Shown here one piece after another: positions 1 to 42,034 of a DNA stretch of 42,034 nt. The DNA is taken from NCBI GenBank assembly GCA_018268335.1, contig JAFDWT010000098.1:1-42034 (forward strand), in the 5' to 3' direction. Numbering within the stretch: position 1 is the first letter of the stretch; every line of letters begins with the position of its first letter. A program made the position numbers and the translations under genes. The notes under the pieces were generated by a model. It was not told the origin of the DNA, ran no database searches, and was given only the letters and a program-made list of their open reading frames with translations. Source of the DNA: Armatimonadota bacterium. GTDB lineage: Bacteria; Armatimonadota; Fimbriimonadia; Fimbriimonadales; Fimbriimonadaceae.

Positions 1-519
1 GGCCAGGTGCATCATCAGGCTGGTCTCGGCCTCGCAGGCGTGGGCGATGTTCTTCAGCGGCCCTTTGAGTCCCGCAAGGAGAGCCGGGTCGATGAACTCA
101 AAGTAACCGACATGGCCCAGCAAAAGGTCCTTGTCCTTCTCCTTGAGGGCACGCATGGCCACGCCGTTCGGCTCAGTGTTGCCGCCATGGCCGTTGACGA
201 CATAAAACTTCCAGAACCCGTGCGCCGCCAGCGAGCCGACGATAGCCTCCAAGGTCGCCCCATAGCCGCCGAAAGACGCCGACAGCGAACCAGGGAACGA
301 CAGATGATGGCCCGAGGCGCCCAGCCAAACCGTCGGCGTCAACACCACTTGACCGGGAATCCGGGCCTCCATGGCCTCAGCGACCGCAGTCGCCAAGATC
401 GAATCAGTGAAGAGCGGCAAGTGTGGCCCGTGCTGCTCCAGCGAACCGGTCGGAATGACGACCACCACGTCGCGCGACAGGTCGCGGACTTCGGTCCAGG
501 TCGCCTCGGCCAGCTTCAC
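1..519 (-). CDS. Creatininase-family amidohydrolase (3' end cut by window edge)
   Basis: Reading the minus strand from a GTG at 519 gives an open frame to the window edge (173 codons). Two hallmarks of the creatininase/MftE family are visible: GSLEQHGPHLP near residue 26 and VVNGHGGN near residue 108, whose His/Glu residues bind the metal pair in this family. The family hydrolyses cyclic or linear amides, for example creatinine, FAPy intermediates or mycofactocin precursor peptide; the substrate cannot be told here. The GTG lies 4 bases after the dnaA stop, with GAGG at 530-533 as ribosome binding site, so the gene is probably co-transcribed behind dnaA. The family is usually 230-270 residues, so roughly the last third is missing only because the window ends. 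Confidence 0.85.
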   Translation of the reverse strand, partial: MKLAEATWTEVRDLSRDVVVVIPTGSLEQHGPHLPLFTDSILATAVAEAMEARIPGQVVLTPTVWLGASGHHLSFPGSLSASFGGYGATLEAIVGSLAAHGFWKFYVVNGHGGNTEPNGVAMRALKEKDKDLLLGHVGYFEFIDPALLAGLKGPLKNIAHACEAETSLMMHLA

Positions 520-523
520 GGGT

Positions 524-1900
524 TCAAACCTCGGGGTACAAGTCCCGCATCAGCATCCGCACAGAGCTGTTCAGCTCCTTGTCGCGGTCCATCATGTCGC
601 GGATTTTACGGTAGCCGTGCATCATCGAGGTGTGGTCGCGGTTGCCGAACAACGCCCCGATGTGCTTCCACGAGTCACCGGTGATCTCCCGCGTCATGTA
701 GACAGCCACGTGGCGGGCATGGGCGATGGGCGCTTTGCGCGAGATTCCCTTGATCTCAGAAACCTCGATTTGAAAGTGTTTGCCGACCATGAGCAGGATC
801 TGGTCGAAGCTCGGCTTCGCGATGCCGACGCTCTGGTAGTACTGGTCCACCATCGCCTCGGCGAGGTCGAGCGAGAGCGGCAGGCCTTCCAGGCTAGCTT
901 GGGCAGCCAGTTTCGTCAGGGCTCCCTCGAGGATACGGACGTTGCCCGGCACGCGCTCGGCCAGGAACATGGCGGTTGAGTGGTCGACTTCGACCTTCTC
1001 CTGCTCAGCTTTCTTGAGGATGATCGCGCAACGCGTCTCGGTGTCCGGCATCTGCACGTCGGCAACCAGGCCGCTCTCGAACCGAGAACGCAAACGCTCG
1101 TCCATCAACAGGAGGTCGCGCGGAGGGCGGTCGGAGCAGAGAACAATTTGCTTGCCCATGCCTTGCAGGTAGTTGAAGGTGTGGAAGACCTCTTCCTGCG
1201 TCTTGTCCTTTCCGGCGACGAACTGAATGTCGTCCACCAGCCACACATGGACCGAGCGCTGGGCGCGGCGGAACTGGTCGATCCGGTTGTTCTGGAGGGC
1301 GTGGACGAACTCTTCGGCGAACTGCTGGGCGGTGATGTAGGTCACCGGAAAGTTCGGCTCACGGGCCAGGATCTCGTTGGCGATGGCGTGCAGCAGGTGC
1401 GTCTTGCCCAGGCCGGACTGGCCGTAGATGAAGAGCGGGTTGAACTTCTGTCCTGGGGCGGCGGCGACGGCCTTGGCCCCGGCAAAGGCGAGACGGTTGC
1501 TCTGGCCGACGACAAACCGGTCGAAGGTGAACTTCTCCATCGGCCTGAAAACCGACGTCTCCACCGAGATCGGTGCGCTGGCCACCTTGACGGGAGACGG
1601 CGCGATCACCGGCTTTTCCCGGGCTTCGACCCGCAATTCCAAGGTCACTGGGCGGCCCAACTCGTCGCCCAGGGCCTGCTCCAGCATCTCGATGTACTTC
1701 TCTTGGACCCACTCCTGGATGAACTTGCCAGGAGCAAGAAAACAGACGCGGCCGTCGTGGACGCCGTTCGGCTTCAAGGGCTTCAGGAACCGGTCGAAAC
1801 TGGTGACCGGCAGCTTGTCCTTGACCCGTGCCAACACTTGGTCCCACGCTTGTCGAAGGACGATCTGGTCTTCGCGTTCGTCTAGAGAGAACTGGTCCAT
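524..1900 (-). CDS. dnaA: Chromosomal replication initiator protein DnaA
   Basis: 458-residue DnaA, the ATP-dependent initiator that binds DnaA boxes and melts oriC. Domain I covers residues 15-90, with a short linker. The AAA+ domain has Walker A GQSGLGKTH near 160-168 (most DnaA proteins have GGVGLGKTH), Walker B LVDDIQF at 221-227 and arginine-rich sensor segments. Domain IV carries the DnaA signature around residues 409-430 (FGNRDHTS). I chose the ATG at 1900 because the homology starts there; 17 more in-frame codons upstream would run through the leader hairpin. A GGGGGA stretch about 10 bases upstream can serve as ribosome binding site. dnaN is not next to it, and the next gene downstream is an unrelated creatininase-like gene. 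Confidence 0.97.
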   Translation of the reverse strand: MDQFSLDEREDQIVLRQAWDQVLARVKDKLPVTSFDRFLKPLKPNGVHDGRVCFLAPGKFIQEWVQEKYIEMLEQALGDELGRPVTLELRVEAREKPVIAPSPVKVASAPISVETSVFRPMEKFTFDRFVVGQSNRLAFAGAKAVAAAPGQKFNPLFIYGQSGLGKTHLLHAIANEILAREPNFPVTYITAQQFAEEFVHALQNNRIDQFRRAQRSVHVWLVDDIQFVAGKDKTQEEVFHTFNYLQGMGKQIVLCSDRPPRDLLLMDERLRSRFESGLVADVQMPDTETRCAIILKKAEQEKVEVDHSTAMFLAERVPGNVRILEGALTKLAAQASLEGLPLSLDLAEAMVDQYYQSVGIAKPSFDQILLMVGKHFQIEVSEIKGISRKAPIAHARHVAVYMTREITGDSWKHIGALFGNRDHTSMMHGYRKIRDMMDRDKELNSSVRMLMRDLYPEV

Positions 1901-1946
1901 AAGGCAAAAATCCCCCAAACCGGGGGAAGCAATGAGGGCGAGTATA
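1901..1946 (-). promoter_or_regulatory. dnaA leader: -10-like box and hairpin covering the Shine-Dalgarno
   Basis: On the minus strand TATACT (1941-1946) resembles a sigma-70 -10 box, without a recognisable -35. A perfect 6-bp inverted repeat (1911-1916 with 1922-1927, 5-base loop) lies 10-26 bases before the dnaA ATG. Its distal arm is GGGGGA, the only purine-rich stretch positioned to act as ribosome binding site. Folding would hide it. The regulatory role is inferred. No DnaA-box match (TTATNCACA) was found in 1901-2147, which is otherwise without a visible gene. Confidence 0.3.
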
Positions 1947-2147
1947 CACACGCCGGACCCGCCGTGCCCGCATCATTTACTGGCACTTTTTTGATCCGAG
2001 GCTGGGGGGCAGAAGGGTCTTTGTCGGTTCCTGCGCCGGTCCCCTGCGGTTGCCTCGGTCAGCCGGATGAAAATGTGAACGATATTTGTTTGTCAAGGCC
2101 CGTGGCCCTTCTGCGGGAAAATTCGCGGCCCGCGCCACAATGTCTGC

Positions 2148-2756
2148 ATGTCCGTGGTCTCGATGCTGGGTGGGCGCGACCTGCCCGACGATGTCGTGCG
2201 GGCTTGGGCAGCCTCGGCCACTGCTTTGTACGCCGCTGATTCAGGGGCCGACCGGCTCCTGACTCTGGGTTTCCGGCCGACCGTCGTCGGCGACATGGAC
2301 AGCTTCAAAGGCTTGCGCGAAGGCCTGCGTGTAGTTGAGGACTCCGACCAAGAAACGAGCGACCTGGACAAGCTGCTCGCACTTGTCAAGGCGGACGGGC
2401 ACCCAAGACTAGTGGTTCTCGGCTTGGAGGGCGACCGGCTGGATCATGTGTTGTCAGGCATACAAAGCCTTGGGCAGGACGCCTTGGAAGTTCTGTTGGT
2501 CTTACGTCGTGGTCTTGGCTTCTTTGTCAAAGAGTCGCACCCTTTCAAGTGGGACGGCGACGTGGGGGCACGATGCTCCGTGATCCCTCTGCGAATGTCC
2601 AGGTTGACGATGTCGGGTGTGCGCTGGCCCTTGGAAGAGGCTGCGCGCGGGAGCCTGTCTAACGTCGTCGACCCTGGGCCGTTATTGGTCAGCGTCTCTG
2701 GGACGCCAGTTCTCCTGACAATCGAACGAGACCCGATGCGAGTCATCCCGTGGTGA
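2148..2756 (+). CDS. thiN: Thiamine pyrophosphokinase
   Basis: 202-residue cytosolic enzyme converting thiamine and ATP to thiamine pyrophosphate and AMP. Family landmarks are in order: GGRDLPDD near the N-terminus, ADSGAD near 30, VGDMDSF near 48 (acidic Mg/ATP site), DQETSDLDKLL near 67 and GLEGDRLDH near 92. The C-terminal beta domain that forms the thiamine pocket follows. Length is normal for the family. The ATG has no strong Shine-Dalgarno sequence and may be read from a short leader. Its last codons overlap the start of the next gene (SSS symporter), so the two are probably translated together. Confidence 0.9.
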   Translation: MSVVSMLGGRDLPDDVVRAWAASATALYAADSGADRLLTLGFRPTVVGDMDSFKGLREGLRVVEDSDQETSDLDKLLALVKADGHPRLVVLGLEGDRLDHVLSGIQSLGQDALEVLLVLRRGLGFFVKESHPFKWDGDVGARCSVIPLRMSRLTMSGVRWPLEEAARGSLSNVVDPGPLLVSVSGTPVLLTIERDPMRVIPW

Positions 2757-4189
2757 CGCTGGCCCCGCTCGACTGGGTGGTGGTGGCGGTCTTCGCCGTC
2801 CTGCTGCTCGGCCTGGGATTCTCCGCCAAACTCCGCGAGTCAAGTGCTCTCCAGTTCCTCGCCGCTGGCCGATCCCTGACCCTGCCGTTCTTCGTCACGT
2901 CGCTGGTCGCCACGTGGTACGGCGGCATTTTGGGGATCGGCGAGTCGGTCTCCTACTACGGGGTCGGCACATGGCTACTGCTCGGAGTGCCCTACTACGT
3001 TTTCGGCATCGTCTACGCGGTCTGGCTGTCCAAGCGGGTGCGCGAGGCCGACCAGATCAGTATCCCCGACCGGCTGGAGGCGGCGTTTGGCAGGCGTTCG
3101 GCGCTGGTCGGGGCAGTCTTGCTCATTCTCATGGCCGTCCCTGCGGCGCACTCGCTGATGCTTGGGACGCTAGCCCAGGCACTGACCGGCCAGTCTCTCG
3201 TGGTCTCCGTGGTCTTGGCCACGGCGGTGGGCTCGCTGTTTCTTTTCAAGGGCGGCCTGCTGGCCGACGTCCGGGTCTCGGTGCTCTCGTTCACGCTGAT
3301 GTACGTCGGGTTCGCGGTGGCTTTGGCGGTCGGGGTCTCGCGGTTCGGGTCGCCGCTCGACCTGCGGGGTCTCGACCCGAACCTCGCCAAGGTCGACGGC
3401 GGGGCCGGGCCGGTGGCTGTCTTGACCTTCTTCATCCTGGGCGCGTGGACGCTGGTTGATCCTGGGTTCCACCAACGCGCCGCCAGCGCGGCGACGCCCG
3501 GGGTCGGTCGCCGCGGCGTGTTGGTCAGCGTCGGCTGCTGGATGGTCTTCGACCTGCTCAGCGTCTGCGTCGGCCTATTGGCCTTGCGAGCGGTCGTCCC
3601 GATGCCGGAAAACAAGGTCATGCTCTTCCCATTGTTCGCCCAAGCGGTGCTTCCGCCGGGTGTGAAAGGGCTGTTCCTCGTCGGTATGGCGGGGACGGTG
3701 ACGACCGCCCTGGTCAGCTATGCGCTTGTCAGCGGGGCGTCGGCGGGTCGGGACGTGCTCTGCCGCCTGCGGCCCGGCCACAACGAGTTGTCCGCAACCC
3801 GCCTGGGGATCGCCGCTTCATTGGTGGCTGCAGTCGTCCTGGCCCTCAACATCAAGAGCGTCGTCGCCCTCTGGTACTCCTGGAGCGGTGCCATCGTCGG
3901 GGCGCTTCTATGGCCGGTCTGGGTGGCCTATCGGGGCAAACCCGCCCGGGACGCCTGGACGGCCGTCAGCATGGCCGCAGGCGCCGCCACCGGCCTGGCC
4001 TGGATGTGGTGGGGCACGGCGCACGACAACCCGAACCTCACCGTCAAACTACCGGCGACCATCTTCGGTTACAATCTCTTTGGGCAATCAGCGGGCACTG
4101 ATGTCGGGATCGGCACACTGATTCCGGCTTTTGCCGTGACCGCTGTGCTCTTGACGCTCGGAACAGCGTCCGATAAAGGGAGAACATGA
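2750..4189 (+). CDS. Sodium/solute symporter (SSS family)
   Basis: 479-residue, very hydrophobic protein with about 13 predicted membrane spans. It has the solute:sodium symporter layout: a short outer N-terminus, AAGRSLTLPFF and TWYGG early segments typical of SSS transporters, and a helix break near WTLVDPGFHQRA. Start is GTG at 2750 (a second GTG follows at 2753), overlapping the thiN stop. The following FHA gene overlaps its stop by four bases. SSS members move sugars, amino acids, nucleosides, vitamins or organic acids. Position directly behind thiN makes thiamine or a precursor a reasonable candidate substrate, but nothing in the protein itself shows this. Confidence 0.88.
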   Translation: MVTLAPLDWVVVAVFAVLLLGLGFSAKLRESSALQFLAAGRSLTLPFFVTSLVATWYGGILGIGESVSYYGVGTWLLLGVPYYVFGIVYAVWLSKRVREADQISIPDRLEAAFGRRSALVGAVLLILMAVPAAHSLMLGTLAQALTGQSLVVSVVLATAVGSLFLFKGGLLADVRVSVLSFTLMYVGFAVALAVGVSRFGSPLDLRGLDPNLAKVDGGAGPVAVLTFFILGAWTLVDPGFHQRAASAATPGVGRRGVLVSVGCWMVFDLLSVCVGLLALRAVVPMPENKVMLFPLFAQAVLPPGVKGLFLVGMAGTVTTALVSYALVSGASAGRDVLCRLRPGHNELSATRLGIAASLVAAVVLALNIKSVVALWYSWSGAIVGALLWPVWVAYRGKPARDAWTAVSMAAGAATGLAWMWWGTAHDNPNLTVKLPATIFGYNLFGQSAGTDVGIGTLIPAFAVTAVLLTLGTASDKGRT

Positions 4190-4626
4190 GCCAAGCCGAC
4201 GAGCCCGTGGCCACCGCCGCCGAAGAAGCCGAACCGATGACCGCCGAGACGGTGGCGACCGAGCCGCCGCCGGTGCCTGGCGACGCAGCCGCCGACCTGC
4301 CTCGCCTGGTCGTCAAGCGCGCCGGCGCGGAGACTGAAGAAGTGTTCTTCTTCGCCGCCCCTGCCACGATCGGTCGCTTTGACCCCGCCGTCGGGCCAGT
4401 GGACGTCGACCTTGGCAGCATCCCCGAGGGCAGCTATGTCAGCCGCAAGCACGCCAAGATCGTCCACGACGAGGACGGCTACAAGGTGGTCGACCTGGGC
4501 TCCTCCAACGGCACCTATGTGCTGCGAGACGGAGATTTCCAGAAGGTGGACGAGGCTCCGGTCGCCGACGGCGACGAGATCGCCCTGGGCAACGCCCGGT
4601 TCGTCTTCCGGACAGCGCCGGTTTAG
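4186..4626 (+). CDS. FHA-domain protein
   Basis: 146 residues. The first ~40 are Ala/Glu/Pro-rich and probably disordered. Residues ~45-140 form a forkhead-associated domain that binds phosphothreonine peptides: TIGRFDP, YVSRKHAKI (the conserved Ser-Arg-x-His) and DLGSSNGTYV (Ser-Ser-Asn-Gly) are all present, so binding should be intact. No kinase or phosphatase is nearby. Its ATG overlaps the symporter stop (ATGA), with GGGAG just upstream, so it belongs to the thiN-symporter-FHA operon. Why a phosphopeptide reader sits there is unclear. Confidence 0.9.
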   Translation: MSQADEPVATAAEEAEPMTAETVATEPPPVPGDAAADLPRLVVKRAGAETEEVFFFAAPATIGRFDPAVGPVDVDLGSIPEGSYVSRKHAKIVHDEDGYKVVDLGSSNGTYVLRDGDFQKVDEAPVADGDEIALGNARFVFRTAPV

Positions 4627-4738
4627 GCCTGCCCGCCGAAGCGGCAAGAGGGGTAACCCGGAAGCGGTCGTAGCCTGCTGGGAAAAGCGGTGTCGGAGCC
4701 ACCGCACTCCGCATCGACGCCTTGGCTACACCTCGTCC

Positions 4739-4780
4739 TTCCTGCGAAGGCAGGAACCCAGCTCCGGACAAAGTCTGTCC
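4739..4780. terminator. Two hairpins between convergent FHA gene and purM
   Basis: TTCCTGC (4739-4745) pairs perfectly with GCAGGAA (4750-4756) around a GAAG loop, and GGACA (4766-4770) with TGTCC (4776-4780). They lie in the 198-base gap between convergent genes, where a bidirectional terminator would be expected; no U-run follows on either strand. The first hairpin resembles the widespread short repeat of form CTTCCTGCGAAGGCAGGAA seen in many bacteria, so it may instead be a dispersed repeat copy. Confidence 0.4.
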
Positions 4781-4824
4781 ATTTCCGCTGATTCACGGCT
4801 TCAGTAGACTCCTGTGGAGGAACT

Positions 4825-5868
4825 TCAGACAATCTGCACGTCGGCCGTGCCGTCTTGCAGATCGCCGATCTCGGCAGCGTGGACTCCCGCCGTGTTGAGG
4901 TGCCCGAGCACCATCGGCACCGACTCAGAATCGACGACGAGCACCATGCCAATGCCCATATTGAAGGTGCGGTACATCTCCACGTCGGGGACCTGCCCCA
5001 ACACCTGGATCGCGGTGAAGACCGGCAACGGCGTCCAGTTGCTCCGATAAATTGTGGCGTTCAGATCGGAAGGCAAGACGCGCGGCAAGTTGCCATAAAT
5101 GCCTCCTCCCGTGATGTGCGCCGCAGCGAAGACCGCTTCTGTCTCTTGCAACAAGGGATAGACGGCCTCGAAATACGACAGATGAGGTCGGAGCAAGGCT
5201 TCTCCGATCGTCTCGCCGTCACCATCGGGCAGTGGATCGCGGACGCTCAAGCCGCCGACTTCAAAGAACGCCCGGCGGGCCAGAGAGTAGCCGTTGGTGT
5301 GCAGGCCGTTACTGGCGATGCCCACGAGCTTGTCACCGGCCTTGGCCTTGGGGCGTGGCAAGCGGCGGGCCGAGTCGACCACACCGACGATACTGCCGAC
5401 GACATCAATCTCTCCGTCGACATAAACGCCCGGCATTTCCGCCGTCTCGCCGCCGACCAGCGAGCAGCCGACCGCCTTGCAAGCGTCGGCGGCACCAGTC
5501 ACCACTTGATGGAACGCAGCCGCGTCCAAGCGGCTGCAGCCGAAGTAATCCAGGAAGAACAGGGGCTTCGCGCCCTGGCACAGGATGTCGTTGACGCAAT
5601 GGTTGACGATGTCATGGCCGATGCCGGAGTAGTCCCCGACCATCGCGGCGATCTTCGTTTTGGTCCCGACACCGTCGATGCTACTGACCAAGATTGGCCT
5701 GGCCATGTCGCCGAACGAGGCGTTGTACATCGCGCCGAAGCTGCCAATGCCGCCCACGACGTTGTCGCCATGGGTCTGCTTGATCGCCTCGGTGACGCCA
5801 CGGAGCGACTGTTCGGCCTGCTCGATGTCGACACCGGCAGAGGCGTACGTCAGGGCTTCGTCGGACAT
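4825..5868 (-). CDS. purM: Phosphoribosylformylglycinamidine cyclo-ligase (AIR synthetase)
   Basis: 347-residue cytosolic enzyme of purine synthesis that uses ATP to close FGAM to aminoimidazole ribotide. The PurM start motif TYASAGVDIE is at residues 7-16, GVGTKTKIA near 67, and HDIVNHCVNDILCQGA near 84. GGETAEMPG follows, then the C-terminal AIRS domain with HITGGGIYGNLPRVLP. Length matches the family. The frame stays open 20 codons further upstream, but that stretch enters the tRNA-Lys gene, so I take the ATG at 5868. It stands alone, convergent with the FHA operon. Confidence 0.96.
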   Translation of the reverse strand: MSDEALTYASAGVDIEQAEQSLRGVTEAIKQTHGDNVVGGIGSFGAMYNASFGDMARPILVSSIDGVGTKTKIAAMVGDYSGIGHDIVNHCVNDILCQGAKPLFFLDYFGCSRLDAAAFHQVVTGAADACKAVGCSLVGGETAEMPGVYVDGEIDVVGSIVGVVDSARRLPRPKAKAGDKLVGIASNGLHTNGYSLARRAFFEVGGLSVRDPLPDGDGETIGEALLRPHLSYFEAVYPLLQETEAVFAAAHITGGGIYGNLPRVLPSDLNATIYRSNWTPLPVFTAIQVLGQVPDVEMYRTFNMGIGMVLVVDSESVPMVLGHLNTAGVHAAEIGDLQDGTADVQIV

Positions 5869-5893
5869 CGTGGGCACCGGTTCCGGGATTAGC

Positions 5894-5969
5894 TGGTGAG
5901 TCGTCTGGGACTCGAACCCAGGACCCACGCCTTAAAAGGGCGTTGCTCTACCGACTGAGCTAACGACTC
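5894..5969 (-). tRNA. tRNA-Lys (anticodon UUU)
   Basis: The minus strand folds into a 76-base cloverleaf including an encoded CCA (5894-5896). The acceptor stem pairs 5963-5969 with 5898-5904. The D arm reads AGCTCAGTCGGTAGAGC, the anticodon loop CTTTTAA gives UUU, and the T arm has GGTTCGAGTCC. It lies 25 bases upstream of the purM start, in the same direction, and could share its promoter. Confidence 0.97.
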
Positions 5970-6030
5970 ACAGCAGGGGAGAAGATACCCGGACGCGCCA
6001 CCCCCCGGGGCCGATTGGTCATTGGGTGCT

Positions 6031-6789
6031 TCACTTCACACCTACTCTCTTCAACCCAAACACCTCCACATCAACCCCTGGCGAATAGTGCGCCAGGGGT
6101 TTGGTATTCGGCCGGACAATGCCCGATGCTTGGAGCAAAGACTCTTGCACCGAGTCGGCCGACACTGCTCTGAACCGGTACGGTTCATGCCACACCTGGC
6201 CGCTCATCAAGTGGCCACTTTGGACCGTGTAGAGCAGATACCGCTCGACAAGGAAGAACTCGAGCGTGCCCGGCTCGGCGGGGCGGCAAGGGCCGTCACC
6301 GGAGACCCACACGTCGTAGTTCGCCGACCTGTCCGAGGCCCGGCTGCCCTTGCAGACCAGGCTGCCGTCGTTGAGGCTATCCAACGCCAAGTGGGCGTAG
6401 TGGTACGGCAGCTTGAACCAATGACGGCCCAGCCAGGCGCCGATCCGGTTGGCAGCGTCGAGGCTGAAAAACCAAACCCCCGGCCCCTGGCCCTCCACAT
6501 GCACGTAGGTGCGGACGTTGGTCTCAAAGAAGTGGCTGACCCCCGGCACCGCCGGGCACAGCCTGGGGCGAATGTCGCGCATGCGGAACGGCACGAGGCC
6601 CACGTAGGCTTTGCCTTCAAAGGTGTCGATGGTGAGCCCGGCCGGCATCAGGCGCTGCAAGTCGGCGGCGGGGACTTCCCAGTGGAGGAACGTCAAATCC
6701 AGCCAGCGCTGGTACATGACCGGCGCCTCGCTCAACGGCCTATTTTGCATGCTGAGGCGCTCATCCACCGTCGGTGTCAAATCGGACAT
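6031..6789 (-). CDS. DUF2071 (YqjF-like) protein
   Basis: 252 residues. The whole protein matches the DUF2071/YqjF pattern: a WLDLTFLHWEVP start, LMPAGLTIDTFEGKAYVGLVPFRM near residue 45, and conserved VPGVSHFFETNVRTYV and GVWFFSLDA segments. The fold resembles acetoacetate decarboxylase-like barrels; the biochemical role of DUF2071 proteins is not established. The ATG at 6789 has GAGGT about 4 bases upstream; the ATG eight codons earlier lacks one. The preceding membrane-protein gene ends 10 bases upstream, so the two form a small operon. Confidence 0.85.
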   Translation of the reverse strand: MSDLTPTVDERLSMQNRPLSEAPVMYQRWLDLTFLHWEVPAADLQRLMPAGLTIDTFEGKAYVGLVPFRMRDIRPRLCPAVPGVSHFFETNVRTYVHVEGQGPGVWFFSLDAANRIGAWLGRHWFKLPYHYAHLALDSLNDGSLVCKGSRASDRSANYDVWVSGDGPCRPAEPGTLEFFLVERYLLYTVQSGHLMSGQVWHEPYRFRAVSADSVQESLLQASGIVRPNTKPLAHYSPGVDVEVFGLKRVGVK

Positions 6790-6799
6790 TGCACCTCGT

Positions 6800-7522
6800 C
6801 TAAAAGCTAACAACTTCCAAGATCAAGTTCGGAAGCATGAATCCAAAGATGGCTGGCCATGCATACCCCGATTTGTATCGGCTTACGGCCATGACCGCCC
6901 CGATCACCAATGACCGAACTACTGAGGCAGGCTTGCCGGTAGCCATGGCCGTTGCGCCGTGGACAAGCGCAATGACCCAAGGCACGATGTCGGAGTGCTT
7001 GAACAATTGCCCCATCAGCCCTTGGGTGTACGCCACAAGCCTCAATGGGACAAGCCCAGATAACAGTGTCATCAATATCGAATATGGAAAGAATGACCAT
7101 TCAATACTTGTACGTGGAATATGTGATGAAAACGGGTGCAAGCCTCGCGTAGCAAATGAAAACGCCAATTGGACAAGCACCAGGATCGAGCCGACAACGG
7201 CACTCCATAGAGTAGCGTCTCGCATGGGCATCTTGCCGAGGCCAAAATTGATCTTACTTCCGTTCCAACATGTCATTCGGAAGATAAGAACCACCCAAAT
7301 GACCATGCCTGAAATAGCGCCTAGTGTGGATTTGATCTGGAATGCCCGCGAGAATTCTTGACCCGGCATCTTGGCCAGAAGCAAGAAGTCGTTAGTGTCC
7401 ATGCCTGGAAGCCTTTCTACAAAGTGGCTTAGTGCTAGAAGACCTCCGACTAACAGCAACTCGACGACAAGCCGCTTGTCGACGCCGGGGCCAGATTCAG
7501 TTCCACCACCGTCAACATCCAC
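6800..7522 (-). CDS. Polytopic membrane protein, CPBP-like but lacking the catalytic Glu pair
   Basis: 240 residues with six or seven hydrophobic spans. The C-terminal ~90 residues follow the pattern of CPBP (CAAX protease/bacteriocin-processing) intramembrane proteins: an Arg in PLRLVAYTQG, a later ALVHG, and a final SGYAWPAIFGFMLPNLI, which mirrors the usual 'GSLWPAILAHALNN' segment. The defining EExxxR motif is absent, with Gly-Leu where the two glutamates should be. If the relation is real, it is a non-catalytic member. The match was made by eye and is uncertain. The DUF2071 gene follows 10 bases downstream. Confidence 0.5.
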   Translation of the reverse strand: MDVDGGGTESGPGVDKRLVVELLLVGGLLALSHFVERLPGMDTNDFLLLAKMPGQEFSRAFQIKSTLGAISGMVIWVVLIFRMTCWNGSKINFGLGKMPMRDATLWSAVVGSILVLVQLAFSFATRGLHPFSSHIPRTSIEWSFFPYSILMTLLSGLVPLRLVAYTQGLMGQLFKHSDIVPWVIALVHGATAMATGKPASVVRSLVIGAVMAVSRYKSGYAWPAIFGFMLPNLILEVVSF

Positions 7523-7567
7523 TAGGTCAGGTTACCAGGGCTGTCATGGGGATGGACTCAAGCCAGA

Positions 7568-8305
7568 CTACGTCTTCGACTGTTTCAAGAAGTTAGAAAG
7601 ACCCTCCAGCTTGTCGGTCCCCACAAGATCGCAGCCAGCCTTGAACTGATACACCCACGACTTTTCAAAGTCCGGCGCGCCCCAGAAGCGGAGTTTTTGA
7701 CCGGCTTTGTGGCACCGGTCAGCCAAGTCTTGCATCGCTTGTTGCTCGGCGACCGGCATCTCCCCTTTGCCCACCCACTTGAAATGGTCACCCCAGGAGT
7801 CACTGACCAGCGGCACGGCTCCGGGGTCTTTGCCGATGTCTTCGGGACGGCCATCGAGGGCGAGGACTTTGTCGAGGTCGCCGGTGATCGCAGGGATGTC
7901 GCGGTCGCCGCTAACGACAGGGACGACTGGCTTGCCGCGGCCGTAGACGTCAGGGTAACGCAGGAGCTGCTTCTTCAGCACAGGCACGACTGCCGCCCCG
8001 TCGGCCTTCACGTCAAGCAAGAGGATGATCGCCTTGCCGTCCCCATACGCCGAGCCCTTGTGCGACCGCACCGCTTCGGCCAACGGTTTCAGATACAGCG
8101 CGTCGAGCGTCTTCCCGGCCTTGACCTTGTCCCGGTCGTGGGCGACCAGCAAGTCGCCGTCGACCAGGTAGAAGTCAGCCTCGATGCTGCCGTAACCCAG
8201 GCTCATCGCCGTGGTCAGCGGCTTGGGGTGCATGTAGTCGTTGTGAGCGTGGGCGTGAACTAGAGTCTCTTTGGACTGGAGCAAGAAGAGGGCAACGGCT
8301 AGCAT
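7568..8305 (-). CDS. PI-PLC/GDPD-like phosphodiesterase (AIM6-like), secreted
   Basis: 245 residues. A short hydrophobic N-terminus (MLAVALFLL) suggests export. The TIM-barrel phosphodiesterase signature is present: HAHNDY near 18 (catalytic His and metal site), EADFYLVDGDLLVAHD near 42 (Glu-x-Asp metal ligands and the second His), then KAIILLLDVK. This pattern fits the glycerophosphodiester phosphodiesterase/PI-PLC superfamily, closest in my reading to the AIM6-like subgroup. The likely reaction is phosphodiester hydrolysis of a lipid-derived head group; substrate unknown. I use the ATG at 8305 since upstream codons overlap the preceding gene. It lies 22 bases behind the small membrane protein gene. 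Confidence 0.8.
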   Translation of the reverse strand: MLAVALFLLQSKETLVHAHAHNDYMHPKPLTTAMSLGYGSIEADFYLVDGDLLVAHDRDKVKAGKTLDALYLKPLAEAVRSHKGSAYGDGKAIILLLDVKADGAAVVPVLKKQLLRYPDVYGRGKPVVPVVSGDRDIPAITGDLDKVLALDGRPEDIGKDPGAVPLVSDSWGDHFKWVGKGEMPVAEQQAMQDLADRCHKAGQKLRFWGAPDFEKSWVYQFKAGCDLVGTDKLEGLSNFLKQSKT

Positions 8306-8327
8306 CTTGCCAGTTTGGCCAACTCCT

Positions 8328-8732
8328 TCAGTCCGATATCTCTGATCGTGCTTTGAGGCGAGCAAGGACAGTAAGCATCCAAATGCCGCACATGGTGCCA
8401 ATCGGAACCAGCAATAGAGTGACGAGTGCAGCAACAACCGCGACCTTGCGGCCGTGACCGCGCCGTAAGCGCGAACCGGCGAATCCGCAAAGGAATGCAG
8501 CGCAAATGACTAGAGTCGTGATCGCCAGTCCTGCAAAGTTTGACCACTCAGAATATGGCCGCGCGGCAACAATGCCCGACCGTGCTAAGGCTTGATAATT
8601 CAAGGCCACAGCAAGTGCCAGAGCCAAAAGGCAGCCAACGGCGCTGAAGAGGCCTGCAACTACATAGAATCCTACAGCCAGATACCTGGCAGTAGCACCT
8701 TCTTGGCTTGGCTGCGGTATCAGCTCTGACAT
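8328..8732 (-). CDS. Small membrane protein, unknown
   Basis: 134 residues with three clear hydrophobic segments (about 17-43, 62-82 and 91-120), the second ending in a basic loop (RLRRGHGRK). No family recognised. The ATG at 8732 has a strong GGAGG seven bases upstream. It begins 15 bases after the aldo/keto reductase stop and is followed 22 bases later by the phosphodiesterase gene, so it is the middle gene of a three-gene minus-strand operon. Confidence 0.7.
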   Translation of the reverse strand: MSELIPQPSQEGATARYLAVGFYVVAGLFSAVGCLLALALAVALNYQALARSGIVAARPYSEWSNFAGLAITTLVICAAFLCGFAGSRLRRGHGRKVAVVAALVTLLLVPIGTMCGIWMLTVLARLKARSEISD

Positions 8733-8747
8733 TTCGCCTCCAGACAC

Positions 8748-9776
8748 CTACACGGGCCAAGGGTTGCGGCTGAAGCCGTATTGGTGCCAGTACGGGTAAG
8801 CCATCGGCGTCGCGCTGGCGGCGTCGAGCTTCTTGACGTGCTCGGCGGTCAGGTTCCAGCCGACGGCCCCGAGGTTGGCCACGAGCTGCTCCTCCGTCCG
8901 GGCGCCGATGATGACGGTGCTCACCGTCGGACGTTGCAGCAGCCAGTTCAGGGCGACTTGCGGCACCGTCTTGCCGACCTCGGCCGCCACTGCGTCAAGG
9001 GCATCGACGACTTGGTACAGGTACTCGTCGGGCACCTGGGGGCCGCCGTCTTTGGCGACCTGGTTGTTCAGGCGCGACGTTTCGGGCATCGGCTGCCCCC
9101 GGCGGATCTTGCCGGTCAGGCGGCCCCAGCCGAGCGGGCTCCAAACGACCGCCCCGACGCCCTGGTCGAGGCCGACCTGCATGAGGTCCCACTCATAGTC
9201 ACGGCCGACCAGCGAATAGTACGCCTGGTGGGCGACGTACCGCTCCAGGCCGAGCCGGTCGGCGGCGGCGAGCGACTTCATGAGGTGCCAGCCGCTGAAG
9301 TTCGAGCAGCCCAGGTACCGGATCTTGCCCTGCTTGACCATCAGGTCGAGAGTCTGCAAAGTCTCCTCAACCGGAGTCAGCGCGTCGAAAGCGTGCAGTT
9401 GGAACAGGTCGATGTAGTCGGTGCCGAGGCGCTTGAGGCTGCCCTCGACTGCGGCAATCAGGTGCTGGCGGGACGAGCCGACATCGTTCGGCCCCGGCCC
9501 AAAGGTGAAGGTGGCCTTAGTCGAAATCAGCACCTGGTCGCGCCGCCCTTTGATGGCCGCGCCGAGGATCTCCTCCGCCACGCCGCCGCTGTAGACGTCG
9601 GCGCTGTCGAACATGGTGCAGCCGTGCTCCAGACAGACGTCGACCATGCGCGTGGCCTCGGCCAGCTGGTTAGAGCCGAAGCCTTCGAAGAAGACGCCCT
9701 TGCCTCCAAATGTGCCGGTCCCCAGCGTGAGGGCCGGCACCTTGAGCCCCGAGCGGCCGAGCAAGCGATGTTCCAT
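8748..9776 (-). CDS. Aldo/keto reductase
   Basis: 342-residue NADPH-dependent oxidoreductase of the AKR superfamily. N-terminal MEHRLLGRSGLKVPALTLG is typical. The catalytic tetrad can be placed as Asp/Tyr in FDSADVYSGG, Lys in LISTKATF and His in LFQLHAFD. The C-terminal cofactor region reads TVIIGARTEEQL. The layout is that of the YghZ/IolS-like bacterial AKRs; substrate unknown. The ATG at 9776 has AAGGA upstream, and 12 further in-frame codons are discarded for lack of homology. Divergent from the small membrane-protein gene at 9830. Confidence 0.93.
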   Translation of the reverse strand: MEHRLLGRSGLKVPALTLGTGTFGGKGVFFEGFGSNQLAEATRMVDVCLEHGCTMFDSADVYSGGVAEEILGAAIKGRRDQVLISTKATFTFGPGPNDVGSSRQHLIAAVEGSLKRLGTDYIDLFQLHAFDALTPVEETLQTLDLMVKQGKIRYLGCSNFSGWHLMKSLAAADRLGLERYVAHQAYYSLVGRDYEWDLMQVGLDQGVGAVVWSPLGWGRLTGKIRRGQPMPETSRLNNQVAKDGGPQVPDEYLYQVVDALDAVAAEVGKTVPQVALNWLLQRPTVSTVIIGARTEEQLVANLGAVGWNLTAEHVKKLDAASATPMAYPYWHQYGFSRNPWPV

Positions 9777-9829
9777 GGGTTCCTTGATTGTGTACGCCGC
9801 ATGCAACGACACCGTCGCTAGCCTGAGTA

Positions 9830-10075
9830 GTGACAGCTGGAGATGTCATTTCCTTGGGCTTTATCTTCCTTCTCGCGGTGATCTTGATCGTGCTTGGGCT
9901 CAAACAGGAGGAGCTCTACGGCAAAGAAGCGGCAGTCTTCGGTGCCCTGACTTTGGCTTTCTTCATCGCTTACGGGTTGTTGCCGAATGCCCGGATCATG
10001 GTCATCATCCCTCAGGCGATCGTCGACCTCGTCCTCATTTTCAAGCTCTTCGGCGACAATCTCAGCGGCCGGTGA
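9830..10075 (+). CDS. Small membrane protein, unknown
   Basis: 81 residues starting with GTG, the only in-frame start. Two or three hydrophobic segments (about 7-23, 36-50 and 56-72) are separated by a short charged loop (KQEELYGKE). No family recognised. It ends 23 bases before the GH53 gene on the same strand and starts 53 bases from the divergent aldo/keto reductase gene, so it may lead an operon with the galactanase. Confidence 0.55.
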   Translation: MTAGDVISLGFIFLLAVILIVLGLKQEELYGKEAAVFGALTLAFFIAYGLLPNARIMVIIPQAIVDLVLIFKLFGDNLSGR

Positions 10076-10098
10076 CCCGGGTGTAAGATCAAAGGGCC

Positions 10099-11133
10099 AT
10101 GACGCTGTTGTCGCTGGTCGCGCTGGTCGGAGCCCATGCCATGCTGAACACAATGGCCGAGAAGCCACAAGATTTCGCCTACGGTGCCGACCTGTCGTTC
10201 GCCCGCCATCACGAAAGCCAAGGCCGGGTCTTCTACGACGGCGACAAGGCCAAGCCGGTGCTGCAGATCTACCGCGACCACGGGCACAACTGGATCCGGC
10301 TGCGCGCCTTTGTCGAGCCAGTGAAAGACGGGCTGCCCAACGGCCTGGACTACACCATCGCCATGGCCAAAGACGCCAAAAGACTGGGTTTCAAGTTCCT
10401 GCTCGACTTCCACTACTCCCAAACCTGGGCCGACCCCGGCCACCAGCCCTGCCCCGACGCCTGGCTGCCCCTGACCGACCAGGAACGCACTCAAAAGGTG
10501 CAGTCTTACACCGCCGAAACCGTCGCCGCCTTTCGCCAGGCCGGTGTCTTGCCCGAAATGGTGCAAGTCGGCAACGAGGTGCGGGTGGGAATGATGTGGC
10601 CAAGCGGCAAACTGCCGGCTCATTGGGACACTTTTGCAGGCTATGTCAAGGCAGGGATCGCCGGCGTCCGGGAGGGCGCAGGCAAGGGTCGCCAGCCCAG
10701 GATCATGGTCCACTACGACAACGGCGCTGACTGGAAGGGCGCGGAGCAGTTCTGGGACAAGCTGTTCTCCTACGGGATCACCCTCGACGTAGTCGGCTAC
10801 AGCTACTACCCTTGGTGGCATGGCACACTGGCCCAGATGAAGGAGTGCTTCGACGGTACGGCCCGCAAGTACGGCAAGGAAGTCTGGGCGGTCGAGACTG
10901 CCTATCACATGGCGGCCAGCCCCGAGACGCGCGGCCAGAAAATGCCGTTCCCCGAGACGCCCGAGGGACAGGCGTCGTTCCTACGGTCGGTGGCCCAGGC
11001 GGTTAAAGAGGTGCCAGGCGGGCTGGGGACGGGGGTCTTCTGGTGGGAACCGACCCTGGCCGAGATCTCCACGCGCGGTTGCTTCGACCCAAAAGGCAAG
11101 GCCCTGCCTGCGGTTTATGCGTTTGAGAAGTGA
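10099..11133 (+). CDS. Arabinogalactan endo-beta-1,4-galactanase (GH53)
   Basis: 344 residues with a probable signal peptide (first ~20, ending near AHA). The mature part has the GH53 pattern: FAYGADLSF at the start of the barrel, WIRLRAFV, LLDFHYSQTWADPG, VQVGNEV with the likely acid/base Glu160, and VWAVETAY with the likely nucleophile Glu266. FWWEP lies near the end. GH53 enzymes cut beta-1,4-galactan side chains of plant pectin. The length agrees with a single-domain enzyme and no carbohydrate-binding module is attached. It is probably periplasmic or secreted. Confidence 0.92.
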   Translation: MTLLSLVALVGAHAMLNTMAEKPQDFAYGADLSFARHHESQGRVFYDGDKAKPVLQIYRDHGHNWIRLRAFVEPVKDGLPNGLDYTIAMAKDAKRLGFKFLLDFHYSQTWADPGHQPCPDAWLPLTDQERTQKVQSYTAETVAAFRQAGVLPEMVQVGNEVRVGMMWPSGKLPAHWDTFAGYVKAGIAGVREGAGKGRQPRIMVHYDNGADWKGAEQFWDKLFSYGITLDVVGYSYYPWWHGTLAQMKECFDGTARKYGKEVWAVETAYHMAASPETRGQKMPFPETPEGQASFLRSVAQAVKEVPGGLGTGVFWWEPTLAEISTRGCFDPKGKALPAVYAFEK

Positions 11134-11299
11134 TGATTTCCGTGTTAACGATCGCGACCCTGAAGCCTCGGTTGCCTTCGCGAGCCCAGGTATCCTTCTT
11201 TGCACCTGGTCGTTGAGAGCCGTGGGGCGTCGCGTTGAATTGACCTTCCGCCGAACCTGCTGGCCCGCCGGGTGAAAATTAAAAGGACTTACAACCAGC

Positions 11300-13096
11300 A
11301 TGAAGAAAGCCCCCGCACGACAGCGCAAGCCGTCTGTCCGCACTTCGAAATCCGCCCCCGCCGGGCGCAACAATGCCCGTCGGCCCGATGAGATCGAGAT
11401 CCTCGTCAACTGCAGTAGCCGCGAGACGCGCATCGCCGTCCTCGAAGACCGGCAGCTGATGGAATACCGCGTCGAGCGCGAAGAGCGCGTCGTCGGCAGC
11501 ATTTTCAAGGGGATCGTCCAAAACGTCCTGCCCGGCATGGACGCCGCCTTCGTCGACATCGGCCTGGAGCGCAACGCGTTCCTCTACGTCGCCGACATCA
11601 TCCCCGACGACGCCACCGACAACAGCCCGGCCAGCGTCCGCCGCTCCGAACTGCGCCGCCGCAAGATCAAGGAACTGATCCGCCCCGGCCAGGAGCTAAT
11701 GGTCCAAGTCACCAAGGGCCCGCGTGGCACCAAGGGCGCCCGCGTCACCACGCGCATCAGCCTCCCCGGTCGCTACGTCGTGCTAATGCCCGAGGGCAAC
11801 CACGTCGGCGTCAGCCGCAAGATCGAAGACCGCCGCGAACGCGACCGCCTCAAAAGAGTCGGCGACGCCCTGGTGCCGGACGGCTTCGGCCTCATCCTCC
11901 GCACCGAGTGCGAGCAGCGTACCGAGGCCGAACTCCGCGCTGACATCCAGTTCCTGCAACAACTGTGGAGCCAAGTTCTCGAGCAGGCCAAGCGCCTCCG
12001 CGCCCCCGCCGTCGTCCACCGCGACCAGACCCTTTTGTACCGCACGATCCGCGACATCTTCGGCGAAGAGATCGACAAGCTCGTCATCGACGACCCCGAG
12101 GAATACGAAAAGGTCAGCCTGGTCGCCGGGATGGTCGCCCCCAAGCTGCTCGACAAGATCGCGCTCTATGACAAAGAGCAGCCGATCTTCGACCACTACA
12201 ACATCGAGAAAGACCTCGACCAACTGCTGGAGCACAAGGTGTGGCTCCGCAGCGGCGGTTACCTGATCATCGACGAGACCGAGGCCCTGACCGCCATCGA
12301 CGTCAACACGGGCAAACAAGTAGGCAGCACCAGCCTCAGCGACACCATCCTCAAGGCCAACATGGAGGCCGCCGACGAGGCCGCCCGCCAGCTGCGCCTG
12401 CGCGACATGGGCGGCATCATCGTCGTCGACTTCATCGACATGGAGAGCGCCGACGACAAGAAGAAGGTGCTCGACCACTTCGAGAAGGTGCTGGCCAAGG
12501 ACCGCGCCCGCACCCGCGTCGGGCGGATTTCGTCTTTGGGCCTCGTTGAGATCACAAGGAAGCGCACCGGCGAGAGCGTCACCGAGGCGATCACCCACAC
12601 CTGCCCGACCTGCGAGGGCCGGGGCCGCGTGCCCAGCACCGACACGGTCAGCGTCTGGATCGAGCGCGAGATGCGCCGCCGCCTGCGCGAGCCTGGCACG
12701 GCCTTCTATGTCGAGTGCCACCCGGCGGTCGTCGAGGCGCTGATCGGCGGCGACGGCGAGTTCATCGAGGAGCTGGAGCACGACCTCAAGCGCGGCCTCT
12801 ATATCCGAGCCAACGTCGATTTTGAAATTGACGAGTTCGAGATCGTCGGCGGCACTATCGAAGAGATGGACGCCACACACATGGGCTACCGCCGGGCACA
12901 GGTCTTGGAAGCCAACATCCGCCGCTCGGCGGTGGAAGGCGCGGACAAGGCGATCGGCTGGACCGACCAGGGCTTCTATGTCGAGCTGCTGGACGGCCGC
13001 GACCTGATCGGCCAACGGGCCAAGATCGTCCTCCAAGACATCCGCCGCTCGTTCGCGGTGGCCGATGTGATCATGAGCGGCAGAAGGTCAGGCTAG
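11300..13096 (+). CDS. rng: Ribonuclease G/E with extra C-terminal domain
   Basis: 598-residue endoribonuclease for rRNA maturation and mRNA turnover. A basic tail (1-30) precedes an S1-like segment (~38-130, GSIFKGIVQNVLPGM, FVDIG). The DNase I-like catalytic site has Mg ligands Asp334 (AIDVNTG) and Asp377 (VVDFIDM). The Zn link CPTCEGRGR is at 435-443. RNase G is usually ~490 residues; about 100 more follow here, ending in a segment (ELLDGRDLIGQRAKIVL) that looks like a TRAM RNA-binding domain. The ATG has AAAAGGA upstream. The 166-base gap before it shows no recognisable gene or clear promoter. Confidence 0.95.
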   Translation: MKKAPARQRKPSVRTSKSAPAGRNNARRPDEIEILVNCSSRETRIAVLEDRQLMEYRVEREERVVGSIFKGIVQNVLPGMDAAFVDIGLERNAFLYVADIIPDDATDNSPASVRRSELRRRKIKELIRPGQELMVQVTKGPRGTKGARVTTRISLPGRYVVLMPEGNHVGVSRKIEDRRERDRLKRVGDALVPDGFGLILRTECEQRTEAELRADIQFLQQLWSQVLEQAKRLRAPAVVHRDQTLLYRTIRDIFGEEIDKLVIDDPEEYEKVSLVAGMVAPKLLDKIALYDKEQPIFDHYNIEKDLDQLLEHKVWLRSGGYLIIDETEALTAIDVNTGKQVGSTSLSDTILKANMEAADEAARQLRLRDMGGIIVVDFIDMESADDKKKVLDHFEKVLAKDRARTRVGRISSLGLVEITRKRTGESVTEAITHTCPTCEGRGRVPSTDTVSVWIEREMRRRLREPGTAFYVECHPAVVEALIGGDGEFIEELEHDLKRGLYIRANVDFEIDEFEIVGGTIEEMDATHMGYRRAQVLEANIRRSAVEGADKAIGWTDQGFYVELLDGRDLIGQRAKIVLQDIRRSFAVADVIMSGRRSG

Positions 13097-13116
13097 TCGC
13101 TAATCTGCACCTCGGT

Positions 13117-13155
13117 TCAGCCTGCCTGGCGGGCTGACCCTAGCTTCAAAGCTAG
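13117..13155 (+). terminator. Tandem hairpins after rng
   Basis: TCAGCC (13117-13122) pairs with GGCTGA (13132-13137), and CTAGCTT (13140-13146) with AAGCTAG (13149-13155), only two bases between the second pair of arms. They begin 21 bases after the rng stop and end 13 bases before the next start. Neither is followed by a U-run, so they could be weak terminators, RNA-stability elements or an RNase G self-regulation site. Confidence 0.35.
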
Positions 13156-13168
13156 CCCAAGAACCATA

Positions 13169-13786
13169 ATGGAGCCCATGGCCGACATTGCCGCGGTTTG
13201 GCACGAGGCGCTTCCCGAGATCATGGGCGGCGTGACGGGCGTCGGCGTCTGGACGGCCCTGAAGACGGCGGTGCCGATTGCCGCCGAAGACGGCCTGCTT
13301 GTCCTCGGCCTGCCGGACGCATCGAGCGGCCTGGCCGGCCACCTCAAGCTCGCCGCCCCGCGCAAGATGGTGGAGGACACCCTTTCCGCCCGCCTCGGCT
13401 CACCGGTCGTGCTGCGCGTGATCGCGGGGACATCCGCCCACGACTGGGAGACCGAGAAAAAGCGCGACGTAGAGAAACGCCGCCTGCAAGAGCAAGCCCT
13501 GGCCCGGCAACGCGCCGAGGTTCTGGCGGGCAAAAGCTGGGAGTCGATCTACGAGCAGCTCAGTCGGCAATACGCGACCACGCCGAACCGCAGCCTGCCG
13601 CAAAACCGCGCCAGGTTCCTCCAGGAGGCTATCGCCATCGTCGCCCAGGCCCTGATCGACACCCCGATCAGCGACGAGATGGCCGAGCGGAACTACGCGC
13701 GGTGCCTGGAGCGCGTCGCCCAGTACAGCGAAGTCCCCAGCACTATGGTCGCGATGATGGTGCTCGAGAAGTCGTTTGAGGGATGA
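13169..13786 (+). CDS. Protein with DnaA domain I-like N-terminus
   Basis: 205 residues, no named family recognised. Residues ~10-85 read like the DnaA oligomerisation domain: a Trp-containing first helix (VWHEALPEI), a second helix with Trp (VWTALKT), a beta hairpin (DGLLVLGLP) and a C-terminal helix-strand (VEDTLSARLGSPVVLRVI). This is the order seen in DnaA domain I. A charged helix likely to form a coiled coil (~93-120) and a helical tail follow. There is no AAA+ or DNA-binding domain. The resemblance is by eye. An ATG three codons later (13178) is an alternative start. Its end overlaps the MBL gene (ATGA). Confidence 0.65.
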   Translation: MEPMADIAAVWHEALPEIMGGVTGVGVWTALKTAVPIAAEDGLLVLGLPDASSGLAGHLKLAAPRKMVEDTLSARLGSPVVLRVIAGTSAHDWETEKKRDVEKRRLQEQALARQRAEVLAGKSWESIYEQLSRQYATTPNRSLPQNRARFLQEAIAIVAQALIDTPISDEMAERNYARCLERVAQYSEVPSTMVAMMVLEKSFEG

Positions 13787-14550
13787 GCGGCGGCACCGCG
13801 ACCATCCTGGGCTCGGGGACGAGCACGGGCGTCCCCAGCCTCGGAACATCCTATCCGCCTGATTATCTGGCCGACCCGCGCAACCACCGGATGCGCGCCT
13901 CCTTGCTTTTGCGCGGGCCGAGCGGCAACGTCCTGGTCGACTGTGGTCCCGACGTCCGCACCCAACTCCTGCGGGCGGGCTGCATGGGCCTCGAGTGCGT
14001 CCACCTGACCCACGGCCACGCCGACCACATCATGGGGATGGACGACCTGCGCACCTTTTGCCTCAAGAAGGGCGGGCCGATGCGGATTTATGCCGACGAG
14101 CCGACGCAGGCCGACATCCAGAGAATCTTCCCCTATGCCTTCGCACCGTTTCCAGAGGGGATCATGGTGCCTCGGTTTGACATTGTCACGATGCCCGACA
14201 GCTATCAGGCCGGCGGGCTGACGATCGAGTGCGTCTTGGTCGAACACGGCCCGCTCGCCTATTGCGGCGTGAAAGTCGGTGGCTTTGCCTATCTCTCCGA
14301 CGTCAGCCGCATCCCCGCCGAGTCGGCCGCTCAACTCATGGGGCTGGACACGCTAGTCCTCGACGCCGTGCGGATCAGACCCCATCCAAACCATTTTCAC
14401 TTCGACAAAGCGGTGGAGGTCGCCCTCGAGCTGGGGGCCAAAACCACCTATCTGACCCACCTGTGCGACGACTTTGACCACGCGGAGACCGAAGCGCGGC
14501 TCCCTGCTCAGATCAGGTTAGCCTACGACGGCCTTGACATACCGCTTTAG
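13783..14550 (+). CDS. MBL-fold metal-dependent hydrolase (PhnP-like)
   Basis: 255 residues of metallo-beta-lactamase fold. GSGTSTGVPSLG opens the protein as in PhnP/RNase Z-type members. The metal motif HLTHGHADHIMGMDDLR at ~84-100 gives His-x-His-x-Asp-His, FAYLSDVS supplies the bridging Asp, and TYLTHLCDDFDH carries the last His. PhnP-type enzymes are phosphodiesterases (cyclic ribose phosphate). With no phn genes nearby, the substrate stays open. It starts inside the stop of the preceding gene, so the two are translationally coupled. Confidence 0.9.
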   Translation: MSGGTATILGSGTSTGVPSLGTSYPPDYLADPRNHRMRASLLLRGPSGNVLVDCGPDVRTQLLRAGCMGLECVHLTHGHADHIMGMDDLRTFCLKKGGPMRIYADEPTQADIQRIFPYAFAPFPEGIMVPRFDIVTMPDSYQAGGLTIECVLVEHGPLAYCGVKVGGFAYLSDVSRIPAESAAQLMGLDTLVLDAVRIRPHPNHFHFDKAVEVALELGAKTTYLTHLCDDFDHAETEARLPAQIRLAYDGLDIPL

Positions 14551-14663
14551 GCATCCAGGTAAGAATACTTGAGAAGGTGAGTCAAGTTTGCCCTAATGAG
14601 CGTCCCTACAATAGCCAGTATTCATACTGTGGCAGCTTGTGATCACGGCTTCCGGGTGTGGGT

Positions 14664-14888
14664 ATGGCTAAAGTCGTAGCCGGCCTGATGGCTATGGTCG
14701 CTCTGGGTGCGAGTGTCTTGTCGGGGGCGGAGCCCTGGACATGCCTGGCGCGCGGGGCCATCGCGTATGTCGTAGGCAACGTGGCGGGGGCGTTTTGGGA
14801 AGCGCTCGCGAAACGAGTGCCCACGGTCGTACAACAGGCCGCTCACGATGAGGCGGAAGAATTGCTGGACGAACAGCTGGCCGCCTAA
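14664..14888 (+). CDS. Small hydrophobic protein upstream of sigma factor, unknown
   Basis: 74 residues from the ATG (a GTG two codons earlier is an alternative). Residues ~3-20 are hydrophobic and could be a signal or membrane anchor. A second moderately hydrophobic helix (ARGAIAYVVGNVAGAFWEAL) is followed by an acidic tail (HDEAEELLDEQLAA). No family recognised. It ends 21 bases before the sigma-factor ATG on the same strand, so they are likely co-transcribed. Confidence 0.55.
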   Translation: MAKVVAGLMAMVALGASVLSGAEPWTCLARGAIAYVVGNVAGAFWEALAKRVPTVVQQAAHDEAEELLDEQLAA

Positions 14889-14909
14889 AACTTGGAGCCC
14901 TTTTTTCAC

Positions 14910-15695
14910 ATGCCTCTGTCACCCGACCTCTTGCAACGGACCTGGATCGACTACAAGGTCTACAAGAACCCGACCGCCCGCGTCGACCTGATCAACCACT
15001 ATTCGTACTTGGTGAAGATCACGGCAGGAAGGCTGGTCACCAGTGTCCCTGGCGGACTGGACCGCGACGACCTGGTCAGCGCCGGCGTCATTGGCCTCAT
15101 CAAGAGCGTCGACCAATACGACCCCACACGGGACGTCAAGTTTGAGACCTACGCGATCGCCCTCATCCGGGGTGCGATCCTGGAGATGCTCCGCGACGAG
15201 GACTGGGTGCCCCGCTCCATCCGCGAGAAGCTGAAGGCGCTCGACAGGGCGCAGACAAAATTGGAGACCGAGTTCGGCCGTCCCGCCTCAGTCCGCGAAC
15301 TGGGTGATTACCTGTCGATGTCGGACCAAGAGGTCAACGACCTGCTCGTCCGAGTGGGCCGGACCAATGTGTACAGCTTGGACGACGTCGTCGGCGGCGG
15401 CAGCCAAGACGGCGACGACCACATCCACTTTGTCGAGATGATCGTCGACGAGGACGCCAACCCGGGCAGCGAGATCGAGGGCAAAGAGCTGCGCCGCATC
15501 ATGGCGAACGGCGTCGACCGGCTACCCGAGCGCGAGCGCTTGGTCATCGCCCTGTACTACTTCGAGGGCCTGACCTTTAAGGAGATCGGCAAAGTTTTAG
15601 GTGTCAGCGAAAGCCGTGTGTACCAACTGCACACGCAAGCGATGGGTAGGTTGCGCAACTTTATGCGCGATGAGGGGGCGGCTCACGTCGCCTAG
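14910..15695 (+). CDS. RNA polymerase sigma factor, FliA/WhiG type
   Basis: 261 residues from the ATG at 14910, with GGAG 12 bases upstream. Region 2 covers ~20-95 (GLDRDDLVSAGVIGLIKSVD; YDPTRDVKFETYA). Region 3 (~100-165) contains ELGDYLSMSDQEV. Region 4 (~195-250) contains LPERERLVIALYYFEGLTFKEIGKVLGVSESRVYQLH, the -35-binding helix-turn-helix. This is the group-3 architecture of flagellar FliA and sporulation WhiG. No flagellar genes or FlgM-like anti-sigma are visible in the window, so its regulon is unknown. Confidence 0.93.
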   Translation: MPLSPDLLQRTWIDYKVYKNPTARVDLINHYSYLVKITAGRLVTSVPGGLDRDDLVSAGVIGLIKSVDQYDPTRDVKFETYAIALIRGAILEMLRDEDWVPRSIREKLKALDRAQTKLETEFGRPASVRELGDYLSMSDQEVNDLLVRVGRTNVYSLDDVVGGGSQDGDDHIHFVEMIVDEDANPGSEIEGKELRRIMANGVDRLPERERLVIALYYFEGLTFKEIGKVLGVSESRVYQLHTQAMGRLRNFMRDEGAAHVA

Positions 15696-15703
15696 CGGCG
15701 TCC

Positions 15704-15913
15704 ATGGATTCAATCAACCGTATCGTTCCTGTCACCCCAGTCAACACGGCCAACGTCTATGGCGTCGACCGCGACAGGAAAGAACGGCCCCGGCAACAGC
15801 CCGAAGAACACAAGGACAACCACGGAGACGTGGTGGAAATCCACGACGAAGTTGTGGAGCCCGAACCGCACGAAGCCCCATCCGAACACCACGACGTCGA
15901 TATTTCGGCCTAG
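15704..15913 (+). CDS. Small acidic/His-rich protein behind sigma factor, unknown
   Basis: 69 residues, beginning 8 bases after the sigma-factor stop. After a short hydrophobic N-terminus (INRIVPVTPVNTANVYGV) the chain is highly charged, rich in Glu, His, Asp and Pro, with no Cys. It is too short to classify. The tight spacing suggests a real product of the sigma operon; an anti-sigma-like role is a guess with no sequence support beyond position. Confidence 0.5.
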   Translation: MDSINRIVPVTPVNTANVYGVDRDRKERPRQQPEEHKDNHGDVVEIHDEVVEPEPHEAPSEHHDVDISA

Positions 15914-16015
15914 GGCTGTGGCACACTTTGCAGCGACATGTTGTTCGACAAGGAGTGTCGTCGGTCTATTGCCCTGTCTAACATGCATTGAGGAACCGAA
16001 AACAAGGAAGGACAT

Positions 16016-17146
16016 ATGAGTAGGATTCGTGCCTTTTGTGGTCTGGCGGTGCTCGCCGGGCTCATTCTGTCTGCGGGCTGCAACAACAACAGCGGCAGCG
16101 TCGCCAATGTCTCGGGCGACAGCCTGACCCGCGACGAGTTCATCGACCAGCTGCAGACCAAGCGGACTGTCCGCGTCGTGGGCAACAACGGCCAGGTGGT
16201 CGAGGCCCGCGTCGCTGACACGCTGGCTTTCCAAGCCATGCAGGACTTGGTGACGCGAAAAATCGTCATGCAGTTGGCCAAGGACGAGAAGGTCGCGCCC
16301 ACGGAGAAGGAAGTCGACGCAGAAATCGAATTTCGGACAAAGCTCGAGCCGGCGTTCATCAAGGAACTGCAGGCCATGGGCTTTACCCTCCAAGGCATTC
16401 GCCAAAACGTCATGTCCGAACTGGCGCAAGAGCGCTTGCTGACCAAAGGCATCACCGTTACCGATGCCGAAGTCGACAAGTTCATTGCGGACAACCCCAA
16501 CCAGTTCAAGGAGCCTGCGCAAGTCGACTTGACTTGGATTTTTGCCAAGACAGAAGACAAGAAGAACCAAGCCCAAAAGGCACTGGACAGCGGCATGCTC
16601 TTCAAGATGGCGGCGCGACAATATAGCGACGCACCCAACGCTGCGGCCACCGACGGGAAATTTCCTGTCCGTGACTTGAGCGCCTTGGCACCAGAACTCC
16701 GGACCAAGCTTGAGGCTACTGAGCCGGGCAAGACAACCGACTGGATCGTCGCCTCCGAAGGCTCCGCCAAGTTCTTCGTCAACTCCAAGACGGCCGAAAA
16801 GAAAATCGAGATCACGAAAGAACGCAGAGAACTCCTCCGACGTCGCATGGCGATCAAGCGCGGCAGCGAAGCCAGCGACCTGACCAAACGCGTCCAAGAG
16901 AAGCTCCGCAACGCCAAGATCGACGTCCAGGACAACGCGCTGAAAGATATGTGGAAGCGGTTTGAAGAGAAGCTGAAGCAGTCGGCTTCCAACGCCAAGT
17001 TGCCTGAGACCACGACTGGAGGCTCCGGCGGAACGACTCCGGCTCCAGGCACAACCGGTTCGACACCTGCGCCGGCTCCCGCTGGCGAGACCGCGCCAGC
17101 CACCGGGACGACGACAGGAACGACTACTGGCACCACGACCGGCTGA
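16016..17146 (+). CDS. SurA/PrsA-like peptidyl-prolyl isomerase lipoprotein
   Basis: 376 residues. A lipoprotein signal peptide ends in LSAGC (Cys22), so the protein is anchored to the periplasmic face of a membrane. A SurA-N-like helical chaperone part (~30-165) holds DEFIDQLQ and TEKEVDAEI. A parvulin-like domain (~175-265) follows with the FKMAARQYSD helix and GKFPVRDLSAL loop. It then ends in a helical segment and a Thr/Gly/Pro tail of low complexity (last ~45 residues). It probably assists folding of exported proteins. Whether the parvulin site is active cannot be judged. AAGGAAGG sits 5 bases before the ATG. Confidence 0.85.
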   Translation: MSRIRAFCGLAVLAGLILSAGCNNNSGSVANVSGDSLTRDEFIDQLQTKRTVRVVGNNGQVVEARVADTLAFQAMQDLVTRKIVMQLAKDEKVAPTEKEVDAEIEFRTKLEPAFIKELQAMGFTLQGIRQNVMSELAQERLLTKGITVTDAEVDKFIADNPNQFKEPAQVDLTWIFAKTEDKKNQAQKALDSGMLFKMAARQYSDAPNAAATDGKFPVRDLSALAPELRTKLEATEPGKTTDWIVASEGSAKFFVNSKTAEKKIEITKERRELLRRRMAIKRGSEASDLTKRVQEKLRNAKIDVQDNALKDMWKRFEEKLKQSASNAKLPETTTGGSGGTTPAPGTTGSTPAPAPAGETAPATGTTTGTTTGTTTG

Positions 17147-17168
17147 CGGCAACCAGTCATCAAATGAA

Positions 17169-17201
17169 AAGCGGCCCGCTCCAAATTGGAGCGGGCCGCT
17201 T
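17169..17201. terminator. Strong bidirectional terminator
   Basis: A near-perfect 16-bp inverted repeat (17169-17184 with 17186-17201) between two convergent genes. On the minus strand the stem is followed by TTTTCATTT, a proper U-rich tail, so it best serves the small minus-strand gene; on the plus strand it stops the SurA-like gene with a weaker tail (GCTTTCGT). Confidence 0.85.
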
Positions 17202-17222
17202 GCTTTCGTCTGGGTCGCAGCT

Positions 17223-17540
17223 CTAGCTGGCCTTGGCGAACTGATGGAGGTTGTCGACCAACAGTTCACATTCTTGAGCGTTGAACTCGTCGGTCTCGAC
17301 GTACTCCTGAAGTGCGGCGCGCATGCCGCTGAAGTCGGGCGACGACCATTGGCCCAACGGAGGCTTGGTGGAATCGAGCTTGACTAGGCTGACCCGAAAG
17401 CTGGCTGTCTTGTCGGAATCGGCGTCCCAATGCAGCCCTCTTTCGAGAAGGTCGTTGATGGATGTGTAGACGCCGCCAATATGCGACGTGCCGTCGAGGC
17501 CGACCTGTTCGGTCACCCAGTACAGTCTGCGAAACTTCAT
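17223..17540 (-). CDS. Hypothetical protein
   Basis: 105 residues, soluble and slightly acidic, no family recognised. N-terminal MKFRRLYWVTEQ and a central SFRVSLVKLD look like beta strands; the C-terminus (ECELLVDNLHQFAKA) is helical. It has its own likely promoter upstream (extended -10 at 17566-17574) and a strong terminator just after its stop, which supports a real monocistronic gene even though it also lies 37 bases behind speE. Confidence 0.6.
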   Translation of the reverse strand: MKFRRLYWVTEQVGLDGTSHIGGVYTSINDLLERGLHWDADSDKTASFRVSLVKLDSTKPPLGQWSSPDFSGMRAALQEYVETDEFNAQECELLVDNLHQFAKAS

Positions 17541-17565
17541 TGTTTGCTACCCTTACTGGGTAATT

Positions 17566-17574
17566 ATTGTACCA
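17566..17574 (-). promoter_or_regulatory. Extended -10 promoter for the 105-residue gene
   Basis: On the minus strand the sequence TGGTACAAT (17574 to 17566) matches an extended -10 element (TGnTATAAT, one mismatch). No -35 box is seen, as is usual for such promoters. It lies just outside the speE stop codon and about 25 bases before the ATG at 17540. A TACCC/GGGTA hairpin (17548-17562) lies in the transcribed leader. Confidence 0.4.
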
Positions 17575-17577
17575 AAG

Positions 17578-18519
17578 TTAAGCAGTCCACAGGAATGGTT
17601 CGGCGTCGGTGAGTATCTTTCCGTGCTTTTCTATGGCGCGTAGCATGTATTCGGGCAACGTGAACATCGCTTGGTGGAACCGCGGCGTGTAGTAGCGGTT
17701 GCTGACCCCTCGGGTAGCGTGGCGGGCAGCCACGTCCTCTTGCGTCAACGCCATCGGGTCGTGCTTCTTGCTGGCCAGAATGAAGCCCCACGGCATCTGG
17801 AAGGTCGTCACGAGGCCGTAGTAACCACGCACATAGGCGAACGTGTCCTTCATCGAGTCCAGGGTCGCGAAGATCTGGCTGAAGAGATAGGGATACGTCT
17901 CGTTGCAGGCACCAGATTGCAGGACAAAGACGCCGTCGTCACTCAGCGACTCGGCCACGTGTTGGAAGTACTCCTTGGTGTAGAGCATGCGCGCCGGACT
18001 GCCTTCGTGCGGGCCGGGCAGGTCGCTCAGGATCACGTCGTAGCCGTGGCCCTTGTGGTCTTCGATCCACTTGCGGGCGTCCTGGTGCACCAGCGTGACG
18101 CGCGGGTCGTCAAAGCAACCGTGGTGCCACTCGGTCATGTGCACCTTCACCCACTGGATCAGCTCCTCGTCCAGATCGACCATGTCGGCCTTCTCAACGG
18201 TGTTGTGTTGGAGGGCCTGCCACAAGGTGGCTCCTTCGCCGCCACCCGCCACGAGCACCTTCTTGGGGTTCGGGTGGACGGTCATGGCGGGCTGGACCAT
18301 CGACTCGTGGTACACGTATTCGTCCAGCAGACTGGACTGGATTTTGTAGTCCAAGAAGAGCGTCTTGCCCCAGACCGGGATGTCGACGATTTGGTACTGC
18401 TGGTACTGCGACTTGCCCTCGACGAGAAAGCGGTCGACGGAAAAGAACCACGTGACGCCCTCAGTGTGCGTCTCGGCAATGAACATGCCGGTGCTTTGGG
18501 AGAACAGCTTCTCGCTCAT
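17578..18519 (-). CDS. speE: Spermidine synthase (polyamine aminopropyltransferase)
   Basis: 313 residues. Transfers the aminopropyl group of decarboxylated S-adenosylmethionine to putrescine or another polyamine. An N-terminal beta-stranded tetramerisation region (QIVDIPVWGKTLFLD) precedes the Rossmann domain: DEYVYHESMVQPAM, the cofactor loop VLVAGGGEGATLWQAL (usually GGGDGG), acidic VDLDEELI, then YDVILSDLPGP in place of the usual DSTDP. The loop and catalytic-site variants leave open a relative with another acceptor (thermospermine or agmatine type). speD lies 102 bases upstream on the same strand and makes the aminopropyl donor, which supports the call. Confidence 0.88.
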   Translation of the reverse strand: MSEKLFSQSTGMFIAETHTEGVTWFFSVDRFLVEGKSQYQQYQIVDIPVWGKTLFLDYKIQSSLLDEYVYHESMVQPAMTVHPNPKKVLVAGGGEGATLWQALQHNTVEKADMVDLDEELIQWVKVHMTEWHHGCFDDPRVTLVHQDARKWIEDHKGHGYDVILSDLPGPHEGSPARMLYTKEYFQHVAESLSDDGVFVLQSGACNETYPYLFSQIFATLDSMKDTFAYVRGYYGLVTTFQMPWGFILASKKHDPMALTQEDVAARHATRGVSNRYYTPRFHQAMFTLPEYMLRAIEKHGKILTDAEPFLWTA

Positions 18520-18551
18520 GGGAATGGACGGCGGGATGATAGCACTGGGAA

Positions 18552-18616
18552 GTCCTCAGACTTCAGTCTTCAGTCCCCAGAGTTGTGCCGAGGACTGAAG
18601 ACCGACGACTGAAGAC
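18552..18616. repeat. Clustered CTTCAGTC inverted/direct repeats between speD and speE
   Basis: The 102-base speD-speE gap contains several copies of the octamer-like unit CTTCAGTC and its complement. An 11-bp perfect inverted repeat pairs 18566-18576 with 18592-18602 (15-base loop). Further units lie at about 18560 and 18607-18616. The transcript between the two polyamine genes would fold into a long hairpin. It may be a processing or attenuation element, or a dispersed simple repeat. Confidence 0.55.
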
Positions 18617-18621
18617 CTGAG

Positions 18622-19215
18622 TCAAACCTCGACTTCGCTTTGGATGCCGCGGCGGACGACGAGGAACTTGATGCGGCCCGGCTTAAAGCGGTCGCGCAGC
18701 ACCTCGATGGCGCGGTCGACATGGATGGTGCCGCCGCAATAGAACAGGTCGACTGCCGCATAGCCGTGCTCGGGCCAGGTGTGCACGGTGTAGTGCGACT
18801 CCTGGATGATCACGGCGCCAGAGACGCCGAAAGGCTTGAACTCGTGAAACGAATCGGTGACAATGGTCGCCTCGCTGGCCTTGGCAGCGTCGAGCATGGC
18901 TGTCCCGACGGTCTTTTCCTTCTCCAAGGCCTCGTGGTCACAGTCAAACATCTCGATCAGGAGATGCGAGCCCAGCGACGGTTCTTCACCCTTGACGTTC
19001 GGCAGACCTTGAGAGTCCCGGCCGAGCCAATGGTTGAAATCGTCGGCGTCCTCGCTGTGCACGAGCTGCCAACCGGCTTCGTTTTCGATGCGCGGTGGAG
19101 CCGCGACCATGTCTTTACGGTTGCGCCGGCCCAACATCCGACGGAACCAAGCTTGGCGCTGCGCGCTAGCCAACGGAACGACAACCGCGGCGATCGCGGC
19201 ACTCATTGAAGTCAT
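18622..19215 (-). CDS. speD: S-adenosylmethionine decarboxylase with N-terminal extension
   Basis: 197 residues from the ATG at 19215. The C-terminal ~115 residues are a prokaryotic pyruvoyl-dependent AdoMet decarboxylase: GSHLLIEMFDCD opens it, and the self-cleavage site is QESHYTVHTWPEHGY, where the Ser before His becomes the pyruvoyl group. AAVDLFYCG follows. Bacterial SpeD is typically 115-140 residues. Here about 80 extra residues precede it, with a hydrophobic helix (SAAIAAVVVPLASA) and then basic RRMLGRRNRK, like a membrane anchor with positive inside. A stop lies just upstream, and no start shows a good Shine-Dalgarno sequence, so a shorter start is possible. Confidence 0.85.
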   Translation of the reverse strand: MTSMSAAIAAVVVPLASAQRQAWFRRMLGRRNRKDMVAAPPRIENEAGWQLVHSEDADDFNHWLGRDSQGLPNVKGEEPSLGSHLLIEMFDCDHEALEKEKTVGTAMLDAAKASEATIVTDSFHEFKPFGVSGAVIIQESHYTVHTWPEHGYAAVDLFYCGGTIHVDRAIEVLRDRFKPGRIKFLVVRRGIQSEVEV

Positions 19216-19497
19216 TACTATGGTAGTCAATCAAGTTTCCCTCACGTTGCTCTAGGCCGCACTCACCCCTGGTGGGGCAAGGTCGGCGAAGAAACCCGAC
19301 CGAACGACAAAACTGAGGCCCTGCAGGCCGTTCGTAACCCGACAAACCAGGAGAACGCCGCTTTGAGAGCACCTTCCTCCTGACCTGTTCCCGTCTCGAT
19401 TAAGACAGGATGGTCCTCAGCTTTCGGCGCCAGTCTTGGGGAAAACCCGTCGTCTGCCGCGCGGACGCATGATACCAAACGCTAGGTTCGAAATCAA
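19216..19497 (-). promoter_or_regulatory. speD promoter and ~245-base structured leader
   Basis: On the minus strand TTGATT (-35, 19492-19497) and TATCAT (-10, 19469-19474) are separated by exactly 17 bases, a good sigma-70 promoter. Transcription would begin near 19462, leaving a leader of about 245 bases before speD. It can form several hairpins: CCTGT/ACAGG, CGAACG/CGTTCG enclosing GCC/GGC, and GGTCGG/CCGACC. An AGGAGG precedes a GTG-started 68-codon frame (19372-19166) that overlaps the speD start in another register. I could not match it to a known riboswitch class. Confidence 0.5.
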
Positions 19498-19590
19498 GCG
19501 ATGGTCCCTGTGTCGGCCTACATTTCACATAGCCCGGACAGGCACCACTTGTTTGACGGCACAAACAATGCCGAACAGCAGCTTTGTCCG

Positions 19591-20232
19591 CTAAAGGACC
19601 CGGCCCTCGGCCATGTGGACAGCGCGGTCGACGCCTTCCAGCATCGTCGGGTCGTGCGTGACCACCACCAGACTGCCTGTCCCCCGGTGGCTACGGAGCA
19701 GGTCCATCACTTTGATGCCGGTCGCGTGGTCGAGTGCGGCGGTCGGTTCGTCGCAAAAAACGATCTCTGGACCACCAAGCAGCGCCCGTGCGACGCAGAC
19801 CCTCTGCCGTTCGCCACCGCTCAGTTCGTGGGGCAGACGGTGGGACTTCTCCCCCAGGCCGACTGCCTCGAGGAGCGCCATCGATTCGTCGCGGCAGTCT
19901 TGGTCCGGTCGGGCGACCATGATGTTCTCCAACGCCGACAGGTAGCCGACAAGGAACGGGTGCTGGAAAACAAACCCAAAAGTCTGCAGCCGGAGCCGGC
20001 TGCGCTCGGCGTCTGAGAGCTCGTCCAGCCCGCGACCGCGATAGAGGGCGCGGCCTTGGGTCGGCACCTTGAGGCCGCTGAGCAAGTAGAGCAGCGACGA
20101 CTTGCCCGACCCGCTCGGCCCCAAGATGCCCAGGAACTCACCTGGCCGCACCTCCAGGCTCACGTCATGGCAGGCAAAGACGTCGCCGTCTTTGTCCGCA
20201 TAGACAAGCGAGGCGGATTCGAGCGAGGTCAA
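19591..20232 (-). CDS. ABC transporter ATP-binding protein (LolD/MacB type)
   Basis: 213 residues with all ATPase motifs: Walker A GPSGSGKSS at ~38-46, Q-loop VFQHPFLVG near 88, signature LSGGERQRV at 137-145, Walker B IVFCDEPTAALD at 157-168 and H-loop VVTHDP. The start is a TTG overlapping the permease stop (TTGA), with a strong AAAGGAGG 5 bases before it; this start gives exactly the family's normal beginning. It pairs with the permease to form an exporter or lipoprotein/peptide-handling complex of the MacB/LolCDE/DevCA type. Confidence 0.93.
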   Translation of the reverse strand: MTSLESASLVYADKDGDVFACHDVSLEVRPGEFLGILGPSGSGKSSLLYLLSGLKVPTQGRALYRGRGLDELSDAERSRLRLQTFGFVFQHPFLVGYLSALENIMVARPDQDCRDESMALLEAVGLGEKSHRLPHELSGGERQRVCVARALLGGPEIVFCDEPTAALDHATGIKVMDLLRSHRGTGSLVVVTHDPTMLEGVDRAVHMAEGRVL

Positions 20233-21377
20233 ACCAGCCTCCTTTCGACCACGGCCACCGGGTCGAACCGACGGAAGCGGGCGACGACCGTGGCCAAAGC
20301 CACCGTGTAGATTGCCACCGGCACCGGCAAGGTGTAGAAGTAAGCCGTGCGGTCGAACGGGTCCAACATGAACGCCTTGGGATCCATCAACGTGGCGCGG
20401 ACGACATTGAGCAGAAGATAGGCGCACAGAACACCGGCCACCCAGCCACCCACGACCACCGCCGTCATCTCCCCCATCACCCGCTGCAAAATCGCCTTCT
20501 TGGTATAGCCCAACGCTTGCAAGAGGCCGAACTCTTGGACGCGCTGCGAGAGGAAGATGCTGATCAGCATCCCCATCATGATCGTGATCACGACCACCAG
20601 CATGCCGACGACGACATCGAGGATCTTGTACAGGATCCGGAACATCTCGCTCGTGTCCTTTTCCAGCTTGTGAAAGGCGAAGACGCGCGCCCGCTCGCCG
20701 GTGAACCGCTTCTCCGCCCAATGGTCCAGCTTGGCCTGCTCGACCGGTGTCTTGGCAAAGGCCAGCAGAGCGTCGACCGGCGGAAAGTGGTTGGCGGCGA
20801 CATAGTCGTAAGGGATCACCGCCGTCCATTCCTGGCTGTGCACCTTGCCGACGATCTTGACTTTATAAGGCGAGTACGCCTCGGGTTTGTCCGGCCCCAA
20901 CACGACGTCCCCGATCTTGACGCCGAGGTTGCGCATCACGGGCTCGCTCAGGACAACCTCGGGCTCGCCGTCCTTGGGCATCCTGCCTTCCAATTCGCCG
21001 GGGCCGACGTGGTCCATGTAATAGCTCATGTCCTCGGGCTTCAGAGCTAAGATCACGAACGGCCACTTGCCGACGATGCTCATCACGTTCAGGTCAAGCC
21101 CACGCACCGCCATGACCCGGTCGAGCGGCACTGGGGCCTCTTGTTCAATGGTCTGGCGGATCTTGCCGGTCATCTCCGGGTCACCGCGCGGAGTCAGGCC
21201 GACGTAGTGGCGCGAATAGCTGTAGATCGTCCGGATGCTGAGCGGGATGGAGTCCATCATCGCCACGATGCCGCTGACCAGCATCACGGCCAGCACAATG
21301 ACGCCCACCAGGGGAAGCGACTTCCCCTTGTTGCGCCAGAGATAAGTGCCGGCCCGCAGCGGCCCGTAAGTGGGCAC
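20229..21377 (-). CDS. ABC transporter permease, FtsX/MacB-like
   Basis: 382 residues from a GTG two bases after the reductase stop. One N-terminal membrane helix (LVGVIVLAVMLVSGIVAMM) is followed by a ~200-residue periplasmic region. Three C-terminal helices then form an FtsX domain (VVVGMLVVVITIMMGMLISIFL; QEFGLLQALGYTKKAILQ; VVVGGWVAGVLCAYLLL). This is the four-helix MacB/LolC/DevC topology. It is translationally coupled to the ATPase behind it. The cargo is unknown and no membrane-fusion protein gene is adjacent. Confidence 0.9.
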   Translation of the reverse strand: MPTYGPLRAGTYLWRNKGKSLPLVGVIVLAVMLVSGIVAMMDSIPLSIRTIYSYSRHYVGLTPRGDPEMTGKIRQTIEQEAPVPLDRVMAVRGLDLNVMSIVGKWPFVILALKPEDMSYYMDHVGPGELEGRMPKDGEPEVVLSEPVMRNLGVKIGDVVLGPDKPEAYSPYKVKIVGKVHSQEWTAVIPYDYVAANHFPPVDALLAFAKTPVEQAKLDHWAEKRFTGERARVFAFHKLEKDTSEMFRILYKILDVVVGMLVVVITIMMGMLISIFLSQRVQEFGLLQALGYTKKAILQRVMGEMTAVVVGGWVAGVLCAYLLLNVVRATLMDPKAFMLDPFDRTAYFYTLPVPVAIYTVALATVVARFRRFDPVAVVERRLV

Positions 21378-21379
21378 GG

Positions 21380-22048
21380 TCAGGCGTCCCCTCGCTGGGC
21401 GTACCGCAGGAACACCTCGTCCTGAACAGGAAGGCAGGAAACGAGCCTGTATCGCTGCACTTGTTCTCGGCTGAGCGGATCGCCGCCAGCGTAGGTCGGC
21501 GTGCTGCGGCCTAGCTTGATCTTGGGGGCCAGGGTCAGGAAGAGCTCGTCCACCAGATTCTCGTGTAGCAATGCCGCGTTGAGCTCGCTTCCGCCCTCGA
21601 CCACAATTGACATAACGCCATGCTCCCGCCTGATCGTTCGGAGCGCATTGCTCCAACAGGTCTCTTGTCCTGTCGTGTCGAGGCATTGGACTTGGTTTGG
21701 CACCGAGTCTCGCGGGCCGACGACCCATGCCGAGCCTGGCGCGTCGGTGAAGAACCTCGAGCCGTAGTCGAGGTCACCGCCACGGGTCGCGACATAGCGC
21801 TTCAGGCGGGCCGGATACCACAGCCCTTTCGTGGCCCGAAGCGAGCCGGCGCCAATGAGCACCGCGTCGGCCGCCGCTTCGATCTGCCGCATGGTGGCAT
21901 GGTCGACATCGGAGCCAAGGTCGGCGACCGCCTCGTCTCGACCGCCAGTCACGGTCTTGCCGTCGATGGTGGCCACCATGTTGATGACGACGTAGGGCCG
22001 GTCGGCAGGCGCATCAGCGAAGCGCAAACCCGGATAGACGCCGTCCAC
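21380..22048 (-). CDS. RibD C-terminal/dihydrofolate-reductase-like reductase
   Basis: 222 residues with the NADPH-binding RibD_C fold: VVINMVATIDGKT at the start, ADAVLIGAGSLRATK in the middle, SIVVEGGSELNAALL near 144 and ELFLTLAPKIKLG near 170. It lacks the deaminase half of RibD, so it may be a stand-alone 5-amino-6-ribosylamino-uracil reductase or an unrelated pyrimidine/pteridine reductase. It starts with GTG 32 bases behind the sigma-factor gene and ends 2 bases before the permease GTG, which puts it in one operon with the sigma factor and ABC exporter. Confidence 0.85.
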   Translation of the reverse strand: MDGVYPGLRFADAPADRPYVVINMVATIDGKTVTGGRDEAVADLGSDVDHATMRQIEAAADAVLIGAGSLRATKGLWYPARLKRYVATRGGDLDYGSRFFTDAPGSAWVVGPRDSVPNQVQCLDTTGQETCWSNALRTIRREHGVMSIVVEGGSELNAALLHENLVDELFLTLAPKIKLGRSTPTYAGGDPLSREQVQRYRLVSCLPVQDEVFLRYAQRGDA

Positions 22049-22080
22049 GCCAGGATTGTGGCGAGACTGGCCGACGTGGC

Positions 22081-23355
22081 TTAGGCCGCTTGTGCTTGGT
22101 CCGGATTTCCGGTCGCCGAGGCTTTGGACAGCAGGTCATTGATCGACCTGCCATGGTCCGGGCCGATAGCCCAACCAAAGCTCACCCGCATCGGGCTGTT
22201 CGGCGCGATCCGACCGACCGACCAGCGCTGGAACTTGGCCTCTAACCGCTCGCAAGCTATCGCGACTGTTTCGCCAGTCCCCGGCAAGATGATGCCAAAA
22301 CCATGCTGGCCGTAGCGGCAGACGATGTCCAGAGCCCGGACGCTCGTCCGGAAGAACTCGGCGGTGTCGACCAGGAAGTCACGGACGCCCTGCTCGCCAA
22401 AGTAGCCGCGCATGGCCTGCACGCCGGTGATCTCGACAGTGATGACGCTGACCACTCCATTGGAGCTACAAACTCGGTGGAGCTCCTCAGTCAGCCGCGA
22501 CCGGAAGTACGTTTCGGCGTACGCGCTGGTCTCGGCGTCCATGACCCGGCTGTTGTCTTCGGGCTGCGCCATGCGCAGCAAGCGGTCTTGGTCTTCCTCA
22601 GCCGTCAAGATGCGGCGGAGTTTGGACAGCGACTGCCGCAAGATGTGCGAAACGTAGTTGCACGAGATGCCAAGGCGAGAGGCGATCTCTGTCTGCGACA
22701 ACGCGTCGAAGTGGAACAACACCAAGACTTCGCGCTCCAGGTCGCGAAGCTGCTGCATGGCGGTCTCCAACACGACGCGGTCTTCAACGCTGGTCTGGGC
22801 GCCCTGGACCAGGCTGGCGTCCAGCCGCTCGACGTCGCTGTCGGCCTCGTCGTCATCGTTAGGAGTGGCGTCCAGGCTGGCGACACGCAACATGTCCTGG
22901 GTGGCGTTCACCTCTTGGACGGCAGACTCGCTGACGCCGATCTTCTCCGCGATCTCGCGCTCGGTCGGTGTGCGCCCCAGCTCAGCTTGGAGCATGTTGG
23001 AAGCCTTATTGACCTTGTGGCGGAGTTCCTGCAGCCAGGCTGGGTGGCGGATGGTCTGGGCGCGGTCGCGGAGGTAGTGCTTGATCTCACCGGCCACCAA
23101 GTGGGTGGCATAAGTGTTGAACCGGACGCCGGCGTTCGGATCGAACTTGCTCAGCGCGTTGAGCAGGCCGATGTAGCCCACTTGCGCCAAGTCGTCGACG
23201 GACTCGATCCCGCTGAACCGGCGGGCGATGCGCTCGACCATTCCAGCGTAGTGCAGGATCACCAGGTCTTTGAGGTCTGGCCGTGGATCGGCCAGGTACT
23301 CAAGCACCAGGTTCTCTGCGTCTATATGACTCTTCTTTGCCAAAGCATCCGACAT
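22081..23355 (-). CDS. Sigma-70 family factor fused to a degenerate GGDEF domain
   Basis: 424 residues. Region 2 spans ~30-100 (VDDLAQVGYIGLLNALSKFD; VRFNTYATHLVAGEIKHYLRD) and region 3 ~105-165 (GRTPTEREIAEKIGVSESAV). After an acidic linker (165-185), region 4 spans ~190-250 (LSQTEIASRLGISCNYVSHIL). This resembles SigB/SigF-type group-3 factors. Residues ~280-412 then follow the GGDEF fold: a first strand VITVEITGVQAM, the RYG...FGIILPGT hairpin at 347-360 and final VSFGWAIGPD. The active-site loop reads GQHGF instead of GGDEF, and the metal/substrate positions of the first strand also differ, so it should not make c-di-GMP. GGAG lies 6 bases before the ATG. Confidence 0.88.
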   Translation of the reverse strand: MSDALAKKSHIDAENLVLEYLADPRPDLKDLVILHYAGMVERIARRFSGIESVDDLAQVGYIGLLNALSKFDPNAGVRFNTYATHLVAGEIKHYLRDRAQTIRHPAWLQELRHKVNKASNMLQAELGRTPTEREIAEKIGVSESAVQEVNATQDMLRVASLDATPNDDDEADSDVERLDASLVQGAQTSVEDRVVLETAMQQLRDLEREVLVLFHFDALSQTEIASRLGISCNYVSHILRQSLSKLRRILTAEEDQDRLLRMAQPEDNSRVMDAETSAYAETYFRSRLTEELHRVCSSNGVVSVITVEITGVQAMRGYFGEQGVRDFLVDTAEFFRTSVRALDIVCRYGQHGFGIILPGTGETVAIACERLEAKFQRWSVGRIAPNSPMRVSFGWAIGPDHGRSINDLLSKASATGNPDQAQAA

Positions 23356-23363
23356 GTTCGCTC

Positions 23364-23421
23364 CGTGACCGTCACGCGGGAATCCTTTCCCGCGCCCAAA
23401 GGTGTTCTGGGCATCCTGCCC
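23364..23421 (-). promoter_or_regulatory. Three stacked hairpins before the sigma-GGDEF gene
   Basis: The 141-base leader holds GGGCA/TGCCC (23409-23413 with 23417-23421), GCGGGAA/TTCCCGC (23376-23382 with 23387-23393, TCCT on the plus strand as loop) and CGTGAC/GTCACG (23364-23369 with 23371-23376). The last touches the GGAG ribosome binding site at 23361-23364. They could control translation of the sigma factor or separate it from the upstream pilC transcript. No match to the c-di-GMP-I riboswitch consensus was found. Confidence 0.4.
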
Positions 23422-23496
23422 TTTTCCTCCGGTTTGATTGGCGCAGCCAGCGTCCTGCCGACCGCAACCTGATATGCAGTTGTCTCTAGGTTCGCG

Positions 23497-24699
23497 TCAC
23501 TTGACGCCGTTGACCAGTGTGAAGACTGGTGTCATGACCGAAATCGCAATAAAGCCGACGACGAGGCCGAGGAAGATGATCAACGCTGGCTCGATCATCG
23601 AGGTCAGACCCTTGACGGCCGCTTCGACCTCAGAGTCGTAGAAGTCGCCGACTTTCACCATCATCTCGCTCAGGCGTCCCGATTCTTCACCCACGTCGAT
23701 CATGTGGGTGACCATGCTCGGGAAGAGGCCGCTCTGGGCCAGGGGAGTGCTGAGTTTGCTACCCTCGCGGATGCTGTTCCGCGTGGCGTCGATGGCGTGG
23801 GTCAGGCAGACGTTGTTGAGCGTCTCGCCGACGATCTCCAGGCTGCGCATCATGGGGACGCCGCTGTTGATCAGCGTGCCAAACGTGCGGCAGAAACGGG
23901 CGACGCTCATCTTGAGCGACAGCTCGCCGATCACCGGCACTTTGAGCTTGAAGTAGTCGAACTGCTCCTTGCCACGAGGCGTCTTGCCATACATCTTGAT
24001 GCCGACGAACATCGCGCCGAAGGCCAACAGGATGACCCACCAGTAAGCGGCCATGAAGTCGCCCATCGCGAAGAGTGCGGCGGTGACAAACGGCAGCTTG
24101 ACGTCCATGCCGGTGAAAATCTCTTTGAACTTCGGCAAGACGAAGCTGAACAGCACGAACAACATGAGCTGGCTGAAGCACAACACCAGGACGGGGTACA
24201 TCATCGCCGACTTGATCTTGCTGCGGACCTCGTTCTCGTATTCGAGGAAGCCCGACAGGCGGTCGAGGATGACGTCCAAAATACCGCCGATCTCGGCGGC
24301 GCGGACCATGTTCACATACAGCTTGCCAAAGACGACCGGGTGCTTGGCCATCGCCTCGTTCAGCGTCGAACCACCCTTGACGTCCGTCGTGATCTGCTCT
24401 AGAGCAGGCCGCAGGAACGGGTCTTTGGATTGCGTCGTGAGAATCTCAAGGCACCGCAAAATCGGGATACCGGCGTCGATCATCGTCGCGAACTGGCGCG
24501 AAAAGACGACCAGCGCCTTGGGCTTCATCTTGCCGCGCGCCTTGCCCGTGCTGACCTTGCGCTTGGTCTCCTTGATCTCGACGACCTGGAGTGAAAGCTC
24601 CCGCAGGCGGCTGACGACGCCAGCTTCGCTTTCGGCGTCCAAGACAGCTTTGATTTCCTTTCCGCTGCTATCCAAGGCTACATATGCAAACTGTGGCAT
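23497..24699 (-). CDS. pilC: Type IV pilus/type II secretion inner-membrane protein PilC (GspF)
   Basis: 400-residue platform protein. It has the two tandem T2SSF domains with SRQFATMIDAGIPILRCLEIL (~68) and SVARFCRTFGTLINSGVPMMRSLEIVG (~270). Hydrophobic spans lie near 170-190, 215-235 and 375-395. The N-terminus MPQFAYVALDSSGKEIKAVL is typical of the family. It works with the PilB ATPase, whose gene lies about 10 kb away at 34852-37827, to assemble pilins. The upstream aminopeptidase gene is separated by a strong hairpin, so it probably has its own promoter. Confidence 0.96.
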   Translation of the reverse strand: MPQFAYVALDSSGKEIKAVLDAESEAGVVSRLRELSLQVVEIKETKRKVSTGKARGKMKPKALVVFSRQFATMIDAGIPILRCLEILTTQSKDPFLRPALEQITTDVKGGSTLNEAMAKHPVVFGKLYVNMVRAAEIGGILDVILDRLSGFLEYENEVRSKIKSAMMYPVLVLCFSQLMLFVLFSFVLPKFKEIFTGMDVKLPFVTAALFAMGDFMAAYWWVILLAFGAMFVGIKMYGKTPRGKEQFDYFKLKVPVIGELSLKMSVARFCRTFGTLINSGVPMMRSLEIVGETLNNVCLTHAIDATRNSIREGSKLSTPLAQSGLFPSMVTHMIDVGEESGRLSEMMVKVGDFYDSEVEAAVKGLTSMIEPALIIFLGLVVGFIAISVMTPVFTLVNGVK

Positions 24700-24738
24700 C
24701 CAGACGTTCTCCTGCCGGGGTGACCGACCCTAGGGAGA

Positions 24739-24781
24739 TTGTCGGACAGGCGACCCCGGACTGCTCAGGGTCGCCCGACAA
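24739..24781 (-). terminator. Hairpin between aminopeptidase and pilC genes
   Basis: GGCGACCC (24749-24756) pairs perfectly with GGGTCGCC (24768-24775), extended after a small bulge by TTGTCG (24739-24744) with CGACAA (24776-24781). The stem is 14 bp and very GC-rich, 15 bases after the minus-strand aminopeptidase stop. No U-run follows, so termination may need help or it may protect the 3' end. Confidence 0.6.
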
Positions 24782-24796
24782 ATCCTCTATCGAGTT

Positions 24797-25924
24797 TTAT
24801 GCGTCACGAAGCTGGTCAGGGTTCAATCCCTGCAGTTCTGGCAGGGTGAACAGGCCGTCTTTGCGGACCAAAACGTCGTCGAACCAGATCTCGCCACCGC
24901 CGTATTCGGGCCTTTGGATGCAGACGATGTCCCAGTGGACGGCGCTCTTGTTCTGTCCGCCGCCCTTGCCCTCATAGGCGTTGCCCGGGGTCAGGTGGAA
25001 AGAGCCGGCGATCTTCTCGTCGAACAGCGTGTCCTTCATGGGGTGCAGCACATAGGGGTTGTAGCCCAGCGACCACTCGCCGAAGTGCCGTGCGCCTTCA
25101 TCGGTGTCGAGAATAGCGTTGACCTTGGCAGTCTGCTCGCCTGCTTCGGCCTCGATGATCTTGCCGTCCTTGACGACAAACCGGATGTTGTTGAACTCGG
25201 TGCCTTGGTAGAGGCTGACGGTGTTGTATTGCACCGTCCCGTTCGCCGTGCCGTCGACGGGGCAGCTGAAGCACTCACCGTCCGGAATGTTGCGCTCGCC
25301 ATGGCAGCTCTTGCTGCCCACACCCTTGATGCTGAAGGAGAAGTCTGTCCCTGGCCCCGTGATGCGCACGCGGTCGGTGCGGTCCATCAGGTCAACCAGC
25401 GGCTCGGCTGCCCGGGCCATCTTGGAGTAGTCCAGCGTGCAGACGTCGAAGTAGAAGTCCTCAAATGCGTCTGTCGGCTGCTTGGCCAGTTGGGCCATGC
25501 TGGGGGAGGGCCACCGCATGGCGACCCACTTGGTCTTGGGGACGCGGCACTCAAAGACGACTGGCGTGGCGTAGTGCTTCTGCCAGAGGTTGAGCGTCTC
25601 GGCTGGGACGTCTCCTTGCTCGTTCGTATTGTCCCCGCCCCGCAGGGAGATATAGGCGGTCATCTTCTCCATCTCCGCCAGCTCGGCGGCGGCGATGAGC
25701 TTGGCGTTCGCCTCGGTCATACCGAGGAGCATGCGGCGCTTGACGCGGTTGCTCTCCAGCCGGACGACCACGTTGGCACCAGTCCCCTGGGCGACCCGCA
25801 CAAACTCAGCGACCACCTCGTCCGGGATGTCGACGGCGTGGACGAGAACGTTGTCGGCAGAGGAGAGGTTGGTCGAGTGCGTACAGATGTTCTGTGCCAG
25901 TCGCGTGACACGGGGGTCGATCAT
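24797..25924 (-). CDS. M29-family metalloaminopeptidase
   Basis: 375 residues from the ATG at 25924 (36 more in-frame codons upstream would run into the divergent GNAT gene). Thermophilic-type aminopeptidase of family M29: DPRVTRLAQNIC at the start, GANVVVRLESNRV, then the C-terminal metal half with ITGPGTDFSFSIKG, NIPDGECF, GEWSLGYNP, GSFHLTPGNAYEGKGGG and SAVHWDIVC. This supplies the Glu, His and Asp ligands of the two-metal site. It removes N-terminal residues from peptides in the cytosol. Gene starts are 58 bases apart with the divergent acetyltransferase. Confidence 0.93.
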   Translation of the reverse strand: MIDPRVTRLAQNICTHSTNLSSADNVLVHAVDIPDEVVAEFVRVAQGTGANVVVRLESNRVKRRMLLGMTEANAKLIAAAELAEMEKMTAYISLRGGDNTNEQGDVPAETLNLWQKHYATPVVFECRVPKTKWVAMRWPSPSMAQLAKQPTDAFEDFYFDVCTLDYSKMARAAEPLVDLMDRTDRVRITGPGTDFSFSIKGVGSKSCHGERNIPDGECFSCPVDGTANGTVQYNTVSLYQGTEFNNIRFVVKDGKIIEAEAGEQTAKVNAILDTDEGARHFGEWSLGYNPYVLHPMKDTLFDEKIAGSFHLTPGNAYEGKGGGQNKSAVHWDIVCIQRPEYGGGEIWFDDVLVRKDGLFTLPELQGLNPDQLRDA

Positions 25925-25982
25925 AGGAGACACCTTACCCACCAGGCTAGCTTCTTTCAGGAGCTTTGGATCAAAGTCGAAC

Positions 25983-26465
25983 ATGCACGTCCGTGACGCC
26001 AAGCCCGACGACTTCGCCACCGTGGCAGACATCTACAACGAGGGCATCCTGGGCCGGAACTCCACCTTTGAAACCAGGCTCCGCAACGCCCAAGACGTCG
26101 CAGACATCGCGGATGAGGGTCTGCCTTTCGTGGTCGCCGAGGTTGATGGCGTGGTCGTCGGCTTCGCCTGGACGACCCCCTACTCCAAACGCGAGTGCTA
26201 CCGGGGCGTCGTCCACTTTTCGGTCTACGTGGCGGGCACACACAGAGGCCAAGGCATCGGAAAGTCCGCTCTTCAGGCCCTCTTCCCCCGCCTGCGCGCA
26301 AGGGGTGTCTACAAAATGATCAGCGGCATCTTCCCCGAAAACCTCGCCAGCCGGGCCCTCATGAAGAGCCTCGGCTTCCGCGAAGTCGGCATCTTTGTCC
26401 GCCAAGCGCAACTCGACGGCATCTGGCGCGACGACGTCATGGTCGAGAAACTTTTGGACGAGTAA
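25983..26465 (+). CDS. GNAT N-acetyltransferase (phosphinothricin acetyltransferase-like)
   Basis: 160 residues. MHVRDAKPDDFATVADIYNEGI and the TFET segment are typical of the Pat/YncA branch, as is CYRGVVHFSVYV. The acetyl-CoA loop is HRGQGIGKSAL at ~87-97. SGIFPENLASRALMKSLGFREVG supplies the last motif. The acceptor is likely an amino-acid-like amine; proteins of this branch acetylate methionine sulfoximine, phosphinothricin or similar compounds. Its start is divergent from the aminopeptidase gene. Confidence 0.92.
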   Translation: MHVRDAKPDDFATVADIYNEGILGRNSTFETRLRNAQDVADIADEGLPFVVAEVDGVVVGFAWTTPYSKRECYRGVVHFSVYVAGTHRGQGIGKSALQALFPRLRARGVYKMISGIFPENLASRALMKSLGFREVGIFVRQAQLDGIWRDDVMVEKLLDE

Positions 26466-26503
26466 ACCTCTCTTCTGCGCCCCACGTATCGCAAAATAGA
26501 AAC

Positions 26504-26794
26504 ATGAAGAAGTCCGCAGACGTCCCCGCCAAGTTGGTGGCTGCCGTGGGGGCAGCCCTGATGGCCAGCGGATGCGGCTCCAGTTCCTATCGGACCTGCG
26601 AAGACCGGCTCGGCATGAAGCGTCCTGATGCGGAGTGCATCGCCAATGGCGGTGGCCTGACCGCCAATCCGCATTGGGTGACCCATCGGTCGTCCACTAG
26701 TTACGGCGGCACCGGTTTCTATGGCGGCACCTCGCGGGGCGGCTTCGGCACCACCGGGTCCAGCGGCAGCTTCGGCGGCTCGAGCAGTTCGTGA
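26504..26794 (+). CDS. Small Gly/Ser-rich lipoprotein, YgiB-like
   Basis: 96 residues. A basic N-terminus and hydrophobic stretch end in LMASGC, a lipobox with Cys near residue 24. The mature part has two more Cys (TCEDRLG, AECIANGG) and ends in a Gly/Ser tail with RGGFG. E. coli YgiB (DUF1190) is also a lipoprotein with a Cys pair, a Gly-rich tail containing RGGFG, and a glutathionylspermidine-synthase-like gene directly downstream. The same gene follows here, its GTG inside this stop codon, so a reduced YgiB-like role is inferred. Confidence 0.6.
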   Translation: MKKSADVPAKLVAAVGAALMASGCGSSSYRTCEDRLGMKRPDAECIANGGGLTANPHWVTHRSSTSYGGTGFYGGTSRGGFGTTGSSGSFGGSSSS

Positions 26795-27930
26795 GGCGGG
26801 TCGCCCACGACCCGCGGCCCGACTGGCAGGCCAGGGTCGAGGCAGTCGGATTGGTCTATCACACCACCGACGACGGCCCCTACTGGGACGAATCGGCCCA
26901 CTATGAGTTGACCGCTGCCGAAGTGGATCTCCTAGAGGCAGCCACCAACGAGCTAGCAGAACTGTGCCTCCGGGCCGTCGATTTCGTCATCGACAACAAT
27001 CGCTTTGCCGAGCTAGCGATCCCAGACAAGGCTGCCGATGCCATAAGGCGCGAATGGGAGCGCGACCCGCCATCGCTCTATGGCCGATTCGACCTGGCTT
27101 TCGACGGCCAGAACGTGAAGCTGCTGGAATACAACGCCGACACACCGACGGCGCTGCTGGAAGCCGCCATCGCACAATGGCACTGGCTGAAAGACGTCGC
27201 GCCAGAATCGGATCAGTTCAATTCCATTTGGGAGGCACTTGTAACCAAATGGTCAACTTTACGCGACGAAAATGGGATCATTTCGCAACCCGTTTACTTT
27301 GCGAGTGCCGACTTGGCCGAAGACGTGATGACGGTCACAGTCCTGCGTGAGGCTGCCGAAGAGGCTGGCCTGCGGACGCAGACGCTTGCTATGGAGGACA
27401 TCGGCTGGGACGCTGGCGCTCGTCGCTTTGTGGACCTTCTGGGCAGGCCGATCGGAACGATTTTCAAGCTCTATCCCTGGGAGTGGATGGTAGCAGAAGA
27501 ATTCGGCTCGCACGCATTGGCCGCCGATTCGGGAACAGACTGGATCGAGCCGGTCTGGAAGTTGGTGCTCTCGAACAAGGGTCTGCTACCCATCTTGTGG
27601 GAGATGTTTCCAGGTCACCGACTGTTACTACCGTCCTACTTTGGCGGGTCACAAGGGATGTCTGACTATGTCCGTAAACCCTTGCTCTCCCGCGAGGGCG
27701 CCAATGTGAGCGTCTATCAGGGTGGCAAAGCCGTACTTGAGACTCCGGGCGACTATGGCGAGGAGGGGTATGTCTTCCAACAATTCGTCGAGCTACCAGA
27801 TTTCGACGGCCACCGGCCAGTAGTGGGAAGCTGGGTTGTCGACCATTCTTCTTCCGGAATCGGCATCCGCGAGTCGACAGGGCTGGTGACCGACAATCTC
27901 TCCAGCTTCGTGCCGCACTTGATGACCTAG
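26791..27930 (+). CDS. Glutathionylspermidine synthase family protein (YgiC/YjfC-like)
   Basis: 379 residues of the GSP_synth ATP-grasp fold: YWDESAHYELT near 28, a YGRFDLAFDG...KLLEYNADTPTALLEA stretch (~97-123), FKLYPWEWM near 227, KPLLSREGANV near 292 and an end of HSSSGIGIRES. The E. coli paralogs YgiC and YjfC have this domain without the amidase half; whether they ligate peptides to amines is unsettled. It starts with GTG overlapping the stop of the upstream lipoprotein gene (GTGA), repeating the E. coli ygiB-ygiC order. speD and speE are 8-9 kb away. It is convergent with the next gene, with stops overlapping by four bases. Confidence 0.9.
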   Translation: MRRVAHDPRPDWQARVEAVGLVYHTTDDGPYWDESAHYELTAAEVDLLEAATNELAELCLRAVDFVIDNNRFAELAIPDKAADAIRREWERDPPSLYGRFDLAFDGQNVKLLEYNADTPTALLEAAIAQWHWLKDVAPESDQFNSIWEALVTKWSTLRDENGIISQPVYFASADLAEDVMTVTVLREAAEEAGLRTQTLAMEDIGWDAGARRFVDLLGRPIGTIFKLYPWEWMVAEEFGSHALAADSGTDWIEPVWKLVLSNKGLLPILWEMFPGHRLLLPSYFGGSQGMSDYVRKPLLSREGANVSVYQGGKAVLETPGDYGEEGYVFQQFVELPDFDGHRPVVGSWVVDHSSSGIGIRESTGLVTDNLSSFVPHLMT

Positions 27931-29645
27931 CGCAAAGCGCACCAGCGCTGCCAGGCGGCCCGGACTGCCTCCATCAGGCGCTCGGCCATGGAGTCGGCGT
28001 CGGTCAAGGCTGACTCGGACAATCTGGCCCGCAGGACTTCTCGGTCTCCAGTAGAGTTAAGGCTCGCCAGCTTAACCGCTTGGTTAACATACGAGTCAGG
28101 GTCGAAGCATGCCCACTCCGGTCTTCCAATGGCATGAGCTAGGCTAAGGCCGACACGCGCCTGGTGCGTCTCGCCAACCAAGCTGACGACAGGGACGCCC
28201 ATCGAATAAGCTTCACAAGTGGTCGTGGTGCCGTGATACGGGAACGGATCCAGCGCGACGGTGACGCGGTTGTATAGCTCCAAGTGAGCTTGATAGCTCT
28301 CCAACCTCCCATACAACTCGATGCGATCGGCGGTCACGCCTTGGGCGGCAAACTGAGCCAGCAGATGCTTGCGGCTGGCCGGCTCGTCGAGCGCCTGCGC
28401 TTTCAGGATCAATTTTGATCCCGGTACAGCAGCAAGACAGCGGCTGTACAACTCGACCGTCGTAGGGCTCATCTTGGCCAAGACATTGAACGAGCCAAAC
28501 GTCGGCCCGTCTGTTGCGTCGGCGACCGGCGGCAAGTCGCGTGGCAGCCCGAAGCACAGAAAGCACGGCTGCAGCCAGACCTTGGCTTCGCTCATCCAGG
28601 AGCCATCAGGGTCAGTGAAGGAGTCAACGATCCGATAGTCCATGGCAGGGACTCCAGTGGAATACGGATAGCCGATCCAATTGATCTGTACCGGCGCCAA
28701 TCGGTGCGCCATATCAACCAACCGGTTAAGAAGTGTGTGCCCAGCCAGGTCAAAGAGGACGTCGATCTTGTCGCCAGAGACTTGCCTCGCGAATTCGTCC
28801 ACCGACAGAGACGTGACCTCTGTGTACTTCTTGACAAGCGACGCGATGTGCCGCGTGCCAAAGTCCTCGTTGGCGCTAGAGGCATAAGCATACAGGTCGA
28901 CATCGTAGTCAGCAAGTGCTTCCAAGACGGGCCAAACAAACCGGTAGACCGAGTGCTCGCGAAAGTCGGGTGAGACGAACCCGACGCGCAGGCGGCGGTC
29001 GGGGTTCCGGTTGTTAGGAAACGACCTGGGGTCGCGCTGCTTCGGCAGCAACTGTCCCATCGACTGGTGGAGCTCCGCCAACTCGTCGGGGTGGGTCTGG
29101 TCGTCGTAGAGCAACGGCCAAACGGCCGCGTCGCGCACCAAGTATTCCCGTGGCGCCGTGGCGATCATTTGGTCGGCTATGGCCCTGGCCCCCGCCTGGT
29201 CTCCGGACTGAAGCCGCGCCTGCACTAAATTGAAATGGGCGGGAATAAAGGTCGGGTGCGCGGCTAGGGTCTCTTCCAGCACCTGACGGGCCTCGATCAT
29301 CCGCCCCATCTGCATCAACGTCGAACCAAGCCCGTTGCCATACACGGGGTGGTCGCCTCGTTCACGTGCCATCGCGTAGTAACGGGCAGCTTCGTTGGGT
29401 CGGCCACCGTGGTAGCAGACAAAGGCCTTCTCCGCCAAGACCAAAGGGTCGTCAGGGCTGATCTGCAGGCCCCGGTCGATGGCCGCCTCGGCACCCTCAA
29501 GGTCATTGGCGTGGGCAAGGGCCACGCCAAGGTGTCGCCAAGAATCAGCGCTTTGGGGCTCGGCCTCCGTCCAGCGGCGGGCCAAAGCGATCGCCTCGTC
29601 GCGCTTGCCCGCACTGATCAACGCTACGACATGTTCCGGGCCCAT
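27927..29645 (-). CDS. TPR protein with O-GlcNAc transferase-like (SPINDLY) domain
   Basis: 572 residues. The first ~190 are TPR-like helices (DEAIALARRWTEAEP; HLGVALAHANDLEGAEAAI; FIPAHFNLVQARLQSGD). From ~220 the GT41 catalytic region follows: RVGFVSPDFREHSV with the conserved His, INWIGYPYSTGVPAMDYRI, FGSFNVLAKMSPTTVELYSRCL, and the nucleotide-sugar loop YHGTTTTCEAYSMGVPVVSL. It is likely a cytosolic glycosyltransferase acting on protein Ser/Thr; donor not determined. I use the ATG at 29645 because in-frame codons further upstream lie inside rnpB on the other strand. Confidence 0.9.
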   Translation of the reverse strand: MGPEHVVALISAGKRDEAIALARRWTEAEPQSADSWRHLGVALAHANDLEGAEAAIDRGLQISPDDPLVLAEKAFVCYHGGRPNEAARYYAMARERGDHPVYGNGLGSTLMQMGRMIEARQVLEETLAAHPTFIPAHFNLVQARLQSGDQAGARAIADQMIATAPREYLVRDAAVWPLLYDDQTHPDELAELHQSMGQLLPKQRDPRSFPNNRNPDRRLRVGFVSPDFREHSVYRFVWPVLEALADYDVDLYAYASSANEDFGTRHIASLVKKYTEVTSLSVDEFARQVSGDKIDVLFDLAGHTLLNRLVDMAHRLAPVQINWIGYPYSTGVPAMDYRIVDSFTDPDGSWMSEAKVWLQPCFLCFGLPRDLPPVADATDGPTFGSFNVLAKMSPTTVELYSRCLAAVPGSKLILKAQALDEPASRKHLLAQFAAQGVTADRIELYGRLESYQAHLELYNRVTVALDPFPYHGTTTTCEAYSMGVPVVSLVGETHQARVGLSLAHAIGRPEWACFDPDSYVNQAVKLASLNSTGDREVLRARLSESALTDADSMAERLMEAVRAAWQRWCALR

Positions 29646-29682
29646 CGCTGAAGCCGGATGGTACCAGGGGGCATAATGGCCT

Positions 29683-30006
<324 letters not shown>

Positions 30007-30115
30007 TCATTCACCTCCACGTGGCCAAAAAGTGCCCGGTAATTTTCCCAGGGTTCATCAACAAGAACACCTCAAGACGAGCAATCTGGGGCCGCAACTG
30101 GCGAAAATCAGGCGA

Positions 30116-30143
30116 TAGTACTAGGGTAGCTGCCCTATACTAG
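30116..30143 (+). promoter_or_regulatory. Possible promoter/operator dyad before the S8 protease
   Basis: TATACT (30136-30141) could be a -10 box about 20 bases before the protease ATG, without a good -35. It is inside an imperfect dyad: TAGTACTAGGG (30116-30126) and CCCTATACTAG (30133-30143) are complementary over ten pairs with one bulged base. A repressor site or a terminator remnant for rnpB are both possible. Confidence 0.3.
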
Positions 30144-30161
30144 TGCTTTGGAGTTGATCAG

Positions 30162-32645
30162 ATGAAGCTTAGGTTCCACTTGTTAGTCATGGCTGCGGCC
30201 CTCTCCGCCGTCGTAGGTGCCTCAGTCCGGTCACGGCTCGGCATCCCCTCCGGCCCCAAGAATGAGATCGTCAAGGGCCAGCTGCGCATCAAGTACCGAC
30301 AAGACGTGGCCATGACGTCGATCGTAGGCCTTCCCAAAGGCGCGCAGTTCAAGAATTGGATCGGCACCGGCGGGTGGAGCGCCTGGACGATCCCCGCCTC
30401 CGCCGACCCGCGACAGGCCGCCAAGGCCGCCATGCGCAACCCCGGCGTCGCTTATGCCGAACCGGTGAACAAGGTCTACGCCCTCGGCCCCGGCGACCCG
30501 GACGACCCGGACTGGTACGTCCAAGAGACCGACCCCGAAGTCGTCTTGGACCTCGGCGACGTCAACCCGTCGTTCCGCCGACTCTGGCACATGACCGACA
30601 ACTTCGCCCTGGACGCCTGGACGACCTACCCAGGCGTCTATTACACGGCCGCGAACAAGCCGCTCAACGCGCCGATCATAGCCATCATCGACTCCGGCTG
30701 CGACCAAAACCACCCCGACTTCATCAATGCCGGCGGCTTCAGCACCAACACACTCTTCGGCGGCCAGCTGAATTGGGGGCTCAGCAAACACTTCTCCTTC
30801 GGTGCACCCGACGCCGAGCCCTGGGACGACGACAACGGCCACGGCACCCACGTCTCTGGCCTGGCCCTGGCGGCCGCCAACAACGGGACATTTGATGGCA
30901 AAGGCGTGCCCGGCCTCGGCTACGTCGCCCAGGGGATGATCCTGAAAGTGATCAGCCAAGGCGGCAGCGGCACCGACACTGACGCCGCCGGCGCGATCTA
31001 CTACGCCGCCGACAACGGCGCCGACATCATTAACCTCAGCCTCGGCACCGAGAACTTCTCGCAAGCGTTCCAAGACGCCGTCACCTATGCCTGGCAAAAG
31101 GGCTGCCTGGTCGTCGCCGCCGGCAACGAAAGCGGCAGTGGCGGCGGCGACCTGGGGCCGATCTATCCAGCGGCCTGCAGCGGAGCCCTCGCGGTCGAAG
31201 CCAACGGCCCCGACTACATTCCCGCGACCTCGACCTACTCCGGCATCGGCTATTACGTCGACATCGCCGCTCCCGGCGGCGACCTGGTCCAGAGTTCCGA
31301 CTACTTCCTGCTCCAGTTCATGTGGTCGACCACGATGACCACTCCAGGCGGCCCGGGCAGCCTCTTCGACCTCAGCGAGCAGGGCGTCCTTTATCCGCCC
31401 TACCACCTCAACTACGCCTATCTAGCCGGCACCTCCATGGCGTGCCCGCAGGTCGCCGGGGCAGCCGCGCTCTATTACGGTCGGTTTGGGCTCAGGCAGA
31501 ACCAGGGCCACGCCAACATCCGCGCCTACCGGGCCCTGGAGCGCACGGCCATCGGCGCGATGGGCGCCCCGCTGGGGGCCTGGGAGCCCTTCCAAGGCTA
31601 CGGCGCACTGGACGCCGACAGCCTCCTATTCGACGGCAACCCGCGAGGCGCCAGCGTCGGCTCAGCCGAAGGCATCGTCTACTTCGGCGGCACCCCGGTC
31701 GCAAACGTCCAAGTCAGGGCCCAGAAGACCAGTGGCGGGACGATCTTCTCCACGACGACCCAAGCCGACGGCACCTTCCGGTTCGACAGCATGCCGCCCG
31801 GCACCTACAACATGACCGCCGCGCCGTTCGGCAGCGTCAAGACCAGGAAGACCATCGTCTCGGCCGGCAGCGACGCCACGGGCGTCGATTTCTGGGCCGG
31901 TGGTGACCCGTGGGACTCCACACCGCCGACGGTGCCCATCCTCGCCGTCAACTCGGCCAGCACGACCAGCGTCAACCTGTCCCAGTGGGGCCTGGACACC
32001 GAGAGCAGCATCGACAAGTTTGTCGTGCGCATTGGCACGACGCCGGGCGGCCAAGAAACGTACCCGGACACTGAGCAAATCACCGAGTCGACCGAGACGA
32101 CGATCAACGGCCTCTCCCTCGCTCTCGGCACTCCCTACTATCTGCGAGCCACCTACACCAACGGCGCGGGAATGACCACCTCGGTCGACCGGCAGTTCGC
32201 CGTCGGCGTCGTGCCGCCCCTTTCGTTCCAAGTGGTGCAAGGCACGCTGCTGTCCGGCGGCTTGCCCGAGCTGCTGCAGAGCGACAACCAACGCTTGGTC
32301 GTCCGACGATTGGAGCCGATCGTCCAGGTGCTGTTCACCTCGACCGCACCGACGGCCAACCCGACGACCATGAAGATCCACATGGAAGCCCAGGTCGTCT
32401 CAGGAATCGGCCTGAAGCAGCGCATCGAACTGTGGGACTACGTCGCCGGCGCCTACGTCCAGGTCAGCTCACGCGAGGCTTCGACCACGGACTCGACCGT
32501 GGAAGTGTCGGCCACAAACCCGACCCGGTTTGTGAAGCCAGGAACGCGCGAAATCAAAGCCCGCGCCACCTGGCAACTCGCCAGCACCCGAGTCAAAACC
32601 GCCTGGAGCGCCGGCATCGACCAGCTGAACTGGATCATCGGCTAG
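30162..32645 (+). CDS. Secreted S8 (subtilisin-like) serine protease with C-terminal domains
   Basis: 827 residues. Signal peptide ~1-20; an I9-like prodomain region (~37-105). The catalytic triad is complete: Asp177 (IIDSGCDQNHPDF), His227 (NGHGTHVSG), Ser425 (AGTSMACPQVAG), with oxyanion Asn322 (VVAAGNESG). After the protease come a carboxypeptidase-regulatory-like beta domain (~505-575), a fibronectin-III-like part (~590-690), and a final ~135-residue beta domain beginning near QVVQGTLLSGGLPELLQSDN. I recall the last as common at the ends of secreted Fimbriimonadia proteins. It likely acts outside the cytoplasm. GGAG lies 8 bases before the ATG. Confidence 0.92.
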   Translation: MKLRFHLLVMAAALSAVVGASVRSRLGIPSGPKNEIVKGQLRIKYRQDVAMTSIVGLPKGAQFKNWIGTGGWSAWTIPASADPRQAAKAAMRNPGVAYAEPVNKVYALGPGDPDDPDWYVQETDPEVVLDLGDVNPSFRRLWHMTDNFALDAWTTYPGVYYTAANKPLNAPIIAIIDSGCDQNHPDFINAGGFSTNTLFGGQLNWGLSKHFSFGAPDAEPWDDDNGHGTHVSGLALAAANNGTFDGKGVPGLGYVAQGMILKVISQGGSGTDTDAAGAIYYAADNGADIINLSLGTENFSQAFQDAVTYAWQKGCLVVAAGNESGSGGGDLGPIYPAACSGALAVEANGPDYIPATSTYSGIGYYVDIAAPGGDLVQSSDYFLLQFMWSTTMTTPGGPGSLFDLSEQGVLYPPYHLNYAYLAGTSMACPQVAGAAALYYGRFGLRQNQGHANIRAYRALERTAIGAMGAPLGAWEPFQGYGALDADSLLFDGNPRGASVGSAEGIVYFGGTPVANVQVRAQKTSGGTIFSTTTQADGTFRFDSMPPGTYNMTAAPFGSVKTRKTIVSAGSDATGVDFWAGGDPWDSTPPTVPILAVNSASTTSVNLSQWGLDTESSIDKFVVRIGTTPGGQETYPDTEQITESTETTINGLSLALGTPYYLRATYTNGAGMTTSVDRQFAVGVVPPLSFQVVQGTLLSGGLPELLQSDNQRLVVRRLEPIVQVLFTSTAPTANPTTMKIHMEAQVVSGIGLKQRIELWDYVAGAYVQVSSREASTTDSTVEVSATNPTRFVKPGTREIKARATWQLASTRVKTAWSAGIDQLNWIIG

Positions 32646-32658
32646 GTTAGTAGAACTG

Positions 32659-32692
32659 CCCGCCTCTAGACGGGGATCTGTCTAGAGGCGGG
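32659..32692 (+). terminator. Perfect 13-bp hairpin after the S8 protease
   Basis: CCCGCCTCTAGAC (32659-32671) pairs exactly with GTCTAGAGGCGGG (32680-32692) around an 8-base loop, 14 bases after the protease stop. The T-run is missing (GGGACTTGCG follows), so it is a terminator-like stem or a 3'-end stabiliser. Confidence 0.65.
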
Positions 32693-32718
32693 ACTTGCGC
32701 GATAATCATGGCTGCGCT

Positions 32719-32755
32719 GGCTGGGTGGCACTGGTGTAACCAGTGCGATCACCGA
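32719..32755 (+). repeat. REP-like palindrome, copy 1
   Basis: GCACTGGT (32728-32735) and ACCAGTGC (32739-32746) form an 8-bp stem with a three-base loop, preceded by GCTGGGTG and followed by GATCACCGAG. It is the most diverged of four copies and shares the core and both flanks with copies 2-4. Located on the 3' side of the RAYT gene. Confidence 0.8.
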
Positions 32756-32809
32756 GTTCACGCCCGAGCCCAACGCGCCTTGGCTCTCGTCTCTTGAAGC
32801 AACACCGTG

Positions 32810-32874
32810 CCCGACCGTCCCTTGATTCCGGCTGGGTGCCACTGGTGCAACCAGTGCGTCCACCGAGCGCTCCC
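32810..32874 (+). repeat. REP-like palindrome, copy 2
   Basis: CACTGGT (32840-32846) and ACCAGTG (32850-32856) around GCA, inside a conserved ~65-base unit that begins CCCGACCG and ends CCACCGAGCGCTCCC. The unit matches copy 4 almost throughout, apart from point changes and one indel. It ends 18 bases beyond the RAYT stop codon, in the opposite orientation to copy 3 on the other side of that gene. Confidence 0.88.
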
Positions 32875-32892
32875 GCCATCACCAGAAACCCT

Positions 32893-33432
32893 TCACTCCG
32901 GACTCAAGTCCACCGGCCAAGGACAGTCCCTGCCCATATACGCCAAGACTGACGACCAGCGGTAGTCTTCTGGATAGAGACACAACCCTCGCCTCACAGG
33001 ATTGTTGTGGAGGTAGTCAATGAACTTTCGGATCTCGGCGCGCGACCAGTAGTTGCGGTCATAGCCGCCGCCCGGCTGCCAGAACTTGAACTCGTCCGGC
33101 CTCCCGCGCCTCGGCACACGGCAGACCTCCCGCAGCTCCGGCCGGGCAGTGAAGCACGCCTTCGCCGCTTCAGACTTGATGCTGGTGAGCACCGCCGCCA
33201 TATCGTAGACGTCTTCCCGGGGCCACACCAAGACGTGGCAGTGCTCGGGCATGACGACAAAGGCCCGCACCTCGAAGCGCAGTCGCTTGCCTGCGGAGAA
33301 GAGGGCGCCCGCTACGAGGTCGGCCAGCACTGCGTCCGCTAGGAACGGAAGGCGCCGGTAGGTCGAGAACGTCAAGCCGTGAAGATGCCCCGGCGTGTTG
33401 AACGTCTCACGCTTCTTCCTCTTCTCGGCCAC
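32893..33432 (-). CDS. REP-associated tyrosine transposase (RAYT, Y1/IS200-like)
   Basis: 179 residues from GTG at 33432. A HUH-type single-strand nuclease: HLHGLTFSTYRRLPFL starts the core, VVMPEHCHVLVWP supplies the His-x-His metal pair, and YDRNYWSRAEIRKFIDYLHNNPVRRG carries the catalytic Tyr region typical of RAYTs. YRWSSVLAY ends the domain. RAYTs cut and rejoin REP hairpins. Such hairpins lie on both sides here. An ATG 28 codons further upstream would translate through REP copy 3, so I reject it. No clear Shine-Dalgarno sequence is seen. The gene appears intact. Confidence 0.92.
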   Translation of the reverse strand: MAEKRKKRETFNTPGHLHGLTFSTYRRLPFLADAVLADLVAGALFSAGKRLRFEVRAFVVMPEHCHVLVWPREDVYDMAAVLTSIKSEAAKACFTARPELREVCRVPRRGRPDEFKFWQPGGGYDRNYWSRAEIRKFIDYLHNNPVRRGLCLYPEDYRWSSVLAYMGRDCPWPVDLSPE

Positions 33433-33477
33433 GGATCGATTATGATGACGAGAATGGGGGAGAAGCTTCGGACAAAC

Positions 33478-33527
33478 CGCTCGGCAGACGCACTGGTTAG
33501 CACCAGTGGCACCCATCCAGAGGAATC
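33478..33527 (-). repeat. REP-like palindrome, copy 3 (inverted)
   Basis: CACTGGT (33491-33497) and ACCAGTG (33502-33508) around a four-base loop TAGC, with flanks that read on the minus strand like those of copies 2 and 4 (GGATGGGTGCC before, GTCTGCCGAGCG after). It lies 58 bases upstream of the RAYT start. The loop TAG (33498-33500) is the in-frame stop that limits the Rhs frame on the plus strand. Confidence 0.88.
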
Positions 33528-34190
33528 ACCCGACGGTACGGCCACCCGGCCCAATACGACGCCTGGGGCAACGTCCTGGCCTCCCCCGGCACCTGGAAGT
33601 CTCCCTTCGGCAACGCCGGCCAGTTCGGCTACCAAGAAGACCCGGACACGGGTCTCAAGCTCCTGGGGCATCGATATTACGATTCCAGCACCGGGCGGTT
33701 CTTGACGCGGGACATTGCTAAAAGAGGTAAGAATTGGTATTCATATTGTCGGCAGAGTCCCTTAACTCTCATCGATAATCTAGGACTTGATCCGGTCGAG
33801 CGAGTCATTAAAGGGTTTACCAAACATGGGATTAACCAAGTTATCGGGCGTGAAGAAGGAATTGGAGTAGCAAATGAAGCTATTCTAGACGCCATAAAGA
33901 ATGGAAGAATCGTGAAAGCAGCAAATGGCACTATTCGCTTTGTGGGGTCCAGAGCAACGGTAGTTATGAATGCAGATAATGTGCTAGTCACGGCTTGGCC
34001 CACTTCAAAGGCTGGAACCCGTATAGGAAGTGGTGGTGGCCTTGGAGTCATCACGACGATATTGGTGGGCGTGGAAGTTTTAGTTGATGGGTTGAAAGTC
34101 GTAATTAAGTACCGCCGAAGACTTGACGCGCATATGAAAGACATATACGATGGTGGCGACAGTGGTGACCGCTATGAAACCGGAGGATAA
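33501..34190 (+). pseudogene. 5'-truncated Rhs protein tip with C-terminal toxin-like domain
   Basis: A 229-codon open frame starting at REP copy 3. Codons ~18-75 are a typical Rhs core end: AQYDAWGNVLAS, GYQEDPDTGLKLLGHRYYDSSTGRFLTRD. After the junction (NWYSYCRQSPLTLIDNLGLDP) the DNA becomes AT-rich. A new domain follows: TKHGINQVIGREEGIGV, NEAILDAIKNG, GTIRFVGSRATVVMNADN and VLVTAWP, a pattern like the BECR/DUF4258-type RNase toxins. A hydrophobic stretch and a charged tail end the protein. There is no ATG/GTG before the core and no YD-repeat body, only a TTG at 33702, so the full toxin cannot be made. It could be a remnant or an exchangeable tip cassette. Confidence 0.82.
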
Positions 34191-34470
34191 ATTAGACGTC
34201 TATCAAAATATCGTTGAATGGAATAGAATATTGACTCGGTTAGAAGGTTTTGCGCTAGTTAATGATTCACCGACGCCTATTGCTAGACATCTGTCACATC
34301 GATTGCCGACCAAAAGCGAAATTCAACATCTTGTTAACGAGATTATTGGATCAAAATTGGCAGAGCGATCTAGCTATGATAGCGACTGGGAGCCGCTTGA
34401 ATACACGCGGCAGTTGCAGACTTTACAGAATGATATTGTCAACTTTGCTGTCCACATTGGTCGCTATTGA
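34174..34470 (+). CDS. Probable immunity protein for the Rhs toxin tip
   Basis: 98 residues from ATG at 34174, overlapping the toxin stop by 17 bases. It is soluble, mostly helical in appearance, with many charged residues (KLDVYQNIVEWNRILTRLEG; EIQHLVNEIIG). No family recognised. A sampled line (34201-34260) has 20 G/C of 60 bases against 40 of 60 in rng, so it is clearly foreign to the surrounding genome. Position right behind an Rhs C-terminal toxin is the classic place for the cognate immunity gene, and REP copy 4 follows. Function inferred from context only. Confidence 0.65.
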   Translation: MKPEDKLDVYQNIVEWNRILTRLEGFALVNDSPTPIARHLSHRLPTKSEIQHLVNEIIGSKLAERSSYDSDWEPLEYTRQLQTLQNDIVNFAVHIGRY

Positions 34471-34529
34471 CCGGGTGGAACGACCTGCGATGGCCACAGA
34501 ATACTTTGGCCGGGGGAGGGCCAGGTGGC

Positions 34530-34594
34530 CCGACCGACCCCTTGACTCCAGATGGGTGCCACTGGTGCAACCAGTGCGACCACCGGGCGCTCCC
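34530..34594 (+). repeat. REP-like palindrome, copy 4
   Basis: CACTGGT (34560-34566) and ACCAGTG (34570-34576) around GCA, in the same ~65-base unit as copy 2 (starts CCCGACCG, then TTGACTCC, ends CCACCGGGCGCTCCC). It begins 60 bases after the immunity gene and is inverted relative to copy 3, so copies 3 and 4 bracket the Rhs tip plus immunity gene. From here to 34786 I see no gene. Confidence 0.88.
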
Positions 34595-34786
34595 AAACGG
34601 CCTCGACCAACCTAAGCTGACAAATCCCCTTCCCACCGCCTCTAGAAGGCGAGACCATCAAGCCCCACCCAAACCACCCGCAACATCTGGCAACAAACCG
34701 ACCGGGAAAACCAGGAAACCCAGACTCAAACAGGTTCACCCGTTCTCCCCAAACCGCTGAACACTCGAAAAAAATTCCCCAAAAAA

Positions 34787-34834
34787 CCCATGTGAAAACG
34801 ATGAATGGATGAAGACAGGTTCATCCCACATGGG
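34787..34834 (-). terminator. Terminator of the PilB/GspE gene
   Basis: On the minus strand CCCATGTG and CACATGGG (34827-34834 with 34787-34794) enclose a second stem (GGATGAA/TTCATCC, 34807-34813 with 34820-34826) and are followed by TTTTTT and then another T-rich stretch (34771-34786). It lies 18 bases beyond the stop at 34852, a good intrinsic terminator. Confidence 0.8.
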
Positions 34835-34851
34835 CCTGGGTGGCCCGACCC

Positions 34852-37827
34852 CTAGACAGCGATCTGCCGAGGAGCCGGCCGGCGTTGGATGGTGTCGAAG
34901 AAGACGGTGCGCCGCGCCTCTTCCAGCGAGGTCTCGCCCCGCGCCACCCGGACCATCGCGTCACTCTGCATCGGCAGGTACCCGTACATCGAGGCGGCGG
35001 ACTTGATCTGCTCCAGCGGCGCACGGGCGGCGATGAGCGCGGCGATCTCCTCCACGACCGGCATGATCTCGCTGACGGCCACACGGCCCTTGTAACCGGT
35101 CTTGTGGCACTTGTCACACCCCGTCGCCTGCCAGATGCGGTCGACGCCGTGGACGCCGAAGTGCTTCTCCATCATCTCCGTCTCGTCGGCCGTCGGCGGC
35201 TCCTCGCGGCGACAATGCGGGCACAGCCGCCGCACCAGCCGCTGCGACATGGTGCCGATCAGCGACGTGCTGAGCAAGAACGGGTCGATGCCCAAATCGA
35301 GCAGCCGAGCAATGGCGCTGGGCGCGTCGTTGCAGTGCAACGTGCTCATCACCATATGCCCGGTCATCGCCGCACGGACCGCCGTCTCAGCCGTCTCGTG
35401 GTCCCGCACCTCGCCGACCAGCACGATGTCCGGGTCCTGCCGCAAGATCGCGCGGAGCTGCTCGGCAAAGGTCAACCCGACCCGCTCGTTCACCTGCGAC
35501 TGGTTGACGCCCTCCAGGTCGTATTCGACCGGGTCCTCGCAGGTCATGATGTTCATGCCTTCCTGTCTGATCTCCTGGATGGCGGCGTAAAGGGTCGTCG
35601 TCTTCCCGCTCCCCGTCGGCCCGGTCGACAGGAACAGCCCATACGGCTTCTCCACCAGCGACCTCAAGATCGAGAGGTTCTCAGCGTCAAACCCCAGCTC
35701 GTCCAGTCGGCGCAGCCCAAAGCTCTTGTCCAGCACCCGCATCACCAACCGCTGACCGTGCAGAGACGGCAAGCAGCTGACGCGCAGGTCGATGGCGTTG
35801 GCACCGAATTGCAACGAGATCCGCCCGTCCTGCGGCACCCGGTACTCGACGATATCGAGCTCGGCCATGATCTTCAGTCGGGTGACGACCATCGGCACCA
35901 GGGCCTGGGGCACCTCGCGCATCGTCATCAGCTGCCCGTCCAACCGGTAGCGGATCTCAGCGTGGTCGAACCGAGGCTCAATATGGATGTCACTAGCGTG
36001 CATCCGGATCGCGTCGTGGATGATCTGGTTGACAAACCCGACGACCGGCCGCGCCTCCTCCTCGGTCACATTTGCCCTTTCAGCGAACTGAGCGTGGCCG
36101 CTCTCGTTGGCGGTTTGCAGGGCTTCGGCTACCAGGGAGTCCATGACCGACGAGCTTCTGGCGTCCAGGTGATAGTTGCGTTGCACCAGGGAGGCCAGCC
36201 GCTCAGGGTCGGCCAAGACCGGCTGGATCCGCATCCGCGACTCAGCCCGTGCCTCCTCGATGGCGGCAGTGTCATCAGGGTCGGCCATGGCCAACACCAG
36301 CAGGTCACCTTTGACTTGGACAGGCAGGACGGCTAGCCTTGCGCAGGTTTCGCCTGCCAGTAAGGCGGCCGCATCGCCTTTGGGCGGATCAGCCTCCAAA
36401 TCCCAGGCATCGATACCTCGTTGGATCGCAACGACCTGCAGCACCCTGTTGATGCTGACCACACCGCGTCGGACCAAAATGCGGCCGAGCGGCTCGCCGC
36501 TATCCACTTGCTGGGCCAGGGCGTCTTCCAGCTGCTCGCGGGTGATGGCCTTGACATCCATCAGGGCGGAGCCCAGGCGCTTGTCCGAGAGCCCGAACGA
36601 CTGCGTTGTCGCGCGCTTGACCAGCTTGAGTTCCGGCACGCTCGGCTCTTCTTGCTCGGAAGTTGGGGCGGCTGCCTTCTTAGAGGCCTTGGGCTTCTTC
36701 TCGGCCTTTGGCTCGCTGGCCCTGGCAACTTCCACGACCGGAGTCTCTGGCTCCGGCCGGGCTTGGCGCATGGCGTCAAAGTCGGCCATGTCAAAGACAG
36801 GAGGAATCGTCACCTCGGCAACTGGCTCTTGCGGTTTCGTATCCTCGATTGCAGCCGGAGCTACCTCGGCATTTGGCGATGCCGCGGCTTCAACTAAGTC
36901 GTTGTCAAACGCGGTGGGCAGCAATTTGAGCTCGGGCCATGCATTAACGATGGACTCCTCCATCGGCTCACTGGCGACTTCGCCAACGACAGGTTCCTCA
37001 ACGACCGAGGTCGAAGTCGGCGTAACAGCCTCGATGGCCGGCAGCGGGGGAGGCAAGCACTCGACGGCCTCCATAACTGGCGGCTCTGGCTCCGCCACTG
37101 GCATGGTTGGAGATGACAGCTCATCTGCCTCGATGGTCGGGGGTTCTACGGTTGGCAACGGTGGCGGCAAGCACTCAGCCGCTTCCAAGACAGGAGGTTC
37201 ATATTCCGCGACCGGCGCAGATGGTAGCGTATCCTCGGCAGGCACCACGGCAGGCTCAGTCGTCCCCACACTCGGCCAAGGCCAGGCTTGCTCTGCGGTA
37301 GGTGCCGTAAGGACAAGCGGCTCTGGCTCAACTACACTCGTAGGCTCGTCGGCCTCAACGAAACCGATTGCTGGGCCTATTGGTAGTTCGACAGTCTCTT
37401 CCAGCATGGGTGCCAGCGCCTCGGCCACGAAATGGGTGGTCTCAGGAGCGATAGCCGCAGGCTCAGCAGAAGGCGCATCATCATCATCCCAGTCAAGCAG
37501 CGGAGCTACCGGCGTCGGCTTGTCCTCAGGCAACGCCTGCGCCTTGACCGCTGGTTCCACGACGTAGTCGTCTTCATCCCACGCCAGCCCAGCGGTCGGC
37601 GTCTCGGTTTCTTCGGTCGTGGCTTCAACCACAGCCGGAGCCTCGGCCTCCACGGGAAAGACATGGTTCAGCTCAAAGACCGGCGGAGCAGCCTCGACAG
37701 CCGGTGGCGGTGCAGGCGCCTCGGCCACTTCTGGCTCCACGGCAGGCGCGGCGGCAGCGGGACGCGACGACCCGTCGTCCTCGCGCATGCGCTCCAGCAC
37801 CTTGGACCAATCGAACTGTTCTGCCAT
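34852..37827 (-). CDS. pilB: Type IV pilus/type II secretion ATPase PilB (GspE) with long acidic N-terminal extension
   Basis: 991 residues. An MshEN/GspE N-domain covers ~412-555 (RLGSALMDVKAITREQLEDAL), an N2 domain ~590-700, then the ATPase core. Walker A is GPTGSGKTTT at 736-745, the Asp box DPVEYDLEG near 765, Walker B DPDIVLVGEVRD near 798, the His box GHMVMSTLHCNDAPS near 823, and a tetra-Cys zinc site CPHC/CDKC at 869-907. Usual length is 550-600; here ~400 residues rich in Pro, Glu, Ala and Val precede the core. They include an imperfect repeat (209-228 and 246-265, EPPVLEAAECLPPPLP form). It powers pilus assembly with PilC. Confidence 0.95.
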   Translation of the reverse strand: MAEQFDWSKVLERMREDDGSSRPAAAAPAVEPEVAEAPAPPPAVEAAPPVFELNHVFPVEAEAPAVVEATTEETETPTAGLAWDEDDYVVEPAVKAQALPEDKPTPVAPLLDWDDDDAPSAEPAAIAPETTHFVAEALAPMLEETVELPIGPAIGFVEADEPTSVVEPEPLVLTAPTAEQAWPWPSVGTTEPAVVPAEDTLPSAPVAEYEPPVLEAAECLPPPLPTVEPPTIEADELSSPTMPVAEPEPPVMEAVECLPPPLPAIEAVTPTSTSVVEEPVVGEVASEPMEESIVNAWPELKLLPTAFDNDLVEAAASPNAEVAPAAIEDTKPQEPVAEVTIPPVFDMADFDAMRQARPEPETPVVEVARASEPKAEKKPKASKKAAAPTSEQEEPSVPELKLVKRATTQSFGLSDKRLGSALMDVKAITREQLEDALAQQVDSGEPLGRILVRRGVVSINRVLQVVAIQRGIDAWDLEADPPKGDAAALLAGETCARLAVLPVQVKGDLLVLAMADPDDTAAIEEARAESRMRIQPVLADPERLASLVQRNYHLDARSSSVMDSLVAEALQTANESGHAQFAERANVTEEEARPVVGFVNQIIHDAIRMHASDIHIEPRFDHAEIRYRLDGQLMTMREVPQALVPMVVTRLKIMAELDIVEYRVPQDGRISLQFGANAIDLRVSCLPSLHGQRLVMRVLDKSFGLRRLDELGFDAENLSILRSLVEKPYGLFLSTGPTGSGKTTTLYAAIQEIRQEGMNIMTCEDPVEYDLEGVNQSQVNERVGLTFAEQLRAILRQDPDIVLVGEVRDHETAETAVRAAMTGHMVMSTLHCNDAPSAIARLLDLGIDPFLLSTSLIGTMSQRLVRRLCPHCRREEPPTADETEMMEKHFGVHGVDRIWQATGCDKCHKTGYKGRVAVSEIMPVVEEIAALIAARAPLEQIKSAASMYGYLPMQSDAMVRVARGETSLEEARRTVFFDTIQRRPAPRQIAV

Positions 37828-37874
37828 AGGGACCCCGTGTAATCCTCGGTACCTGGAAAAGTCCCCGGCCCAGC

Positions 37875-37908
37875 AAAAAGGCGGGAATCTCTTCTATAGA
37901 TGCCCGCC
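37875..37908 (-). terminator. Terminator of the tricorn-like protease gene
   Basis: On the minus strand GGCGGG (37908-37903) pairs with CCCGCC (37885-37880), with an inner ATCT/AGAT stem, followed directly by TTTTTG (37879-37874). It lies 14 bases after the protease stop and upstream of pilB, so the two genes are separate transcripts. Confidence 0.85.
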
Positions 37909-37921
37909 TCGTGTGCTGCGA

Positions 37922-40900
37922 CTAGCCGCCTTTGCCAACGTTTGGAAACGGTGGCTTCACCAGCTTCTTCGGTGTCGCTGGCAGCTGCTTCATCAGGAGC
38001 TCGACCGCCTTCTCCAACTGGACGTCGCGCCCTTGGGCGGCGAGGTCGGGCCGGTCGTCCAGGTCGATGTCGGGGTCGATACCCCGGTTCTCAGCGATCC
38101 ACTGCTTGGTGTCCGGGTCATAGATGCCGAATCCAGGAGCGGTGACACCGCTGCCGTCGACCAGCCCGTGGTAGCCGTTGATGCCGACCAAGCCGCCCCA
38201 GGTGCGCCTTCCGACCAAGGGGCCAAGACCGGCCTTCTTGAACAGGAACGGGAACATGTCGCCGCCCGATCCGGCGTGCTGGTTGATGAGCATCACCATC
38301 GGTCCCTGCAGGTAGTTCGGCGACGGGCTGATGTCGCCATGCCTGGGAGCGACCGCCGTCGTCATCTTGCGCGACAGGTACTCGACAAAGAAGGTCGGCA
38401 AGAAGCCGCCCCCGTTGTACCGCTCGTCAATGACGTTGGCCTCCTTGCCTGCCTCGGAGGTCCAGCCCTTGACGAAGCCGGTGATGCCAGCCAGGTTCGT
38501 GTCGGGAACGTGCATGTAGCCGATCCGGCCGCCGGAGAGCTTGCTTACCAGCGCCTTGCGCTCGTCCACCCAAGTGTTGTAGCGCAGCGACGTCTCGGTT
38601 CCGATCGGGCGCACTGTGACCTTGCGGCCTTGTGCGATGTCGGCAGTCGTACCGACCGTCAGGACGACCTGCTTGCCAGCCTTGCCCAGCAGGGCGGGGC
38701 CGACACCGGTCGCCGCGTCCACCGCGACGCCGTCGACAGCCAGCAGATACTCGCCTTCCTGGACTTTGACCCCAGGGGCACCCAACGGCGAAACCGCACC
38801 AGGATCAAAGTTGTTGCCGCGCAGGATCCGTTTGAACTTGATCTTGCCCCCTGAGACCTCAAAGTCCGCACCCAACATGCTTGGCATTGGTTGGGGAGCC
38901 AGGTTGAACAGGTCGGGCGGAGCCTGCAGATAGGAGTGGCCGGTGCCCAGCTCTCCGATCAAGAGGCCGAGCACGTACTGGAGGTCAGCTCGATGGCCGA
39001 CGGACGGCAAGAGAGCGGCATATTTCTTGCCGATCGCGTCCCAGTCCATGCCCAGCATGTTCGCGTCGTAATACTCGTCGCGCTCGTGCCGCCAGGCCTC
39101 CCAGAAGATTTGCTTCCACTCAGCGGCCGGGTCGATGGTGGTGCCGACGTTGGCCAGGCTCGTCTTGCCTTCGCCTGGTTGGATACCGGGCTTGACATCC
39201 ACGATGAACGCTCCTCCACCTTGCATATAGAGCGCCTTCGTCCTTGTAGCGTTGAGCGTCAAGTTGGCCGGGCCATTGATGAAGGGCGCCGGTTGCCGGC
39301 TGGCAAAGTTGAAGATCGTCGAACCCGCCTGGGTAAAGACCAAGACGCCGTTGTTGATCCCGATGACGCCGTTGTACTGCCCGGGCGCATACGGCAACGG
39401 GAACATGCGCTGCTCCATGCCTTCAAAGTCGACCTTGGTTGGCGCGGGTTGCTCTGGCTTGGCCGGCTTCTCCTTGCCTGGCTCCTCGTCGCTTTCGGGG
39501 ACGAGTGGGTTAGTCGTGTCAGCCGAGAGCGGCACGGCATAGACCCGCGCGGTGTTCTTCTGGGCCAGGGATACTTCCAAGTCTGTCGGGAAGAACCCAA
39601 ACGTCCGGTTGGAGACCAGATAGAGGTACTTGCCGGATACGTCAAACGAAACGGGGGCCGAACTGTAGTCGCCAGAGAAGGCCTGCGTGGTCTTCTTGGT
39701 TGCCACTTCGTAGAAATAGACGTTCGAAAGCTCGTTCGGCCCTTGCGCCGTGTAGACAATCCACTTCTCGTCCGCCGAGATGTCGAAGCTGGACTGCGGC
39801 ACCGGCTTGGACGTGATCTGCTCGGTCACCCCCGATTTCAGGTTGTGGAGGAACCAATTGTATTGGCGGTCCTGATACGTCAGGTAGGTTCCCTTCGGGC
39901 TGAAACCGACTGAGCGGACGCTCTGACCAGCGGGGATCTTGACCTCCTCGGCGGCACCGCCGGCTTGGTTCTGCAAGTAGATGCGGTCCTCACCAGTCCG
40001 GTCGCTGATAAAGACGACCTGCTCGCCGTCGGGCGACCAGTCGGGCTGGCCTTCACGGGCGCCTGCGGTCTGCGACATGTTGCGGGTCTCGCCGTTCCTG
40101 GCCGGCACGGAGAAGAGCTCGCCTCGCGCCGTGACGACAAACCGCTTCCCACTCGGAGAGAGCGCCATCCCGTCCACATAGCCAGAAACATCTTCGTAGT
40201 GCGGCCGCAACGCCGTCTCATCGCTGGCGACCCAGGGGGTCATGCCGCTCACCTGCTTGGTGGCGATGTCATACGATTCGATGCGTCCATTGCGCTCCCA
40301 CACGATGGTCTTGCCGTCGGTGTTCGGGTTCTTGATATCGCCGTCAGAGAACTTGGTCATCTGCTCGACCCGCTTGCTGCCAGTGTCGTAGCGATAGAGG
40401 TTTAAGTTCTGCTGGGTCTTGTCGCTGATGAAGTAGACAGCGTCGCCGACCCACATGGGGAAGTAGTTCTGCTCCCGGCCGGTGGGAACCTCCGAGTAGG
40501 CGCCGGTCTTGAAATCCCAGAACGAGACTTTGCCCTGGGTGCCGCCACGGTAGCGCCGCCAGTTGTAGTTGAACGAAGAAGACCGGTTGAATGCCAGCTT
40601 CGAGCCGTCAGGCGAGAAGCTCGCATTGGCCGCTTCGTTGACCGGTGTCCATTCGGGCTCGCCTCCCTTGGGCGAGACCAGCCACAGGCGCATCATCCGG
40701 TTGGTGTGGCTTCCTGTGGTGGAGCCATAGGCGACCTTGCCGTCCGGCGTCCAACCTAACAAAATCTTGTTGTTGGGGTCATAGGTCAGCCGCTTGGGTG
40801 AGCCGCCCTGCGAGGGCATGACATAGACTTCCATGCCTCCGTCGTATTGACCCAGGAATGCGATCTGCTTCCCGTCGGGTGAGAACTTGGGCATCGCCTC

Positions 40901-41077
40901 CATGCCCGGATGGGAAGTCAGACGCCGGGCAAAACCGCCTTTGCGGTCGCTGACCCAGAGGTCGGAGGCATAGCTGAAGGCGACGGTGTCGCCATAGACG
41001 GCCGGGTACCGGGCCAGGCGCACTTCCATGCCGCCCGACTGCACCATCGCCATCAGGCAGATCGATGAGATGACCAT
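37922..41077 (-). CDS. Tricorn-like S41 protease, exported
   Basis: 1051 residues. A short hydrophobic N-terminus (MVISSICLMAMVQSGG) suggests export, unlike archaeal tricorn. Beta-propeller repeats fill ~20-530 (PKFSPDGKQIAFLG, ASFSPDGSKLAFN, PDWSPDGEQVVFISD); a Pro/Glu linker is near 545-570. A helical C1 domain holds ELGTGHSYL with the candidate His, then PDZ (~735-800) and the C2 catalytic domain: NVIDERYNGGGF and HAGSGGDMFP with nucleophile Ser near 937. WIAENRGIDPDIDLD is near the end. It likely degrades peptides in the periplasm. The start choice is supported by the leader peptide, though the Shine-Dalgarno is weak. Confidence 0.92.
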   Translation of the reverse strand: MVISSICLMAMVQSGGMEVRLARYPAVYGDTVAFSYASDLWVSDRKGGFARRLTSHPGMEAMPKFSPDGKQIAFLGQYDGGMEVYVMPSQGGSPKRLTYDPNNKILLGWTPDGKVAYGSTTGSHTNRMMRLWLVSPKGGEPEWTPVNEAANASFSPDGSKLAFNRSSSFNYNWRRYRGGTQGKVSFWDFKTGAYSEVPTGREQNYFPMWVGDAVYFISDKTQQNLNLYRYDTGSKRVEQMTKFSDGDIKNPNTDGKTIVWERNGRIESYDIATKQVSGMTPWVASDETALRPHYEDVSGYVDGMALSPSGKRFVVTARGELFSVPARNGETRNMSQTAGAREGQPDWSPDGEQVVFISDRTGEDRIYLQNQAGGAAEEVKIPAGQSVRSVGFSPKGTYLTYQDRQYNWFLHNLKSGVTEQITSKPVPQSSFDISADEKWIVYTAQGPNELSNVYFYEVATKKTTQAFSGDYSSAPVSFDVSGKYLYLVSNRTFGFFPTDLEVSLAQKNTARVYAVPLSADTTNPLVPESDEEPGKEKPAKPEQPAPTKVDFEGMEQRMFPLPYAPGQYNGVIGINNGVLVFTQAGSTIFNFASRQPAPFINGPANLTLNATRTKALYMQGGGAFIVDVKPGIQPGEGKTSLANVGTTIDPAAEWKQIFWEAWRHERDEYYDANMLGMDWDAIGKKYAALLPSVGHRADLQYVLGLLIGELGTGHSYLQAPPDLFNLAPQPMPSMLGADFEVSGGKIKFKRILRGNNFDPGAVSPLGAPGVKVQEGEYLLAVDGVAVDAATGVGPALLGKAGKQVVLTVGTTADIAQGRKVTVRPIGTETSLRYNTWVDERKALVSKLSGGRIGYMHVPDTNLAGITGFVKGWTSEAGKEANVIDERYNGGGFLPTFFVEYLSRKMTTAVAPRHGDISPSPNYLQGPMVMLINQHAGSGGDMFPFLFKKAGLGPLVGRRTWGGLVGINGYHGLVDGSGVTAPGFGIYDPDTKQWIAENRGIDPDIDLDDRPDLAAQGRDVQLEKAVELLMKQLPATPKKLVKPPFPNVGKGG

Positions 41078-41090
41078 GAGAATTGAGTCC

Positions 41091-41116
41091 GGGCGTGCCA
41101 GTGGTCTGGCACGCCC
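41091..41116. terminator. Perfect 10-bp hairpin between the glycosidase and tricorn genes
   Basis: GGGCGTGCCA (41091-41100) and TGGCACGCCC (41107-41116) enclose six bases. It lies 39 bases past the minus-strand glycosidase stop and 14 bases before the protease ATG. No U-run follows. It may end the upstream transcript or, by its closeness, act in the protease leader. Confidence 0.5.
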
Positions 41117-41155
41117 AGGGATTCTACTTGCCTAGTCGGCGACAGGTTGTGCCAA

Positions 41156-42034
41156 TCACTCGATGGTCACTTCACCGACCACGATCTTGCCGCGCACCAG
41201 CGCTCTGACAGTGCATTTTCCGGCCTTGAGTGTGCGCAAAGTCCCACTCTGGTCGATCCAGCCGTTGCCTGTCGCGGCCCAAAGGACCTCGCCGTCGGCG
41301 ACGGTCTGGCCCGTCTCGTCGACTACAGTGTAAACCGAGTTCTTGCCCGCCTCTACCGTCTTGGAGCCCTTCAGCACCATCTGCACGTCGGAGGAAGGCA
41401 GCTCGCCGGAGAGGAGCACGCCGTTGGCGACCGCCCGTTCGACACCATCACTCGGACGGTTGAGAACCAGCCCGCCAATGACCAAAGTGGAACTACCGCC
41501 GCCGTCGAGATTGATCGCTTTGTCACAGCCGACCTGGACCATGATCTCGGCCAACTCGGCCAGGGTCGCGCCGCGGCTCATGGCTTGCCGTCCGTCGACG
41601 ACTACCATGTAGATGTCGCCGTCCTTGCTGGCGCCGATGGCCGTCCGGGGATGCCGGGCATTGGAGAAGGCGTCGCCGAACTTCTCTTTCAGGGGATTCA
41701 GACTGACGACACCATTCTTGACGAGGAGCGGGCCGCCTCCGACCACGTTGTCCACCTTGTTCCAGTCAAACCCTTCGACGCCGACACTGGCGGTCAGTTC
41801 GTCACCGACCTTCAGGTCTTTGGCGCGCTCGGTGCGCTTGCCGGTCAGGGTCAAAACCGCCTGGCCAGGGCCGATCACGACAAACGGCTTCTCGCGCACG
41901 ATGCCGATGATCTTGCCGCGGACCAACCCGATCGGGCCGAGCTTTTGGTTGGCCTCAAAAAGGATGTGCGTGGCGGGAGACTTGGCGATCGCATAACCGG
42001 CCGAAGCGGTCTGCAAGACGACGGAGTCGTCGCC
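41156..42034 (-). CDS. Phosphodiester glycosidase (NAGPA) domain protein, N-terminus outside window
   Basis: 292 codons are visible; the frame is open to the window edge, so the start lies beyond 42034. Residues in the middle match the phosphodiester glycosidase/DUF2233 family: NVVGGGPLLVKNG, HPRTAIGASKDGDIYMVVVDGR, GATLAELAEIMVQVGCDKAINLDGGGSST. The last ~80 residues look like a Big-type Ig-like beta domain (KTVEAGKNSVYTVVDETGQTV). The family cleaves GlcNAc-phosphodiester bonds of glycans, and bacterial members are mostly secreted and may act on cell-surface polymers. It is followed by the tricorn-like gene on the same strand. Confidence 0.88.
   Translation of the reverse strand, partial: GDDSVVLQTASAGYAIAKSPATHILFEANQKLGPIGLVRGKIIGIVREKPFVVIGPGQAVLTLTGKRTERAKDLKVGDELTASVGVEGFDWNKVDNVVGGGPLLVKNGVVSLNPLKEKFGDAFSNARHPRTAIGASKDGDIYMVVVDGRQAMSRGATLAELAEIMVQVGCDKAINLDGGGSSTLVIGGLVLNRPSDGVERAVANGVLLSGELPSSDVQMVLKGSKTVEAGKNSVYTVVDETGQTVADGEVLWAATGNGWIDQSGTLRTLKAGKCTVRALVRGKIVVGEVTIE

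Follow-up and report, generated by a model that had tools for sequence, protein, structure and literature searches.

We propose, with a probability of roughly 70%, that the product of one gene in the window (the whole 42,034-nucleotide stretch of armatimonadotal DNA that was analysed) is an enzymatically dead, c-di-GMP-binding group-3 sigma factor (SigB/SigF/WhiG-like) for the type IV pilus genes, which is probably also under ClpXP control. The gene encodes a sigma factor fused to a domain with a true GGDEF fold, an assignment that we consider practically certain. The features on which the argument draws are collected in Table 1.

All four Pfam domains of the fusion scored above their curated cut-offs, the GGDEF domain (PF00990) at 2.7e-14 and 53.7 bits versus a cut-off of 23.8. 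The best NCBIfam match was TIGR02980 SigBFG (SigB/SigF/SigG), whose 184.7 bits fell under its cut-off of 234, as expected of a divergent group-3 member. The sigma part was assigned to group 3 because NCBIfam puts SigB/SigF/SigG first; regions 2, 3 and 4 were present and region 1.1 was absent, the composition of a group-3 sigma-70 factor. The region 3 match (9.3e-12) places the protein outside the ECF class, which has regions 2 and 4 only, and the nearest solved sigma factor was Staphylococcus SigB (PDB chain 8x6g). An AlphaFold model of the full-length fusion had pLDDT 83 and pTM 0.43, the relative placement of the domains being uncertain; in this model the last helix of region 4 was predicted to run past the region, unbroken over residues 232-263, towards the GGDEF domain. 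The GGDEF part modelled alone with 55 homologues gave pLDDT 91 and pTM 0.86, and all 50 of the PDB matches listed for it by Foldseek were GGDEF domains, PleD and WspR among them; compared with PleD carrying c-di-GMP (2wb4_B), it showed a TM score of 0.78 by query length and an rmsd of 2.7 over 147 columns. Sequence profile and fold thus both place the domain in the GGDEF family, and the complete regions 2-4 of a group-3 sigma factor and the GGDEF fold of about 130 residues, as described in a first-pass annotation made from the letters of the sequence, were both borne out. A second group-3-type sigma factor is also encoded in the window (14889-15695, + strand); it has no GGDEF domain, is about 29% identical to the fusion, and ends in GAAHVA.

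Table 1. Features of the sigma-GGDEF gene and its upstream neighbourhood, with positions in the window.
Feature	Positions	Strand	Evidence
Sigma factor - degenerate GGDEF fusion gene	22081..23355	-	424 aa plus stop, single uninterrupted ORF
Sigma region 2, residues 33-99	23059..23259	-	Pfam PF04542 Sigma70_r2, 1.5e-14
Sigma region 3, residues 110-170	22846..23028	-	Pfam PF04539 Sigma70_r3, 9.3e-12
Sigma region 4, residues 199-247	22615..22761	-	Pfam PF04545 Sigma70_r4, 9e-12
Degenerate GGDEF domain, residues 272-413	22117..22542	-	PF00990; AlphaFold and Foldseek
GQHGF replacing GG(D/E)EF, residues 349-353	22297..22311	-	GG(D/E)EF in 0/142 homologues
RALD, the RxxD allosteric c-di-GMP site (R340, D343 = PleD R359, D362)	22327..22338	-	141/142 homologues
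R294 (= PleD R313), I-site residue from partner subunit	22474..22476	-	141/142 homologues
R370 (= PleD R390), third primary I-site residue	22246..22248	-	136/142 homologues
C-terminal Ala-Ala, putative ClpX degron	22084..22089	-	88/95 in class versus 12/385 background genes
pilC (T2SSF), directly upstream of the fusion, 141 bp away	23497..24699	-	PF00482, 1.3e-61
TCCGACAATC, conserved group-3-like -10 element upstream of pilC	24737..24746	-	8-mer count, position, logo

Full-length fusions were found in 39 of the 41 near relatives of the source genome, in 97 of the 113 genomes of its class and, with the limit set at E < 1e-90, in no fewer than 182 of the 291 Armatimonadota genomes searched, usually as a single copy per genome. 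Judged from these matches, the fusion is conserved phylum-wide. A frame artefact, or the joining of two neighbouring genes in assembly, is a negligible possibility given that the fusion is open in nearly all of the 182 independently assembled genomes, and no point was found in favour of such an origin. The earlier claim that the domain is fused directly to the sigma factor therefore stands, and neither of the outcomes named beforehand as speaking against it (another fold for the domain, or two genes with a frame artefact) occurred when it was looked for. One locus (L097, in genome G094; single contig, 98% complete) had a TGA within the GGDEF domain ahead of the I-site, with intact sigma regions, and represents either a pseudogene or a naturally truncated form. 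Other classes of the phylum also have paralogues that consist of the sigma part alone. A scan outside the phylum with the exact peptides of one query gave as its sole match another Armatimonadetes genome (L028), and a search of viral contigs for the fusion found none.

The alignment comprised 142 distinct fusions, of which the source's class contributed 95 and other classes 47; the correspondence with PleD was taken from the PDB alignment, in which fusion residues 271-371 lie on PleD 290-391. The catalytic positions of PleD (D327, K332, N335, D344, E370 and E371) were variable in the fusions, held mostly unrelated residues, and ranked 75th-134th of the 142 domain positions by information content; the set that marks an active diguanylate cyclase (GG(D/E)EF with PleD D327, N335, D344 and E370) is missing from the fusion. 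The replacement of GGDEF by GQHGF and the altered metal positions pointed out in the first reading were thus confirmed, and the other catalytic positions proved to be replaced too. An active cyclase was ruled out by GQHGF together with the loss of GG(D/E)EF in 142/142 fusions, and we are nearly certain that the protein has no diguanylate cyclase activity. Some GGDEF domains that have degenerated still bind GTP though they no longer catalyse a reaction, and the fold around the old active site is intact here; that this site is still enzymatic or nucleotide-binding, for instance by taking up GTP as an allosteric ligand or by making a different cyclic dinucleotide, is nevertheless very improbable, as the metal, base and phosphate positions are the ones now taken by unrelated, variable residues.

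The I-site was kept while the active site was lost. In PleD, R313, R359, D362 and R390 bind a c-di-GMP dimer, three of them from one subunit and R313 from the partner (PMC7288161, PMC12943098). All four residues were kept in 135 of the 142 fusions, their counterparts ranking 10th (R294), 9th (R340), 5th (D343) and 14th (R370) among the domain positions by information content, and the lone fusion without RxxD has its frame cut ahead of the motif. A degenerate A-site with an intact RxxD, the combination seen in dead-GGDEF I-site receptors of the PopA/PelD kind, is therefore present at the level of sequence. The simplest reading would be that the domain was retained for c-di-GMP binding once catalysis had been lost, prior to the diversification of the phylum, and the fusion probably binds c-di-GMP via its I-site; an intact I-site motif alone is no proof of affinity. 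The first-pass annotation had left the ligand of the degenerate domain among several nucleotides, with dimerisation as another role, and had supposed direct ligand control of promoter choice. Because the I-site motif was kept in 141/142 fusions while the active site was lost in all, c-di-GMP is now pointed to specifically rather than GTP or pppGpp, and ligand-free dimerisation is likewise less favoured; the same pattern speaks for direct ligand control, in which binding and switching are what we infer from the residues kept. The intact RxxD had not been foreseen, nor had the linkage to pilC with its likely type IV pilus target, or the Ala-Ala end as a likely second control.

Degenerate GGDEF domains may also have a role in protein interaction, and the domain could be a dimerisation or scaffold module only, its I-site residues holding it together with no ligand; E290, E291 and R287, near-invariant on the helix of R294, could form the protein interface of such a module. 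We consider this unlikely, since the conserved set consists of the four PleD contacts to c-di-GMP, including R313, which acts only across the dimer. Furthermore, the GGDEF fold does not need RxxD, because only 3 of the 6 canonical GGDEF domains in the source genome keep it, and the fusion never occurred in a genome without other GGDEF proteins. As to R287, E290 and E291 themselves (about 22483-22497, - strand), they lie outside both the catalytic and the I-site sets of PleD, and may represent either a binding-site element particular to this family or a surface that contacts the sigma part.

The co-occurrence with other GGDEF proteins held throughout the phylum. The source genome has six strong GGDEF proteins besides the fusion, each of the 182 fusion genomes has at least one, and none of the 15 genomes (of 291) without any GGDEF match carries the fusion (Fisher 2e-7, indicative only on account of shared ancestry). 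Three of these 15 (G046, G047 and G054) are good-quality genomes of one genus, many other members of which keep the fusion. A c-di-GMP riboswitch near the fusion gene was considered and rejected, the only Rfam matches in the window being RNase P RNA class A (29684-30009, + strand) and a tRNA gene (5897-5969, - strand).

The neighbourhood of the gene points to type IV pili. pilC lay directly upstream on the same strand in 37/37 family and order loci with neighbourhoods, at a gap of 29 to 247 bp. The order pilT-pilC-fusion was seen in 9 of 20 loci of other classes (L202-L205, L208, L210, L211, L213 and L215), most of them with a further ATPase gene upstream, and in another (L218) pilC alone adjoined the fusion. 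All eight good fusion-less genomes of the class were without an orthologue of the linked pilC and had a distant paralogue only (Fisher 5e-8, indicative only, as the counts are non-independent and the eight genomes represent one genus). We think it probable that type IV pilus genes are under the control of the fusion. The regulon may extend beyond them or be another one, because the fusion lacked an adjacent pilC in several other classes (L199-L201, L206, L207, L209, L212, L216 and L217) and because two genomes of genus g46 (G086 and G088; loci L109 and L110) have the fusion with no orthologue of the linked pilC anywhere in the genome. Downstream of the fusion on the same strand (17578-22048, -), Pfam identified genes for spermidine synthase, S-adenosylmethionine decarboxylase, an FtsX/MacB-like ABC transporter pair and a RibD_C reductase; of these, the reductase and the transporter genes are found again near the fusion in about 8 of the 37 loci.

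An element of the TCCGACAATC type was conserved upstream of pilC where pilC is the first pil gene. The 8-mer CCGACAAT occurred upstream of pilC in 10 of 35 loci, whereas no 8-mer exceeded 5 in 50 shuffles, and a weaker GTTGGAAT-like box lay 13-15 bases ahead of the -10-type element. The resemblance of this TCCGACAATC/GTTGGAAT-type element to group-3 sigma promoters suggests that the pilC-sigma unit may be autoregulated. A wider regulon was sought with a stricter two-part promoter pattern and rejected: there were 7 forward matches in 41 genomes, of which 2 lay before pilC itself, and the other five look like chance, most of them being inside an open reading frame. Nothing convincing was found with this pattern in the 41 genomes outside the pilC upstream region.

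The Ala-Ala end of the protein offers a possible second control. Ala-Ala-COO is the key element read by ClpX, as in ssrA tags (PMC7652416). The background for this ending was taken from 385 neighbouring genes, of which the 12 with Ala-Ala make up 3%; four of the 95 class fusions end in Val-Ala, and outside the class the Ala-Ala end was seen in only 25 of 47. The last 10-20 residues were unconserved and variable in length, and the Ala-Ala ends were encoded with all three stop codons and all 16 Ala codon pairs, the latter arguing that selection acts on the protein end. The tail is predicted to be disordered (last 8 residues with pLDDT < 50 in the full-length model), clpX was found in 14/14 genomes tested, and the tmRNA tags of relatives share the Ala-Ala end (ANNTFAYAA in the same genus, ANTNYALAA and ANTQNYALAA). 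An Ala-Ala end, a flexible tail and ClpX are hence all in place, and from these features there is a reasonable chance that the Ala-Ala is a working degron; the fusion is probably a ClpXP substrate whose level can be quickly cut. Two loci from reduced 1.5 Mb genomes of genus g45 (L107 and L111) kept the fusion and its RxxD and lost Ala-Ala, with clpX and tmRNA present. That c-di-GMP occupancy gates proteolysis of the fusion is a tentative suggestion. We hold as loosely the fuller proposal, in which the dead GGDEF domain would sense c-di-GMP, expose or hide the adjoining Ala-Ala degron in cis, and so set type IV pilus transcription across the phylum.

At high c-di-GMP, an intercalated c-di-GMP dimer would occupy R340, D343 and R370 of one fusion molecule, and R294 of a second molecule would be bound by the same dimer, cross-linking the two as in PleD. 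With the last region 4 helix predicted to continue towards the GGDEF domain, the cross-linking would change the presentation of region 4, and with it the contact to the -35 element or to the flap of RNA polymerase. The sigma factor would in this way be switched in its activity at the promoters of the pil operon to which it belongs, and probably at those of other pilus genes too, and the exposed Ala-Ala end would allow rapid removal of the fusion by ClpXP. By analogy with RsiG-WhiG, we favour a ligand-bound form that would be inactive or sequestered; the sequence data do not set the direction. SigB/SigF-type group-3 sigma factors are usually held by anti-sigma factors, and the main input might instead be an anti-sigma factor or partner protein docking on the GGDEF domain, with partner switching as in other factors of this type. 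In that case c-di-GMP could aid the docking, as in RsiG-WhiG (PMC8325347). This is rather unlikely, as there is no conserved anti-sigma neighbour and only pilC (and pilT) recur beside the fusion gene; it is also consistent with I-site binding, and would be a modification of, not a substitute for, the reading that we prefer, a sigma factor with its own c-di-GMP receptor.

The proposal is built from known ingredients, namely I-site receptors (PopA, for example), switches in which c-di-GMP acts on a sigma factor, and sigma factors with ligand-binding extensions. We found no earlier description of all three united in a single polypeptide throughout a phylum. The full-text literature, with most subscription journals outside its coverage, gave no paper joining Armatimonadetes, a sigma factor and GGDEF, and no sigma-GGDEF fusion was described among the literature results listed or in the reviews of c-di-GMP effectors and of sigma extensions. 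PleD and WspR share the fold, and PleD the same I-site residues as well, whereas the fusion is without catalytic residues and has a sigma factor as its output domain. ECF sigma factors with C-terminal extensions (ECF41 with SnoaL, CorE) are alike in that a fused C-terminal domain controls the sigma factor, sometimes by ligand; they are group 4 factors whose extensions are SnoaL, Cys-rich or of other kinds, whereas the fusion is of group 3, with region 3 and a GGDEF domain (PMC8999054, a review of sigma extensions in which neither c-di-GMP nor GGDEF is mentioned).

Two related systems divide the task between proteins. The RsiG-(c-di-GMP)-WhiG switch of Actinobacteria governs type IV pili in Rubrobacter, a striking parallel, and there, too, c-di-GMP acts directly on a group-3 sigma complex (PMC8325347, in which GGDEF and Armatimonadota are not mentioned); the ligand sits in RsiG, a separate coiled-coil anti-sigma factor, whereas the fusion carries its GGDEF receptor in the sigma factor itself. 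Among the systems found, c-di-GMP reaches sigma factors via separate partners of this kind, and a sigma factor with its own receptor would connect messenger and promoter choice by the shortest route possible. A dead enzyme with a living receptor also makes for a clean genetic logic, directly testable with one purified protein, and a second idea open to test comes from the Ala-Ala end, that of a messenger-gated, self-contained degradable sigma factor. PopA of Caulobacter likewise has a dead A-site and an intact RxxD, and is a c-di-GMP effector tied to ClpXP proteolysis of a transcription regulator (PMC12564702); it works as an adaptor of the response-regulator type, in trans on CtrA, whereas the fusion has receptor, sigma factor and possible degron in one polypeptide. 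If c-di-GMP does gate the stability of the sigma factor in cis, the armatimonadotal protein would unite in a single chain what Caulobacter splits between PopA and CtrA.
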